Positions 1-64,000 of a DNA stretch of 64,000 bases are shown piece after piece. The stretch lies in the NCBI GenBank assembly GCA_947626675.1, contig CANQTC010000003.1, positions 153,356 to 217,355 of the forward strand, given 5' to 3'. The notes below the pieces were generated by a model, which was not told the origin of the DNA, did no database searches, and saw only the letters and a list, made by a program, of their open reading frames with translations. A program made the translations under genes and the position numbers. Every line of letters starts with the position of its first letter. Within the stretch, counting starts at the first letter, position 1. The stretch is from an uncultured Coprococcus sp. Lineage in GTDB: Bacteria; Bacillota; Clostridia; Lachnospirales; Lachnospiraceae.

Positions 1-443
1 CAGGCTTATGGTTTGGTAGTTTTCAGGCGCTTATGCCGATGGCGGGATACTTTCTGGGAACTTTTTTTGCAGAGCTTGTAGTAAAATATTCTCATTGGAT
101 TGCATTTATACTGCTTTTATTAATCGGTGGTAATATGATAAAGGAGTCGTTTAGCAAATCAGAAGAAGTGAGCGGGAGTATGTCGGTTAAAGTGATGCTG
201 ATGCTTGCTGTTGCAACCAGTATTGATGCGCTTGCAGTAGGCGTTTCTTTTGCATTTCTTAAAGTAAATATCATGTGGGCTGTATTGTTTATCGGTGGTA
301 TCACTTTTCTTGTTTCGGCTGCCGGAATAAAGGCAGGAAGTATATTCGGCTCAAAGTATAAGTCGAAGGCAGAACTTACAGGCGGGATTATTTTGATACT
401 AATTGGGATAAAAATAGTATTGGACGGACTTGGAATTTTATGA
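1..443 (+). CDS. mntP: Manganese efflux pump MntP (5' end outside window)
   Basis: Frame 3 is open from the window edge (GLWFGSFQALMPMAGYFLG...), with the repeated MntP motif ATSIDALAVGVSFAF; ATG at 33 is internal. Confidence 0.85.
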   Translation, partial: GLWFGSFQALMPMAGYFLGTFFAELVVKYSHWIAFILLLLIGGNMIKESFSKSEEVSGSMSVKVMLMLAVATSIDALAVGVSFAFLKVNIMWAVLFIGGITFLVSAAGIKAGSIFGSKYKSKAELTGGIILILIGIKIVLDGLGIL

Positions 444-527
444 ATAGTTAATATTTGAAAAGCTTGATATAAGGTAAAAAAGCTGATATGCTTTTTGAAA
501 AGCAAAAAAATAAGAGAGGAATAAAGA

Positions 528-2366
528 ATGTTTAAAATGAATTTAAAGGCGAAATGTAAGAAATTAGTTGCTGCTGTGACATGTACAGCGATGTTGTTTT
601 CATTTACGGCATGCAGCTCACATCTGTTTGGCGGCGGAGATGCGGATTCTTCTGACAAATATACGGATGTACAGAAGAAGTTTGAAGAATATCTGGATGC
701 TTACTATAAAGATTGTGTTACAGATGATACCCTGTCGTATAATTATTCGATAAAGGATGGGGCTTCAATGGGGGTTGAAGAACCGGAAGTTTCCCTTGGC
801 GATTTTGATATGTCAGATGAGGGAATTGCAGAAGATAAAGCCGAATTTGATAAATTCTTTAATGACCTGAAAGCATTTGATAAAAAGAAACTGACAGAAA
901 ACCAGCAGCTTACTTATGATGTGCTGTATGAGTATTTTGAAACGGAGGAATTGTCCTACCAGAATATCTATCTGTATGAGCCGTTTTCGCCGATGAGGGG
1001 TGTGCAGGCAAATCTGTCGACAAATTTTACGGATTACAGATTTGATGATAAGGGAGATGTAGAACGATATATCCAGCTCATTAATATGACAAGGGACTAT
1101 TTTGGAAAATGTATTGAATTTGAAAAAACAAAATCTGAAAAAGGATATTTTATGAGCGATGCTGTTTGCGATAAAGTAATAGAGCAGTGTAATGATTTTA
1201 TAAAGGATAAAGAAAATCATTTTATGATTTCTGTGTTTGATGCAAATATTGATAAACTTGAATTTCTTACAGAGGATGAAAAGGAAACATTTAAGAAACA
1301 AAACAAAGAAGCTGTTCTGAATAACCTGATACCGGCATATGAGGATACAAAGAAATGCATGGAGTCACTGAAAGGAACCGGAAAAAATGCAGAAGGCGTA
1401 TGTAAGTATGAGGGCGGAAAAGATTATTATTCATATTTGTTAAAACATTATGCAGGAACTTCAAAGACGCCTGAAGAAGTAATTAAGATGCTTGAAACAG
1501 AATACCAGTCATTGATGACGGAGATGTATATGGCGCTGATGGAGGATATGGATGCATATGAGTATTTTTCATCAAATTATGACAGTTTATTTGCAGCAGC
1601 AGATAGTATGTCAGCAACAGAAGTGATAGATAAGCTGATGGAGGTAGCGACAGAGCATTATCCTGCTTTTGAAAAGATACAGTATAAAGCGGATTATCTG
1701 GATAAGAGCCTTGAAACGATTATGGATAATACGCTGGCTTATTATATGTCGCCGGCATATGATGACCAGAATAATAATCTGATTCGTGTCAATGGACTTC
1801 ATCCGGATGGCATGTGGACAACACTTGCACACGAAGGATATCCGGGACATATGCTTCAGAATGCATATTTTATGTCTACGAACCCTGAGCCGGTAAGAAC
1901 ATTACACAACTTTCTGGGATATATGGAAGGCTGGGCGATGTATGCATGTTATGATGCTGTAGACTATTATGAATTTGATGAGGATGCTAAGCCATATGCA
2001 AAGACATTATCTACGGTATATAGAATTAACGATGAAATCAGTTATCTTGTAATGGGAAGAATCGACCTCGGTATTAATTACGAAGGATGGTCACTTCAGG
2101 ATACAAGTGATTATATGAACGAGAATGGCTTTAACGGAGAAGCTGCGGAAGAATTATACTACACAATGGTTGGTGACCCGGCAGTATACCAGAGTTATTC
2201 AACGGGTTATTATGAGCTTAAAGAGCTTCACGATTATGCAGAGAAGAAGCTTGGCGCGAACTTTGATGTAAAAGAATTTAATACTGTTATACTTAAGACA
2301 GGACCATGTCAATACGATATATTGAAAGAACAGATAGATAAATATATAGACGATGCATCAAAATAA
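528..2366 (+). CDS. DUF885-like metallopeptidase lipoprotein
   Basis: Lipobox FSFTAC at N-terminus; HEGYPGH motif typical of DUF885 proteins. Confidence 0.85.
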   Translation: MFKMNLKAKCKKLVAAVTCTAMLFSFTACSSHLFGGGDADSSDKYTDVQKKFEEYLDAYYKDCVTDDTLSYNYSIKDGASMGVEEPEVSLGDFDMSDEGIAEDKAEFDKFFNDLKAFDKKKLTENQQLTYDVLYEYFETEELSYQNIYLYEPFSPMRGVQANLSTNFTDYRFDDKGDVERYIQLINMTRDYFGKCIEFEKTKSEKGYFMSDAVCDKVIEQCNDFIKDKENHFMISVFDANIDKLEFLTEDEKETFKKQNKEAVLNNLIPAYEDTKKCMESLKGTGKNAEGVCKYEGGKDYYSYLLKHYAGTSKTPEEVIKMLETEYQSLMTEMYMALMEDMDAYEYFSSNYDSLFAAADSMSATEVIDKLMEVATEHYPAFEKIQYKADYLDKSLETIMDNTLAYYMSPAYDDQNNNLIRVNGLHPDGMWTTLAHEGYPGHMLQNAYFMSTNPEPVRTLHNFLGYMEGWAMYACYDAVDYYEFDEDAKPYAKTLSTVYRINDEISYLVMGRIDLGINYEGWSLQDTSDYMNENGFNGEAAEELYYTMVGDPAVYQSYSTGYYELKELHDYAEKKLGANFDVKEFNTVILKTGPCQYDILKEQIDKYIDDASK

Positions 2367-2397
2367 TCATTTGTAATGATTGATTGGATTTGTACAA

Positions 2398-2437
2398 ACG
2401 GGAGGAATGTGATAAAAACATGCCTCCCGTATTTTTT
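2398..2437 (+). terminator. Intrinsic terminator
   Basis: acgggaggaatgt...acatgcctcccgt stem followed by attttttg. Confidence 0.8.
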
Positions 2438-2519
2438 GCGAAAATATCAAAATATTTTGGAATGTTGCCATGTCATACTGCATATATATTATGGATGCCT
2501 GACTGATTGTGAAACTGAT

Positions 2520-4211
2520 ATGGATTGTTCAGAGGTTATAACAAGCGAAGAATATGTAGATTATATAGTAGAATACAACGGAGACATCAATTCCCTCAGA
2601 GAATATTATGCGGATAATTGCCTTAATTTTATCAATACAAGATATGCCATCGCATACAGAAGAAAGCCTGATGATTATATGGAGATTTTTTCCAGGCTGG
2701 CGTATAATTTATTCCCTAAACTATATGGACTGATGGATACAAGCAGTATGGAAACGACAGGTGTTATCAATGTACAAAGGGAAAATATTCTTGGACTTAC
2801 AGGAAGGAATACAATTATCGGTATTGTTGATACCGGTATTGATATAAGCAGTAGTCTGTTTAGAACAAGTACGGGGGAAACAAGAATACTTGCGGCATGG
2901 GACCAGTCGGCAGAGTATACTGGTACGGCCAGATACAACTATGGGAGGGAGTATAGTAAGGAGGAGATACAGGCTGCCATAGAAAATGGAGAACGGATAC
3001 TTCGGGATAATACGGGACATGGGACATTTCTGACAGGGATTGCGGCAGGTGGCAGAAGTGATGAATTTACAGGGGCTGCACCTGAGGCGGCGCTTGTTGT
3101 CGTGAAACTGAAAGAGGCAAAACAGAATATCAGAAGCCTATATGGAGTTCCGAACGATGTGGAAGCCTATGCAGAAAATGATATCATGTTAGGAATAGCT
3201 TATATCATGCAGATTGTATATCAATATAAAGCGCAGGTTTCAATTCTGATAGGACTGGGAACCAATAGCGGAAGCCATTCCAGTTCAAGTGCGCTGGAAT
3301 CTTATATCAATACACTTGGCATCCTGCCTGGTATAGCGATTTCTGTAGGAGCAGGAAATGAAGGTGTAGCGGGACATCATTTCGCCGGATTGGTGGAGGA
3401 AAATGAAAGCTATGATATTATTGAAATTAATGTAAGTAATAATGATAGTTTTACGCTGGAGATATGGGGGCAGGTGCCTAATATATATTCTGTTGCAATT
3501 GAGATTCCGGGTGGAGAATACATAGAGAGAATACCGCCGCGTTTTGACAGAAGTGAAAGGATAAGGCCTATCTTTGGCGGAGGTGAAATCTATGTGGATT
3601 ATTTTCTTGTTGAAGACAGTTCGGGACAGGAGCTTATCATGATGCGTTTTTTTGCGCCCGCGAACGGACTTTGGCGTATAAGAGTATATTCGGTGGGAGA
3701 TACGGAAAAACGATATGATGCATGGCTTCCAATAACGGACTTTTTATCATATGAAACGCGTTTTGTAAGACCTTCGCCTGATATGACGCTGACAAATCCG
3801 GCTACCGCTGAGACCGTAATATGTGTAGGCGCATATAATCATGTAAATGGAGGAATTTATCTTGAAAGTAGCAGAGGATATACAATGGATAACAGGATAA
3901 AGCCTGATTTGGTTGCTCCTGGTGTCGATGTGTATGGCCCGGGCAGATTCAATGATTTTATCAGGACGAGTGGAACATCTGTTGCGGCGGCACATGCTGC
4001 AGGCTGTGCTTCATTGATGCTGCAATGGGCAAGAGAAAGAGGTGTTCAGAATTATATCAATGGAAATCAAATCAGACGTTATCTTATCAGGGGAGCAGAC
4101 AGACCGGGTATTGTGAATGGATTATTAGATGTAAAGGCATATCCGAACAGAGAATGGGGCTGGGGGATTCTTGATATCTATGAAACATTTAATATATTCA
4201 GGAATGTCTGA
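2520..4211 (+). CDS. S8 (subtilisin-like, Csp-type) serine peptidase
   Basis: GIVDTGID, GHGTFLTGIAAG, GTSVAAAHAAG catalytic motifs. ORF opens at 2376, but that part overlaps the terminator, so start at M 2520 (MDCSEV) is preferred. Confidence 0.85.
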   Translation: MDCSEVITSEEYVDYIVEYNGDINSLREYYADNCLNFINTRYAIAYRRKPDDYMEIFSRLAYNLFPKLYGLMDTSSMETTGVINVQRENILGLTGRNTIIGIVDTGIDISSSLFRTSTGETRILAAWDQSAEYTGTARYNYGREYSKEEIQAAIENGERILRDNTGHGTFLTGIAAGGRSDEFTGAAPEAALVVVKLKEAKQNIRSLYGVPNDVEAYAENDIMLGIAYIMQIVYQYKAQVSILIGLGTNSGSHSSSSALESYINTLGILPGIAISVGAGNEGVAGHHFAGLVEENESYDIIEINVSNNDSFTLEIWGQVPNIYSVAIEIPGGEYIERIPPRFDRSERIRPIFGGGEIYVDYFLVEDSSGQELIMMRFFAPANGLWRIRVYSVGDTEKRYDAWLPITDFLSYETRFVRPSPDMTLTNPATAETVICVGAYNHVNGGIYLESSRGYTMDNRIKPDLVAPGVDVYGPGRFNDFIRTSGTSVAAAHAAGCASLMLQWARERGVQNYINGNQIRRYLIRGADRPGIVNGLLDVKAYPNREWGWGILDIYETFNIFRNV

Positions 4212-4253
4212 TGCGGAATGGTTATAAAAAATTTGAAAAATGTAAAAAAACTA

Positions 4254-4282
4254 TTGACAAACGATGAAGCATAGACTAAAAT
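4254..4282 (+). promoter_or_regulatory. Promoter for metNIQ leader
   Basis: TTGACA (4254-4259), 17-bp spacer, TAAAAT (4277-4282). Confidence 0.75.
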
Positions 4283-4343
4283 AGGCAACATAAAACACAT
4301 TAGTCCTATATAATTACTAGGAAAATAGAAAGGAAAAGGCAAT

Positions 4344-4439
4344 ATGAAAGTTAAAAGTATGATGAATAATATGATATGTTTTTGTATGGCTGTATATAAT
4401 CATATAGCTTATTTTCATATGTCTTGTGCGCCCAGGTAG
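4344..4439 (+). CDS. Putative Met/Cys-rich leader peptide MKVKSMMNNMICFCMAVYNHIAYFHMSCAPR
   Basis: ATG with upstream aaaggaaaagg; 31 codons with 6 Met and 3 Cys; lies between promoter and terminator ahead of metN. Confidence 0.5.
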   Translation: MKVKSMMNNMICFCMAVYNHIAYFHMSCAPR

Positions 4440-4455
4440 ATATAGCGATATTTTC

Positions 4456-4490
4456 AAACAGGTGTCATGAGTGTATGACACCTGTTTTTT
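4456..4490 (+). terminator. Intrinsic terminator/attenuator upstream of metN
   Basis: aaacaggtgtcat/atgacacctgttt 13-bp stem, loop gagtgt, T-run. Confidence 0.85.
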
Positions 4491-4523
4491 AGTGTATATA
4501 GTATATGAAAGAGAGAAAAACAT

Positions 4524-5570
4524 ATGTCAGAAATTGTAATTGAGCATGTATCAAAAGCATTTAAAACAAAAGATGGAATTGTAAATGCGTTAAATGATGT
4601 AAATATTGAAATTGATGCCGGAGATATATTTGGGATTATTGGGATGTCGGGAGCCGGAAAAAGTACATTGGTACGATGTATGAACTTTCTTGAGACACCA
4701 ACAGAAGGAAAAGTCATTGTACAGGGATTGGAACTTGGAACGCTTTCAGGAAAAAGACTTCGGAAGCAGCGGGAACAGATGGGAATGATATTCCAGCATT
4801 TTAATCTGCTTATGCAGAAAACGGTGTTGGAAAATGTATGTTTTCCGCTTTACATAAAGAAGATGTCGCGGGGGGAGGCAAGAAAGAAGGCGCTTGAATT
4901 ACTTGAAATCGTTGGAATTTCAGATAAAGCGAAGGCATATCCGGCACAGCTTTCGGGCGGGCAGAAGCAGAGAGTCGCAATCGCGAGGGCATTAGCATCT
5001 GACCCTAAAATATTATTATGTGATGAAGCAACAAGTGCACTGGACCCGCAGACAACATCTGCCATATTGAAACTGCTGAAGGATATAAATGATAGATTTG
5101 GAATAACAATTGTTATGATAACCCATCAGATGTCGGTTGTACGGGAGATATGTAATAAAGTAGCAATTATGAAAGAGGGGCAGGTTGTGGAAAAGGGATG
5201 TACAGTGGATATATTTAATCATCCATCGTCAAAAGTTACGCGCGAATTGCTCCACGATGATGTTGAGACCGATTCAGCTCAGATGATAGCAAGGCTGCAA
5301 AAGGAGATTCAAGGCGGTGAGAAAATCCGTATAGTATATTCTGAAAATTCCGCTTTTGAACCTGTCGTTGCGAACCTTATATTGCAGTACGGAGAGCCTG
5401 TGAATATTCTGAAGGCTGATACAAAAAACGTAGGCGGCATTGCAAAGGGGGAGATGATTTTAGAGTTTATGAAAGATTCTGAGAATGTTGAAGCAATGAA
5501 AAATCAGCTTAAGGCCAGTGGGTTGGAAATAGAAACATATAATTACGATGCAGATAAGGAGGACAAATAG
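4524..5570 (+). CDS. metN: Methionine ABC transporter ATP-binding protein with NIL domain
   Basis: Walker A GMSGAGKST, LSGGQKQR, C-terminal NIL-type domain; followed by metI and metQ. Confidence 0.93.
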   Translation: MSEIVIEHVSKAFKTKDGIVNALNDVNIEIDAGDIFGIIGMSGAGKSTLVRCMNFLETPTEGKVIVQGLELGTLSGKRLRKQREQMGMIFQHFNLLMQKTVLENVCFPLYIKKMSRGEARKKALELLEIVGISDKAKAYPAQLSGGQKQRVAIARALASDPKILLCDEATSALDPQTTSAILKLLKDINDRFGITIVMITHQMSVVREICNKVAIMKEGQVVEKGCTVDIFNHPSSKVTRELLHDDVETDSAQMIARLQKEIQGGEKIRIVYSENSAFEPVVANLILQYGEPVNILKADTKNVGGIAKGEMILEFMKDSENVEAMKNQLKASGLEIETYNYDADKEDK

Positions 5571-5571
5571 T

Positions 5572-6234
5572 ATGTGGACAAAAGAAGTCATCAATATGAT
5601 AGAAATGGGAATATTAGAAACGGTTTATATGACGCTTGTTGCAACATTTGCAGGTTATATATTAGGTCTTCCGATGGGGGTTTTGCTCTGTGTATCAGAT
5701 AAAGGCGGTTTAAAGCCAAATGCTGTTTTATATAAGGTGCTTGACATCATTGCGAATATCGTAAGAAGTGTTCCGTTTTTGATATTATTGATTTTACTGA
5801 TACCATTTACAAGAGTCGTTGTGGGGAAAAGCTATGGTTCATCAGCAACCATTGTACCGCTCGTTGTTGCCGCTGTGCCTTTTATTGCGAGAATGGTGGA
5901 ATCATCATTAAAAGAAGTGGATTCCGGTGTCGTTGAAGCGGCAAAATCTATGGGGGCAGGCAACCTGCGTATTATCATTAAGGTTCTTCTTGTTGAAGCA
6001 AGAACATCATTGATAACAGGCGTAACCATAGCAATCGGAACAATTCTGGGTTATTCGGCTATGGCAGGTACCGTTGGCGGCGGCGGGCTGGGCGATATAG
6101 CAGTTCGTTATGGATACTACCGGTATCAGTCGGATATTATGATGGTTACGGTTATATTACTGATTGTTTTAGTACAGTTATTTCAATCAACAGGAATGTT
6201 GGTAGCAAATAAATTAGATAAGAGAAAAAAATAA
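5572..6234 (+). CDS. metI: Methionine ABC transporter permease
   Basis: MetI-like permease (ESSLKEVDSGVVEAAKSMGA); start at ATG 5572 just after metN stop. Confidence 0.92.
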   Translation: MWTKEVINMIEMGILETVYMTLVATFAGYILGLPMGVLLCVSDKGGLKPNAVLYKVLDIIANIVRSVPFLILLILLIPFTRVVVGKSYGSSATIVPLVVAAVPFIARMVESSLKEVDSGVVEAAKSMGAGNLRIIIKVLLVEARTSLITGVTIAIGTILGYSAMAGTVGGGGLGDIAVRYGYYRYQSDIMMVTVILLIVLVQLFQSTGMLVANKLDKRKK

Positions 6235-6254
6235 AAGAAAGAAGGAAAAAGGAA

Positions 6255-7172
6255 ATGAGAAAAAACTTAAAAAAATTATTGGCACTTGCAGTTACAGGTA
6301 CATTTTTAGTAGGAGCATTAGCAGGCTGCGGAAATGCTTCTGATGATAAAACAACAACTGCAACAACTGCGGAGCAGACGACAGAAGGCGACACAGCAGG
6401 TGGTGATGACGTATCGACAGAAGCTGCAAACGATGGCGAGCTTAAGGAAATTACAATCGCGGCATCCGCTACGCCACATGCGGAGATTCTTGAACAGGCA
6501 AAGGCGGCTTTAAAGGAAAAGGGATATGATTTAAAGATTACGGTATTTGATGATTATGTACAACCGAATCTTGTAGTAGAAAGCGGTGAGTTTGATGCAA
6601 ACTATATACAACATCTGCCATACCTGAATAACTTCAATGAAGAAAATGGTACGCATATCGTATCAGTAGGTGAAATTCATTATGAGCCATTTGGCATTTA
6701 TCCGGGTACAAAGAAGAGTCTTGAAGATATTGCAGACGGTGATGAAATCGCTGTTCCAAATGACACTACGAATGAAGCGCGTGCATTACTGTTATTGCAG
6801 GATAACGGCATTATTACACTAAAGGATGGCGCAGGGCTTACAGCGACAGTAAACGATATCCAGGACAACCCGCATAATGTGAAAATTATAGAGCTTGAAG
6901 CTGCCCAGGTCGCAAGAGTTGCAGGTGAAACACCATATGTCGTTCTGAATGGAAACTATGCACTTGAAGCGGGATTTTCAGTAGGAAAAGATGCGCTGGC
7001 ATATGAAAAATCAGATTCAGAGGCAGCCAAAACATATGTCAATATCATTGCTGTCAAGGAAGGCAATGAAAACAATGAAGGTATTCAGGCGCTTGTTGAT
7101 ATATTGAAGTCAGATGAAATTAAGAAATATATCAATGATACATATGATGGTGCAGTCATTCCGTTTGAATAA
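6255..7172 (+). CDS. metQ: Methionine-binding lipoprotein MetQ (NlpA family)
   Basis: Lipobox LAGCG; NlpA-like sequence (FDANYIQHLPYLNNFN). Confidence 0.92.
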   Translation: MRKNLKKLLALAVTGTFLVGALAGCGNASDDKTTTATTAEQTTEGDTAGGDDVSTEAANDGELKEITIAASATPHAEILEQAKAALKEKGYDLKITVFDDYVQPNLVVESGEFDANYIQHLPYLNNFNEENGTHIVSVGEIHYEPFGIYPGTKKSLEDIADGDEIAVPNDTTNEARALLLLQDNGIITLKDGAGLTATVNDIQDNPHNVKIIELEAAQVARVAGETPYVVLNGNYALEAGFSVGKDALAYEKSDSEAAKTYVNIIAVKEGNENNEGIQALVDILKSDEIKKYINDTYDGAVIPFE

Positions 7173-7227
7173 AAAACAGATGAAATTTTCCAATACTCTA
7201 AATAAAAATAAATAATTAACTCATAAA

Positions 7228-7265
7228 AGACAGTAATGGACTTTGTTCGTTACTGTCTATTGTTA
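7228..7265 (+). terminator. Intrinsic terminator after metQ
   Basis: agacagtaa/ttactgtct stem followed by T-rich sequence. Confidence 0.65.
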
Positions 7266-7333
7266 TATTGGGAAAAAAATGATATATTTATTTTGTAGAA
7301 AACCTTAAATCAAAAAACGGAGGAGTAAATATT

Positions 7334-7936
7334 ATGTATATTACATGTTTGGATTTGGAAGGCGTATTAGTACCTGAGATTTGGATTGCATTTGCAGAGG
7401 CAAGCGGAATACCGGAACTTAAGAGAACAACAAGAGATGAACCGGATTATGATAAGCTTATGAACTGGAGACTTGGCATATTAAAGGAGCATGGACTTGG
7501 ACTGAAAGAAATTCAGGAAACAATCGCAAAGATTGAACCGATTCCGGGAGCAAAAGAATTCCTTGACGAGCTTCGTTCCATCTGTCAGGTCATTATAATC
7601 AGTGATACATTTTCACAGTTTGCAGGCCCTCTTATGAAGAAGCTCGGCTATCCTACTATTTTCTGTAATGAACTGGTCGTTGCAGATGACGGAGAGATAA
7701 CAGGTTTTAAAATGCGTTGTGAACAGTCAAAGCTTACTACAGTTAAGGCATTACAGTCCATTGGTTACGATACGATTGCAAGCGGAGACAGTCATAACGA
7801 CCTTGGAATGATATACGCAAGTAAAGCAGGCTTCCTTTTTAAGAGTACAGACCAGATTAAAGCGGATAATCCTGAACTTTTGGCATTTGATACATACGAT
7901 GAGCTTATGGCAGCAATCAAGAAGGCTATGGATTAA
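7334..7936 (+). CDS. thrH: Phosphoserine phosphatase/homoserine phosphotransferase ThrH-like HAD protein
   Basis: CLDLEGVLVPEIWIAFAE, SGDSHNDLGM HAD motifs. Confidence 0.88.
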   Translation: MYITCLDLEGVLVPEIWIAFAEASGIPELKRTTRDEPDYDKLMNWRLGILKEHGLGLKEIQETIAKIEPIPGAKEFLDELRSICQVIIISDTFSQFAGPLMKKLGYPTIFCNELVVADDGEITGFKMRCEQSKLTTVKALQSIGYDTIASGDSHNDLGMIYASKAGFLFKSTDQIKADNPELLAFDTYDELMAAIKKAMD

Positions 7937-7950
7937 TACGGGGAAAAAAG

Positions 7951-8469
7951 ATGAGATATAAGAGTGTAAATGAACCGGATAGCATAGAACTTCATGATGC
8001 TGTAATTAAAACGTTTGAAATGTCTCAGCAGAATGATGTGCTTACGCTGCTCGTGGAAGGCGCTGTTGTTCAATCCGGAAATTCGCAGAATGAATTCTAT
8101 ACAGACAAGTATTCGGACCAGATGCAGATACGTTTTGTGAATCCTGTGATAGAGGCGGTTCTTTTGGAAGGGCATAAATATTATGATGCAAATGACAGAC
8201 TGATAGAGCAGGTTCCTGACCAGGTGCTGCTGCCTGAAGAATATGGCAGGGTTATGAAGCAGTTTAATGCGTGTTACATATTTTATGCAGGTACACCTAA
8301 GGAAAAAGTTGTTCAGAATTATACAGGGCAGGATATGCGGACACTGGCAGAGGATATGAAGTGTTATCAGATGATTATTGATGTAGAAGACGAGTCTTAT
8401 GTAATCAGCTTTTATTATGAAAAAGTGATTGCGGAGTGGGAACATTTTCTGAATAAAGCGAACGTATGA
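7951..8469 (+). CDS. Conserved hypothetical protein
   Basis: Full ORF with good context; no domain recognised with certainty. Confidence 0.75.
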   Translation: MRYKSVNEPDSIELHDAVIKTFEMSQQNDVLTLLVEGAVVQSGNSQNEFYTDKYSDQMQIRFVNPVIEAVLLEGHKYYDANDRLIEQVPDQVLLPEEYGRVMKQFNACYIFYAGTPKEKVVQNYTGQDMRTLAEDMKCYQMIIDVEDESYVISFYYEKVIAEWEHFLNKANV

Positions 8470-8601
8470 AACGGGTATACGGACGGATATGGATATTGGC
8501 AGAAAATATAGAAAGAGAATGCAACTGAAATGTACATTTTTTGCAACTACAGATGCTTGACAAAGTTGAAATATAATTGTATACATTAAGAGGTGATATA
8601 A

Positions 8602-8958
8602 ATGGCAAAAAGGATTAAACAATATATTGCTTATATAGATTCTTTATTGCAGCGTGATAATCTTAATTTTAAAGAAGAAATTGAGAAACATTTAAAGCAG
8701 ATGGAATTTTTTATGCATGAAAGACTGATACATCTGATTGTAATGTGTCTTTTTGCGATAGCAACAGTAATTACCTGCCTTGTTTTTGTTGTCAGTGAAC
8801 AGATAACCGTACTGTTACTGGCGATAGCGCTTATGGTACTTTTAGTTCCATATATAAAACATTATTACCTTCTTGAGAATAGTGTACAATATATGTATAA
8901 ACAGTATGATAAAATGTTGGAAAAGGCAGGAATGGAGGCTTTTAAGGTTTCGGATTAG
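8602..8958 (+). CDS. Small membrane protein, unknown function
   Basis: Two adjacent hydrophobic segments; RBS aagaggtg; promoter ttgaca-17-tataca upstream. Confidence 0.7.
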   Translation: MAKRIKQYIAYIDSLLQRDNLNFKEEIEKHLKQMEFFMHERLIHLIVMCLFAIATVITCLVFVVSEQITVLLLAIALMVLLVPYIKHYYLLENSVQYMYKQYDKMLEKAGMEAFKVSD

Positions 8959-8992
8959 AAAAGAGCAGTATTGTTATTATTAAGGAGGCAGT

Positions 8993-9292
8993 ATGTTTAA
9001 TCTTGTAATGGGAGTAATCATGGTAGGAGTAGGATGCCTGTGCCTGGTCTGGGCATTTTTTAGTAAAGTGATGGCGGTACAGATTTTCTTCGGCTGTTCC
9101 ATGATGATATTTGGAATCGTAGAGATTATAAGGTCAAGGGCCATAAGAAAACGAAAAAAAGAAGCGAAGAACAGGGAATTTGATGCTTATATGATGATGG
9201 CGAAAGAGATGGGTGTTGTGGTAAATCCTGTTACAGGAGAAATTATATCCAAAAAAGAATCTGCAGAAGGAGGTGAGAAAGAGGATGTATAG
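8993..9292 (+). CDS. Small membrane protein, unknown function
   Basis: RBS aaggagg; two hydrophobic segments then charged tail. Confidence 0.7.
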   Translation: MFNLVMGVIMVGVGCLCLVWAFFSKVMAVQIFFGCSMMIFGIVEIIRSRAIRKRKKEAKNREFDAYMMMAKEMGVVVNPVTGEIISKKESAEGGEKEDV

Positions 9293-9829
9293 AAACGTGG
9301 GAAGTGGTCTTAAGCTTTTGTTTATTGCTCAGATTGTTTCAATTATAGCAGCAGTATTTTCTTTAGTTCCTGTTTTAGGCTTTTTACTGGCATTAGCCAG
9401 TGGTGTTTTAAACTTTATGGGTTTATGGCAGGCTGCAAAGGATGAACAGGGCTATCAGACAGCAATGATTATTACCATTGTGAATGTTGTACTTGCATTA
9501 CTTACGTCAATTCCGATTTTTGGAAAGATTATAAAGATTGTAAGAAGTATTCTTTCATTGATTATTCTTTATTATGTATGTAATACTACAGCAAACCTGC
9601 TTCGTAATGTAGGACGTGCTGATATCGCAGCGCAGGCTGTTCTGTATGGACTATCAATCTGACATGTACGATTATATCAGTAATACTTACTATATTAATG
9701 TTTATACCATTTATTAATATACTTGCAGTTCTGGGCGCGATTGTTGTTGCAGTCGTTCAGATTATTGCTTATATCAAGTATCTGATTTTCTTAAATGCGA
9801 GCGGTACTATTTTTTCATCAGCATACTAA
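9285..9829 (+). pseudogene. Multi-TM membrane protein interrupted by an apparent 1-nt frameshift
   Basis: Frame 0 ends at TGA 9660-9662; the membrane-protein sequence resumes in frame 2 from about 9647 (WTINLTCTIISVILTILMFIPFINILAVLGAIVVAVVQIIAYIKYLIFLNASG) to TAA 9827-9829. Confidence 0.55.
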
Positions 9830-9845
9830 GAAGCTTTGGTAATGT

Positions 9846-9897
9846 ATATGGCGGTAAGCGATTGATGCTTACCGCCATATTGATTGATTGATTTTTT
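9846..9897. terminator. Bidirectional terminator between convergent genes
   Basis: atatggcggtaagc (9846-9859) / gcttaccgccatat (9867-9880) 14-bp stem, T-rich flank. Confidence 0.85.
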
Positions 9898-9898
9898 A

Positions 9899-10501
9899 TT
9901 ATAAGGTTGAAAAATCAAATTCAGAAAAATTTTTACCGTTATCGTCTGAACGATATACTTTACCGTCTTTTGAATCGAGATAGAAGTCACCGACCTTGGA
10001 ATTGTCGGCTAAAGATTTATCGTGAAGTTCAAAATGATATCCTTGTTTACCGGAGGTATATTCAGTTAAATCTTTATCATTATTGCGAACCTCATAGTTG
10101 CTGTTGTTTGCAGGAAGCTGCTTCATAAAATGGTCGTAAGCGTCATCGTATGTTTCAAATCCGCTTGCAATGGCATCACCGACTTCATTTGCAGCTTTAT
10201 CAACAACATCTCCGGCATCATCTATCGCATCCCCTACAGCATTTCCAATTCCATTACCATTCGTATTACCATTGCTGTTCGTATTGCCATTGGTATCATT
10301 GTTGTTATTGTTGCCGTTGGTATTACCATTGGTATTACCGTTGTTGTCATTATTGTCGCCATTGCCATTTTGCGTGGTTGCTGTAGAACTTGCACCTTCT
10401 GTAGTTGTGTTTGAATTTGTTTTGTTGTTATTATTGTCGCCACATGCTGTGAGTGAACATATCATAACAATGCAAAGACATAAAGTAACTATTTTTTTCA
10501 T
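9899..10501 (-). CDS. Low-complexity Asn/Gly/Thr-rich lipoprotein
   Basis: Lipobox SLTACG; N/G/T-rich linker then a structured C-terminal domain; ends at the shared terminator. Confidence 0.8.
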   Translation of the reverse strand: MKKIVTLCLCIVMICSLTACGDNNNNKTNSNTTTEGASSTATTQNGNGDNNDNNGNTNGNTNGNNNNNDTNGNTNSNGNTNGNGIGNAVGDAIDDAGDVVDKAANEVGDAIASGFETYDDAYDHFMKQLPANNSNYEVRNNDKDLTEYTSGKQGYHFELHDKSLADNSKVGDFYLDSKDGKVYRSDDNGKNFSEFDFSTL

Positions 10502-10679
10502 AACATTATCTCCTTATATAAAATTTTATTATAGCTTATTGCAAACAAATGATATGGCATATAAGAGTTTTGCAATCAGCTAAATTTTATAAAATTATTA
10601 TGGATAGATATTCATATAAATATTCATATAATAAAAATTTTAAAATATATTATAATAATGACAAGAAAGGTATGTTTTC

Positions 10680-11507
10680 ATGAAACAAAAAGATTTTGTT
10701 ACCGAAAGCAGTAAGATATTGGAAAGGTACTGGCAGATAATCGTAATCGTTGTAGCGGCACTTGTATTTTTCTTCTTTATTGGGTATTACATAATCAGTC
10801 ATGGAAAATGGGATTTTTATATGGATATGAAAGACGCACAGGTGAAAGAAGTGACTGCGGATGCAGACGCTGAAGTGAAAAAAGTAAAAAGGGCATATCT
10901 TACCTTTGATGACGGGCCATCGAAGAATACGATGGAATTACTCGATGTTCTTGATGAATGTGATGTAAAGGCTACATTCTTTGTAATAGGAAGAGAAGAA
11001 GAATATTATGATTGTTATAGAGCAATTGTAGACAGGGGACATGTGCTTGCGATTCATTCCTATACACATGATTATAGCCGGATTTATAGTTCAAAGGACA
11101 ATTTTGCAAATGATATTGAGGAATTAAGAAAATTATTGTATGATGTAACAGGAGTGAATCCTATTTATTACAGGTTTCCGGGAGGAAGTTCAAATACGAT
11201 ATCAAAAATTTCCATGAGTGAGCTTGTAGATTATATCAAGGAGCAGGGACTGATATATTTTGACTGGAATGCATTGAATAATGATGCTGTTTCGGATGGA
11301 CTGACGCCGCAGCAATTGGTAGATAATATTATGAAGGATGCAGTAAAGAATGATGATGTTGTCATTTTGATGCATGATTTAGATGGCAGGCATGCAACGA
11401 TAGAGTCGATTCCATTGCTTGTGGATACTTTGAGAAAAGCGGGATATGAGCTGCTGCCAATAGATGAGCGTACACCCCTGATAAGACATAAAGTGAACGC
11501 GAAATGA
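10680..11507 (+). CDS. Polysaccharide deacetylase (NodB-like, membrane anchored)
   Basis: YLTFDDGPSKNT, HSYTHDYSRI, YRFPGGSSN motifs; N-terminal TM. Confidence 0.9.
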   Translation: MKQKDFVTESSKILERYWQIIVIVVAALVFFFFIGYYIISHGKWDFYMDMKDAQVKEVTADADAEVKKVKRAYLTFDDGPSKNTMELLDVLDECDVKATFFVIGREEEYYDCYRAIVDRGHVLAIHSYTHDYSRIYSSKDNFANDIEELRKLLYDVTGVNPIYYRFPGGSSNTISKISMSELVDYIKEQGLIYFDWNALNNDAVSDGLTPQQLVDNIMKDAVKNDDVVILMHDLDGRHATIESIPLLVDTLRKAGYELLPIDERTPLIRHKVNAK

Positions 11508-11560
11508 AGTTGAGCTTAGTTTTCATGGGGCTACAATATACAAAAATAAAGGTGTTAAAA

Positions 11561-13318
11561 ATGACAAAAGAAGAAGCTTATAATTATATAGAAGAAATCA
11601 ATAAGGCGGGAAGTGTGCTTGGGCTTGACAGTATGTATGAATTGCTTTTAAGACTGGATAATCCGCAGGAAAAACTTCATATCGTTCATGTGGCAGGAAC
11701 AAATGGAAAGGGTTCTGTATGTGCTTTTTTAGAGGAAATATTGCTGGATGCAGGATATCGCGTAGGAAGATATGTATCGCCAACGATATTTTCTTATTTT
11801 GAACGCTTTCAGATAAATAAGAGTTATATAAGCGATGAAGATTTTGCGAAAATGCTGGATATCGTAAAACGGGCATCGGATGGGATGGTAGCTGATGGGT
11901 ATGCAAGACCTACAGCATTTGAGACAGAAACAGCGGTTTCTTTTTTGTATTTTCTTGATAAGAATGTCGATATTGTTCTCCTTGAAACCGGAATGGGAGG
12001 TTTAGAGGATGCAACTAATGTCTGTAAAAAACCGCTTTGTACAATCCTTACAAGTATTAGTATGGACCATATGCAATTCCTCGGCGACAGCATATATGAT
12101 ATTCTGAATGCCAAGCTTGGCATTTTGAAACAAAATGTGCCTTGCGTGTCGGATATAATGGAAGAACGCCTAAAAAAAATATGGCTTGATAAATGTGAAG
12201 AAATGAAATGTCCTCACATAATGACAGATATAGAACAGATTATTGTGATGGAAAACGATGAGTATGGGATTCAATATACTTATAAAGGAAAAACTTATTT
12301 GATATCGATGCTTGGAAAACATCAGATTAATAATAGCATTTTGGCTATAGAAGCTGCTCAGATACTAAGAGAATACGGATATGATTTGGATTATGTGAAT
12401 GTCAAAAACGGACTTCGTAATACAAATTGGAAAGGACGTTTTCAAAAGTTGTCGGACAGACCGCTGCTGTATGTAGATGGAGCGCATAATGAGGGTGGCT
12501 GGAATTCGTTAAAAGATAACATAGAGACATATCTGAAGGGGAAAAAGCTGATATCGGTATGCGGCGTATTAAAGGATAAAGAATATCAGAAGATGCTTCA
12601 TATCCTTTCACCTTATACAGACTGTTTTATTGCAGTAACGCCGGACAGTCCGCGGGCACTGCCGAAAGAAGTTCTTTTGAAATATGCAGCGGAATGTATA
12701 GAAAATACATATGGCTGTGAACTTGACGAAGCGCTTGATAAAGCTTGTGAAATCGCAGAAACATTGGAAAATTCTGCTGTTTTAGTCTATGGCTCTCTGT
12801 CGTTTATAGGCCCTGTTATAGAAAAGTATGAAATGAAGGCAGACAGAATAAACGCAATATTCAATAATCATGAATATCGGTCATATATGAAAAGAATAAA
12901 TGAAAATGAGAAAACACGAAGGTTTTGCTGTCATGGTATGGCGCATTGCCTTGACGTGGCAAGAATTGCTTATATTATCAATCTGGAAGAGGGTTTTGGT
13001 ATCCCTAAGGATATTCTGTATGCAGCAGCGCTGCTGCATGATATAGGAAGGGCTGATGATGAATATACAGGGAAGAAGCATAATGAAAAAAGCCGTATTT
13101 ATTGTGAACCGATTTTATATGCGTGCGGTTATCATACAGACGAGGTGAAAATGATAGCAGAAGCAATCGAAAAGCACAATACGGATTGCGACAAACGAAC
13201 CGGGCTTGTCTATCTGCTTTACAAGGCGGACAAGCTTTCCAGAAATTGCTTTGACTGCGATATGTACCGGGAATGTTATTGGAAAGAGGACATGAAAAAT
13301 AATAAAATACGTTTTTAA
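11561..13318 (+). CDS. folC: Folylpolyglutamate synthase fused to a C-terminal HD hydrolase domain
   Basis: HVAGTNGKGS, ETGMGGLEDATN (FolC); from about 12833 HGMAHCLDVAR...ALLHDIGR...YKADK (HD). ORF opens at 11504; ATG 11561 preferred. Confidence 0.88.
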   Translation: MTKEEAYNYIEEINKAGSVLGLDSMYELLLRLDNPQEKLHIVHVAGTNGKGSVCAFLEEILLDAGYRVGRYVSPTIFSYFERFQINKSYISDEDFAKMLDIVKRASDGMVADGYARPTAFETETAVSFLYFLDKNVDIVLLETGMGGLEDATNVCKKPLCTILTSISMDHMQFLGDSIYDILNAKLGILKQNVPCVSDIMEERLKKIWLDKCEEMKCPHIMTDIEQIIVMENDEYGIQYTYKGKTYLISMLGKHQINNSILAIEAAQILREYGYDLDYVNVKNGLRNTNWKGRFQKLSDRPLLYVDGAHNEGGWNSLKDNIETYLKGKKLISVCGVLKDKEYQKMLHILSPYTDCFIAVTPDSPRALPKEVLLKYAAECIENTYGCELDEALDKACEIAETLENSAVLVYGSLSFIGPVIEKYEMKADRINAIFNNHEYRSYMKRINENEKTRRFCCHGMAHCLDVARIAYIINLEEGFGIPKDILYAAALLHDIGRADDEYTGKKHNEKSRIYCEPILYACGYHTDEVKMIAEAIEKHNTDCDKRTGLVYLLYKADKLSRNCFDCDMYRECYWKEDMKNNKIRF

Positions 13319-13328
13319 GGAGAAAAAG

Positions 13329-14135
13329 ATGATTATTGGAAGTAAAGATTTTAAAGATAATGAACGCCCGTATATCATGGGGATATTAAATGTAACACCG
13401 GATTCATTTTCAGATGGCGGACTTCATAATAAGCTTGATGATGCGCTTTCTCAAACTGAAAGGATGATAAAAGAGGGAGCAGATATTATAGACGTGGGTG
13501 GAGAATCGACAAGACCGGGATACACGCTGATACCGGATGAAGAAGAAATCGAAAGAGTCTGCCCTGTTATAGAGGAGATAAAGAAAAGGTTTGATATACC
13601 GGTTTCGCTTGATACATACAAATCGAAGGTTGCAGAAGCCGGAATCAAATCAGGGTGTGATTTAATCAATGACATATGGGGATTGAAATGGGACGGCGCT
13701 ATGGCACAGGTGATTGCAGAATATAATGTTGCATGCTGTCTGATGCATAACAGAAAAAATGCGGATTATGTTCATTTTGTTCAGGAGGTTATAGCAGACC
13801 TTGATGAAACGATGGATTTGGCGCAAAAAGCCGGGATAAAAAAAGATAAAATAATGGTAGACCCCGGAATCGGATTTGCAAAAGATTGCAGCCAAAATCT
13901 TAAAATGATGAATCATCTGGAACTTTTAAAAAAATGGGATGTTCCGATTTTGCTTGGAACTTCAAGGAAATCCATGATTGGACTTACGCTTGATTTGCCG
14001 GTGACGGAACGAGAAGAAGGAACGGTAGCAACATCTGTATTTGGACTTATGAAGGGATGCGGATATTTCAGGGTACATAATGTAAAGGCGAATTACAGAG
14101 CATTAAAAATGACATATGCCATGATGAATGCGTAA
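13329..14135 (+). CDS. folP: Dihydropteroate synthase
   Basis: MGILNVTPDSFSDGG, DVGGESTRPG motifs. Confidence 0.95.
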   Translation: MIIGSKDFKDNERPYIMGILNVTPDSFSDGGLHNKLDDALSQTERMIKEGADIIDVGGESTRPGYTLIPDEEEIERVCPVIEEIKKRFDIPVSLDTYKSKVAEAGIKSGCDLINDIWGLKWDGAMAQVIAEYNVACCLMHNRKNADYVHFVQEVIADLDETMDLAQKAGIKKDKIMVDPGIGFAKDCSQNLKMMNHLELLKKWDVPILLGTSRKSMIGLTLDLPVTEREEGTVATSVFGLMKGCGYFRVHNVKANYRALKMTYAMMNA

Positions 14136-14178
14136 AATAAACAGCGGCAGCATGAACTGTGATGTGGAGGATATGCGG

Positions 14179-14994
14179 ATGGATAAGATTTTAATTAAAG
14201 GACTTGAGATTTTTGCTCATCATGGAGTATTTGAAGAAGAAAATGCACTTGGACAGAAATTTATTATAGACGCAGCGTTATATATGTCAACGAGACAGGC
14301 GGGGATATCAGATGATATCATGCAGTCTGTTGATTACGGCAGGGTTTGTTCTGATATAGATAATATGATGTGTGAACAAAATTATAATCTTATCGAGGCC
14401 GCAGCAGAGAAAATTGCCTGCGGGATACTGATAAAATATCCAACCGTAACAGCAATTGATTTAACAGTTAAAAAACCGTGGGCTCCTGTTTTGATGCCGA
14501 TAGAAACCGTTGCAGTTTCTATTTCCAGAAGAAAACATATCGCATATCTTGGACTTGGCTCTAATATGGGAGACAGAGAATCCTATCTTGATTTGGCAAT
14601 AGACGAATTAAATAAAGATGAATATACAAAAGTGACAAAGGTCTCTGATTTTATTGAAACGAAACCTTATGGAGGTGTTGAACAGGATGACTTTTTAAAT
14701 GGATGTATCGAAGTAGAAACGCTTTTATCCCCCGAGGAGCTACTGTGTTTAATCAATCACATTGAAAAACAGGCGGGAAGGGAGCGGCTTATTCACTGGG
14801 GACCAAGAACACTTGATATCGATATCCTGCTTTATGATGATTTGGTATATGACAGTGAAAATTTGCATATACCGCATAAAGAAATGCATAAGAGAAGCTT
14901 TGTATTAGAACCGCTGGTAAGTATAGCCGGTTATAAGCGTCATCCGATTATTGGAAAGACTGTAGAGGAGCTTATGCAGGAACTTCATAACTAG
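14179..14994 (+). CDS. folB-folK: Bifunctional dihydroneopterin aldolase / HPPK
   Basis: LEIFAHHGVFEEE (FolB) followed by YLGLGSNMGDRE and WGPRTLDIDIL (FolK); ORF opens at 14128. Confidence 0.92.
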   Translation: MDKILIKGLEIFAHHGVFEEENALGQKFIIDAALYMSTRQAGISDDIMQSVDYGRVCSDIDNMMCEQNYNLIEAAAEKIACGILIKYPTVTAIDLTVKKPWAPVLMPIETVAVSISRRKHIAYLGLGSNMGDRESYLDLAIDELNKDEYTKVTKVSDFIETKPYGGVEQDDFLNGCIEVETLLSPEELLCLINHIEKQAGRERLIHWGPRTLDIDILLYDDLVYDSENLHIPHKEMHKRSFVLEPLVSIAGYKRHPIIGKTVEELMQELHN

Positions 14995-15009
14995 AAAGGA
15001 AACAGTTTG

Positions 15010-15945
15010 ATGGAAGAGATAAACAGGCTGGAAGCCGAGATAAAAACATTGACAGAAAAAAGAATTCGTTTGATAGAAGAAACAGCCGATGCTGATTTTT
15101 TGAAGGAATTTTCACCGATAGAGAAACTGGATGTAACGGAAGATACCGTTGTCGTATATCAGGGGGTTCCGGGGGCGTACAGCCATCAGGCGATGCATGA
15201 TTTTTTTGGTAAAGAGATTAAAAATATCAATGTTTCAAGATTTGAAGACGTTATCAATGCAGTAAGACAGCGGAAAGCTGATTATGGCGTACTTCCTATA
15301 GAAAATTCCTCGGCAGGATTTGTAAATGGAATTTATGATATGGTAGGAAACAGCAATCTCACAATTGTAGGTGAGGAGGAAGTAAGGGTTGCCCATGTGC
15401 TTCTTGGCGTTCCGGGTGCATCATATGAAGATATAAAAGATGTCTATTCTCATCCGCAAGGACTTATGCAATGTAAGGATTTTTTGGAGAGGGCAGGCTT
15501 TCGCCAGCATAGTGTGGCAAATACTGCGGTTGGCGCTGTGTATGTAATAGAAAAGGGCGATGTGACAAAAGCAGCGATTGCAAGTGAACTGGCAGCAGAG
15601 ATTTATGGACTTTCTGTTCTGAAAAAAAATATTGTTAATAATCATAATAATACTACAAGATTTATTATATTAAGCAGAGATAAAATATATGTAAAAAATA
15701 GGAAAAATGTAAGTATTCGCTTTTCCTTACCGCATGAAAGTGGTACACTTTATAATATATTAGGTCATATCAATCAGAATGGGATTAATATGACAAGTAT
15801 TGAATCAAGGCCGCTGAAGGGTAAGAAGTGGGAGTATTCATTTTTTATAACGATGGACGGATGCCTTGAGGAGGCGAATACAATCAATGCACTAAAAGGG
15901 ATATACAGGGATTCAACAGATTTCAGACTGATTGGAACGTATTAA
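15010..15945 (+). CDS. pheA: Prephenate dehydratase with ACT domain; chorismate mutase region mostly absent
   Basis: YQGVPGAYSHQA, LPIENSSAG, NNHNNTTRFI, ESRPLKGKKWEY; only about 40 aa upstream of the dehydratase domain. Confidence 0.88.
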   Translation: MEEINRLEAEIKTLTEKRIRLIEETADADFLKEFSPIEKLDVTEDTVVVYQGVPGAYSHQAMHDFFGKEIKNINVSRFEDVINAVRQRKADYGVLPIENSSAGFVNGIYDMVGNSNLTIVGEEEVRVAHVLLGVPGASYEDIKDVYSHPQGLMQCKDFLERAGFRQHSVANTAVGAVYVIEKGDVTKAAIASELAAEIYGLSVLKKNIVNNHNNTTRFIILSRDKIYVKNRKNVSIRFSLPHESGTLYNILGHINQNGINMTSIESRPLKGKKWEYSFFITMDGCLEEANTINALKGIYRDSTDFRLIGTY

Positions 15946-15966
15946 AGTCAGAGAGGTGGTAATGCT

Positions 15967-17502
15967 ATGGCGGGGAAAACATTTGCAGCGATTGATGTGG
16001 GTTCAAACGAAATCTCAATGAAGATATATGAGATAACACCGAAAAAAGGTGCGAAAGCGTTAGATTATGTGAACCGTATTGTTGAGATTGGGAGTGAGAC
16101 CTATAAAGATGGAAAGATAGGCGAAGATACGATTTATAAAGTATGCGATATTCTCAACAGATTAAAAAAGAAGATGAAAGAATATTGCGTTGAGGATTAC
16201 AGGGCGTATGCTTCAAGTGCGGTAAGGGAAGCAGAAAATTCAGTGATGGCGCTTGAACGGATTAAGATGAGTACAGGGATAGAAGTGACGGTGTTGAGCA
16301 ATTCCGAACAGCGTTTTATGAATTATAAAGCATATGCGGCATCCGGAATCAATGAAGAAATAGGGAATAATAAGAATACCGCGCTGCTTGATATCGGTGC
16401 AGGAAGTCTTCAGATTTCTATATTTGATAAGACCAATCTTGTGCAGACGCAGAACCTTCCTATCGGTGCAGTCAGAATAAGGGATTATCTGAAACGGTTT
16501 GGCTCAGATACTGTTGCACTTGAAAATATTATGGGAGAATATGTTTCTAATTTTATTGAGGAATTCAGAAATCTGTTTATCAATGATAAAGACATAAAGA
16601 GTATTATTGCGATAGGAGATGGAATTACAAATCTGAAAAAAGCAGGACCGGAGCTTGATATTGCTGACCGGATATCAAGGGAACAATTTGCTGTTTTATA
16701 TAAGAAAGTTGCAGATACCAATCCGGAGGAACTGGCGGAAAAATATGGAATACCATATGAACGGGCGACACTGATGCTGCCTATGGCGATTATTTACCAG
16801 TCGTTTTTAGATAATTCGCGGGCTGAGGATATTGTAACGCCAAATGTAAATTTTTGTGATGGAATTGTGGCAGATTATATGGATAAGCAGAAAACACTGC
16901 TGCTCAATAAAGATTTTGATCAGGATATACTGGCATCAGCAAACAGCATTGCAAAAAAATATAAAGTAAATAGAAAGCATACCCAGAATGTAGTTCAGAA
17001 TGCCATTGATATATTTGATGCCTTAAAGCATATTCACGGACTGGGCAAGCGGGAACGACTGCAGCTTTATATAGCGGCGCTTCTTCATAGCTGTGGAAAA
17101 TTTGTAAATATGAATGACAGTGCATTTATCTCTTATAATATTATTATGTCAACGGAGATATTGGGGTTATCTCATAAAGAAAGAGAAGAGATTGCAAATA
17201 TCGTAAGGTATAACATCTATTATCTGCCATCAGCCGATAAAGCAAAGGAAAAACTGAACAGCGCTGATTATATGAAGGTTGCCAAGCTGACATCTATACT
17301 CAGAATCGCTGATGTATTGGATAAGAGTCATAAGCAGAAGATAAATAATATGAAATATAATATAAAGAATAATGTGTTTACAATGTCAGTAGATACTTTA
17401 TCAGATATTACATTGGAGGCAGGCTTTTTTAAAGATAAGACGGAGTTGTTTATAAAAGTGTTCGGACTTACTCCGGTATTGAAGCAGAAAAGGGGGCTTT
17501 AA
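15967..17502 (+). CDS. ppx: Exopolyphosphatase / Ppx-GppA family
   Basis: AAIDVGSNEISMKIYEI, LLDIGAGSLQ; C-terminal HD-like domain; next to ppk1. Confidence 0.88.
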   Translation: MAGKTFAAIDVGSNEISMKIYEITPKKGAKALDYVNRIVEIGSETYKDGKIGEDTIYKVCDILNRLKKKMKEYCVEDYRAYASSAVREAENSVMALERIKMSTGIEVTVLSNSEQRFMNYKAYAASGINEEIGNNKNTALLDIGAGSLQISIFDKTNLVQTQNLPIGAVRIRDYLKRFGSDTVALENIMGEYVSNFIEEFRNLFINDKDIKSIIAIGDGITNLKKAGPELDIADRISREQFAVLYKKVADTNPEELAEKYGIPYERATLMLPMAIIYQSFLDNSRAEDIVTPNVNFCDGIVADYMDKQKTLLLNKDFDQDILASANSIAKKYKVNRKHTQNVVQNAIDIFDALKHIHGLGKRERLQLYIAALLHSCGKFVNMNDSAFISYNIIMSTEILGLSHKEREEIANIVRYNIYYLPSADKAKEKLNSADYMKVAKLTSILRIADVLDKSHKQKINNMKYNIKNNVFTMSVDTLSDITLEAGFFKDKTELFIKVFGLTPVLKQKRGL

Positions 17503-17504
17503 TC

Positions 17505-19619
17505 ATGGCAGAGAATAAAGAAAAAATGTTTTATAATAGGGAACTTAGCTGGCTTGAGTTTGATAAAAGATGTCTGGGAGAGGCAAAAGATAAGACAATA
17601 CCTTTATTTGAGAGAATAAAGTTCTTAAGTATTACAGCGTCGAATCTTGATGAATTTTTTATGGTAAGAATTGCGTCGCTTACAGATATGGTTCATGCGG
17701 GATATACGAAAAAAGATATATCGGGTATGACCGCAAATGAGCAGCTTCAGGCGTTGATAGTAAGCACGAAAGAATTTATGAAAAATCAGTATCATACATA
17801 TAACAGATCGCTGCTTCCGCTTCTTGAGGCAAACGGACTAAAAATCGTAAGACATTATGAAGAACTTAGCGAAGAGCAGGCAAAATATGTAGATAAGGTA
17901 TTTGAAAAGGATATTTATCCTGTTCTCACACCGATGGCAGTTGATTCGTCAAGGCCATTTCCGCTTGTAAGAAATAAGTCTCTTAATATTGGTGCGCTTA
18001 TATACGATGAGAAAAAGGATGTAACAGATATTGCGACAGTACAGGTGCCATCTGTACTTCCGAGAATCATAAGGCTTCCATCTGAAGAAGAGGGGGTAAC
18101 AGATATTATTCTTCTGGAGGAAGTTATAGAAAAAAATCTTGATAAATTATTCCTGAATTATGAGATTATATGCGCCCATCCGTATCGTATTATGCGAAAT
18201 GCTGATTTTTCAATAGATGAGGAGGAAACAGCCGATTTATTGAAAGAAATAGAAAAACAACTGAAACAGAGACAATGGGGCGAGGTAATCCGTCTTGAAG
18301 TTGAAGATGGAATGGATAAGAAGCTGCTTAAAGAATTGAAAAAACATCTGGGTGTAGAGGATGAGGTCATCTATAAGATTAATGGTCCGCTTGATTTAAC
18401 CTTCCTTATGAAAGTAAATGGCATGACAGGATTTGAACATCTGAAATATCCGAAGCATGTTCCATGCCCTGTTCCTGAAATGGGAGACTATAGTAATATA
18501 TTTGAACAGATTAAAGCACGCGATATATTACTGTTTCATCCATATTATGAATTTACGCCGGTTATTGAATTTATCAGACAGGCGGCTGCTGATTCCGATG
18601 TGCTTGCCATTAAACAGACGCTTTATCGTGTGAGTGGTAATTCACCGATTATTGCGGCGCTTGCACAGGCGGCAGAAAATGGCAAACAGGTAACTGTTCT
18701 TGTGGAGCTTAAGGCAAGATTTGACGAGGAGAATAACATTGCATGGGCAAAGAAGCTTGAGCAGGCCGGATGTCATGTAATATATGGACTTGTAGGACTG
18801 AAGACGCATTCAAAGATTGCACTTGTCGTAAGAAGAGAAGAAGATGGGATAAGGCGATATGTGCATCTTGGCACAGGTAATTATAACGACCAGACAGCGA
18901 AGCTTTATACAGATATGGGACTTCTTACATGCAGTGATGCGATAGGAGAAGATGCTACAGCGGTATTCAATATGTTGTCAGGATATTCAGAGCCTAAGAA
19001 ATGGAATAAGCTTGCTGTTGCGCCGATATGGCTTAAAAATAAATTTCTTATGCTTATCAACAGAGAAGCGGAAAATGCAAAGCAGGGAAAGAAGGCAAGA
19101 ATTGTTGCAAAGATGAATTCCCTCTGTGACCCAAAGATTATGAATGCGCTTTATGACGCAGGCAAAGCCGGAGTTCAGATTGAACTGATTGTAAGAGGAA
19201 TCTGCTGTATAAAAGCGGGTGTTCCAGGACTGAGTGAGAATATAGCAGTACGGTCAATCGTAGGAAACTTCCTTGAACATTCGAGAATATTTTATTTTTA
19301 TAATGATGGTTTTGAGGATATCTACATGGGAAGTGCAGACTGGATGCCTAGAAATCTGGATAAAAGAGTTGAGATAACCTTTCCGGTAGAAGCGCCGGAG
19401 TTAAAGGAGCAGGTGAAGGAAATATTAAAGGTGCAGTTATCCGATACACTGAAGGCTCATATTATGCAGCCTGACGGAAGTTATATCAAGCAGGATTTAA
19501 GAGGAAAGGAAAGACTGGACTCCCAGATGTATTTTGCAGAAAAAGCAAAAAGGTCGGTGAAACAGCCGGATACAGCGACAGACAGCAGGGTGTTTATTCC
19601 GGTAGAGGGAAAAGAATAA
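17505..19619 (+). CDS. ppk1: Polyphosphate kinase 1
   Basis: NRELSWLEFDKR, LKARFDEENNI, HLGTGNYND motifs. Confidence 0.95.
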   Translation: MAENKEKMFYNRELSWLEFDKRCLGEAKDKTIPLFERIKFLSITASNLDEFFMVRIASLTDMVHAGYTKKDISGMTANEQLQALIVSTKEFMKNQYHTYNRSLLPLLEANGLKIVRHYEELSEEQAKYVDKVFEKDIYPVLTPMAVDSSRPFPLVRNKSLNIGALIYDEKKDVTDIATVQVPSVLPRIIRLPSEEEGVTDIILLEEVIEKNLDKLFLNYEIICAHPYRIMRNADFSIDEEETADLLKEIEKQLKQRQWGEVIRLEVEDGMDKKLLKELKKHLGVEDEVIYKINGPLDLTFLMKVNGMTGFEHLKYPKHVPCPVPEMGDYSNIFEQIKARDILLFHPYYEFTPVIEFIRQAAADSDVLAIKQTLYRVSGNSPIIAALAQAAENGKQVTVLVELKARFDEENNIAWAKKLEQAGCHVIYGLVGLKTHSKIALVVRREEDGIRRYVHLGTGNYNDQTAKLYTDMGLLTCSDAIGEDATAVFNMLSGYSEPKKWNKLAVAPIWLKNKFLMLINREAENAKQGKKARIVAKMNSLCDPKIMNALYDAGKAGVQIELIVRGICCIKAGVPGLSENIAVRSIVGNFLEHSRIFYFYNDGFEDIYMGSADWMPRNLDKRVEITFPVEAPELKEQVKEILKVQLSDTLKAHIMQPDGSYIKQDLRGKERLDSQMYFAEKAKRSVKQPDTATDSRVFIPVEGKE

Positions 19620-19626
19620 AAAAATG

Positions 19627-19655
19627 TTGACAATTACGAAATGACATGGTATCAT
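19627..19655 (+). promoter_or_regulatory. Promoter of the infC-rpmI-rplT transcript
   Basis: TTGACA (19627-19632), 17-bp spacer, TATCAT (19650-19655). Confidence 0.7.
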
Positions 19656-19661
19656 ATAAAA

Positions 19662-19812
19662 GCTGTTTGGAGATAGCAGATAATAAAGCAGAGTATCCAC
19701 TCTCACCTTAGCACAGATAAAGTGACTCGGGTTTATAGCTAAGCAATATGGATGAAATAATCAGAAGGCTTATATATAAAAGTGGATGGCTTATGCTGTC
19801 CGCTTTTTTCAT
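19662..19812 (+). ncRNA. Ribosomal protein L20-type leader, ending in a terminator
   Basis: CTCTCACCTTAGCACAG...GTGACTCGGGTTTATAGCTAAG; terminator gtggatggc/gctgtccgc + T6 at 19782-19809; directly ahead of infC-rpmI-rplT. Confidence 0.75.
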
Positions 19813-19853
19813 GTGTAAAAGATGTTATATTTATTTAATGGAGGTAGAGAGTC

Positions 19854-20360
19854 ATTAGCGAATTAATGATTAACGAACAAATCAGGGACAAAGAGGTACG
19901 TTTAATAGGCGAGGACGGTCAGGTGATAGGCGTTATGTCCTCAAAGGAAGCTTTAAAGCTTGCAAAAGAAGCCGAGCTTGATTTAGTCAAGATTGCTCCA
20001 CAGGCAAAACCACCTGTATGCAAGATTATTGATTATGGTAAGTACCGTTATGAGATGGCGCGTAAAGAAAAAGAAGCCAAGAAAAAACAGAAAACAATGG
20101 AGATTAAAGAAGTCAGACTTTCTCCAAATATTGACACTAATGACCTTAATACAAAGGTAAACCAGGCAAGAAAATTCCTGAGTCATGGAGACAAGGTTAA
20201 AGTTACGCTTCGCTTCAGGGGAAGAGAACTGGCTCATGTTGAACAGACAAAGGGAATTCTTGATGAATTTACTGAAAAACTTTCAGATATAGCAGTAGTT
20301 GATAAGCCTGCAAAATTTGAAGGAAGAAGCATGATAATGTTTTTAACACAAAAGCGTTAA
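19854..20360 (+). CDS. infC: Translation initiation factor IF-3 (probable ATT start)
   Basis: IF3 sequence MINEQIRDKEVRLI; GGAGGT at 19840-19845 is spaced for ATT 19854, not ATG 19866. Confidence 0.93.
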   Translation: MSELMINEQIRDKEVRLIGEDGQVIGVMSSKEALKLAKEAELDLVKIAPQAKPPVCKIIDYGKYRYEMARKEKEAKKKQKTMEIKEVRLSPNIDTNDLNTKVNQARKFLSHGDKVKVTLRFRGRELAHVEQTKGILDEFTEKLSDIAVVDKPAKFEGRSMIMFLTQKR

Positions 20361-20398
20361 GTTAGGATATAAGCATATATTTAAGGAGGAAATAAAAA

Positions 20399-20596
20399 AT
20401 GGCTAAATTAAAGACAAAAAGAGCAGCAGCTAAGCGTTTTAAAAAGACTGCGAATGGCGGTTTAAAGAGAGCAAAAGCTTATAAGAGTCATATTTTAACA
20501 AAAAAGACAACTAAGAGAAAGAGAAATCTTAGAAAAGCTACGATGACAGATGCAACAAACGAGAAGGTAATGAAGAAGATATTACCTTATATCTAA
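20399..20596 (+). CDS. rpmI: 50S ribosomal protein L35
   Basis: [13 protein letters not shown]...[17 protein letters not shown]. Confidence 0.96.
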
Positions 20597-20619
20597 TATA
20601 TGTAGGAGGATAAAGACGA

Positions 20620-20976
20620 ATGGCAAGAGTTAAAGGCGGAATGAACGCAAAGCAGAAGCATAATAAAGTATTAAAACTTGCAAAGGGTTACAGAGGAGCC
20701 AGAAGCAAGCAGTATAGAGTGGCAAAGCAGTCAGTTATGAGAGCGCTTACAAGCTCATATGCTGGCAGAAAGCAGAGAAAGAGACAGTTCAGACAGTTAT
20801 GGATTGCCCGTATCAACGCAGCAGCAAGAATGAATGATATTTCATACAGCAAATTAATGCATGGTCTTAAACTTGCAGGTGTTGATATCAACAGAAAGAT
20901 GCTTTCAGAGATGGCTATCAGCGATGCAGAAGGCTTCAAGAAGCTGGTAGATGTTGCAAAGGCAAAGCTTGCATAA
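20620..20976 (+). CDS. rplT: 50S ribosomal protein L20
   Basis: [35 protein letters not shown]. Confidence 0.97.
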
Positions 20977-20990
20977 ATAAATATACAGTG

Positions 20991-21026
20991 AAAAAAATTG
21001 TCGTACGATGTGCGGCAATTTTTTTG
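20991..21026 (+). terminator. Intrinsic terminator after rplT
   Basis: attgtcgt/tgcggcaat stem flanked by A7/T7. Confidence 0.75.
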
Positions 21027-21060
21027 TTTCCCCATTTCCAACCCCCCACAGATATGGTAT

Positions 21061-21355
21061 AATGTGAACACTTAACGAGTGCGAGCCTCGGCGAAGCGCG
21101 AGTTTAGTGAGAACTTATACCTGTGACCTTAGCGAGTACGAAGTATGAGCTTAGTTCACATGGTGAAATGTGAACACTTAACGAGTGCGAGCCTCGGCGA
21201 AGCGCGAGTTTAGTGAGAACTTATACCTGTGACCTTAGCGAGTACGAAGTATGAGCTTAGTTCACATGGTGAAATGTGAACACTTAACGAGTGCAAGCCT
21301 CGGCGAAGCGCGAGTTTAGTGAGAACTTATACCTGTGACCTTAGCGAATACGAAG
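21061..21355. repeat. 106-bp tandem repeat, about 2.8 copies
   Basis: Copies start at 21061, 21167, 21273 (AATGTGAACACTTAACGAG...GCTTAGTTCACATGGTGA). First two appear identical; third has 2 changes and diverges at 21356. Confidence 0.97.
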
Positions 21356-21391
21356 GAGCAGCATTTATTATAATAGAGGAGAAAGAGGATT

Positions 21392-22270
21392 ATGCAGAAA
21401 ATAAAATTAGAAAATCAGAAAATAGAGGTCGTTATCAATCGTTTTGGTGCAGAACTTTCCAGTATCTTCAATAAAGATACAAAAACAGAGTATGTATGGA
21501 ATGCTGATGAGAAATACTGGAAGCGCCATGCTCCTGTTTTATTCCCGATAGTGGGAAGTCTGAAAAATAAAGAATACATATATGATGGCAGCAAATATCC
21601 TATGGGACAGCATGGATTTGCAAGAGATATGGAATTTGAAGTTATATCTGCGGATGAGAGCGAAGCCTGGTTTGGTCTGAAATATAATGAAGAAACATTA
21701 AAAAAATATCCTTTTCAATTTTATCTCCAGATTGGATACAAGCTGGTAAATAATGAACTGAAAGTTACATGGAAAGTTGTGAATGAAGACGATAAAAAGA
21801 TGTATTTTTCGATTGGCGGTCATCCTGCCTTTTTGTGTCCGATTGCTTCTTGCGGAAAACAGAGCGATTATAGTATAAAGTTTGATACAAAAAATAATCT
21901 GAAATATTCGCTTCTTAGTGCTGACGGACTTGTTGAAAAGGAAAATCTTGTACTTGAAAATCATGACGGATATGTAAAGGTTACAGACAATATGTTTGAT
22001 AATGATGCACTTATTATTGAGGGAAATCAGGCCCATCAGGTAAGTCTTGTAAAGCCGGATGGAAAAGAATATCTTACGGTAACATTTGATGCACCTTTAT
22101 TTGGTTTATGGTCTCCTGCAAAGAAGAACGCACCATTTATATGTATTGAACCGTGGTATGGAAGATGTGATAAAGAGACGTTTGCAGGTACTCTTGAAGA
22201 AAGAGAATATGGCAATGTGCTTATGCCGAATGAAGTATTTGAAAAAAGTTATACAATAAAGGCCGAATAG
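21392..22270 (+). CDS. Aldose 1-epimerase family (LacX-like)
   Basis: NRFGAELSSI, APVLFPIVGSL, QHGFARDMEF motifs. Confidence 0.88.
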   Translation: MQKIKLENQKIEVVINRFGAELSSIFNKDTKTEYVWNADEKYWKRHAPVLFPIVGSLKNKEYIYDGSKYPMGQHGFARDMEFEVISADESEAWFGLKYNEETLKKYPFQFYLQIGYKLVNNELKVTWKVVNEDDKKMYFSIGGHPAFLCPIASCGKQSDYSIKFDTKNNLKYSLLSADGLVEKENLVLENHDGYVKVTDNMFDNDALIIEGNQAHQVSLVKPDGKEYLTVTFDAPLFGLWSPAKKNAPFICIEPWYGRCDKETFAGTLEEREYGNVLMPNEVFEKSYTIKAE

Positions 22271-22285
22271 GCGAGGGGGGATAGC

Positions 22286-22591
22286 ATGTTTGTAGAAAAA
22301 ATTACAAAAGACCAGATGAAGATGTTTTTGGAAACATTTGCGTGCTGCAGTGAACAGAAAAACCTCGTTATGCATCTGAATTATGCAGGAAAAGAACCTT
22401 ATCTTGACGTTACAAGAATAAGCAATGGTATGTTCTATACGGATTCATATTATGATTTCGACAGTACATACTGCAGCAATTTATGGAATAAATTTTTGTA
22501 TACACAGTTTACGCATGAATATTACAGTGCGTATAAAGCTTTCCTGATGAAAGGCGTGGAGCAGAAACTGACCAATATGGTAAAGATATAA
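22286..22591 (+). CDS. Hypothetical protein, 101 aa
   Basis: Closely follows the epimerase gene; RBS gaggggg. Confidence 0.6.
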   Translation: MFVEKITKDQMKMFLETFACCSEQKNLVMHLNYAGKEPYLDVTRISNGMFYTDSYYDFDSTYCSNLWNKFLYTQFTHEYYSAYKAFLMKGVEQKLTNMVKI

Positions 22592-22706
22592 CTTGATTTT
22601 AATAGTAGTTGGCCGGCAGGTATGAATCTATATTAGTAAAAAATAACCAGTATTCATACCTGACGGCGGGATAAAAGCGGGGATTAAAAAAAGTTGTAAA
22701 AAAGTG

Positions 22707-22735
22707 TTGACAAATGATTTGTTTGGTAGTAAGAT
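22707..22735 (+). promoter_or_regulatory. Promoter for tRNA-Leu
   Basis: TTGACA (22707-22712), 17-bp spacer, TAAGAT (22730-22735). Confidence 0.65.
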
Positions 22736-22775
22736 ATATCTTGCGTTGGCGAGATGCTAACAAACAGAATAGCAT

Positions 22776-22859
22776 GCGGGAGTGCTGGAATTGGCAGACA
22801 GGCTAGACTAAGGATCTAGTGCTGGAAACGGCGTGTGGGTTCAAGTCCCATCTCCCGCA
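22776..22859 (+). tRNA. tRNA-Leu(AAG)
   Basis: Acceptor GCGGGAG/CTCCCGC, D-arm, CTAGA-CTAAGGA-TCTAG anticodon arm (AAG), long variable arm, GGTTCAAGTCC T-arm, discriminator A; CCA not encoded. Confidence 0.93.
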
Positions 22860-22875
22860 TTGAAATTAAAACGTG

Positions 22876-22912
22876 GGAAACCTTGATTTTACATAGGTTT
22901 CCTATTTTTTTT
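22876..22912 (+). terminator. Intrinsic terminator after tRNA-Leu
   Basis: ggaaacct/aggtttcc stem + T8. Confidence 0.8.
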
Positions 22913-23040
22913 CTGTCAGAATAAAGGAATGTTATAATCAAATTACCAATATTATTGTTCATGATAGCGGGGGATTGTTTCGGGATAATGTAATGCTTTG
23001 CAGGTGGATGATATGTGTTTTTGTAAAAAACAGCGAATAC

Positions 23041-23087
23041 AAGGTGCATGGTCTTTTTATCAGATGATAAGACCTTGTACCTTTTTT
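23041..23087 (+). terminator. Terminator-like hairpin
   Basis: aaggtgca-tggtctt.../aagacc-ttgtacctt + T6. Confidence 0.65.
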
Positions 23088-23329
23088 GCTTTAAGGATTA
23101 AGAAACATCTCTTAAAATTCCTTAATGTGGGCGATAAGGCTAGACATAAAACGGAATTAAGTTTAAAATTGCATAGAGTAGAAGGAGAGGCTAACTGTAG
23201 TATACTTGTTGTTTGGAGTATACAGTATTTTGTTATGATGCATTTTTGATGCATACGGTATATACAATGCAGATATCAGATGCTATAGTTTGTAATTACT
23301 TAAAATACAGCTATTTTAAGGAGGATGTA

Positions 23330-24364
23330 ATGGATAGATATAAAAAAGTAAGAACGGCTGCCATAGCTGCGATTTCAGGAACGTTGGCACTGTCTTTGTG
23401 CGGATGTGGAAAAATCAGCGCAAAAGATACTGCGCCAAAGATAAATTTGGAGACATACAGTAAAGTGGAGTATGATACAGTCGCTGTGCAGCAGGGAGAT
23501 ATTGCTTCGGTTTTGGAGATGACATTAAAGCCGGAGGATTATGAAAGTAAAAATTATTCTATTACACAGTCAGATTATAAAGTGGATAAAGTCAATGTAA
23601 AAGAAGGCGACCGGGTAAGCAAGGGCGATGTTATGATTGCATTTCAGGCAAAAGAAGTGCAGGATACAATAGACCAGTACATTGAGCAAAAAGCACAGGA
23701 TGAGATGCTGATAGACCATTATACAAAGCTTATGGCGATAGACAGTGAAAATGATTATACAGATGATATCGCAGGACTTCGGGAGGATATAGAGTTATCC
23801 AATCTTTATATAGAAGAACAGAATGAGAGAATGAAGGATTATCAGGTGATTGCAGAGCGTGATGGAACTGTAACATATGTAGATGAGAATTTGCAGTATG
23901 AAGATACAACGGTGCTTGCAGGGGCAACGCTGATAACACTTGTTTCCGGCTCATCGGATTATACAGCGACAACCGACGATGCGTATGCGTTTCAGGTCGG
24001 TGAGATATATGATGCGGAATTTCAGATTGCAACATATGAAATGAAGCTTACAAAATGTGATAAGTATACAGACAGCGCGACAGATAAGGAAATGCAGAAA
24101 CTTGTATTTGAACCGACAATGGATATGTCCGGTGTGAAAGAATCGGATGTGCTGAATATGACAATTAATAAACCTGTAATAAAAAATGTAATATATGTAG
24201 ACAAGGATGCTGTCTTTGAAGGAAATGACGGAAATTATTATGCCTATGTAGTGAATGAAGAAGGCTATCGAAATGCTGTTAAAGTAACGATAGGTGATAC
24301 GGTAGATAACTATATTATTATAAAAGAAGGATTAAAAGCAGGAGAGCAGGTGACTTTAAATTGA
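23330..24364 (+). CDS. HlyD/MacA-type efflux adaptor lipoprotein
   Basis: Lipobox LSLCGCG; lipoyl-like KVNVKEGDRVSKGDVMIAF; ORF opens at 23213, ATG 23330 has AAGGAGG. Confidence 0.8.
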   Translation: MDRYKKVRTAAIAAISGTLALSLCGCGKISAKDTAPKINLETYSKVEYDTVAVQQGDIASVLEMTLKPEDYESKNYSITQSDYKVDKVNVKEGDRVSKGDVMIAFQAKEVQDTIDQYIEQKAQDEMLIDHYTKLMAIDSENDYTDDIAGLREDIELSNLYIEEQNERMKDYQVIAERDGTVTYVDENLQYEDTTVLAGATLITLVSGSSDYTATTDDAYAFQVGEIYDAEFQIATYEMKLTKCDKYTDSATDKEMQKLVFEPTMDMSGVKESDVLNMTINKPVIKNVIYVDKDAVFEGNDGNYYAYVVNEEGYRNAVKVTIGDTVDNYIIIKEGLKAGEQVTLN

Positions 24365-26673
24365 GATTATTTGATTATATAACCGGAAAAAGAAAAGCAA
24401 TATCAGTTGTTTCATCGTTTTTGGTGATGGCGATGTTATTTTCGGGATGCGGAAAGAAAATCGATGAAAATATCCCGGAACTTGTTGAACCGATAAGTAC
24501 AAATTCGGCATACAGACCTGTTACTTATGGCGATATCGGAAAACTCGTTATAAAAACGGCTTCCGTTGTTCCGACTGAGCATTGTTATTTCTATGATACA
24601 AATGTAGATATCGCAAAGATTTATGTTAATGTAGGGGATTATGTTAAAGAGGGAGATGTTTTGGTAGAAGCAAACAGTGACAGTGCGGCTTCAGACGAGG
24701 ATACTGAAAGCGAAAACATATCCCTGCAGAAAGCAATTCAGGAGATTAACCAGAATATATATTATGAAAGTCAGGAGGAGCTTGACTGGAAAATAAAAGC
24801 ATGTGAAGAAGCCGGCGACGAGGAAAGTGCACAGGCATACAGACTTGAGAAGGCTACTGCGGCAGAAAACAACAGATATGACAATATGTTATATGAATAT
24901 AAGCTGAATAAATCACAGAAGAACCTCGATGAAAAAACAGAATTGAAAGAGAATGGAACGATTAAGGCGGACCATTCCGGTTATGTGACATATGTAAAAA
25001 ATATCACTTCATCGAATAGTATATCGGGTGGGGAAAATGTGGTCGTTATTTCTGACACAGAAGAGCCGTATATTGAAATCCCCGGCGAGCAGGTGAAAAA
25101 GGGTGCATATGATGTGTTCAATAATATGTATACAATCATTGACGGTAAGCGGTATGAAATAGAGCCATATAATTACACAAATCAGGAGCTTGCCGTTGCA
25201 CAGAGTATGTCAAGCGTTCCAAATGTACGATTTAAGCTGAAAGGCGGAGATAAGAAACCGCTTAAGACAGGAAATACGTTATCCCTTTATTTTTCAACTT
25301 CGGAAGTTACCAATGTTCTTATGGTAGCAAATGATTCTTTATATGAAGAAAGCGGACAGACATTTGTATATGTAAAAACGGAGAGCAACGATAAAGAAAG
25401 ACGCGATATCAAAATAGGAAAAAGTGATGAAAACTATACAGAAGTTCTTGAAGGACTGAAAGAAGGTGAACTTGTTTATTATGCATCCGATTCAATCATG
25501 CCTTCTAACTATGTCGAGTATAAGGTTACACTTAGTAATTTTAATAATATGAGCTCAAGTAAAAGCTATACAATGGATGATACCAATATGGTTACTTATT
25601 CAGCGCCATGTGAAGGTTATTTTAACACGATTAATGTCGTTGAAGGACAGGAAGTTAAGAAAGGCGATGTGTTATGTGTGATTGACAGCGGCGGCGGAAG
25701 CGCTGAGGTTAAGGCAATAGACAGGGAGATAGCCGAGAAAAACATGGCATATCAGGATGCTGTGGCTGATTATGACAAACAGATAGGCGATTTGTCGCAG
25801 CAGATATCAGATTGGAATTCCGGAAAGCTTCCGGAGAAAAAAGCATCGCCTGGTGAACCTGATGAAAACAATACGTTATATATGGCAGAGCAGCTTACCT
25901 GTCAAAGACAGATACTTTCATATAGAAAACAGATAGAAACGCTGAACTACAATTCGGAGATTGCAGCACTTGCAAGCAAAAAAGAAAAGCTGAATGAGAA
26001 TAATGACGGAAATGGAAATATCAGTGTTTATGCTGACCAGGATGGTTATGTAAAGAAGGTATATGCTGATGTAGATAAAAAGATTGAAGCGGGCGCTAAC
26101 ATATTAAGCGTGGGTTCTGAGGAAAATCTCATTATGGCGCTTTCTTTAAAGAGCGATGATGGAAATAACAGAAGAGGCGGCAGAGAAGATTCCGGAGATG
26201 ACAGTGGAAATACTGCACCTGCTACGCTGAAATTAAATCAGAGTGTGACACTTGTAAATACAAGTGATGAAAGCATCAAATATCAGGGAAAATGTATCGG
26301 TGCTACAGCCGATTCATCCCGGGTATATATCACTACTGATAAAGAAGGAACCGTGCATGTAACAAAGAGTGCAGGGGATGAAGAAACAAAGTATTATATA
26401 GAGGTTTCAGATTCGAAATTCTATGATGAACCGAAGGGGTATTCTGTCAGATATGCAAAAACATATCTTGAAAATGTTATCATGATACCTACGAATATGA
26501 TTTATCATGAGGTAGCAAAGACAAATGGTAAAGAATATGATTATGTATGGAAAATTATGGACGGTCAGCTTGTAAAGCAGTATATAACGAAAGGCGTGTC
26601 TGATAAGACGCAGACCTGTATACTTACAGGAATCAGTGAAGGCGATGTTATAGCCAAAGAAACAACACAGTAG
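24361..26673 (+). CDS. Large efflux adaptor lipoprotein with two lipoyl-like modules (TTG start)
   Basis: Lipobox LFSGCG; IYVNVGDYVKEGDVLVEA and NVVEGQEVKKGDVLCVIDSG; TTG start overlaps upstream stop. Confidence 0.8.
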   Translation: MRLFDYITGKRKAISVVSSFLVMAMLFSGCGKKIDENIPELVEPISTNSAYRPVTYGDIGKLVIKTASVVPTEHCYFYDTNVDIAKIYVNVGDYVKEGDVLVEANSDSAASDEDTESENISLQKAIQEINQNIYYESQEELDWKIKACEEAGDEESAQAYRLEKATAAENNRYDNMLYEYKLNKSQKNLDEKTELKENGTIKADHSGYVTYVKNITSSNSISGGENVVVISDTEEPYIEIPGEQVKKGAYDVFNNMYTIIDGKRYEIEPYNYTNQELAVAQSMSSVPNVRFKLKGGDKKPLKTGNTLSLYFSTSEVTNVLMVANDSLYEESGQTFVYVKTESNDKERRDIKIGKSDENYTEVLEGLKEGELVYYASDSIMPSNYVEYKVTLSNFNNMSSSKSYTMDDTNMVTYSAPCEGYFNTINVVEGQEVKKGDVLCVIDSGGGSAEVKAIDREIAEKNMAYQDAVADYDKQIGDLSQQISDWNSGKLPEKKASPGEPDENNTLYMAEQLTCQRQILSYRKQIETLNYNSEIAALASKKEKLNENNDGNGNISVYADQDGYVKKVYADVDKKIEAGANILSVGSEENLIMALSLKSDDGNNRRGGREDSGDDSGNTAPATLKLNQSVTLVNTSDESIKYQGKCIGATADSSRVYITTDKEGTVHVTKSAGDEETKYYIEVSDSKFYDEPKGYSVRYAKTYLENVIMIPTNMIYHEVAKTNGKEYDYVWKIMDGQLVKQYITKGVSDKTQTCILTGISEGDVIAKETTQ

Positions 26674-26686
26674 AGAGGGGACAATC

Positions 26687-29506
26687 ATGTTTAAATTTTT
26701 AGGACACAAATTATTAAATAAAAAATGGCTGAATGCTTGTCTTCTTTTGGGTATTATCCTTCTCGTTGCAGTCGCTTCGTGTAATCCGATGTTTAAAAAC
26801 GGAGCGCTTGACATGATGCTTTCATCCAAGTTTGATGCAGCTATAGAGAATAATAATCGATATTCCTGTATGATAGGAAGAACCGGTTCTGTTGCAACAG
26901 AAGATTTTGCGGACACAGATAGTTTAAAAGAAAAAATCGTTTCATATGAAAAGATGTGGAATGAATATCTGGATATTGACGCTATGGAAAATCAATTATA
27001 TATGGCGATGGAGGGTACATTTGCAGTATCCAATCTTGGAAACAGGAAATATTTTGATATCGTCTATATGGAAGATATGGAAAAACATATGGATATTACA
27101 TATGGCGAAGGCATGGATGCCTCCGTTTCAGATGGGACATATCCATGTATTATATCGCAGAAATATCTGGATACTTATAACTTAGTTGTTGGAGAGGTGC
27201 TCACGTTTGATGATATAACAGACGCGTCTAAAAAGCCTCTTTCATGTACAATTGTTGGTGTATTTCAGGAAAATGACAGCAGCGATATATATTGGTATGA
27301 TACGATAAACGATTTGGAAAAGCGGATTTTCGTATCAAAAGACAATTTTAATGAGATTTTAGAGAAGTATAATGCGCTTACAATTTATTATAATGATTAT
27401 CAGATGCTTGATTATGCACAGATGACACATTCAAATGCAATGGATACGCTCTATTATCTGAATGAATTCCAGAATGCTGATGGACATTTTGTTCAGAACT
27501 TCTCTGATGTCATTATAGATTACATAGGGGATGCCAAGACGATAAAAATTATTATATGGGTTTTGGAGCTTCCTGTAATTGTCTTGTTGCTGGCATTTAT
27601 ATATATGGTTTCCAGCCAGATATTGGAGATGGAAGATGGAGAAATCGCGATGCTGAAGAGTCGTGGTACAAGTACGAAACAAATACTTGGCATTTATCTT
27701 GGCGAGTCTGCGATATTATCAATAATCGCTATGGCAATAGGAATACCGATAGGATACCTGTTATGTAAGCTTGCGGCGAGTTCAAAATCCTTTTTGCAGT
27801 TTGGGATAAGAGATACTCATTTTTATGGATTTGATATTGGGATGCTGGTTTATTCATTGGCAGCGGCAGTTGTCGCAATCCTGTTTATTACATTGCCTGT
27901 ATTCAAATATGCAAAGAATTCAATCGTCGAGGTAAAGAGCAGGAACGGAAAGGCAAATACAAAGCCATTCTGGGAGAAGTTCTTTATCGATATCATTCTT
28001 GTAGCGGTTTCAATCTATCTGCTTTATAACTATAATAAGCAGAAGCCGAGTATCGCTATGAGCATTTTATCAGGTTCAAGACCGGACCCGCTGATATTCC
28101 TGAACTCGTCATTGTTTATATTTGCAGTTGGTCTTCTGATACTGCGGCTGATTAAATATATGATTAAGTTTATATATTTTATAGGCAGAAAGAAATGGTC
28201 TCCAGCGGTGTATGCTTCATTCCTTCAGATTACAAGAACTGTTAAGAAACAGGGATTTATATCCGTATTCCTTGTTATGACGATTGCAATGGGAATGTTC
28301 AATTCCAATATGGCAAGAACGATTAATGAGAACAAGACGGAAAGACTTGAATATGATATGGGTACGGACCTTATCGTTCAGGAACACTGGCCTATGGGTA
28401 TCTATATGGATAAGGAAAAGAAAACCCACTGGTATTATACGGAAGAAGATTTTGAAAGATATTCAAAGCTTGTAGATGCGGGTTTGTGTAATAGTGTAGC
28501 GAGAGTTATTTATGATGACGAAGCAACGATTAAAATCGGTGGTACAGAGCTTTCAGACTGTCTGATGCTTGGTATCAATACAAAAGATTTTGGTAATACA
28601 GCCGAGTTGAAAAGCGGTCTGAATGAGAAGCACTGGTTTCATTATCTGAATGATATGGCAACTGTTTCAAATGGAGTTATTATATCATCAAATCTTGCTG
28701 AGAAATATAAATTAGCTGTAGGCGACAGTATTTCATATGCGCGTTATAGTCCGATATCAGGGGAAACGCCTGAAGAGATTGCGTCACCTAGCGGAACAAT
28801 TTGCGCGATTGTAGACGCATGGCCTGGATTTAACCAATTTACATACAGTAAAAATTCAGATGGTAAGGTAGAAGAAAAAGAACGATATCTTGTCGTTGCA
28901 AACTATGCGTATGCAGTCGGCGCGTTTGGACAGACACCATATCAGGTATGGATGAATGTTGCAGATGGTGTAGATTATCAGGATATTATAAAAAATCTTG
29001 AAGACCAGGGGATTCGCCTGACGGCTAAGACCAGTCTTGTAAACAACATTACAAAAATGCAGGAGTCACCACTTGTGCTGATTACAAATGGTTTATTCTC
29101 ACTTACGTTTATCATTGCGGTTATATTATGTACGGTAGGTTTCCTGATTTATTGGATTACATCTATCAAACAAAGAGAGCTTTTGTTTGGTATATACAGG
29201 GCTATGGGTATGAGTATGAAAGAGATAAACAAGATGCTTATCAATGAGCAGATGTTCAGCTCGGTGCTTGCAAGTATAGCAGGTTACGGTGTGGGAGCGG
29301 CGGCGACCATCCTGTTTGTAAAGCTTGTTGCGGTTGTATATCTGCCTGAGTCCCATAATATAGGGATATCCATAGTCGTAAATCCGCTTGATATTATAAA
29401 GCTGACAGTTGTTGTATTGTTAATGTTTATTGTATGCTTCATCGTGCTTAGAACCATTTTGAAGAAGATGAACATAACACAGGCATTGAAGCTTGGGGAG
29501 GACTAA
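26687..29506 (+). CDS. FtsX-like ABC transporter permease
   Basis: 939 aa; central and C-terminal TM blocks with FtsX features (IYRAMGMSMKEINKMLINEQ). Confidence 0.88.
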   Translation: MFKFLGHKLLNKKWLNACLLLGIILLVAVASCNPMFKNGALDMMLSSKFDAAIENNNRYSCMIGRTGSVATEDFADTDSLKEKIVSYEKMWNEYLDIDAMENQLYMAMEGTFAVSNLGNRKYFDIVYMEDMEKHMDITYGEGMDASVSDGTYPCIISQKYLDTYNLVVGEVLTFDDITDASKKPLSCTIVGVFQENDSSDIYWYDTINDLEKRIFVSKDNFNEILEKYNALTIYYNDYQMLDYAQMTHSNAMDTLYYLNEFQNADGHFVQNFSDVIIDYIGDAKTIKIIIWVLELPVIVLLLAFIYMVSSQILEMEDGEIAMLKSRGTSTKQILGIYLGESAILSIIAMAIGIPIGYLLCKLAASSKSFLQFGIRDTHFYGFDIGMLVYSLAAAVVAILFITLPVFKYAKNSIVEVKSRNGKANTKPFWEKFFIDIILVAVSIYLLYNYNKQKPSIAMSILSGSRPDPLIFLNSSLFIFAVGLLILRLIKYMIKFIYFIGRKKWSPAVYASFLQITRTVKKQGFISVFLVMTIAMGMFNSNMARTINENKTERLEYDMGTDLIVQEHWPMGIYMDKEKKTHWYYTEEDFERYSKLVDAGLCNSVARVIYDDEATIKIGGTELSDCLMLGINTKDFGNTAELKSGLNEKHWFHYLNDMATVSNGVIISSNLAEKYKLAVGDSISYARYSPISGETPEEIASPSGTICAIVDAWPGFNQFTYSKNSDGKVEEKERYLVVANYAYAVGAFGQTPYQVWMNVADGVDYQDIIKNLEDQGIRLTAKTSLVNNITKMQESPLVLITNGLFSLTFIIAVILCTVGFLIYWITSIKQRELLFGIYRAMGMSMKEINKMLINEQMFSSVLASIAGYGVGAAATILFVKLVAVVYLPESHNIGISIVVNPLDIIKLTVVVLLMFIVCFIVLRTILKKMNITQALKLGED

Positions 29507-29509
29507 AGG

Positions 29510-30187
29510 ATGGATATGAATATGATACAGGCAAGGGATATCAAAAGATGCTTTATGCTGGGAAGCGGCGAACCGTTCTATGCACTTAAGGGAATCAATA
29601 TTGATGTTCCGGCTTCAAAGCTGACGATACTCAAAGGACGTTCCGGTTCAGGAAAAACAACACTTCTTAATATTTTAAGCGCTTTGGACGAGCCTTCAGA
29701 GGGAGATATTATGATAGAGGACAGGGCATACAGCGCCATGTCCGAGTCCCAGAGGGAGGAGCTTAGACGATACGAGATTGGTTTTATATTTCAGTCTGTT
29801 GCACTGATTCCGATTATGAATGCATATGAAAATGTAGATTTTGGACTAAGACTTGCAAAGTATGAGGGGAATCGTGACCAGCGGATAAAAGAGGTTCTGA
29901 GTATGGTAGGGCTTGCTGCAAGAATGTACCATATGCCGAACCAGATGTCGGGTGGTGAGCAGCAAAGAGTTGCAATCGCAAGGGCTGTCGCTCATAAACC
30001 GAAGGTTATATTTGCAGATGAGCCTACGGGTGCGCTTGATACGGCATCAGGATTGAACGTAATGAAATTGTTTAAGGATTTGGTAAATAAAGAGGGAATA
30101 ACCATAGTTATGACGACGCACGACCCAAACCTTATGGAACTCGGCGATGTGGTATATGAGATAGAGGATGGTGAGATAATTGGCTGA
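29510..30187 (+). CDS. ABC transporter ATP-binding protein (MacB/LolD type)
   Basis: GRSGSGKTT, MSGGEQQR, FADEPTGALD. Confidence 0.93.
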   Translation: MDMNMIQARDIKRCFMLGSGEPFYALKGINIDVPASKLTILKGRSGSGKTTLLNILSALDEPSEGDIMIEDRAYSAMSESQREELRRYEIGFIFQSVALIPIMNAYENVDFGLRLAKYEGNRDQRIKEVLSMVGLAARMYHMPNQMSGGEQQRVAIARAVAHKPKVIFADEPTGALDTASGLNVMKLFKDLVNKEGITIVMTTHDPNLMELGDVVYEIEDGEIIG

Positions 30188-31328
30188 TATTAAGAATATA
30201 CAGATAGATAATCTCCTGAAGGATATTCCCAATATGTCAAAATCCAGAGAAAATGAGGAGTTCGATGCTGTATTTACAGATGCGGAAACTACAGTTGGTG
30301 AAGATGCTTTGGAGAATGAAGGAACATCTGTTGACGAAGCGGCTTTGGAGAATGAAGGAACATCTGTTGACGAAGCGGCTTTGGAGAATGAAAGAACATC
30401 TGTTGACGAAGCTTCTTCGGAGACAGACGGTGCGGTCGAGAGCGAGAATATCATAGAATGTGACAGCCTTGTAAAAATCTATAAGACGGATGAAGTTGAG
30501 GTTATGGCATTGCAGGGGCTTGAACTTACAATTAAACGCGGTGAGCTTATGGCGGTTATTGGAAAGTCGGGTAGTGGTAAATCCACCCTGCTGAATATGA
30601 TAGGCGGTCTTGAAAGACCTACAGCAGGAAAACTGTATGCTGACGGCAAGGATTTATTTGCCATGAGTGATAAAGAACTTGTTGAATACAGAAAACATAC
30701 GGTTGGCTTTGTATGGCAGAAAAACTCAAGAAATCTTCTTCCCTATATGACGGCGATTGAGAATGTCCAGGTGCCGATGTATTTTGATAAAAGTAATAAA
30801 GAGGATAAATATAAGAAGGCATATGATTTGCTCTGTAAGGTAGGTCTTGAGCATAAGATAAATTCTTATCCGGGACAGATGTCGGGTGGTGAGCAGCAGA
30901 GAGTTGCAATCGCAATTGCTCTTGCAAATAATCCGAAGATACTTCTTGCAGATGAGCCGACAGGTGCTGTTGATTCAAAAACCTCGAATATGATACAGGA
31001 TTTGTTCCGGAAGCTGAATGAGGAACTGGGAATAACGGTTATTATTGTTACACATGATATCAGCCTTGCCAATAAGGTTAATCGTGTTGTTATGATAGCC
31101 GATGGAAAGATAAGCACAGAGAAGATTATGAAGGAAGCATACAGACAGAAGATGGGTGAGATATCGAGTGAAGGCTTCTCGGCAGATGATTCTCATGAAG
31201 AATATTCAGTCCTTGATAAAGCGCATCGTGTACAGATTAGTGAAGATATGCTTGCAGCCGCCGGTATTGATACCAATAAGGTTAAGATACAGGTGGAGGG
31301 TGAGAAGGTCATCATAACGCGTGAATAA
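30180..31328 (+). CDS. Second ABC ATP-binding protein with repeat-containing N-terminal extension (TTG start)
   Basis: GKSGSGKST, MSGGEQQR, LADEPTGAVD; N-terminal EGTSVDEAALEN repeats; TTG start overlaps upstream CDS by 8 nt. Confidence 0.9.
   Translation: MADIKNIQIDNLLKDIPNMSKSRENEEFDAVFTDAETTVGEDALENEGTSVDEAALENEGTSVDEAALENERTSVDEASSETDGAVESENIIECDSLVKIYKTDEVEVMALQGLELTIKRGELMAVIGKSGSGKSTLLNMIGGLERPTAGKLYADGKDLFAMSDKELVEYRKHTVGFVWQKNSRNLLPYMTAIENVQVPMYFDKSNKEDKYKKAYDLLCKVGLEHKINSYPGQMSGGEQQRVAIAIALANNPKILLADEPTGAVDSKTSNMIQDLFRKLNEELGITVIIVTHDISLANKVNRVVMIADGKISTEKIMKEAYRQKMGEISSEGFSADDSHEEYSVLDKAHRVQISEDMLAAAGIDTNKVKIQVEGEKVIITRE
30318..30425 (+). repeat. 36-bp in-frame tandem repeat (12 aa), 3 copies
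   Basis: gaaggaacatctgttgacgaagcggctttggagaat twice plus a diverged third copy. Confidence 0.9.
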
Positions 31329-31384
31329 AGTTTGAATATTATGTGATAAGCTTGCTTGTTTTTTATTTTTATAATATAATGTAT

Positions 31385-31430
31385 AAGCCATATTCAATAT
31401 TTTATTGGATATGGCTTAAAAAATATTTTT
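31385..31430 (+). terminator. Terminator-like hairpin
   Basis: aagccatat (31385-31393) / atatggctt (31409-31417), followed by imperfect A/T-rich tail. Confidence 0.45.
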
Positions 31431-31456
31431 ATAAAACAGGTAATGGAGGATATCAT

Positions 31457-33004
31457 ATGAAGAAACATAATGGAAAGAAAGTAACTGCAATGCTGCTTAC
31501 ATCAGCGCTCGTTGCTGCTACAGCACTTTCTGGATGTGGAAAAAAGACTGTTGATTATATGGATGATGGTGAAAATGGCGGTAAATCAGACGGTGGAGAT
31601 ATTGCAACAAGACTGGGTATTCCTAAATCATATGATGAAGAGATATCAGTAGGTAAATCAGGTCTTACAAGTGTAAAGATATCCGATTCAGATATAGTTG
31701 TTCCGGATAAAGATAGCATGTCCGTAGTTTACTATGAGAAGAATGATATGGACAATGAATATAAGAAGCAGGTGGCGGAAGCGTTATTTGATAAGAATGA
31801 AGGCATTTATCGTTTTGATTGGGATAAACCATATAAGGGCGATATAGAGTTGATGATAAAGCAGTATCAGGACTTAATAGATGATGCGACAAAGAACGGT
31901 GATAATGAGTCTGTTGATTTTTATAAAGAAAGTATTGACAGCTTAAATGAACAGCTTTCTGTGGCATCGGATGAAAGAGAAGGCGCTGGAGATTACAGCG
32001 GAGATGAATTTATAGGGACTGTTGGAAAAAGTCAGTTTTTACTTTCGTTTATGAGTTCATCAGAGGACTTGGGAAGTTATTTCAGCTTTGATTTGTATCC
32101 GTCTGACTCGTATCTTCAATACAGACCATATGAAGGCGCTACTGCGGCATATTGTTATGACGGCGCTTATACAGATGAGGACATGGAGGATAAAACAAAT
32201 AAATGCAGTATGACATCTGATGAAGCAGTCGAATTTGCAGGCAGTTTTCTTAGCAAGTGTGGGATAAACGACGTCATCAATACCAGTGTTTCTGACCTTA
32301 CATGGGAATATGACAATAGTGCGTACGATATCATAGCAATGGAAAATGATGGATATGTTGTCAATTTTGCACGTTCAGTTGATGGGGTTGCGCCATACAC
32401 AGGTTACACATATATGCTGGAATATATGTGGGACAGCGACTTGTTCTATGATACATCTTACGAGACCTATACAATTAATGTAGATGATAATGGAATTGTT
32501 TCAGCATCATGTTATGACTTATTGAAGCCTACAGGGGATAAGGATACAAATGTAGAACTGATGTCATGGGAAAACATTTTGGAATCCTTAGAAAATGCTG
32601 TTTCAGAATTTTATTCAGAGAATAAAACAAGTTATGATAAGATTACCTTTAATGATGTCAGGCTTTCATATTACAGAGTAGCAGATGGAGACAGATATAA
32701 ATATATACCGGTCTGGATATTTGCACAATGTGAGCAGAATGAAGGAGAACTTGATACGGAGTATCCGATTCAACTAATCATGCTAGATGCGGTGACAGGA
32801 AAGCTTATTAATCTGAAGGATGTGCTTGCTTCTGCTACTTATGAAGATATAGGAGGCGCGGATAGCAGTTCTTACGATATCGATGAAGATGGCAATATTA
32901 TAAGCGAAGATGTTGAAACAGCCTCAGAAGAAGATGAGATACCGGTTGATGATGAAATGCCGGTTGATGATGAGGATATGGACATCGATGATGATGCGTT
33001 ATAA
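31457..33004 (+). CDS. Hypothetical lipoprotein with acidic C-terminus
   Basis: Lipobox LSGCG; ORF opens at 31343, ATG 31457 has aatggagg. Confidence 0.75.
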   Translation: MKKHNGKKVTAMLLTSALVAATALSGCGKKTVDYMDDGENGGKSDGGDIATRLGIPKSYDEEISVGKSGLTSVKISDSDIVVPDKDSMSVVYYEKNDMDNEYKKQVAEALFDKNEGIYRFDWDKPYKGDIELMIKQYQDLIDDATKNGDNESVDFYKESIDSLNEQLSVASDEREGAGDYSGDEFIGTVGKSQFLLSFMSSSEDLGSYFSFDLYPSDSYLQYRPYEGATAAYCYDGAYTDEDMEDKTNKCSMTSDEAVEFAGSFLSKCGINDVINTSVSDLTWEYDNSAYDIIAMENDGYVVNFARSVDGVAPYTGYTYMLEYMWDSDLFYDTSYETYTINVDDNGIVSASCYDLLKPTGDKDTNVELMSWENILESLENAVSEFYSENKTSYDKITFNDVRLSYYRVADGDRYKYIPVWIFAQCEQNEGELDTEYPIQLIMLDAVTGKLINLKDVLASATYEDIGGADSSSYDIDEDGNIISEDVETASEEDEIPVDDEMPVDDEDMDIDDDAL

Positions 33005-33030
33005 ATCAGCTATTGATAATGTATTTGATA

Positions 33031-33056
33031 AAAAATGGGCATTAAGCCCATTTTTT
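33031..33056 (+). terminator. Intrinsic terminator
   Basis: aaaaatgggc attaa gcccattttt. Confidence 0.85.
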
Positions 33057-33062
33057 ATTGAA

Positions 33063-33091
33063 TTGACATATACCCCTATGGGGTATACTAT
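33063..33091 (+). promoter_or_regulatory. csoR-copA promoter with embedded CsoR-type operator
   Basis: TTGACA (33063-33068), 17-bp spacer, TACTAT (33086-33091); palindrome ATACCCCTATGGGGTAT at 33070-33086 in the spacer. Confidence 0.75.
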
Positions 33092-33161
33092 AGTAAATAT
33101 AGTAAGATATGGGAATTAATTAATGGTTTATTGTATTTCTTACGAAAAAGGAGGGCAAACT

Positions 33162-33461
33162 ATGGATAATAATTGCTGCAGCGTCAGAAAAAAAGAGCGG
33201 AGCGCGGAAGAACTGAAAACACTTATAAACAGATTGAACAGAATAGAAGGACAGATACGCGGGGTAAAAGGAATGTTGGAGAAGGAGGCTTATTGTGTAG
33301 ATATCATTACGCAGGTATCAGCGGTTACAGCAGCTTTAAACAGTTTTAACAGGATGTTGCTGACGGAACATATCAAAAGCTGCGTGACAGAAGATATACA
33401 GGCAGGAAAAACGGACTCGGCAGAGGAATTGGCAGAACTGATAAATAAGCTGTTGAAATAA
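33162..33461 (+). CDS. csoR: CsoR-family copper-sensing repressor
   Basis: NRIEGQIRGVKGMLEKEAYCVDII...EHIKSCV (Cys-His-Cys); precedes copA. Confidence 0.9.
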   Translation: MDNNCCSVRKKERSAEELKTLINRLNRIEGQIRGVKGMLEKEAYCVDIITQVSAVTAALNSFNRMLLTEHIKSCVTEDIQAGKTDSAEELAELINKLLK

Positions 33462-33515
33462 AACAGGATGGTGCTGCAATTGGTTGTTTGATAAATATAG
33501 AGGAAGTGAAAGAAT

Positions 33516-36101
33516 ATGGCAAAATACAATGTGACCGGCATGAGCTGCAGCGCATGTGTAAGCGCTGTTGAAAAAGCGGTAGGGAAAGTAGACGGCGTAG
33601 AGAATTGTTCGGTAAGTCTGCTTACGAATTCCATGACGGTAGAAGGAACAGCGTCATCTGCCGACATTATATCAGCAGTTCATGACGCAGGATATGGCGC
33701 GAGCCTATATAATGGCGGAACGGACAGTCGTTCTGATAAGGGAAAGGTATCAGAAAGTGATAATGAGATAAAGGTGATGAAACAGCGGCTGGTATGGTCG
33801 GTTATACTGCTTATTCCGTTAATGTACCTATCGATGGGACATATGATGTGGGGATTTCCGTTACCGGAATTTCTTGCAGGCAACCATGTTGCAATAGGAC
33901 TTGTGCAGATGCTGATTACCATAGCAATTATGGTAATCAATCAAAAGTTTTTTATTAATGGATTAAAAAGCGCGATACATGGCTCGCCTAATATGGACAC
34001 GCTTGTGGCGATGGGGGCGGGTGCATCGTTTCTATATAGTATGTATGTATTATTTGCCATGACATATTCTGTTCAGGCAAATGACAACGGGCGAACGATG
34101 GAGCTGATGCATGATTTTTATTTTGAGTCAGCGGCCATGATACTGGCGCTTATAACAGTAGGAAAAACCCTTGAAGCATATTCAAAGGGGAAGACGACAA
34201 ATGCTTTAAAGAGTCTTATGGAGCTGGCGCCTGAAAGGGCTGTAGTAATCAGGGATGGATTAGAGCAGGAAGTAGATATCTCTCAGGTGGTGGTCGGTGA
34301 TATATTTGTAGTAAAACCAGGTGAAAGTATTCCTGTGGATGGGCGTGTGATAGACGGGAACAGCGCTGTAAATGAAGCAGCACTATCTGGTGAGAGTATT
34401 CCGGTTGATAAGACAGAAGGAGATATGGTATCGGCGGCAACGATGAATCAGTCCGGTTATTTGAAATGTGAAGCAGTAAGAATTGGGCAGGATACAGCGC
34501 TTGCAAAGATTATCAATATGGTCAGTGATGCGGCATCCTCAAAAGCCCCGATTGCAAAAATTGCAGATAAGGTTTCCGGTATATTTGTTCCGACGGTGCT
34601 TCTTATATCATTTATTACGGCTATTGTGTGGATTTTAGTGGGAAAAAGTTCCGGTTTTGTACTTGCAAGGGCGATATCTGTGCTTGTCATAAGCTGTCCA
34701 TGCGCTTTGGGACTTGCAACACCTGTTGCCATTATGGTCGGAAGCGGAAAGGGGGCAAAGAACGGAATCTTATATAAAAATGCATCGGCGCTTGAACAGA
34801 CCGGGAAAACAGATACCGTAGTGATGGATAAGACGGGTACGATAACAAATGGAGAGCCTGTAGTAACCGATATCATATGTGCCAAAGATGTAAAGGAAAA
34901 AGATTTCCTTACTTATGCATATTCACTTGAACGCTTCAGCGAACATCCGCTTGCGAAAGCAGTTATAAAAAAGGGAACTGAACTGGAAATACAGGAGCTT
35001 AACGCAGCGGAATTTGCAGCAGTTCCCGGAAATGGACTTACAGCCACGATAGATGGCAGAACCGTAGTAGGCGGAAACAGAAATTATATAAGTAAATATA
35101 TAGAAAATGCAGATAATAACAGTAAAAAACTTATTTTGAAAGCAGAAGAACTGTCAGAACAGGGAAAAACACCATTATATTTTGCTATGGGCGCTCCTGA
35201 AAAGAAGATGAAGCTTCTTGGGATTATAGCTGTAGCAGATACCGTAAAGCCGGATAGCCGGATGGCGATAGCAGACTTAAAGGAAATGGGATTTAATGTT
35301 GTTATGCTTACAGGTGATAATGAAAAAACAGCGGCTGCAATCGGCAGGGAAGTGGGGGTAGATAAAGTCATTGCAGGTGTTCTTCCGGAGGGAAAAGATA
35401 AGGTTATCAGTGAACTTCAAAAAAACGGAAAAGTTATCATGGTAGGTGATGGGATAAACGATGCGCCTGCACTTACAAGAGCAGATATCGGTATTGCGAT
35501 AGGTGCAGGTACGGATGTGGCGATTGATGCTGCGGATGTTGTTCTGATGAAGAACGAGCTTCGTGACGTTCCGGCGGCTATCAGACTTAGTATGGCGGCG
35601 CTATCCAATATAAAGGGAAATTTATTCTGGGCATTTATTTATAATATTATAGGGATTCCGATTGCCGCGGGTTGTCTGTATCCGATATTTGGGATTACGT
35701 TAAATCCTATGTTTGGTGCATTTGCAATGAGTTTGTCAAGTTTTTGTGTCGTAACAAATGCTTTGAGGTTGAACTTAGTTGATATATATGGTAAAAATAA
35801 GAGATATAAGATAAAAAGACATACGATGTCGGAAGACAGGGAAGAAATGAATATGCAAAATAAAGAAATATCAGATATGGAGGATGGAAAAATGACAAAA
35901 GTGATGGAGATAAACGGTATGATGTGCGCGCATTGTGAAGCAAGAGTAAAGAAATGTCTTGAGAAGCTTCCGGAGGTAGAAGAAGCTTCCGTAAGCCACG
36001 AAAAAGGTACAGCAGTTGTAACACTGAAAAAGGATATTGATAATGAGAAATTAAAAGCGGCAGTAGAAGCACAGGATTATGAAGTTATATCTGTTTCATA
36101 A
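33516..36101 (+). CDS. copA: Copper P1B-type ATPase with N-terminal HMA and C-terminal CopZ-like HMA domain
   Basis: GMSCSACVS, SCPCALGLA, DKTGTIT, GDGINDAPAL; C-terminal NGMMCAHCEARV. Confidence 0.95.
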   Translation: MAKYNVTGMSCSACVSAVEKAVGKVDGVENCSVSLLTNSMTVEGTASSADIISAVHDAGYGASLYNGGTDSRSDKGKVSESDNEIKVMKQRLVWSVILLIPLMYLSMGHMMWGFPLPEFLAGNHVAIGLVQMLITIAIMVINQKFFINGLKSAIHGSPNMDTLVAMGAGASFLYSMYVLFAMTYSVQANDNGRTMELMHDFYFESAAMILALITVGKTLEAYSKGKTTNALKSLMELAPERAVVIRDGLEQEVDISQVVVGDIFVVKPGESIPVDGRVIDGNSAVNEAALSGESIPVDKTEGDMVSAATMNQSGYLKCEAVRIGQDTALAKIINMVSDAASSKAPIAKIADKVSGIFVPTVLLISFITAIVWILVGKSSGFVLARAISVLVISCPCALGLATPVAIMVGSGKGAKNGILYKNASALEQTGKTDTVVMDKTGTITNGEPVVTDIICAKDVKEKDFLTYAYSLERFSEHPLAKAVIKKGTELEIQELNAAEFAAVPGNGLTATIDGRTVVGGNRNYISKYIENADNNSKKLILKAEELSEQGKTPLYFAMGAPEKKMKLLGIIAVADTVKPDSRMAIADLKEMGFNVVMLTGDNEKTAAAIGREVGVDKVIAGVLPEGKDKVISELQKNGKVIMVGDGINDAPALTRADIGIAIGAGTDVAIDAADVVLMKNELRDVPAAIRLSMAALSNIKGNLFWAFIYNIIGIPIAAGCLYPIFGITLNPMFGAFAMSLSSFCVVTNALRLNLVDIYGKNKRYKIKRHTMSEDREEMNMQNKEISDMEDGKMTKVMEINGMMCAHCEARVKKCLEKLPEVEEASVSHEKGTAVVTLKKDIDNEKLKAAVEAQDYEVISVS

Positions 36102-36145
36102 AGTGTGTATATATATAAATATAGAATCGTTAGGGTAGCGTTATT

Positions 36146-37675
36146 ATGAAGAGAATATTAAACCGGATATTTAGCAGAATGGTTATGACCTGTGTTTTGG
36201 TTGCCTTGCAGGTTGCTGTCATGATTATAGGGATACTGGGTTTACAATCATATTATCCGTATCTGTCAGCAGCGTTTACAATATTAAGTTTTCTGATGGT
36301 AATGTACCTGATTACAAAAGATACAAATCCGGATATAAAGCTCGCATGGATTGTTCCGATACTGTTATTTCCGGTATTAGGCGGATTGCTGTATCTGTTT
36401 TACGGTCGGGTGGTTATACCGAAACGTCTTCGGAAAAAACTTCTTAAGGTAAAGGAACAGGAAATATACGAAAATATTTATGATAATCATCAATGCTGTT
36501 TAGACGAGCTTGCGTGTGAACCGCCATATCGGTTATTTCATTATGTATCGAAATATGGTGAAGTGCCTTTATATAAGAATACGAAAGTAAAGTATTACGC
36601 AATGGGTGATGATGCATGGCCGGATATGCTGCAGGACTTGCGGGAAGCAGAGAACTATATCTTTATGGAATATTTTATTATCGCTCATGGCGTGATGTGG
36701 AATTCTGTACTTGAGATATTGAAAGAAAAGGCTGCGGCGGGATTAGACGTAAGGGTTATGTATGATGATATCGGTTCGGTATTTAATGTGGATAAATATT
36801 ACTGGAAAGAGCTTGAATCATTTGGAATAAAATGTATTTCGTTTAATCAGGTTGTGCCTTTTCTGGCAACGATATTTAATAACAGAGACCATAGGAAGAT
36901 AACGGTTGTCGATGGAAAAATAGCATATACAGGTGGTTTTAATCTGGCGGATGAATATATCAATAAGGTTACGCTTCATGGAGTCTGGAAAGATGATGGC
37001 GTAAGGCTTGAGGGAGAGGGTGCGTGGAGTTTTACTGTTATGTTCCTTCAAATATGGAACTCGGTTCGGTATGTCGAAGGAAATTATACGAATTACAGAC
37101 CGGATGCGGACTTTTCTTTGTATGATGACGGGTATGTGCAGCCATATAAAACCAATCCGCTGGCGAGTGAGGTATTAGGTGAGAATATATATATACAGAT
37201 GATAAATGATGCAAAAGATTATGTTTATATATTTACACCATATCTGATTGTTACAAATGAATTGATGTCCGCTATGAAGCTTTCTGCCAAAAGAGGCGTT
37301 GATATCAGAATTGTTACACCTGCCATACCGGATAAGAAGTTTATCTTTCGTATGACACAGACCAGTTACAGACCGCTGATTCATGCAGGAGTCAGGATAT
37401 ATCAGTATACACCGGGATTTATTCATTCAAAATGTATTCTTGCGGATGATAATCTTGCATCCGTTGGCTCTATCAATATGGATAACAGGAGTTTCTATCA
37501 TCATTTTGAATGTGGCACACTGATATACAAATCAAAAGCATTGGAAGATATCAAAAAAGATATGCTGAATACATTTGAGATATCGGAAGAGATTGATTAT
37601 GAATGGTGTAAAAAGAATTTATCGAAAATAACAGTTATTGATGCAATTTTGAGACTGCTTTCACCATTGTTATAG
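36146..37675 (+). CDS. cls: Cardiolipin synthase
   Basis: Two HKD-type motifs (HRKITVVDGKIAYTGG, HSKCILADDNLASVGS); N-terminal TMs. Confidence 0.9.
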   Translation: MKRILNRIFSRMVMTCVLVALQVAVMIIGILGLQSYYPYLSAAFTILSFLMVMYLITKDTNPDIKLAWIVPILLFPVLGGLLYLFYGRVVIPKRLRKKLLKVKEQEIYENIYDNHQCCLDELACEPPYRLFHYVSKYGEVPLYKNTKVKYYAMGDDAWPDMLQDLREAENYIFMEYFIIAHGVMWNSVLEILKEKAAAGLDVRVMYDDIGSVFNVDKYYWKELESFGIKCISFNQVVPFLATIFNNRDHRKITVVDGKIAYTGGFNLADEYINKVTLHGVWKDDGVRLEGEGAWSFTVMFLQIWNSVRYVEGNYTNYRPDADFSLYDDGYVQPYKTNPLASEVLGENIYIQMINDAKDYVYIFTPYLIVTNELMSAMKLSAKRGVDIRIVTPAIPDKKFIFRMTQTSYRPLIHAGVRIYQYTPGFIHSKCILADDNLASVGSINMDNRSFYHHFECGTLIYKSKALEDIKKDMLNTFEISEEIDYEWCKKNLSKITVIDAILRLLSPLL

Positions 37676-37701
37676 CGGAATAGAAATAGAAGGAGTTTGT
37701 T

Positions 37702-39297
37702 ATGGCTGGTAAAAGACAGAGGAACAGAAATCGGGACAGGGATTATGACGAACAAATCATTCGTTGGATTACGACAGTATTTTTGATATATATGTTTGTT
37801 TTTTATCCTCTTTTTATGGGGAATAAGTATTTTCATATAACAAATACGAAATATCTGCTGTTTAAAGTCGGTGTAATTGTCTATAGTATCATATTGATAC
37901 TCGCTGTATTGCTGGGCTATCTGAACAGACTGACCTATCAGTCGGGGGTTATAAGGGCAGGCGATAAGCCGGAAAATGGCAGTAAAAGGTCGTTTTTGAT
38001 GGCGCAGGATATTTGTATGATATTATTTTTTATATCAGGCTTTATGGCATGGCTTATGGCAGAAGATAAGAACAGTGCATTTACGGGAGCTGACGGCAGA
38101 AGATGCGGACTCCAGTTTATGATTATCTCATTTATAATGTATACCTGTCTGTCATATGGCTATAAAATCAATTGCTTTATTATGCCGGTATTTTCAATTG
38201 TGTCAATCGTTACATATATCATTGCAATATTACAGCACCTGGAGTTTAATCCGTTTAAACTGCTTGATGGCGTCAGTTTAGCGCAAAGGGATTTATTTGT
38301 ATCTACATTTGGTAATATTAATACATTTGCAAGCTTTGTATGCATATCAATGGCATTTTCCGCGGGAATGTTTATATTTGAAAAAAATAAGGCGGTTCAA
38401 TTGATATACGGAACAGCAGTCTTTGTATCCGGCGGCGCGCTCATTGCAGCAAATAGTGACAGTGTATATGCAGGCTGCATCATGGTTATGGTTGTTATGT
38501 TGTTTGCGGCGATAGCAGGTGACAGAATGATGCAGTATGCAGGGATGCTTTTTTTGATAATAAACGGGTATGTCGCCATGTCGCTCACGCTCAGACTCAG
38601 TAATAGAGGTGTCAGCAAGATATCCGGTTTTAGCAAAGTATCTGAGCATATCGGTCTGATGCTTATCATTGATTTTATTGCGGCTGTTATTTTTATGATA
38701 TTTGTTTTGAAAAAACGACAAAAAAAGACTGCCGGAAAAGCGTTCAGTATCAAAAAGCAGATGATAATAGCAGCGGCCGCATTGATAGCGGTTATCGTCA
38801 TTGTAATTGCTGTTGGTATCAGACAGCGATGGAATATATTCGTATTTGACGATAGCTGGGGAACAAACAGAGGTTATATCTGGAAAAGACTGATAACCTT
38901 GTATCATGATTTTCCAATAAAAAACAAATTATTTGGAAATGGAAATGAGTCCGTAAAGGCGCTTATGATATCGAATTATTATGATGAAATGATGGAGATA
39001 ACAGGAGTGGTCTATGATAATGCACATAATGAATATCTTCAGTATCTTGTTACACTCGGTATATTCGGGGTATTGTCATACGCAGCGCTGATTATAACAA
39101 CAGTATTAGTCTGCATCAAATATGGAAGATACCAGCCGGTATTATACGCATGTGTCACAGTTGTTTTGGCATATTGTGCACAGGCTGCATTTAATCTGAA
39201 TCAGTCTATTACAACACCGTATGTATTTCTGTTTATCGGACTGACGGCAGGGGTTGTAAGAATGGTAAAGATGCAGCGGGAGACAAGCAGGCAATAA
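37702..39297 (+). CDS. O-antigen ligase/polymerase-like membrane protein
   Basis: About 10 TM segments; YDNAHNEYLQYLVTLGIFG motif of Wzy/WaaL-type proteins. Confidence 0.75.
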   Translation: MAGKRQRNRNRDRDYDEQIIRWITTVFLIYMFVFYPLFMGNKYFHITNTKYLLFKVGVIVYSIILILAVLLGYLNRLTYQSGVIRAGDKPENGSKRSFLMAQDICMILFFISGFMAWLMAEDKNSAFTGADGRRCGLQFMIISFIMYTCLSYGYKINCFIMPVFSIVSIVTYIIAILQHLEFNPFKLLDGVSLAQRDLFVSTFGNINTFASFVCISMAFSAGMFIFEKNKAVQLIYGTAVFVSGGALIAANSDSVYAGCIMVMVVMLFAAIAGDRMMQYAGMLFLIINGYVAMSLTLRLSNRGVSKISGFSKVSEHIGLMLIIDFIAAVIFMIFVLKKRQKKTAGKAFSIKKQMIIAAAALIAVIVIVIAVGIRQRWNIFVFDDSWGTNRGYIWKRLITLYHDFPIKNKLFGNGNESVKALMISNYYDEMMEITGVVYDNAHNEYLQYLVTLGIFGVLSYAALIITTVLVCIKYGRYQPVLYACVTVVLAYCAQAAFNLNQSITTPYVFLFIGLTAGVVRMVKMQRETSRQ

Positions 39298-39310
39298 TTG
39301 AAGATTGTTA

Positions 39311-39339
39311 TTGTAAATCGATATTTTGAATGTTATAAT
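39311..39339 (+). promoter_or_regulatory. tyrS promoter
   Basis: TTGTAA (39311-39316), 17-bp spacer, TATAAT (39334-39339). Confidence 0.6.
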
Positions 39340-39411
39340 GTGAAGCGGATTTTATATTGAACTTTGAATATAGATACATCTGAAACCTTAGTAAATACGA
39401 AGTGTACGATG

Positions 39412-39442
39412 CGAAGCTGGTTCTTTGCGAAGCTTCGTTTTT
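39412..39442 (+). terminator. Attenuator-like hairpin in tyrS leader
   Basis: cgaagct (39412-39418) / agcttcg (39431-39437) + T5. Confidence 0.55.
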
Positions 39443-39472
39443 GTGATATATCATTTAGGAGGAATAGAAGAG

Positions 39473-40693
39473 ATGCAGATTTATGATGAACTTGTAGCCA
39501 GAGGTCTTATTGCCCAGACTACAGATGAAGATGAAATAAGAGAATTAGTGAATAATGGTAAAGCAGTTTTCTATATAGGATTTGACCCGACAGCAGACAG
39601 CCTTCATGTAGGACATTTTATGGCGCTTTGTCTTATGAAGAGACTCCAGATGGCAGGGAATAAGCCAATCGCGTTGATTGGCGGTGGTACTGCGATGATA
39701 GGAGACCCATCAGGAAGAACAGATATGCGCCAGATGATGACAACAGAGACGATTCAGCATAATGTTGATTGTTTTAAAAAGCAGATGAGCAGATTTATTG
39801 ATTTTTCTGAGGACAAGGCGTTGCTCGTAAATAATGCTGACTGGCTTCTTGATTTGAATTATGTAGATGTTCTTCGCGAGGTTGGTGCATGTTTTTCAGT
39901 AAATAATATGCTTCGTGCAGAGTGTTATAAACAGCGTATGGAGAAGGGGTTAAGCTTTCTTGAGTTTAATTACATGATTATGCAGAGCTATGATTTTTAT
40001 GCATTATATCAGAAGTATGGCTGTAATATGCAGTTCGGTGGTGATGACCAGTGGAGCAATATGTTAGGTGGTACGGAGCTTATCAGAAGGAAGCTTGGTG
40101 AGGATGCCTACGCAATGACCATTACGCTTCTTCTGAACTCAGAAGGAAAGAAGATGGGAAAGACACAGAAAGGTGCTGTATGGCTTGACCCAAATAAGAC
40201 ATCACCATTTGAATTTTATCAGTATTGGAGAAATGTGGGGGATGCAGATGTCCTGAAATGTATCAGGATGCTTACATTTCTTCCGCTTGAAGAAATTGAT
40301 AAGATGGATGGCTGGGAAGGCAGTCAGTTAAATCAGGCAAAAGAAATTCTTGCATATGAGCTTACAAAGCTTGTTCATGGCGAGGAAGAAGCAGTAAAGG
40401 CTCAGGAGAGTGCAAGAGCATTGTTTTCAAAAGGGGTGGCAGCAGATATGCCATCTGTCACACTTGCTGCGGAGGACTTCAAAGAAGGTGCTGTTGATAT
40501 CGTATCCGTTCTTGTGAAATCCGGTCTTGTTACTTCAAGAAATGAAGGAAGACGGGCTGTAGAACAAGGCGGTGTAGCGGTAGATGGTGAGAAGATTGCC
40601 GACATATCCGTCACAATACCGGAAGAGAAGTTTGATGGCGAAGGTATCGTAGTAAGGAGAGGAAAAAAGAACTTCAGGAAGGTTCATAAATAG
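39473..40693 (+). CDS. tyrS: Tyrosyl-tRNA synthetase
   Basis: GFDPTADSLHVGH, KMGKTQKGAVW; S4-like C-terminus; ORF opens at 39425. Confidence 0.96.
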   Translation: MQIYDELVARGLIAQTTDEDEIRELVNNGKAVFYIGFDPTADSLHVGHFMALCLMKRLQMAGNKPIALIGGGTAMIGDPSGRTDMRQMMTTETIQHNVDCFKKQMSRFIDFSEDKALLVNNADWLLDLNYVDVLREVGACFSVNNMLRAECYKQRMEKGLSFLEFNYMIMQSYDFYALYQKYGCNMQFGGDDQWSNMLGGTELIRRKLGEDAYAMTITLLLNSEGKKMGKTQKGAVWLDPNKTSPFEFYQYWRNVGDADVLKCIRMLTFLPLEEIDKMDGWEGSQLNQAKEILAYELTKLVHGEEEAVKAQESARALFSKGVAADMPSVTLAAEDFKEGAVDIVSVLVKSGLVTSRNEGRRAVEQGGVAVDGEKIADISVTIPEEKFDGEGIVVRRGKKNFRKVHK

Positions 40694-40701
40694 GAGGTAT
40701 T

Positions 40702-41643
40702 ATGGTAAATCCGGTAAATCCCAATGCAACGGGGGAAGCGAAAGCGTTATTGAATTTTTTATATGATGCTGCGGGTAAGAAAATCATATCAGGTCAGCAT
40801 ACACAGACTGTACCCATGCAGGAGATAAACTATATATACCAAACAACCGGAAAAAAACCAAAGCTTCGTGGATTTGAATTACTTGCCTATTCTCCGAACA
40901 TTGTATATGAAGGGGCTTCCGAGGAATGTCTGAAAGAGGTTTATGAGAATAGGGATACAATGGATGAAGCAATTCGCTGGGCGAAAGAAACCAATGGAAT
41001 TGTCACGTTGACATTCCACTGGTTTTCGCCGATAGGCGGTTTCGATAAAAGCTTCTATACTGAAAATACAGACTTCGATGCATCCAGAATATTGATGGAA
41101 GGAACACCGGAAAGACAGGCATTTTATTCTGATATGGAAGTGATTGCAAAGCAGTTGAAAAGGTTTCAGGATGAAAAAATACCTGTTTTGTGGCGGCCGT
41201 TTCATGAAGCAGAGGGCACATGGTTCTGGTGGGGAGCGAAGGGACCGGAGGTTGCCGGAGAACTGTTTCGATTGATGTATCATTACTATACAGATATCTG
41301 TAAGCTGAACAATCTGTTATGGGTATGGAATTGTATGTCAGATAAAGGCTATCCGGGGGATGCATATGTAGATGTTGTTTCGATGGATACCTACCTTCCG
41401 GAATATAAGGCAACAGACTATAAAGAAGAATATGACAGACTGCTCAATTACACTTCTAAGAATAAGGTTGCGGCGCTCGCTGAAATAGGCTATCTGCCGG
41501 ATATACATTTATTAGAGAAATCGCAAGTCCCGTGGGCATATTTCATGTGCTGGTCGGGAGATTTCTGTATTGGAAATAAATTTAATAAAGAAGAAAATCT
41601 TCGTGAACTGTATAACAGTGAATATGTTATTACAGAGCTGTAA
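40702..41643 (+). CDS. Glycoside hydrolase family 26 protein (beta-mannanase-like), no signal peptide
   Basis: ISGQHTQ, WRPFHEAEGTWFWWG, ALAEIG. Confidence 0.85.
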   Translation: MVNPVNPNATGEAKALLNFLYDAAGKKIISGQHTQTVPMQEINYIYQTTGKKPKLRGFELLAYSPNIVYEGASEECLKEVYENRDTMDEAIRWAKETNGIVTLTFHWFSPIGGFDKSFYTENTDFDASRILMEGTPERQAFYSDMEVIAKQLKRFQDEKIPVLWRPFHEAEGTWFWWGAKGPEVAGELFRLMYHYYTDICKLNNLLWVWNCMSDKGYPGDAYVDVVSMDTYLPEYKATDYKEEYDRLLNYTSKNKVAALAEIGYLPDIHLLEKSQVPWAYFMCWSGDFCIGNKFNKEENLRELYNSEYVITEL

Positions 41644-41734
41644 GTATGTGCGCACTATTAGATATATATGATATTTCAATGGCGAAACTGTCATTTTATG
41701 GGCAAAAGCATAATATAAAGAAAAAGGACTTTTT

Positions 41735-42208
41735 ATGAATTACAAAAATTTAGTTCCTGTGACAGGCACAATTATCAATGTATCAAATGAAAGCGGTTGT
41801 TGTAGTAAGAATATATCCTTGCGCACCCCAAACGGCATTGTAAATTTTATTGTCAGTGCCGATACGCTGATTATAGACAGCAGACAGCTTCGGATTGGAC
41901 TGATAGTAGCTGCATTTTATGATAAGACCCTCCCTGTTCCGCTGATTTTTCCGCCGCGGTATCAGGCACAGCTTGTAACCGCAATTGCCGGAAACGAGCA
42001 GATTATGCTGAATTTCTTTGACAGAAATTTGCGGGCAGCAGATAATTCATTGCAGTTAAATATTTCAGGTCAGACAATTGTAAGAACGTCCAATGGGCAG
42101 AATGCAAACTGCAATCTCGGAAACCGGACGTTACTGGTATATTATACAAATACGACCAGAAGCATACCGCCCCAGACAACACCAAGACAGGTCATTGTAA
42201 TGTGTTAA
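41735..42208 (+). CDS. Hypothetical protein, 157 aa
   Basis: Complete ORF; no domain recognised. Confidence 0.65.
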   Translation: MNYKNLVPVTGTIINVSNESGCCSKNISLRTPNGIVNFIVSADTLIIDSRQLRIGLIVAAFYDKTLPVPLIFPPRYQAQLVTAIAGNEQIMLNFFDRNLRAADNSLQLNISGQTIVRTSNGQNANCNLGNRTLLVYYTNTTRSIPPQTTPRQVIVMC

Positions 42209-42251
42209 ACTATTTTTGCATCAATAAAAATAGAAAAAATAAATTTAGGGG

Positions 42252-42280
42252 TTGATTTTTGAAAAAAAAGGTAGTAATAT
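42252..42280 (+). promoter_or_regulatory. glnN promoter
   Basis: TTGATT (42252-42257), 17-bp spacer, TAATAT (42275-42280). Confidence 0.6.
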
Positions 42281-42309
42281 GCATGGCAGATGAATAATGT
42301 GAAGCGAAC

Positions 42310-42349
42310 AAAGGAGTTCTCATTTAAGAGGACTCCTTTATCTTTTTTT
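42310..42349 (+). terminator. Terminator/attenuator in glnN leader
   Basis: aaaggagttctc/gaggactccttt (42310-42321 / 42328-42339) followed by T7. Confidence 0.75.
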
Positions 42350-42413
42350 ATAATTACATATAGCACTAGCTTCACATTTGCAGTAAATCATATATGAAAG
42401 GAAGTATATTATT

Positions 42414-44522
42414 ATGATGAATAAGATTTCGGCCGTATTTGGCTCACATGTATTTTCAGACCAGGATATGAGAGAACGTCTTCCAAAGGCAGTTTACAAA
42501 TCCTTAAGAGCTACGATAGATAAAGGTCAGCCGCTCGATACCTCAATTGCCGATTCAGTAGCAGCAGCAATGAAGGAATGGGCGATGGAGCTTGGCGCTA
42601 CACATTATACACATTGGTTTCAGCCGCTTACAGAGACAACAGCAGAAAAGCATGATTCATTCGTCAGTACAGTTGGCGATGGAGGGGTTATTCTTCAGTT
42701 TACAGGGAAGGAGCTGATTAAGGCTGAACCGGATGCATCATCATTCCCATCCGGTGGTCTGCGTGAAACCTGTTCAGCAAGAGGATATACAGCATGGGAT
42801 TGTACATCACCTGCATTTGTAAAGAATACATCGGAAGGTACCTGTATCTTATGTATACCGGCAGCCTTTACTTCATATACAGGAGAGTCACTTGATTATA
42901 AGACACCGCTTCTTCGTTCAATGGATGCAATTAATAAAGAAGCGTTACATGCATTAAAGCTTTTTGGCAATACAACAGCTACAAAAGTTACGGCATCCGT
43001 AGGACCGGAGCAGGAATATTTCTTAGTTGATAAGGATAAATTTGCACAGAGAACAGACCTTAAGATGTGCGGACGTACATTATTTGGTTCAATGCCGCCA
43101 AAGGGACAGGAACTTGATGATCAGTATTTTGGCGCTATTAAAGATAAGATTGCAGAATACATGACAGAGTTAAATGAAGAGTTATGGAAGTTCGGTATTC
43201 TTGCAAAGACACAGCATAACGAAGTTGCGCCTGCACAGCATGAACTTGCACCGATTTTCTCAACAACAAATGTTGCAACAGATCAGAACCACCTTGTTAT
43301 GGCAACGATGAAGAAGGTTGCTGCAAAGCATAATTTGGAATGTCTGCTTTATGAGAAGCCATTTGCAGGAGTAAACGGTTCCGGTAAGCACAACAACTGG
43401 TCAATCTCAACAGATGATGGTGAGAACCTCATTGACCCGGGTAAAGAACCGGAGAAGAACCTTCAGTTCCAGTTCTTCCTTGCAGCAGTTCTTGCAGCAG
43501 TTGATAATAATGCGGAGCTTTTAAGACTTTCTGCATCATCAGCAGGAAATGACCACAGACTTGGAGCAAACGAAGCGCCACCTGCTATTATTTCAGCTTA
43601 TCTTGGTGAGCAGCTTGAGGATATCGTTAATCAGATTATAGAAAAAGGTGAAGCAACCTCATCATTGAAAGGTAAGAAATATGTATCAGGTGCAAGCACC
43701 CTTCCGACATTTACGATGGATGCAACAGACAGAAACAGAACGTCACCATTTGCCTTTACAGGAAATAAATTCGAGTTCAGAATGGTTGGCTCAACACAGT
43801 CAATCGCATTCCCTATGATGGTGCTGAATACGATTGTAGCAGACCAGTTAAAGAAGATGACAGCAGAGCTTGAAGGAGCAGCAGATTTTGAGGCAGCCGT
43901 TAAGACAATGGTAAGAGATTTACTTACAAAGCATCAGAGAATTATCTTCAACGGAAATGGCTATTCAGAAGAATGGATTGAGGAAGCTGAAAAGAGAGGA
44001 CTTCCAAATATCAAATGTATGGTTGATGCTGTTCCATATCTTGCAACAGATAAGAATGTTGAAATCTTTGAGGGACTTGGTGTTATGAATAAGGCAGAGC
44101 TTCAGGCAAGAGCGGATGTAATGCTTGAGAACTATGGCAAGAAGCTGAATATCGAGGCACTTACCATGATAGAGATGGCAAATGAAGAGATTATACCTGC
44201 TGTTATGACTTATCAGGCAGAACTTGCAAAGGGTGCATCTGAAATCAAGGCGCTTGGCATTGAGCCTGCAGTTCAGGTATCACTGCTTAATACAATTTCA
44301 GAAAAGCTTGCTGAGCTTAAGAGTGCTACGGTTGCGCTTGAGGAGCTGACAGCAAAGGCAGCAGATTATGAAGCTGATGTCCAGAAGTGGGCAAAATATT
44401 ATCATGATGTTGTATTTGCAGCATTTGATACAGTAAGAAAGCCTGCAGATGAGCTTGAAACGCTCCTTCCAAAGGGCGCATGGCCATTCCCAACATACGA
44501 ACAGCTCTTATTTGAACAGTAA
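42414..44522 (+). CDS. glnN: Glutamine synthetase type III
   Basis: FGSHVFSDQDMRERLPK, GPEQEYFLVD, NGSGKHNNWS. Confidence 0.95.
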   Translation: MMNKISAVFGSHVFSDQDMRERLPKAVYKSLRATIDKGQPLDTSIADSVAAAMKEWAMELGATHYTHWFQPLTETTAEKHDSFVSTVGDGGVILQFTGKELIKAEPDASSFPSGGLRETCSARGYTAWDCTSPAFVKNTSEGTCILCIPAAFTSYTGESLDYKTPLLRSMDAINKEALHALKLFGNTTATKVTASVGPEQEYFLVDKDKFAQRTDLKMCGRTLFGSMPPKGQELDDQYFGAIKDKIAEYMTELNEELWKFGILAKTQHNEVAPAQHELAPIFSTTNVATDQNHLVMATMKKVAAKHNLECLLYEKPFAGVNGSGKHNNWSISTDDGENLIDPGKEPEKNLQFQFFLAAVLAAVDNNAELLRLSASSAGNDHRLGANEAPPAIISAYLGEQLEDIVNQIIEKGEATSSLKGKKYVSGASTLPTFTMDATDRNRTSPFAFTGNKFEFRMVGSTQSIAFPMMVLNTIVADQLKKMTAELEGAADFEAAVKTMVRDLLTKHQRIIFNGNGYSEEWIEEAEKRGLPNIKCMVDAVPYLATDKNVEIFEGLGVMNKAELQARADVMLENYGKKLNIEALTMIEMANEEIIPAVMTYQAELAKGASEIKALGIEPAVQVSLLNTISEKLAELKSATVALEELTAKAADYEADVQKWAKYYHDVVFAAFDTVRKPADELETLLPKGAWPFPTYEQLLFEQ

Positions 44523-44552
44523 GATATATAACTCCTATAATATATATTGATA

Positions 44553-44600
44553 CGTCTCCGGTGTTACATGTATGCGTAATGCCGGGGGCGTTTTATTTTT
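44553..44600 (+). terminator. Intrinsic terminator after glnN
   Basis: ccggtgttac/gtaatgccgg stem + T-rich tail. Confidence 0.7.
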
Positions 44601-44682
44601 TATACAGGTCATCATATGTTGTAAGCAGAGGAAATATGTGTTAAAATGCATCACATATAGAATGGTTAAGTGAGGTACATCT

Positions 44683-46653
44683 TTGAAGAATTTATATATA
44701 GCAGAGAAACCAAGTGTAGCCAGACAGTTTGCGGATGTGCTGGGTGTTAAAGGAAATGCGGGAGCAGGCTATCTGGAATCCGGTGACTCAATTGTGACAT
44801 GGTGCGTGGGCCATCTGATTACGATGAGCTATCCCGATGCATATGATGAAAAAATGAAGAAATGGGATTTGGCAACGATACCATTTATTCCTGAAGAATA
44901 TAAATATGAGATTATTTCAGGCGTGGAAAAGCAATATAAGATTGTAGAAGGACTTTTGAACAGGGAAGATGTAGGCTGTATATATGTCTGTACCGATTCC
45001 GGACGGGAGGGCGAATATATATACAGACTGGTAGATTCTATGGCACATGTAACAGGAAAAGAAAAGAGACGCGTCTGGATTGATTCCCAGACAGAGGAGG
45101 AAATTCTTCGTGGAATAAGGGAGGCTAAGCCGCTTGACGAATATGATTCATTAAGTGATGCCGCTTATTTGAGAGCACAAGAGGATTATCTGATGGGTAT
45201 TAATTTCTCAAGAGCATTATCTCTTAAATATAGTTATGTTGTACGCAATTATCTGAATCTGGATAAATGTGTGATTGCTGTAGGACGTGTTATGACGTGT
45301 GTGCTGGGAATCATCGTAAAGCGGGAAAGAGAAATAAGAGCATTTGTAAAGACGCCATTTTACAGGGTGGTTGCATCAGTGGGTACAGACAGTAATACAT
45401 TTGATGCGGAGTGGAAGGCGGTAGAAGGCAGCAAATATTTTAATTCACCGCTTCTTTATAAAGAAAATGGCTTTAAAGAGAAGGCGGATGCCGAAGAACT
45501 GGTAAAATTCCTGTCGGATGGAGAAAAAAAGGCAGAAGTCTTTTCCATAGAACGGAAGAAGGAAAGAAAAGCACCGCCGATGCTTTATAATCTGGCAGAG
45601 TTACAGAATGATTGCTCCACATTGTTTAAAATCAGTCCGTCAGATACATTGAAGATTGTTCAGGAACTATATGAGAAGAAACTTGTTACATATCCGAGAA
45701 CGGATGCCAGAGTTTTATCAACGGCTGTAGCGAGGGAAATTTATAAGAATATAAGTGGACTGAAGAAATATGGGAAGCTTTCGGGATATGCAGAAGAAGT
45801 TCTGAATATGGGAAGCTATAAGAGCATAGCAAAGACAAAATATGTAAATGATAAGCAAATAACAGACCATTATGCGATTATTCCAACCGGTCAGGGGTTT
45901 GGCGCATTGGGTAGTTTATCAGATATCGCATCAAAGGTATATGAACTGATTTGCAGGAGGTTTTTAAGTATCTTTTATCCTGCTGCGGAATATCAGAAGA
46001 TAGCCATGACGCTTCTGATAAAAGGAGAGAAGCTGTTTGCAAATTTTAAATATTTACTTTCAGAGGGCTATCAGAAAGTAGCCAATAACAGCTTTGGCAA
46101 GAAGAAGGACGAAGAAAAATATTCGCCTGAATTTCTATTGTATCTTGGAAATATAAAAAAAGGGAACATACTTGATATTCAAAATATCAGTATAAAGGAA
46201 GGTGAAACATCACCGCCGAAACGATACAATTCAGGTTCGCTTATTCTTACAATGGAAAACGCAGGACAGTTTATTGAGGATGAAGCACTTCGGGAACAGA
46301 TAAAAGGTGCAGGAATCGGAACAAGTGCTACCAGAGATGGCATTATAACAAAGCTTGTAAATAATAAATACATATCCTTAAATAAGAAAACGCAGATTGT
46401 AACACCTACATTTTTAGGTGAAATTATTTATGATATTGTATATTATTCCATCAATGGACTTCTTCGCGCTGACCTTACAGCAAGCTGGGAAAAGGGACTG
46501 GAAGGTGTGGCAAATGGTTCAATTTCAAAGGAAGAATATACTGCGAAAATGACAAATTTTGTCACCAAGCATACCAATCTGGTAAAAGGAATAAGCAATC
46601 AGAATAATATAACGTATATATTTGATAAAACAAAAGGGTATTATAAAAAATAA
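44683..46653 (+). CDS. topB: Type IA DNA topoisomerase III (TTG start)
   Basis: YIAEKPSVARQFADVLG, TDSGREGEYIYR, LVTYPRTDA. Confidence 0.92.
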   Translation: MKNLYIAEKPSVARQFADVLGVKGNAGAGYLESGDSIVTWCVGHLITMSYPDAYDEKMKKWDLATIPFIPEEYKYEIISGVEKQYKIVEGLLNREDVGCIYVCTDSGREGEYIYRLVDSMAHVTGKEKRRVWIDSQTEEEILRGIREAKPLDEYDSLSDAAYLRAQEDYLMGINFSRALSLKYSYVVRNYLNLDKCVIAVGRVMTCVLGIIVKREREIRAFVKTPFYRVVASVGTDSNTFDAEWKAVEGSKYFNSPLLYKENGFKEKADAEELVKFLSDGEKKAEVFSIERKKERKAPPMLYNLAELQNDCSTLFKISPSDTLKIVQELYEKKLVTYPRTDARVLSTAVAREIYKNISGLKKYGKLSGYAEEVLNMGSYKSIAKTKYVNDKQITDHYAIIPTGQGFGALGSLSDIASKVYELICRRFLSIFYPAAEYQKIAMTLLIKGEKLFANFKYLLSEGYQKVANNSFGKKKDEEKYSPEFLLYLGNIKKGNILDIQNISIKEGETSPPKRYNSGSLILTMENAGQFIEDEALREQIKGAGIGTSATRDGIITKLVNNKYISLNKKTQIVTPTFLGEIIYDIVYYSINGLLRADLTASWEKGLEGVANGSISKEEYTAKMTNFVTKHTNLVKGISNQNNITYIFDKTKGYYKK

Positions 46654-46667
46654 GGAGAATATCAGAA

Positions 46668-47345
46668 ATGAGTGCAATTCAGACAGAAGTAACAATAAAG
46701 GAATTATATAATCTTGAGCAGACAGCCGCAAAGCCTTTGCTTGAAAAGTTGACATATCCGTGGGAAGCGCTTCCGCTTATCGGGGATTTTATCATGGAAC
46801 TGGGTGAAACATTAAACGAAGAGGAGTATGAGAAACGCGGTGAAAACGTATGGATACACAAGAGTGCAACGGTATTTGATTCCGCGTATATAGCAGGACC
46901 ATGTATTATAGGAGCAGGTACAGAGGTCAGACAATGTGCATTTATAAGAGGAAACGCACTTGTAGGTGAAAACTGTGTAATAGGAAATTCCACAGAACTG
47001 AAAAATGTAATTATATTTAATACGGTTCAGGTACCGCATTATAATTATGTCGGCGATTCGATTCTTGGTTACAAATCACATATGGGAGCCGGAAGTATCA
47101 CTTCAAATGTGAAATCGGATAAAACGTTGGTTCATGTAAAAGGAAATGATTTTGATATCGCAACGGGTATGAAGAAATTCGGAGTAATGCTTGGTGACAA
47201 CGTAGAAGTAGGTTGTAACAGCGTTCTGAATCCGGGAACCGTAGTGGGCAAAAACAGTAATATATATCCACTTTCAAGAGTAAGGGGTTACGTTATGCCA
47301 AACAGCATCTATAAAGCCCAGGATGACATAGTCCGAAAAAAATAA
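46668..47345 (+). CDS. Left-handed beta-helix (hexapeptide) nucleotidyltransferase/acyltransferase-like protein
   Basis: Hexapeptide repeats AYIAGPCIIGAGTEVRQCAFIRGNALVGENCVIGNSTELKN. Confidence 0.8.
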   Translation: MSAIQTEVTIKELYNLEQTAAKPLLEKLTYPWEALPLIGDFIMELGETLNEEEYEKRGENVWIHKSATVFDSAYIAGPCIIGAGTEVRQCAFIRGNALVGENCVIGNSTELKNVIIFNTVQVPHYNYVGDSILGYKSHMGAGSITSNVKSDKTLVHVKGNDFDIATGMKKFGVMLGDNVEVGCNSVLNPGTVVGKNSNIYPLSRVRGYVMPNSIYKAQDDIVRKK

Positions 47346-47353
47346 GCTGCTCT

Positions 47354-47405
47354 ATGTATCTATTGTTTGATGAAGTACAGGCGCTTCATAAAACAATAGA
47401 TACAT
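47354..47405. terminator. Long bidirectional terminator between convergent genes
   Basis: atgtatctattgtttgatgaag (47354-47375) / cttcataaaacaatagatacat (47384-47405), about 20 bp paired. Confidence 0.8.
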
Positions 47406-47426
47406 ATTACTCTTTCCCTTGACCGG

Positions 47427-47885
47427 CTATTGCACGATAGCCTTAGAAAGCGCATCCCGTATCGAATTAATAATTAAAGTGGAAGTATACTTATTGTCGC
47501 TGCTGTAAGTAAGGTTATCGATAGAGTTTACATACTGAAGCTGTGTATTAATATCTTCCAAAGAACTCTCAAGTAAAGGATACATAGCCATCACACTCTC
47601 ATCCGTCTGTTTAAAAGAAACATCGGTTATTGACTCTTCATCTACAGTCACCATGACGGCTATACTGGACTCTCCCAAAGTAATGGAAGACTCATATGTA
47701 CCGGGAACATATCCCATCTGAACCTCACTTGTTACAGGATTCAGTTTATCATCCTCTTTCTTATCATCATCCTTAAACATAATCATCAATATAATGACAA
47801 GGACAGCTACAAGTGCAAGAAAGATAACTGTATAAATAATTTCTTTCGCTTTTAGTACGATAAGTTTTGTAGAAGCCATTTTCAT
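47427..47885 (-). CDS. Membrane-anchored protein with FMN-binding-like domain
   Basis: N-terminal TM; GTYESSITLGESSIAVMVTVDEESITDVSF resembles FMN_bind. Confidence 0.7.
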   Translation of the reverse strand: MKMASTKLIVLKAKEIIYTVIFLALVAVLVIILMIMFKDDDKKEDDKLNPVTSEVQMGYVPGTYESSITLGESSIAVMVTVDEESITDVSFKQTDESVMAMYPLLESSLEDINTQLQYVNSIDNLTYSSDNKYTSTLIINSIRDALSKAIVQ

Positions 47886-47982
47886 AATCTCCTAAAGTAT
47901 TGTATAATTATTATAATTTATTCAGAAAGTAATAAATATATACCAGAAAATGAAAATAACATGATGAATAACGGAGGTAATA

Positions 47983-50900
47983 ATGGCTGTACAATTTGTG
48001 CTTGGCTCATCGGGGGCAGGGAAATCCACGAAAATATTAAATAAAATAATAGAAGAGTCAATCCTTCATGATGAATATATGTATTATCTGATTGTGCCGG
48101 AACAATATACAATGGAAGCACAGAGGGATATTGTTACGATGCATAAAAATGGCGGTACGATGAATATTGATGCTATAGGCTTTAACAGACTGGCATACAG
48201 GATTTTTGATGAGTTGTCCGTTCATTCGGGAACGGTTCTTCAGGATTTTGGTAAAAGTATGATTATCAGAAAAATTTTGTGGGATAAAAGGGAAGAACTT
48301 GCTGTGTATGGGGGCTATACGGATAAGCCGGGGTTTGTGGATGAAATGAAATCCATGATGTCAGAGCTTTTTCAATATGCGGTAAAGAGAGAAGATATTG
48401 TATCCGTTATGGAGAAAATGTCAGAAGAGCGGAATGAAATAACATGTAAAAAACTGGAAGATATCAAACTCATATATGATGAATTTGAAGACTATACATC
48501 GAAAGGCTATATTGTGGCAGAACAGCTTACAGAACTACTTACAAGATATGTATGTGAGTCGGAAATTCTAAAAAACAGCTATATTTATTTTGATGGATTT
48601 ACAGGCTTTACACCTGTTCAGTTCATGTTGATAAGAGAGTTGATGAAATATGCAAAAGGACTTACATTTTCATTTACAATAGATACGAAGGATATAACAC
48701 TTACAGATATCAAAGCGCATGAATTATTCTATATGACAAAAACGACGATAAAAGCGCTTGCGGATATGGCGGCAGACGCATCCGTAGAGATTAAAAACAA
48801 TATCTGTATGGATGACAAAACACCATATCGGTTTCAGGATAATAAAGAACTGGCTTTTCTCGAAAAACAGTTATTCAGATATCCTTATCAGAAATATAAA
48901 GAAGATGTAGATTGTATCAGAATAACTTCCTGCGATAACATGAGAGAGGAAATTTATTTTATAGCGGAACATATCAGAAAGCTGGTAAAGGAAGGGTACC
49001 GTTATCAGGATATTGCTGTGATATCAGGTGATTTATCAAATTCGGCAAATGATTATAAGCAGGTGATGGACGAGTATGATATTCCTGTATTTATCGATGC
49101 AAACGTTTTGATGAAATCAAATCCCTGTTCGGAGACGATACGAAGCCTTATAGATTTGTACGCTTCCGGATTTTCATATGAAAGTGTATTCCGATTTCTG
49201 AAAACAGGAATGACGGATATATCTTCGGATGATATTGAATATCTGGAAAATTATGCGATAAAAAGAAACCTGCGCGGTATTTCCGCATGGAAAAAATCAG
49301 TGCCGGAATATTATGAGAAAAATGCAGTCAGGAGTATAGAGGATATCAGGGCGCGCTTCATCTGTATGCTTGAGGATATCACACCTGTTTTCCAGAATAA
49401 GCGCAGTACAATAAGAGATTATGTGGAAGCAGTCTATCGATTTCTGGTTCAAATAGATGTTTATGGAAAGCTTATTGCGAAAAGTAATGAATTTTATCAT
49501 CAGGGTGATTATGACGAAGGCGATGCATATAAACAGATTATGAATAAAGTCGTCATGCTGTTTGATAAAATCGTTCAGATTATTCCTGATGAACATATGA
49601 GTATCAGGGAATTTGGCGATATCGTTGATGCCGGACTTTCGGATATAGAGATTGGAACCGTACCGCCAACGGTAGACCGGGTGTTGATAGGAGATATCAC
49701 AAGGTCAAGGCTGAACCATATAAAGATATTATTTTTAGCAGGGGCGAATGAAGGCGTAATACCAAAGGCAGCAAAGAAAGGAAAGATACTTTCGGAAAGG
49801 GACAGAAAAATTTTGGAACAACAGGGGCTTACCCTTGCACCCTCGGATAAGCTCAATGCGTATGTAGAACAGTTTTATTTGTATATAAATATTACAAAAC
49901 CATCTGATAAAATATATATTTCTTATAGAAAAGCAGATGCAGACGCGAAAGAAACAAGACCGTCATATCTGATAAGCAGGATAAGAAATATATTTCCAAA
50001 ACTGGATATAGAGCATTACAGTATGGAAAATGAAAAACGGTATACCGCAGGAAGCCTATTGCGATATATGGTAAGGTACGCACAGGAAAATGATATCCGT
50101 ACAATGTCGGATGATTTATGCAGTCTCCTTACGGAATATGGATATGAAAGGGAAGTAAAAAGTATATTTAAGGGAAAGAATTATATAAATCAGACGAGCG
50201 GGCTTTCAAAAGAGGCGGTGGGACTTCTGTATGGGAAGGAGCTGATACAGTCCGTTTCAAGGCTTGAGACATTTGCAAATTGCAGCTTCGCCTATTTTCT
50301 TCGATATGGACTAGGACTCAAAGAGCGTGAAACATATAATGTCGATATGAGACAGGTTGGTTCAATCCTTCATCAGGTTATGGAGAAAGTATTTAAGCTT
50401 GTAAGAAATACGATGGGAAACGACTGGGATAAGCTGAATGACGAAGAAAGAAAGAATATGGTTTCTTCTGCCCTGCATGAAGCAGCAGAGGAATATGGCG
50501 GAAACTTTTTTACGGATTATGCCAGAAATCAATATATGCTTAAGCTTATTGGAAATATGGCACAGCGTTCCGTTGAAACTTTGCAGAAACATATATCATA
50601 CGGTGATATGAAACCCGGTATGATAGAAAAAGTATTTCATTCGGAAAGGGATGAACTGGAGCGTTACATATTTGAATTGGAAAACGATATGCGGATGATA
50701 TTAAATGGAAAGATAGACCGTGTAGATACCTGTATGGAAAATGGAGAGGTGTTTGTAAAAATTATTGATTATAAATCTTCTTCAAGAGAATTAAAGCTGG
50801 ATAGTGTACTGGCAGGACTGCAATTGCAATTATGTGCTTATTCGGGTATTGCCTATGAGATATCAAAAAAGATATATCCTGATAAGAACGTGCATCTGGC

Positions 50901-51399
50901 AGGGCTTCTTTATTATAGCTTTGATAATCCTGTGATTGAGATGGAGTCACTTGATATTGATGAAGAAGCGGATGGTTTTGTATATGAGGAGCGGTTCGAG
51001 GAAAAGAAGCTGGAAGCCCTTCGGCTGAAGGGATTTGTCAATTCCCAAAAGGATGTATTGCTGAAAATGGATAAAACACTTACAACATCTCTGCCCATAA
51101 AGCTTGATAAAAATGGGCAGATAAAGGATAGTGACAATATCCTTACAGAAAGGCAATTGAAGCGTCTTATTGATTATACAAGAAAGAATATGATGGATTT
51201 TGGAGAAAAGATTGCCGCGGGATGTACGGATATAGCGCCTGTGAAAAACGGAAAGACAACAGGATGTGACTATTGTGCGTTTCAGAAGATATGTAAATTC
51301 GATATAAAGTATGGCGGAAATTCCTACCGCATACCGGATAAAAACGTAAAGGAGAATTTTTTTGAGGAGGAGGTGACTGCGGATGAAGTGGACAGATGA
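47983..51399 (+). CDS. addB: AddB, ATP-dependent helicase/deoxyribonuclease subunit B
   Basis: FVLGSSGAGKST; C-terminal CDYCAFQKICKFD Fe-S nuclease motif; followed by addA. Confidence 0.93.
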   Translation: MAVQFVLGSSGAGKSTKILNKIIEESILHDEYMYYLIVPEQYTMEAQRDIVTMHKNGGTMNIDAIGFNRLAYRIFDELSVHSGTVLQDFGKSMIIRKILWDKREELAVYGGYTDKPGFVDEMKSMMSELFQYAVKREDIVSVMEKMSEERNEITCKKLEDIKLIYDEFEDYTSKGYIVAEQLTELLTRYVCESEILKNSYIYFDGFTGFTPVQFMLIRELMKYAKGLTFSFTIDTKDITLTDIKAHELFYMTKTTIKALADMAADASVEIKNNICMDDKTPYRFQDNKELAFLEKQLFRYPYQKYKEDVDCIRITSCDNMREEIYFIAEHIRKLVKEGYRYQDIAVISGDLSNSANDYKQVMDEYDIPVFIDANVLMKSNPCSETIRSLIDLYASGFSYESVFRFLKTGMTDISSDDIEYLENYAIKRNLRGISAWKKSVPEYYEKNAVRSIEDIRARFICMLEDITPVFQNKRSTIRDYVEAVYRFLVQIDVYGKLIAKSNEFYHQGDYDEGDAYKQIMNKVVMLFDKIVQIIPDEHMSIREFGDIVDAGLSDIEIGTVPPTVDRVLIGDITRSRLNHIKILFLAGANEGVIPKAAKKGKILSERDRKILEQQGLTLAPSDKLNAYVEQFYLYINITKPSDKIYISYRKADADAKETRPSYLISRIRNIFPKLDIEHYSMENEKRYTAGSLLRYMVRYAQENDIRTMSDDLCSLLTEYGYEREVKSIFKGKNYINQTSGLSKEAVGLLYGKELIQSVSRLETFANCSFAYFLRYGLGLKERETYNVDMRQVGSILHQVMEKVFKLVRNTMGNDWDKLNDEERKNMVSSALHEAAEEYGGNFFTDYARNQYMLKLIGNMAQRSVETLQKHISYGDMKPGMIEKVFHSERDELERYIFELENDMRMILNGKIDRVDTCMENGEVFVKIIDYKSSSRELKLDSVLAGLQLQLCAYSGIAYEISKKIYPDKNVHLAGLLYYSFDNPVIEMESLDIDEEADGFVYEERFEEKKLEALRLKGFVNSQKDVLLKMDKTLTTSLPIKLDKNGQIKDSDNILTERQLKRLIDYTRKNMMDFGEKIAAGCTDIAPVKNGKTTGCDYCAFQKICKFDIKYGGNSYRIPDKNVKENFFEEEVTADEVDR

Positions 51400-54300
51400 A
51401 CAGAGGAAGGTTATCGATAGCAGAACGGGAAATCTGCTTGTGTCGGCGGCGGCAGGTTCAGGCAAGACGGCTGTTTTGGTAGAACGCATTATAGAGATGA
51501 TACTGGGGGTCAATTCAAAAGGAGATAAAATTGGGAAAGGAATGGATGTAGATGAACTTTTGGTAGTTACATTTACAAAAGCCGCAGCCTCACAGATGAA
51601 AGCCAAGATTGCTGATGCCCTTTCGGATAAGGCGGAGGAGATGCCGTATGATGAGCATATCGTAAAACAAATGGCGCTTCTTGGCAGATGCGAGATAACG
51701 ACGATAGACAGTTTCTGTCTGGGGATTGTAAAGGATTATTTTAATGCTGTCGGCATAGATTCAAATTTCGATATAGCAGATAAACCGGAGATGGAGCTGA
51801 TTAAATCGGATGTTATGGATGAAGTTTTGGAAGAATGTTACGAGGAATCATCAGAAGATTTTATCAGGCTTGTAAAATCATTTTCCCGTAAAGAGTCGGA
51901 TAAAATCATTACAGAGATGGTGGAAAAGATATATGGTATTTCGTCGAGCTTTCCAAGACCGTCATGCTGGCTTGCGTGCGCAAAGAAGGCGCTTATGATA
52001 GAAAACGAAGAAGAACTGGCTCAAAATGGATGGTACAAAAGTTATGAAAATAATGTAAAACAAATGGTCGCTTCGGCAGCTTTGATGGCAGCATCCTGTC
52101 TTGAAGTGTGCAATCGCAGCAATGGACCGGCAGGATATATAGCCGCCATTGAAAGTGACAGAGATATGTTAGACGGCATGAAAGCGCAGAAAAGTATCGG
52201 AGAAATAAAATCCTGTTATACTGATTTTGCAAAGCTTGGCAGATGTAAGAAGGACAGTTGTGATGCAGAGCTTCAAAACTATGTGAAAAATGTTCGTGAA
52301 AAATATAAAAAGCTGATTAAAACTTTGGTTGCTGATATCAAGCCAATGGATAAGATTGTAAAAGAAACACGTCTTATGGGACGACCTTTGATTGCACTGA
52401 TTGAGCTGACTGAGAAATATAGAGAACGACTGAGTCAGGAAAAAAGAAAGAAAAATGTATATGAATTTCATGACATTGAAGAATTTGCCCTTGAAATCGT
52501 ATGTGCGGGATATGATGAGCAGGGGAATGCCATCCCTTCAGAGACAGGGAAGGCAATATCACAAAAATATAAGGAAATATTGATTGACGAATATCAGGAC
52601 AGCAACTTTCTTCAGGAAGATATCCTGAACTGTGTATCAGGCTGCGGAAAAAATACCAATAATATCTTTATGGTAGGGGATATCAAACAAAGTATATACA
52701 GTTTCCGGATGGCAAGACCGGATTTGTTTCTTAATAAATATAATACATATTCGGAAGAAGAGGATGGAAGCGGTTGCAGGAAAATCATTTTATCCAATAA
52801 TTTCAGAAGTGCAAAATCCATACTGGACAGTGTTAATAGGATATTTGCGCCGCTTATGGCATCTGATATGGGCGGAATCGAATATGATAAAGAAGCATAT
52901 CTGAATCCCGGGCCTATACAGCTTGCAGAATCAGAAGATGATATGGAGCCTGAGTTATATCTTATAGGGAATAATACGAAAGAGACAGAGGAAGAGATTG
53001 ATAACACAGAAATCGAAGCAATGTTTATTGCAAATAAAATCGATGAAATCGTAAATGGAGAGGAGCCGATGCTGATAAAGGATGAAAAATCACCCGGCGG
53101 AAAAAGAAGTGTCCGATATAAGGATATCGTAATATTGCTAAGAAGTGTAAAAAACAGTTCAATGATATATGACAGGGTATTTTCTGAAAGGGGAATACCG
53201 TTGTATTTAGAGAGTGAACAAGGATATTTTGATGCTACGGAGGTTAATACGTTACTTTCCATGCTGGCGGTAGTGGATAATGTATATATTGATTATGATA
53301 TGGCAGCAGTCCTGCGTTCGCCGCTTGTGGGACTCAATGAGGAGCAGCTTGCACATATTGTAGGAATCTATAATGCCCATATGAAAGAACAGGATAGAAA
53401 TAATGATTTAAAAAATGGGATGCTGTATGATAAAGTTACACATTATATGAGCCTTGATAAAAAAGATGATATATCTGAGAAATTATCCTTTTTTCTGAAT
53501 ATGCTGGAATATTTGAAAGCGGAAAAAAATTATATGTCCATAAGCGATATGATTCGATATATTCTTCAGGAGACGGGCTATTACTGGTTTGTGGCAGCTA
53601 TGGGCATGGGAAAGAGAAGGCAGGCCAATATCGATATGCTGATGAAGAAAGCAGATGCATACGAGGAAAGTAGTTTTAAGGGGTTGTTTAATTTCCTCAG
53701 ATATATAGAAAGACTCAAAGTAAATGATATTGATTTTGCTGAGGCCGGCGTATTGTCAGATAACGAAGATACGGTAAGACTTATGACAATGCATAAAAGC
53801 AAGGGATTGGAATTTCCTGTTGTATTCGTCAGCGGACTTGGTAAAGAGCTTCGGAATAAGGATGCGCAATCTTCCGTAGTGGTACATCAGGATTTTTATC
53901 TGGCATCCCATGCCATAGACATAAAAAAGAGGATTAAGCAGAATACATTTGCAAGAAAGGCAATCTTAGATGCACAAAAGTCTGAGATGTATGCAGAAGA
54001 GATGAGGATATTATATGTGGCGCTTACCAGGGCAAAACAAAAACTCTATATAACTGCATGTGCGGATGATGCAGATAAAATGATAAAAAAATGTGAGGAA
54101 ATTACAACCGTTGCAGGCAGGATATCATATGGAGATAAGATAAAGGCTTCAAGTATGATGGAATTGATGCTAATGAGTATTCATGCCGGATGCGCAGCAG
54201 ACGGTTTCATTGAAATCAATTCCGCAGCGGCCTCTGATATATTAATTGAAAGCTGCGAACGTGCTGCTTTAAAATCCGTTAATGGGCGGAAAGATATAAA

Positions 54301-55030
54301 TGAAGAAGAACAGAGAAGTGTTTATATCGAGGCGCAGAAGGAACTTGCATTCCGATACCGTTATGGAAGTGCAAATTATAAGAGCAAGATGTCTATTACA
54401 GAAATAAAAAAAATGCAGGCAGAAGGCGAGGAAAATCGGGGAGAGATACTTTATAAGACGGATGATGAAAATATTCATATCCCAATTCCTGATTTTATGT
54501 CAGAGGAGAAAGCGGTTCATGCAAACGAGATTGGTACTGCCATGCATAAAGTCATGGAACTGATTGATTTTCAGAGAACGGATATGGCATCGATTAGAAA
54601 TCAGATTGATGAAATGTTTGATAAAGAGATATTTGCCGGCAGTTTGAAGTCGTATATCAGTATAAAAAAGATTTATCAAATGTTGAACAGTAATATAGGA
54701 AGGCGTATGGCAGCCGCTGACAGCGCCGGGATGCTTTACCGGGAGAGACAGTTTTATATTTCCATGAAGCCGGATGAGATATGGAAGAATAAAGAAAATT
54801 CTGAAGATATAGTGGTGGTTCAGGGGATTATAGACGCATATTTTATAGAAGAAGGACAGGTTGTGCTTCTTGATTATAAAACGGACAATGTGGCAGATAT
54901 GGAAGCACTGGTAAAAAGATATTCGGTGCAGCTTAAACAGTATGCATCGACGATAGAACGGATTACAGGATATAAAGTAAAAGAAAAAGTGATATATTCG
55001 TTTTATCTTAATAAAGATATTTCTTTTTAG
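51383..55030 (+). CDS. addA: AddA, ATP-dependent helicase/nuclease subunit A
   Basis: WTDEQRKVIDSR, AAAGSGKTAVLVERI, RLMTMHKSKGLEFPVVFV, LDYKTD nuclease motif. Confidence 0.95.
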   Translation: MKWTDEQRKVIDSRTGNLLVSAAAGSGKTAVLVERIIEMILGVNSKGDKIGKGMDVDELLVVTFTKAAASQMKAKIADALSDKAEEMPYDEHIVKQMALLGRCEITTIDSFCLGIVKDYFNAVGIDSNFDIADKPEMELIKSDVMDEVLEECYEESSEDFIRLVKSFSRKESDKIITEMVEKIYGISSSFPRPSCWLACAKKALMIENEEELAQNGWYKSYENNVKQMVASAALMAASCLEVCNRSNGPAGYIAAIESDRDMLDGMKAQKSIGEIKSCYTDFAKLGRCKKDSCDAELQNYVKNVREKYKKLIKTLVADIKPMDKIVKETRLMGRPLIALIELTEKYRERLSQEKRKKNVYEFHDIEEFALEIVCAGYDEQGNAIPSETGKAISQKYKEILIDEYQDSNFLQEDILNCVSGCGKNTNNIFMVGDIKQSIYSFRMARPDLFLNKYNTYSEEEDGSGCRKIILSNNFRSAKSILDSVNRIFAPLMASDMGGIEYDKEAYLNPGPIQLAESEDDMEPELYLIGNNTKETEEEIDNTEIEAMFIANKIDEIVNGEEPMLIKDEKSPGGKRSVRYKDIVILLRSVKNSSMIYDRVFSERGIPLYLESEQGYFDATEVNTLLSMLAVVDNVYIDYDMAAVLRSPLVGLNEEQLAHIVGIYNAHMKEQDRNNDLKNGMLYDKVTHYMSLDKKDDISEKLSFFLNMLEYLKAEKNYMSISDMIRYILQETGYYWFVAAMGMGKRRQANIDMLMKKADAYEESSFKGLFNFLRYIERLKVNDIDFAEAGVLSDNEDTVRLMTMHKSKGLEFPVVFVSGLGKELRNKDAQSSVVVHQDFYLASHAIDIKKRIKQNTFARKAILDAQKSEMYAEEMRILYVALTRAKQKLYITACADDADKMIKKCEEITTVAGRISYGDKIKASSMMELMLMSIHAGCAADGFIEINSAAASDILIESCERAALKSVNGRKDINEEEQRSVYIEAQKELAFRYRYGSANYKSKMSITEIKKMQAEGEENRGEILYKTDDENIHIPIPDFMSEEKAVHANEIGTAMHKVMELIDFQRTDMASIRNQIDEMFDKEIFAGSLKSYISIKKIYQMLNSNIGRRMAAADSAGMLYRERQFYISMKPDEIWKNKENSEDIVVVQGIIDAYFIEEGQVVLLDYKTDNVADMEALVKRYSVQLKQYASTIERITGYKVKEKVIYSFYLNKDISF

Positions 55031-55111
55031 CTGTAGCTTGTAAACGGGAAAGCGGCTTGTTATAATATGAGCATATGAAATCAATATTATTTGGAGTAAG
55101 AGGACGCATAC

Positions 55112-55837
55112 ATGATAAAAGCAGAGAATTTAACAAAAGTATATGGAGATGATTTTGTTTCTGTTGAGCATTTAAGTCTCCATATCAATAAAGGAGAGAT
55201 TGTCGGATTTGTAGGGCAGAATGGCGCAGGTAAGACAACTACAATAAAGATGCTTACCGGGATATTAAAACCGACGGAAGGTTCTGTTCTTATAAATGGC
55301 TTTAATATAGAGGAAAAACCTCTTGAAGCGAAAATGTCAGTTGGATATATATCAGATAATCCTGATATTTTCTTAAGACTTACGGGACTTGAATATGTGA
55401 ATTTTATAGCCGATATATATGGTGTATCATCTGCTGACAGAAAGAACCGTATGGAGAATATGGCAGCCCGTTTTGGGATGGAAGATAGTTTGAACAAGCA
55501 GATGGCAGGCTATTCACATGGCATGAGACAGAAGATGATGGTTATAGCAGCGCTTGTTCATAATCCGCCGGTATGGATACTTGACGAACCGATGACAGGA
55601 CTTGATCCAAATGCAGCGTATGAGCTTAAGAAGATGATGCGGGAACATGCGGACGCCGGTAATTGTGTATTCTTTTCCACGCATGTTCTTGAGGTCGCAG
55701 AGAAACTGTGCGATAAGATTATCATGATAAAAAAGGGGAAGGATATCTATCAGGGGACGCTTGAAAAACTGGTGGAAACGCATAAGAATAAATCGCTTGA
55801 GGATATTTTTATAGAGATGACACATACGAATCATTAA
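55112..55837 (+). CDS. ABC transporter ATP-binding protein
   Basis: GQNGAGKTTTIKMLTG, YSHGMRQKM, LDEPMTGLDP. Confidence 0.93.
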   Translation: MIKAENLTKVYGDDFVSVEHLSLHINKGEIVGFVGQNGAGKTTTIKMLTGILKPTEGSVLINGFNIEEKPLEAKMSVGYISDNPDIFLRLTGLEYVNFIADIYGVSSADRKNRMENMAARFGMEDSLNKQMAGYSHGMRQKMMVIAALVHNPPVWILDEPMTGLDPNAAYELKKMMREHADAGNCVFFSTHVLEVAEKLCDKIIMIKKGKDIYQGTLEKLVETHKNKSLEDIFIEMTHTNH

Positions 55838-55847
55838 GGGAGATGCT

Positions 55848-57512
55848 ATGAAAGAATATTTATTACTGACGAGGGCGTTAAGCAAAAATAATGGTATGGA
55901 TATGCCGGAAAGCGGTAAAAAAGCAAAATCATATAAATTGATGGGAACACTTGCCATGTTTTGTATTATGATACCATGCTGTTTTATCGTTGGATTTATC
56001 GTTTACATAATGACACAGGCACTGATGGAGGCCGGAGGCGGAACAGAAGGGCTTGAACTGATATTACAGCTGCTATCCGTATTTGGTATTATCTTCAGTA
56101 TTATGGTTATTTTTAATGTGCTGTATTTTTCATCAGATTTGGAACATCTGCTTCCCTTGCCGGTAAAGCCCTCTGTTTTAGTGGCTGCAAAGTTTACACA
56201 TGCCTATTTTGCCGAAAGTGTTATGGAGTTTATGATATTGTTCTGCGGATTTATCGGATACTTTATAGCTGCGGGATTAAAACCTGTTTCATTACTGACG
56301 GCAATCTTTGGTATCTTTCTGCTTCCGGTACTGCCGCTTGTATATTGCGGTATATTCTGTCTTATTATTATGGCCTGTTTTCATAAAGCAAAGCTTCTGA
56401 AAAATGTAGATTTTATGGTAGGACTTGTTTCTGTCTTATTTATAGGCTTGTTCCTCTTATCCTTTGCACAGCTTGACAGCATCAGTATTAATACATATAT
56501 AGACAGTCTTACAAACGGAAAGAATATCTTTATAGAAATGATGAGTAAAGTATTTTTTACGGTGCCTGTATTTTTGAAAGCCTTAGGCGGAAACAGTTTC
56601 CTGTACTTCCTTCTGTTTTTATTTGAAAATGCAGTGGCTATCGCTGTTTTGTTATTGCTTGGAAATGCACTTTATCTGAAAGGTGTATTTCTGGTTTCTT
56701 CAAATTCAAAAGGAAAGGGAAAGCGCGTTCAGTTTGAACGTACTTCTTATGATGTAAAAACGCCTTTGAAGGCGTATCTCATAAAAGAATGTAAGACGCT
56801 GTACAGAACCCCGGCATACAGGAAATATTGTGTCGTTGTAAATGTTGTATGGCCTGTGCTTGTTGCTGCGCTGTTTTTACTGCCTGCAACAAAGAATTTT
56901 CTGGAAGCGTTTAAAACGGTATTTACGAAAGGCTTTGTGTTATCCGATGTCATGGTTCTCGTTGCTGTGATTATATTATCGTTTTTTGCAACAGCACTCA
57001 ACAGCATTGCCGCTACTTCATTTACAAGAGAAGGTGCGCATTTTTCATTTGTAAAATATGTGCCGTTCGATTATAAAAAGCAGGTGCAGGTAAAAGCGCT
57101 GGTCAGTATGATATATAGTGGCATTACGGTAGTTGTTTCAGTGGTCTTGTTATGTATCTTTATGAAATGTACATTTTTTAGTAGTTTGTATTATATTGCA
57201 ATAGCGCTTATGGCAGTTATTTTATGTACATGGATTGGCATTATGTTAGATGCAACACATCCAAGACTTGATTGGGAAGATGAATACGGCGCTTTAAGAG
57301 GAAACCTGAATGCCTTTTTTAATATGGCGATAGCCATATTGATTGCTATGGTGTTGTGTGTGATTGGATGGGTGCTGTTCAGGTATACTTCGTTTGATTC
57401 AAAGCTGATATTTATAATATATTTTATCATGATGGCTCTGGCATGTTTCATAATAGGAAGGGCATCTATGAGACATACTATTATAAGCATAGAAAAAGAT
57501 TTATATTCATAG
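55848..57512 (+). CDS. ABC exporter permease (ABC-2-like)
   Basis: Multi-TM; directly follows the ATPase gene. Confidence 0.8.
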   Translation: MKEYLLLTRALSKNNGMDMPESGKKAKSYKLMGTLAMFCIMIPCCFIVGFIVYIMTQALMEAGGGTEGLELILQLLSVFGIIFSIMVIFNVLYFSSDLEHLLPLPVKPSVLVAAKFTHAYFAESVMEFMILFCGFIGYFIAAGLKPVSLLTAIFGIFLLPVLPLVYCGIFCLIIMACFHKAKLLKNVDFMVGLVSVLFIGLFLLSFAQLDSISINTYIDSLTNGKNIFIEMMSKVFFTVPVFLKALGGNSFLYFLLFLFENAVAIAVLLLLGNALYLKGVFLVSSNSKGKGKRVQFERTSYDVKTPLKAYLIKECKTLYRTPAYRKYCVVVNVVWPVLVAALFLLPATKNFLEAFKTVFTKGFVLSDVMVLVAVIILSFFATALNSIAATSFTREGAHFSFVKYVPFDYKKQVQVKALVSMIYSGITVVVSVVLLCIFMKCTFFSSLYYIAIALMAVILCTWIGIMLDATHPRLDWEDEYGALRGNLNAFFNMAIAILIAMVLCVIGWVLFRYTSFDSKLIFIIYFIMMALACFIIGRASMRHTIISIEKDLYS

Positions 57513-57527
57513 AAAGGACAAGATGAC

Positions 57528-58907
57528 ATGAAAAGTGTGAATGCATGGAATAAGTATGATAAAGAGGAAATGGAGAACCTTGAAAAGTTGTGTAAGGATT
57601 ACAGAGATTTCCTTGATAACGGAAAGACGGAAAGAGAATGTGTGAAGGAAATTGTAAAACAGGCAAAACATGCCGGATATGCAGATATAAAGGATATTAT
57701 AAAATCCGGTTCTAAGGTGAAGTCAGGAGATAAAATCTATGCTGTCTGGATGGACAAGACGGTAGCGCTATTTAATATCGGTAAAAGAAGTATGGAGAAA
57801 GGCATGAATATTCTGGGGGCACACATCGACTCCCCAAGGATGGATGTAAAACAAAATCCGTTATATGAAAAAGATGGATTCGCATATCTTGATACGCATT
57901 ATTATGGCGGAATTAAAAAGTATCAATGGGTGACGCTTCCGCTTGCCATTCATGGCGTGGTAGCAAAGACAAATGGGGAGCTGCTTCATATCAATATCGG
58001 TGAAGATAAGCATGATCCTGTCTTTTGTGTTACAGATTTGCTGATTCATTTGGCCGGCACGCAGATGGAGAAGAAAGCAAATAAGGTGATTGAAGGGGAA
58101 GAACTGGATATATTGTTTGGAAGCAGACCTGTGAAAGGGGAAGAAAAGGAAGCTGTAAAAGCAGGCGTTCTTGCGCTTCTTAAAAAGAAATATGGAATGA
58201 AGGAAGAGGATTTTATATCCGCAGAACTTGAGATTGTTCCGGCGGGAAAGGCAAGAGAGTGCGGCATAGATAAAAGTATGATTATGGCATATGGACAGGA
58301 TGACAGAGTATGTGCATATACATCAATGGCAGCTATGTTTGAAGCAGATACACCGGAGAAAACAACATGCTGCCTGCTTACAGATAAAGAAGAAATCGGA
58401 AGTGTGGGCGCAACAGGTATGCAGTCACATTTCTTTGAAAATATGGTTGCAGAAATTTTAAATGCAATGGGAGATTATAATGAAATAAAGCTTAGAAGAT
58501 GCCTTGCATCCTCCCGTATGCTTTCGTCTGACGTATCAGCAGGTTACGACCCGACATTTGCAAGTGCATTTGATAAGAAGAATGCAGCAATATTTGGAGA
58601 AGGAATGGTATTTAATAAGTTCACAGGTTCAAGAGGAAAATCAGGTTCAAATGATGCAAATGCTGAATATCTTGGCGCTATCAGAAAAGTTCTTGATGAT
58701 GCGGATGTATGTTATCAGACAGCAGAGCTTGGTAAGGTAGACATCGGCGGCGGCGGTACGATTGCTTATATATTATCATTATATGGTATGGAAGTCGTTG
58801 ATTGTGGTGTGGCAGTTCTGAATATGCATGCACCGTGGGAGATTACATCAAAAGCAGATATCTATGAGACCAAGAAGGGATATGTGGCATTTTTATTAGG
58901 TGCATAA
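57528..58907 (+). CDS. M18 family aminopeptidase
   Basis: GAHIDSPRMDVK, DKEEIGSVGATGMQS. Confidence 0.9.
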   Translation: MKSVNAWNKYDKEEMENLEKLCKDYRDFLDNGKTERECVKEIVKQAKHAGYADIKDIIKSGSKVKSGDKIYAVWMDKTVALFNIGKRSMEKGMNILGAHIDSPRMDVKQNPLYEKDGFAYLDTHYYGGIKKYQWVTLPLAIHGVVAKTNGELLHINIGEDKHDPVFCVTDLLIHLAGTQMEKKANKVIEGEELDILFGSRPVKGEEKEAVKAGVLALLKKKYGMKEEDFISAELEIVPAGKARECGIDKSMIMAYGQDDRVCAYTSMAAMFEADTPEKTTCCLLTDKEEIGSVGATGMQSHFFENMVAEILNAMGDYNEIKLRRCLASSRMLSSDVSAGYDPTFASAFDKKNAAIFGEGMVFNKFTGSRGKSGSNDANAEYLGAIRKVLDDADVCYQTAELGKVDIGGGGTIAYILSLYGMEVVDCGVAVLNMHAPWEITSKADIYETKKGYVAFLLGA

Positions 58908-58910
58908 TAT

Positions 58911-61900
58911 ATGGATAAAAAAGGATTTTGGATAAAAATAAATATGCTTATGATAGCTGTGGTAATGCTGATATTTCCACAGCTTATTGTACATGCTGAT
59001 GAGGATTACACGTCAAACTACAGTCAGACTGAATTTCATGAAGACGAAGGCTTTGACAGTGGTGATGCAAACTGTATCTGCCAGTCTGCAAGCGGATATA
59101 TCTGGATTGGAACGGGCAGCGGGTTGTACAGATATGATGGAAGTGAATTCCTTCTTTTTGCTTTAGACAATAATATAACACCAAGTGTATATTCTATCAA
59201 TTGTATCTATACGACATCATCAGGTGAACTTTATGTAGGTACAGAGAACTATGGATTATATGTATACGATAACGGAATATTCAGCAGAGTCGGTGCAGCT
59301 TATGATATGGGAATTTCTACAGTTCATGAGATTTATGAAGACGGAGATGGAGAATTATGGCTTGCAACATCACAGGGAATCTATGTACTTTCTTCTGATG
59401 GGATTACGGCAATTACTGATGACAGAATAAGTAATGCCAATATCAGTAATATAAACGGTTATCAGAATAAAATCTATGCGGTAGCCGATAATGATTTGCT
59501 TGTGACAATTTCGGAAGATGGAAAGGTTCATGTAAAATCCAAGTCGGAATATGGAATCGAGGATATAAACAGTCTTTATATAGATATAAATGGGGTAAGA
59601 TATTATGGTTCAGTAGGTCATAATATCTTAAGGATTGAAGGTGCAAAGAAGTATAATCTTATCAGTACGGGAAGCATAGGCGGTATTAACAGGATAAGTG
59701 GAGATGGAAACAGAATATGGATACTGGCAGATGATGGTGTCGCATATTTGAATTCTGATTATAATGGTATCGTGCCTGTTGCAGGTCTTACTGTCAATGA
59801 GTCTATGAGTGATATGCTGGTAGACTATGAAGGAAATTACTGGTTTACTTCATATAGAAAAGGTCTTTTACTGCTGGAAAGAAGTAAATTTAAAAATGTT
59901 TCCATGAAATATGGACTTGGAAATTCTATAGTAAACTGTGTTATGCAATATAATGGACAGCTTTATATAGGAACAGATGATGGACTGAACATCGTCAGCC
60001 AGGGAAAGGTAGTCGCGGATAATGAGCTTGTAAAGCTTTTAGATGGAATTAGTATACGAGATATGTATGTGGACTCCAGGGAAAATCTGTGGATTTGTAC
60101 TTATAGGATTTATGGTGTTATCAAGGTGAATAAACAAGGTACATATAAGTTCTATAACAGAGGCGGAGGGTACCTTGTAAGTAATGCTGTCAACTGCATA
60201 ACAGAGATGGCCAATGGAGCTATGGCGGCAGGAACGGATAATGGTATCTCCATTTTCAAGGATGAAGAAACGATAAAACAATATACAAGAATAGATGGTT
60301 TTGATAATGCGGATATCATGAGTATTTATCAGAGTAAAGATGGCACGCTCTATGTCGGTACAAATGGCGGCGGACTATATACCATAGGTTTTGATTCTCA
60401 TGTAAGAAAGATGCCCGTTGAAGATGGTGTAAAGTTTAATACGATATCTGCCATCGTCGGAGGAAATAACGGGGTATGGATTGGAACGGACAATGGGCTT
60501 TATTATCAGGAAGGCGTAGTCAGACAGATTGCGGCAGTTGATGCCGCAAATAGTATATACGACATTATTATTGATGACAGTGACTATATGTGGATATTTG
60601 GCTCTAAGGGTATCAGCAGATATTATGAAAATGATTTATTGAGCAGCAGTCAGCCGGACAGCGTTTTGTATACAAAAAATGATGGCCTTATATCGGCTAT
60701 TACAGAAGGTTCATCGAATTATATAACAACAGAAGGCACAGTGTATGTGTGCTGTAGTGAAGGCTTGTGCAGCTTCAATACTGAAAATGAATATATAAAT
60801 GAAACAGCGCCGAAAGTCAGGATATCATCTGTTTTTGTTGATGATAAAGAATACAAGTTTTCTGATTTAGACGGAAAAATCGATGTTCCGGGAAATACAA
60901 ATAGAATAACGGTGAAGTTTTCCGTTTTAAGCTTTGTAAACAGAGCCAATATTAAAGTAAAATATTATCTTAAGGGTTTTGAAACGGAAGAAAGAACATT
61001 ATCGGGAACTGATACGCTGGAGGTTGAATATACAAATCTGGAAGGCGGAAGTTACGAATTTGTATTGTATGCAGAGAATGCTGATGGCATAGGATGCGAG
61101 CAGGAGCTTACATTTATGATAAACAAGGAGCTTGGTTTCTGGGAAACGAACCTGGCAAAGACGATTATCATTATTGGTACGCTGCTGGTTATCATAATGA
61201 TTATTCTGACGATACGAGTAATTGCGCATACGATAAAGCGAAAAAATGAACAGGTTGAAGAACTTAGTAAGAAAAATGAAGAAGCGGAGAAATCCAATCA
61301 GGCAAAAAATGATTATGTGAATTACCTAAGTCATGAGATACGCGTTCCATTAAATACGATTCTTGGTGTCAGCGAAATGGTGATGCGCAATGCAGAAAAT
61401 ATTCATGATGAACAAATTACCCAATACAAGGCATTATATGATGCGGGATATGAGATACTGGGTATGGTAGATGGAATATCAAGACTGGCTAATTTGAAAG
61501 ATGGAAGCATCGAACTGATATGCAAGGAATATGCCGTATCAGACGTGATTGAAGAATTGTCGCACCAGTTTAAATCGATGGTAAACAGAGATTTGGTTGA
61601 ACTGAGAGTCAGTATAGAAGATGACATTCCAAATGGATTAGTCGGTGATGTTTCAAGAATAAAAGAACTGATTACGAATATATATGCAAGGGCAGCCAGT
61701 ACTACAAAAGAAGGTTATATCAGTATAGATGTGGATTGGAGACCTTGTGAAGCAGCCGATACATGGCCGGCTGGAGAAGAGGACAATACCTTGTGGGATG
61801 CTTCCGGGAATGAAGATATCTATCTCGATTTTAAGATATCGGATACGGGTGTTGGGGTAAAGGAAGACCGGCTTACCCAGTTATTTGATTTGGATGATTC

Positions 61901-63161
61901 TTATGAAAAATCTGATATCGGAAAGTTTGATATCAGTTTAGGACTTGCCATCGCAAAACAGCTTGTATGTCTGATGGATGGAGAAATATCGGCAGAAAGC
62001 ACTTATGGGGCTGGTACAACGGTTACATTTAGTATCAGACAGTCGGTATTTGATTATAGTTATGTAAATTATAATCTGAATAGAAAGAAGGAACTGGCGA
62101 GGAGACATTCAAATTCCAGATTGTGGCTTCCGGATATAAGAATATTGATTGTAGATGAATCGGAGCTTGGACTTCAGGTTGAGAAGACCTTATTTGATAC
62201 CTATGGCGTAGTATGCGATACTGTTACATCGGGTTTTGATGCGATAGACAAAGTGATGGTAAACCAGTACGACATTGTATTTATGGATATTGTAATGCCT
62301 GTTATGGATGGAAAAGATACAGTCCGGGAAATCCGTAACCTTGAAGGTGAAGAATACAGAAAGATGCCAATTATAGCGATGTCTGTAAATAATGTTGATA
62401 TGTCTAAAGAAGATATTCTTACATCGGGCTTTAGTGAGGTTCTTGTGAAACCACTCGAGCTTGACGAAGTGGAAGAAGTGCTTCGGATGTTTATTCCGGA
62501 AGATAAAATAAAAGAAAAAACAACCGATATAGCACCGGATGTAGATGTTTCGCAATATTTTGAAGCTGCAAAAGTTCTTAAAAAGTATATATCAATTGAA
62601 GATGCGCTTAAGATGATGGGCGGAAGCTTTGATAACTTTAATAAATTTATAACGAATTATAAAGCCCAGTATGAAGAAGATACCTATATGCTGCGGGACT
62701 ATATTGATGATGATGTAAGAAAATTCAGAAATATCATTCATAATATTAAGAGCAGCAGCGGCAATATATGTGCTTTTACAATAGAAAGAAAGGCGGCAAA
62801 TCTTGAATCTGCAATCAATATAGGAAACATGCAGTACGCAAAAGAAAATACAAGAGAATTTGTTGCATTGATGAAAGATATGTATAAAGCAGTCGATATC
62901 TATATATCGAAAATAACGCAGGAGGAAAAACCGCAGCAAAAAGAGATGAGAGATGCCATTAACAGAGGAAAGCTGAAAGAACTTCGTGCTTATTTGAAGG
63001 CATGTGAGCTTGAGCCTGCGAAAACACTGATTGCGGATATCGACAGGTATGAATATGGCGATATTGATACGGAATTTTTCAAGGCATTGAAGATGACGGT
63101 AGAAGCAATGGACTATGAAGGTGCAAGCGAGATTATCGACCAATACTTAAATAGTGTATAA
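58911..63161 (+). CDS. Hybrid sensor kinase: beta-propeller sensor, Y_Y_Y-like, TM, HisKA, HATPase-like, REC, HPt
   Basis: Signal peptide; repeated WIGTxxGLY propeller motifs; LSHEIRVPLNT; DTGVGV; REC FMDIVMPVMDG; HPt IHNIKSSSGN. Confidence 0.9.
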   Translation: MDKKGFWIKINMLMIAVVMLIFPQLIVHADEDYTSNYSQTEFHEDEGFDSGDANCICQSASGYIWIGTGSGLYRYDGSEFLLFALDNNITPSVYSINCIYTTSSGELYVGTENYGLYVYDNGIFSRVGAAYDMGISTVHEIYEDGDGELWLATSQGIYVLSSDGITAITDDRISNANISNINGYQNKIYAVADNDLLVTISEDGKVHVKSKSEYGIEDINSLYIDINGVRYYGSVGHNILRIEGAKKYNLISTGSIGGINRISGDGNRIWILADDGVAYLNSDYNGIVPVAGLTVNESMSDMLVDYEGNYWFTSYRKGLLLLERSKFKNVSMKYGLGNSIVNCVMQYNGQLYIGTDDGLNIVSQGKVVADNELVKLLDGISIRDMYVDSRENLWICTYRIYGVIKVNKQGTYKFYNRGGGYLVSNAVNCITEMANGAMAAGTDNGISIFKDEETIKQYTRIDGFDNADIMSIYQSKDGTLYVGTNGGGLYTIGFDSHVRKMPVEDGVKFNTISAIVGGNNGVWIGTDNGLYYQEGVVRQIAAVDAANSIYDIIIDDSDYMWIFGSKGISRYYENDLLSSSQPDSVLYTKNDGLISAITEGSSNYITTEGTVYVCCSEGLCSFNTENEYINETAPKVRISSVFVDDKEYKFSDLDGKIDVPGNTNRITVKFSVLSFVNRANIKVKYYLKGFETEERTLSGTDTLEVEYTNLEGGSYEFVLYAENADGIGCEQELTFMINKELGFWETNLAKTIIIIGTLLVIIMIILTIRVIAHTIKRKNEQVEELSKKNEEAEKSNQAKNDYVNYLSHEIRVPLNTILGVSEMVMRNAENIHDEQITQYKALYDAGYEILGMVDGISRLANLKDGSIELICKEYAVSDVIEELSHQFKSMVNRDLVELRVSIEDDIPNGLVGDVSRIKELITNIYARAASTTKEGYISIDVDWRPCEAADTWPAGEEDNTLWDASGNEDIYLDFKISDTGVGVKEDRLTQLFDLDDSYEKSDIGKFDISLGLAIAKQLVCLMDGEISAESTYGAGTTVTFSIRQSVFDYSYVNYNLNRKKELARRHSNSRLWLPDIRILIVDESELGLQVEKTLFDTYGVVCDTVTSGFDAIDKVMVNQYDIVFMDIVMPVMDGKDTVREIRNLEGEEYRKMPIIAMSVNNVDMSKEDILTSGFSEVLVKPLELDEVEEVLRMFIPEDKIKEKTTDIAPDVDVSQYFEAAKVLKKYISIEDALKMMGGSFDNFNKFITNYKAQYEEDTYMLRDYIDDDVRKFRNIIHNIKSSSGNICAFTIERKAANLESAINIGNMQYAKENTREFVALMKDMYKAVDIYISKITQEEKPQQKEMRDAINRGKLKELRAYLKACELEPAKTLIADIDRYEYGDIDTEFFKALKMTVEAMDYEGASEIIDQYLNSV

Positions 63162-63188
63162 AAAATAATATGAAAAGAGGATAAAAAT

Positions 63189-63677
63189 ATGAGAGTAGCA
63201 ATTATTATGGGTTCAACAAGTGATATGGCAAAGGTAGAGCCTGCGGTGGCAATTTTAAAGGATTACGGTGTAACCGTAGATGTCAGATGCCTTTCCGCCC
63301 ACAGAGCGCATGCAGGCCTTTCACAGTTTATTGAAGAGGCAAATGGAAATGGTACAGAGGTTATTATTGCAGCAGCAGGTATGGCGGCAGCACTTCCGGG
63401 TGTGGTTGCATCACAGACAGTACTTCCTGTGATAGGCGTTCCGCTTTCAGGTGCAACATTAGACGGAATGGATGCGCTTCTTTCCATCGTGCAGATGCCA
63501 TCCGGTATTCCGGTAGCAACGGTAGCAATCAACGGAAGTAAGAATGCTGCATATTTGGCGCTTCAGATTATAGCTGTCAATAATTCAGAAGTGAGACAAA
63601 AACTTCAGGATGAGCGGAAGGCAATGGAAGCTGCCGCTATGAAGGCGAATGAAGAAGTCATTGAAAAGTTTCAATAA
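63189..63677 (+). CDS. purE: N5-carboxyaminoimidazole ribonucleotide mutase
   Basis: MGSTSDMAKVEPA, SAHRAHA, GMAAALPGVVA. Confidence 0.96.
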   Translation: MRVAIIMGSTSDMAKVEPAVAILKDYGVTVDVRCLSAHRAHAGLSQFIEEANGNGTEVIIAAAGMAAALPGVVASQTVLPVIGVPLSGATLDGMDALLSIVQMPSGIPVATVAINGSKNAAYLALQIIAVNNSEVRQKLQDERKAMEAAAMKANEEVIEKFQ

Positions 63678-63748
63678 ATCCCAACCAGACGTAAGCTGAT
63701 ATGTAAGTTGCTTCGTTTCTGTTTGGCTACCTTTTCAAAATGCTAAAT

Positions 63749-63820
63749 CGGTCAGTTTTGGCAAATAAACGGTCATTATAATGTCGTTCGTTTACTGAAA
63801 CTGACCGCTTAATTTTTTTA
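63749..63820 (+). terminator. Intrinsic terminator after purE
   Basis: cggtcagttt...taaacg / cgttta...aaactgaccg extended hairpin + T7. Confidence 0.75.
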
Positions 63821-63897
63821 TGACGTAATTTAAAAAAAGTGTGTTACCATATAGGATATATTTTTAAATTACAACATGAAAAAGTGGGGAGAAACAA

Positions 63898-64000
63898 ATG
63901 ATGGAAAAATGTAAACCAAACAGATATTGGTATAAATGCGTAGCGGTGTTTCTTGTCCTTGTGATGAGTATGAACATTCTTGCAGGATGTGACAACAGAA
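63898..64000 (+). CDS. Lipoprotein N-terminus, truncated by window end
   Basis: MMEKCKPNRYWYKCVAVFLVLVMSMNILAGCDNR signal plus lipobox; ggggag RBS. Confidence 0.75.
   Translation, partial: MMEKCKPNRYWYKCVAVFLVLVMSMNILAGCDNR

Follow-up and report, generated by a model that had tools for sequence, protein, structure and literature searches.

The copA/CopA(Z) frameshifting of Escherichia coli was reportedly the subject of work by Meydan et al. and by Drees et al. in 2017. In E. coli, copA gives both the copper pump and a free HMA chaperone of about 70 aa by programmed -1 frameshifting, and copZ is a separate gene in most other bacteria, according to PMC10187127 and PMC5009743. A second metal-binding HMA domain at the C-terminus of a copper ATPase has been described in Archaeoglobus fulgidus CopA, where sections of PMC7558416 hold the C-terminal site to be regulatory. 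Outside copper metabolism, phage endolysins use an in-frame internal start with its own ribosome binding site to make a C-terminal domain in addition to the full-length protein (PMC9430671; CTP1L, PMC4777826).

The copA gene analyzed here lies in a stretch of 64,000 nucleotides from an uncultured Coprococcus sp. of the Lachnospiraceae (the window). Like E. coli copA, it is one gene for a Cu(I) pump and a free HMA chaperone, the free form being predicted here. Unlike E. coli copA, in which the N-terminal domain is freed by a frameshift and early termination, the C-terminal domain would be freed by in-frame internal initiation, and the C-terminal site requires no change of frame relative to copA. 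The analogy with E. coli drawn in an earlier note on this DNA therefore holds for the outcome but not for the mechanism, which would be an in-frame start ahead of the C-terminal domain rather than a -1 frameshift after the N-terminal one. As in operons of the csoR-copZA and copYZA types, an HMA chaperone sits beside copA under copper control and with the same order of Shine-Dalgarno sequence (SD) and ATG; unlike in those operons, copA runs into copZ without an intervening stop codon, and a tethered CopA-CopZ must therefore also be made. The window's CopA shares with that of A. fulgidus a C-terminal HMA domain on a P1B-1 Cu-ATPase in addition to the N-terminal one (3fry was a weak structure match), although the A. 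fulgidus domain is described as pump-regulatory in those sections of PMC7558416, which mention no free form. The likeness to phage endolysins is limited to the internal in-frame start and the C-terminal product, predicted here; protein family and function are unrelated. Among open-access papers, we found no report of an internal CopZ start within copA.

Results

The copper operon of the window is encoded on the + strand. A sigma-70-type promoter (TTGACA-17-TACTAT; 33063..33091; 10/12 in a consensus scan) precedes csoR and copA, and a perfect 19-bp palindrome, TATACCCCTATGGGGTATA (33069..33087), sits between its -35 and -10 boxes. This palindrome had one match within the window and none in 100 shuffles. 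From knowledge of the family, we take it to be a putative site of the CsoR-operator type. The gene for a csoR-family copper-sensing repressor (33162..33461; PF02583, E 6.8e-30) is followed by copA (33516..36101), which encodes a P1B-type copper-exporting ATPase of 861 aa. A cardiolipin-synthase-like gene (36146-37675) comes after copA, and a DUF6034 lipoprotein-like gene (31343-33004), whose domain name assigns no function, adjoins the operon on the upstream side. The CopA assignment rests on E1-E2 ATPase and HAD domains (PF00122, PF00702), HMA domains (PF00403), scores above the cut-offs of TIGR01525 and TIGR01511, and the presence of both CPC and DKTGT in the translation. Pfam detected two HMA domains, an N-terminal, metal-binding domain of the CxAC type (GMSCSAC; 33525..33695, residues 4-60) and a C-terminal domain with the motif GMMCAHC.

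The C-terminal domain resembles a free CopZ in size and type. Translation from ATG 35892 to the copA stop codon, which ends at 36101, gives 69 aa (about 65-75 expected) that form a complete HMA unit above the Pfam cut-off, with GMMCAHC fitting MxCxxC; a structure search matched the domain to solved HMA/CopZ structures, CopZ 6ff2 included. Translation, Pfam and structure match thus agree with the earlier note, which had read the last 69 codons of copA as a complete HMA domain of CopZ size. The motif is also of the CxHC variant, which was present in 75 of 77 C-terminal domains and in most of the free CopZs seen among relatives; none of the 77 N-terminal domains had that histidine. The 69-aa domain did not reach the named NCBIfam CopZ models (best NF047957, 53.4 bits against a cut-off of 85), for which reason we call it CopZ-like and not a certified CopZ equivalog. 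By these features, the domain (35892..36101) is predicted to act as a free chaperone that would bind Cu(I) and transfer it.

The region ahead of this domain contains a candidate translation start. Positions 35870-35899 read ATCAGATATGGAGGATGGAAAAATGACAAA, in which the SD GGAGG (35879..35883) lies 8 nt ahead of an ATG (35892..35894) in frame with copA, exactly where the earlier note had placed both. SD and ATG are conserved in related fusions, and the site accordingly has its own SD at 5-9 nt and a start codon conserved across species, as an in-frame internal translation start would. They are reached through an A-rich, in-frame variable linker (35772..35891) that runs from the last membrane segment to the HMA domain and spans 29 to more than 100 residues in relatives. 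A second in-frame ATG at 35877, 15 nt upstream of 35892, overlaps the SD, and the related fusions compared do not keep an ATG there as a start. As a null, internal in-frame ATGs at least 30 codons into and at least 40 from the end of the 36 long ORFs of the window were scored. Of these 535 ATGs, 0.7% were at or below -7 kcal/mol in SD duplex energy and only two (0.4%) reached -9 kcal/mol, ATG 35892 being the stronger of the pair (-9.3). The other site near -9, at 29711, is inside the ORF of an ABC-transporter ATPase (29510-30187), and its SD is probably due to chance.

Fusions of this kind occur widely among Lachnospiraceae and in other Clostridia, and a fused copA is the usual form in the family. 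The fusion was present in all four relatives from the genus, and comparison of relatives showed that it is not recent in this genome, a possibility that the earlier note had raised. For the family survey, we searched 120 Lachnospiraceae genera, at about one genome per genus, with a profile of the C-terminal domain and compared the ends of copA. Of 83 fused loci, 80 had the ATG, with a strong SD in 70 and a weaker one in 10, and the other 3 had neither; with a narrower search pattern, the counts among 81 loci were 67 strong, 11 weak and 3 neither. The SD is weak or absent in about 12-16% of family-level fusions. The median SD duplex energy was -9.0 and 88% of ATG-bearing loci were at or below -7, against 3.6% of the other internal ATGs in the family's copA genes (n=1,268; p ~1e-45). 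In a second, partly independent set (80 clostridial contigs plus the genus relatives), 60 of 78 fused loci were strong, 10 weak and 8 without, and a strong SD was found in 85% compared with 1.8% of other internal ATGs of the same genes. A class-wide draw gave 23 strong sites, 2 weak ones and one in which GTG, with AAGGAGG, replaced ATG. The cultured commensal Ruminococcus bromii likewise has SD and ATG at its locus (L054). Within a single genus (48 species), 20/27 readable loci were strong and 7/27 weak, with varied linkers. Loss of SD or ATG from a retained fusion had been named beforehand as evidence against internal initiation; the opposite was found across Lachnospiraceae and other Clostridia.

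Within the linker, little is conserved beyond the features of a start. In 90 of 104 related fusions, the ATG occupied exactly the same position. Of the 14 loci with no ATG at the usual codon, SD and ATG were shifted together in 10, one had GTG and an SD, and three had neither. The aligned spacing was 8 nt in 53/70 loci, and sequence information had its maxima over GGAGG (-13..-9) and over the ATG, with low values across the remaining linker. The distance from the SD-ATG pair to the start of the HMA domain was nearly fixed, whereas that to the last helix ranged from 29 to more than 100 codons. Three loci (L088, L146 and L152) encode a CopA with two C-terminal HMA domains, and in these SD and ATG precede the last copy.

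Codon choice at the SD points to selection on nucleotides. Glutamate at codon -4 was encoded by GAG in 65/68 loci under a fixed-position rule and in 72/76 under a best-ATG rule, compared with 47% elsewhere in the genes (p 9e-19). Neighboring glutamates avoided GAG (0/25 at codon -6 and 5/39 at -3), and lysine at codon -5 was AAG in 47/57 against 51%. The SD was stronger than under amino-acid-preserving resampling with codons redrawn per gene (paired p 1.5e-13), even though the amino acids themselves lift the SD score, the mean of the synonymous null being already about -5.9. Two codon phases (GAG and GGA-GAG) were used to build the SD, and differing residues (KGE, MEE, SEE, GGD and PRE) encoded the same SD. 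Bias from picking the best ATG was considered and dismissed, as the fixed-position repeat gave the same result; the control ATGs together with synonymous resampling ruled out a chance SD in an A/G-rich linker. It follows from the synonymous choices that the nucleotides, not the amino acids alone, were selected.

RNA around the internal ATG was unstructured (mean -1.0 compared with -8.8 kcal/mol at other internal ATGs), for which the A-rich linker partly accounts. All 79 fused loci tested had an open reading frame through the linker, whereas shuffled linkers would be open in about 8, a contrast that is an upper bound because the loci were partly found as long open frames. As the linker is open in every fused locus tested, both products appear to be selected. 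Gene architecture, SD and ATG, the conservation of the pair, selection at the codon level and a linker that is kept open are all features of the DNA itself.

Some relatives have copA and copZ as separate genes. In a tree of the CopA core, three split pairs (L083, L087 and L095) were nested in fused clades. The close sisters L050 (fused) and L095 (split, with the copA stop overlapping the copZ start as ATGA) have the same SD and ATG, and so do L071 (fused) and L087 (split). The split forms among the closer relatives of the window's genome look secondary. Start losses were scattered over the same tree (9 rows, 8 changes).

Genomes with start-less fusions should need another source of free CopZ if the internal start is what supplies it. 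A free gene for a CopZ-sized HMA protein (E <= 1.5e-15) was found in 2/72 genomes with a strong start and in 6/13 whose start was weak or missing (p 9e-5); the p-value ranges from 0.01 to 1e-4 with the E-value cut-off, classification was partly by hand, and the statistic ignores phylogeny. All nine start-less genomes examined had a separate copZ-like gene. At L211 (668-3510), the gene right behind a start-less copA fusion is a stand-alone HMA gene that carries GGAGG and an ATG of its own, which looks like a renewed supply of the free chaperone. We regard this complement of free copZ and start loss as supportive, not decisive. In the window's own genome (80% complete), no other soluble CopZ-like gene was detected. 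The only further HMA protein found there is membrane-anchored and about 133 aa long (L210 1162-1563; same contig, ~77.2 kb). It combines a single membrane segment at the N-terminus with an HMA domain of the CxxC kind, and its gene lies beside a fur-like gene. Comparable HMA frames of 120-150 aa recur across many genomes of the family.

Discussion

The most probable reading of the locus, to which we assign a probability of roughly 0.88 on sequence evidence, is that a conserved in-frame internal initiation within copA gives a free CopZ in addition to the fusion. This is what the earlier note had proposed, and the conservation of SD and ATG and the codon choice at the SD support it. Ribosomes that start at 33516 would make the full pump, whose cytoplasmic C-terminus would hold the CopZ-like domain on a flexible linker, and other ribosomes would bind the SD at 35879-35883 on the same copper-induced, CsoR-controlled mRNA. 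Initiation at ATG 35892 would then give the 69-aa HMA protein only, a free CopZ-type chaperone that would pick up cytosolic Cu(I) and pass it to CopA and CsoR. Use of the internal site by ribosomes in the cell, a stable product and its action as a chaperone are what we infer from these features; a division of labor between tethered and free forms may also be envisaged. Elongating ribosomes could suppress internal initiation.

A free chaperone might instead arise from a separate short mRNA begun within copA, whose translation the SD would serve, or from proteolysis of the linker. Judging by its title, the 2017 study by Drees et al. reportedly found differential transcript formation for E. coli copA as well, and an internal transcript would still need the SD; on the other hand, a promoter scan found no promoter-like site on the + strand between the copA start and the internal ATG, and proteolysis requires neither SD nor ATG. 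These routes seem improbable to us.

The SD and ATG could also be relics of once-separate copA and copZ genes, left with no function when the copA stop was lost. Free copZ genes with their own SD occur directly downstream of copA in related genomes (L203, L204, L205, L083, L087 and L095), which makes a fusion by stop loss plausible as an origin. As a complete account, it is very unlikely: the fusion is found in more than 80 family-level loci and in other families, and its diverged linkers keep little beyond SD and ATG, so that in a fused state so long spread a relic pair would have decayed. In addition, codon choice is fixed at the SD codons only, and where the SD disappears or shifts, the ATG does so with it.

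Translational pausing is a further alternative. It has been proposed that SD-like stretches inside genes slow ribosomes, and at this domain border a delay past the last membrane helix might help the C-terminal domain to insert or fold, with no initiation taking place. A pause, however, needs no start codon 8 nt farther on, yet the spacing to an ATG or GTG stays fixed and the start codon shifts with the SD. The distance to the last helix varies, whereas that to the HMA start is nearly fixed; and the local RNA is unstructured, like that of real starts. We give such a pause element little credence. That the fusion alone matters, with K-E-E-x-x-M conserved at the protein level, as a motif of the linker might be, and the SD a mere by-product, is hardly tenable: Lys-Glu-Glu is common ahead of the Met and residues alone raise the SD score, but synonymous codons build GGAGG exactly at the site and are avoided in adjacent codons, different residues encode the same SD, and start-less fusions drop both Met and SD yet stay fused.

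Internal initiation within copA, if it occurs, would be a third, independently evolved route to CopZ besides the separate gene and the frameshift of E. coli. 'One gene, pump plus chaperone' would then have arisen on two or more occasions through unrelated translational mechanisms, and such repeated origins would imply a strong pressure coupling the output of CopZ and CopA. We consider it likely that, throughout the Clostridia, CopZ is a conserved in-frame internal gene of copA, and that the internal SD would set the ratio of tethered to free forms made from one copper-induced mRNA. Other fusions of a transporter with a chaperone, such as those of the MerT/CopZ-like kind, may hide the same trick; MerT/CopZ-like and MerT-MerP fusions are represented by curated families (NF045683 and NF033556). 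The pairs of fused and split sisters, together with the start-less fusions, offer natural test material.

To our knowledge, internal-initiation sites have hardly been studied in gut Lachnospiraceae and Ruminococcaceae. If the present reading is correct, copA would add a broadly conserved bacterial site of this kind in both families, and annotation would be overlooking a copper chaperone in many genomes.
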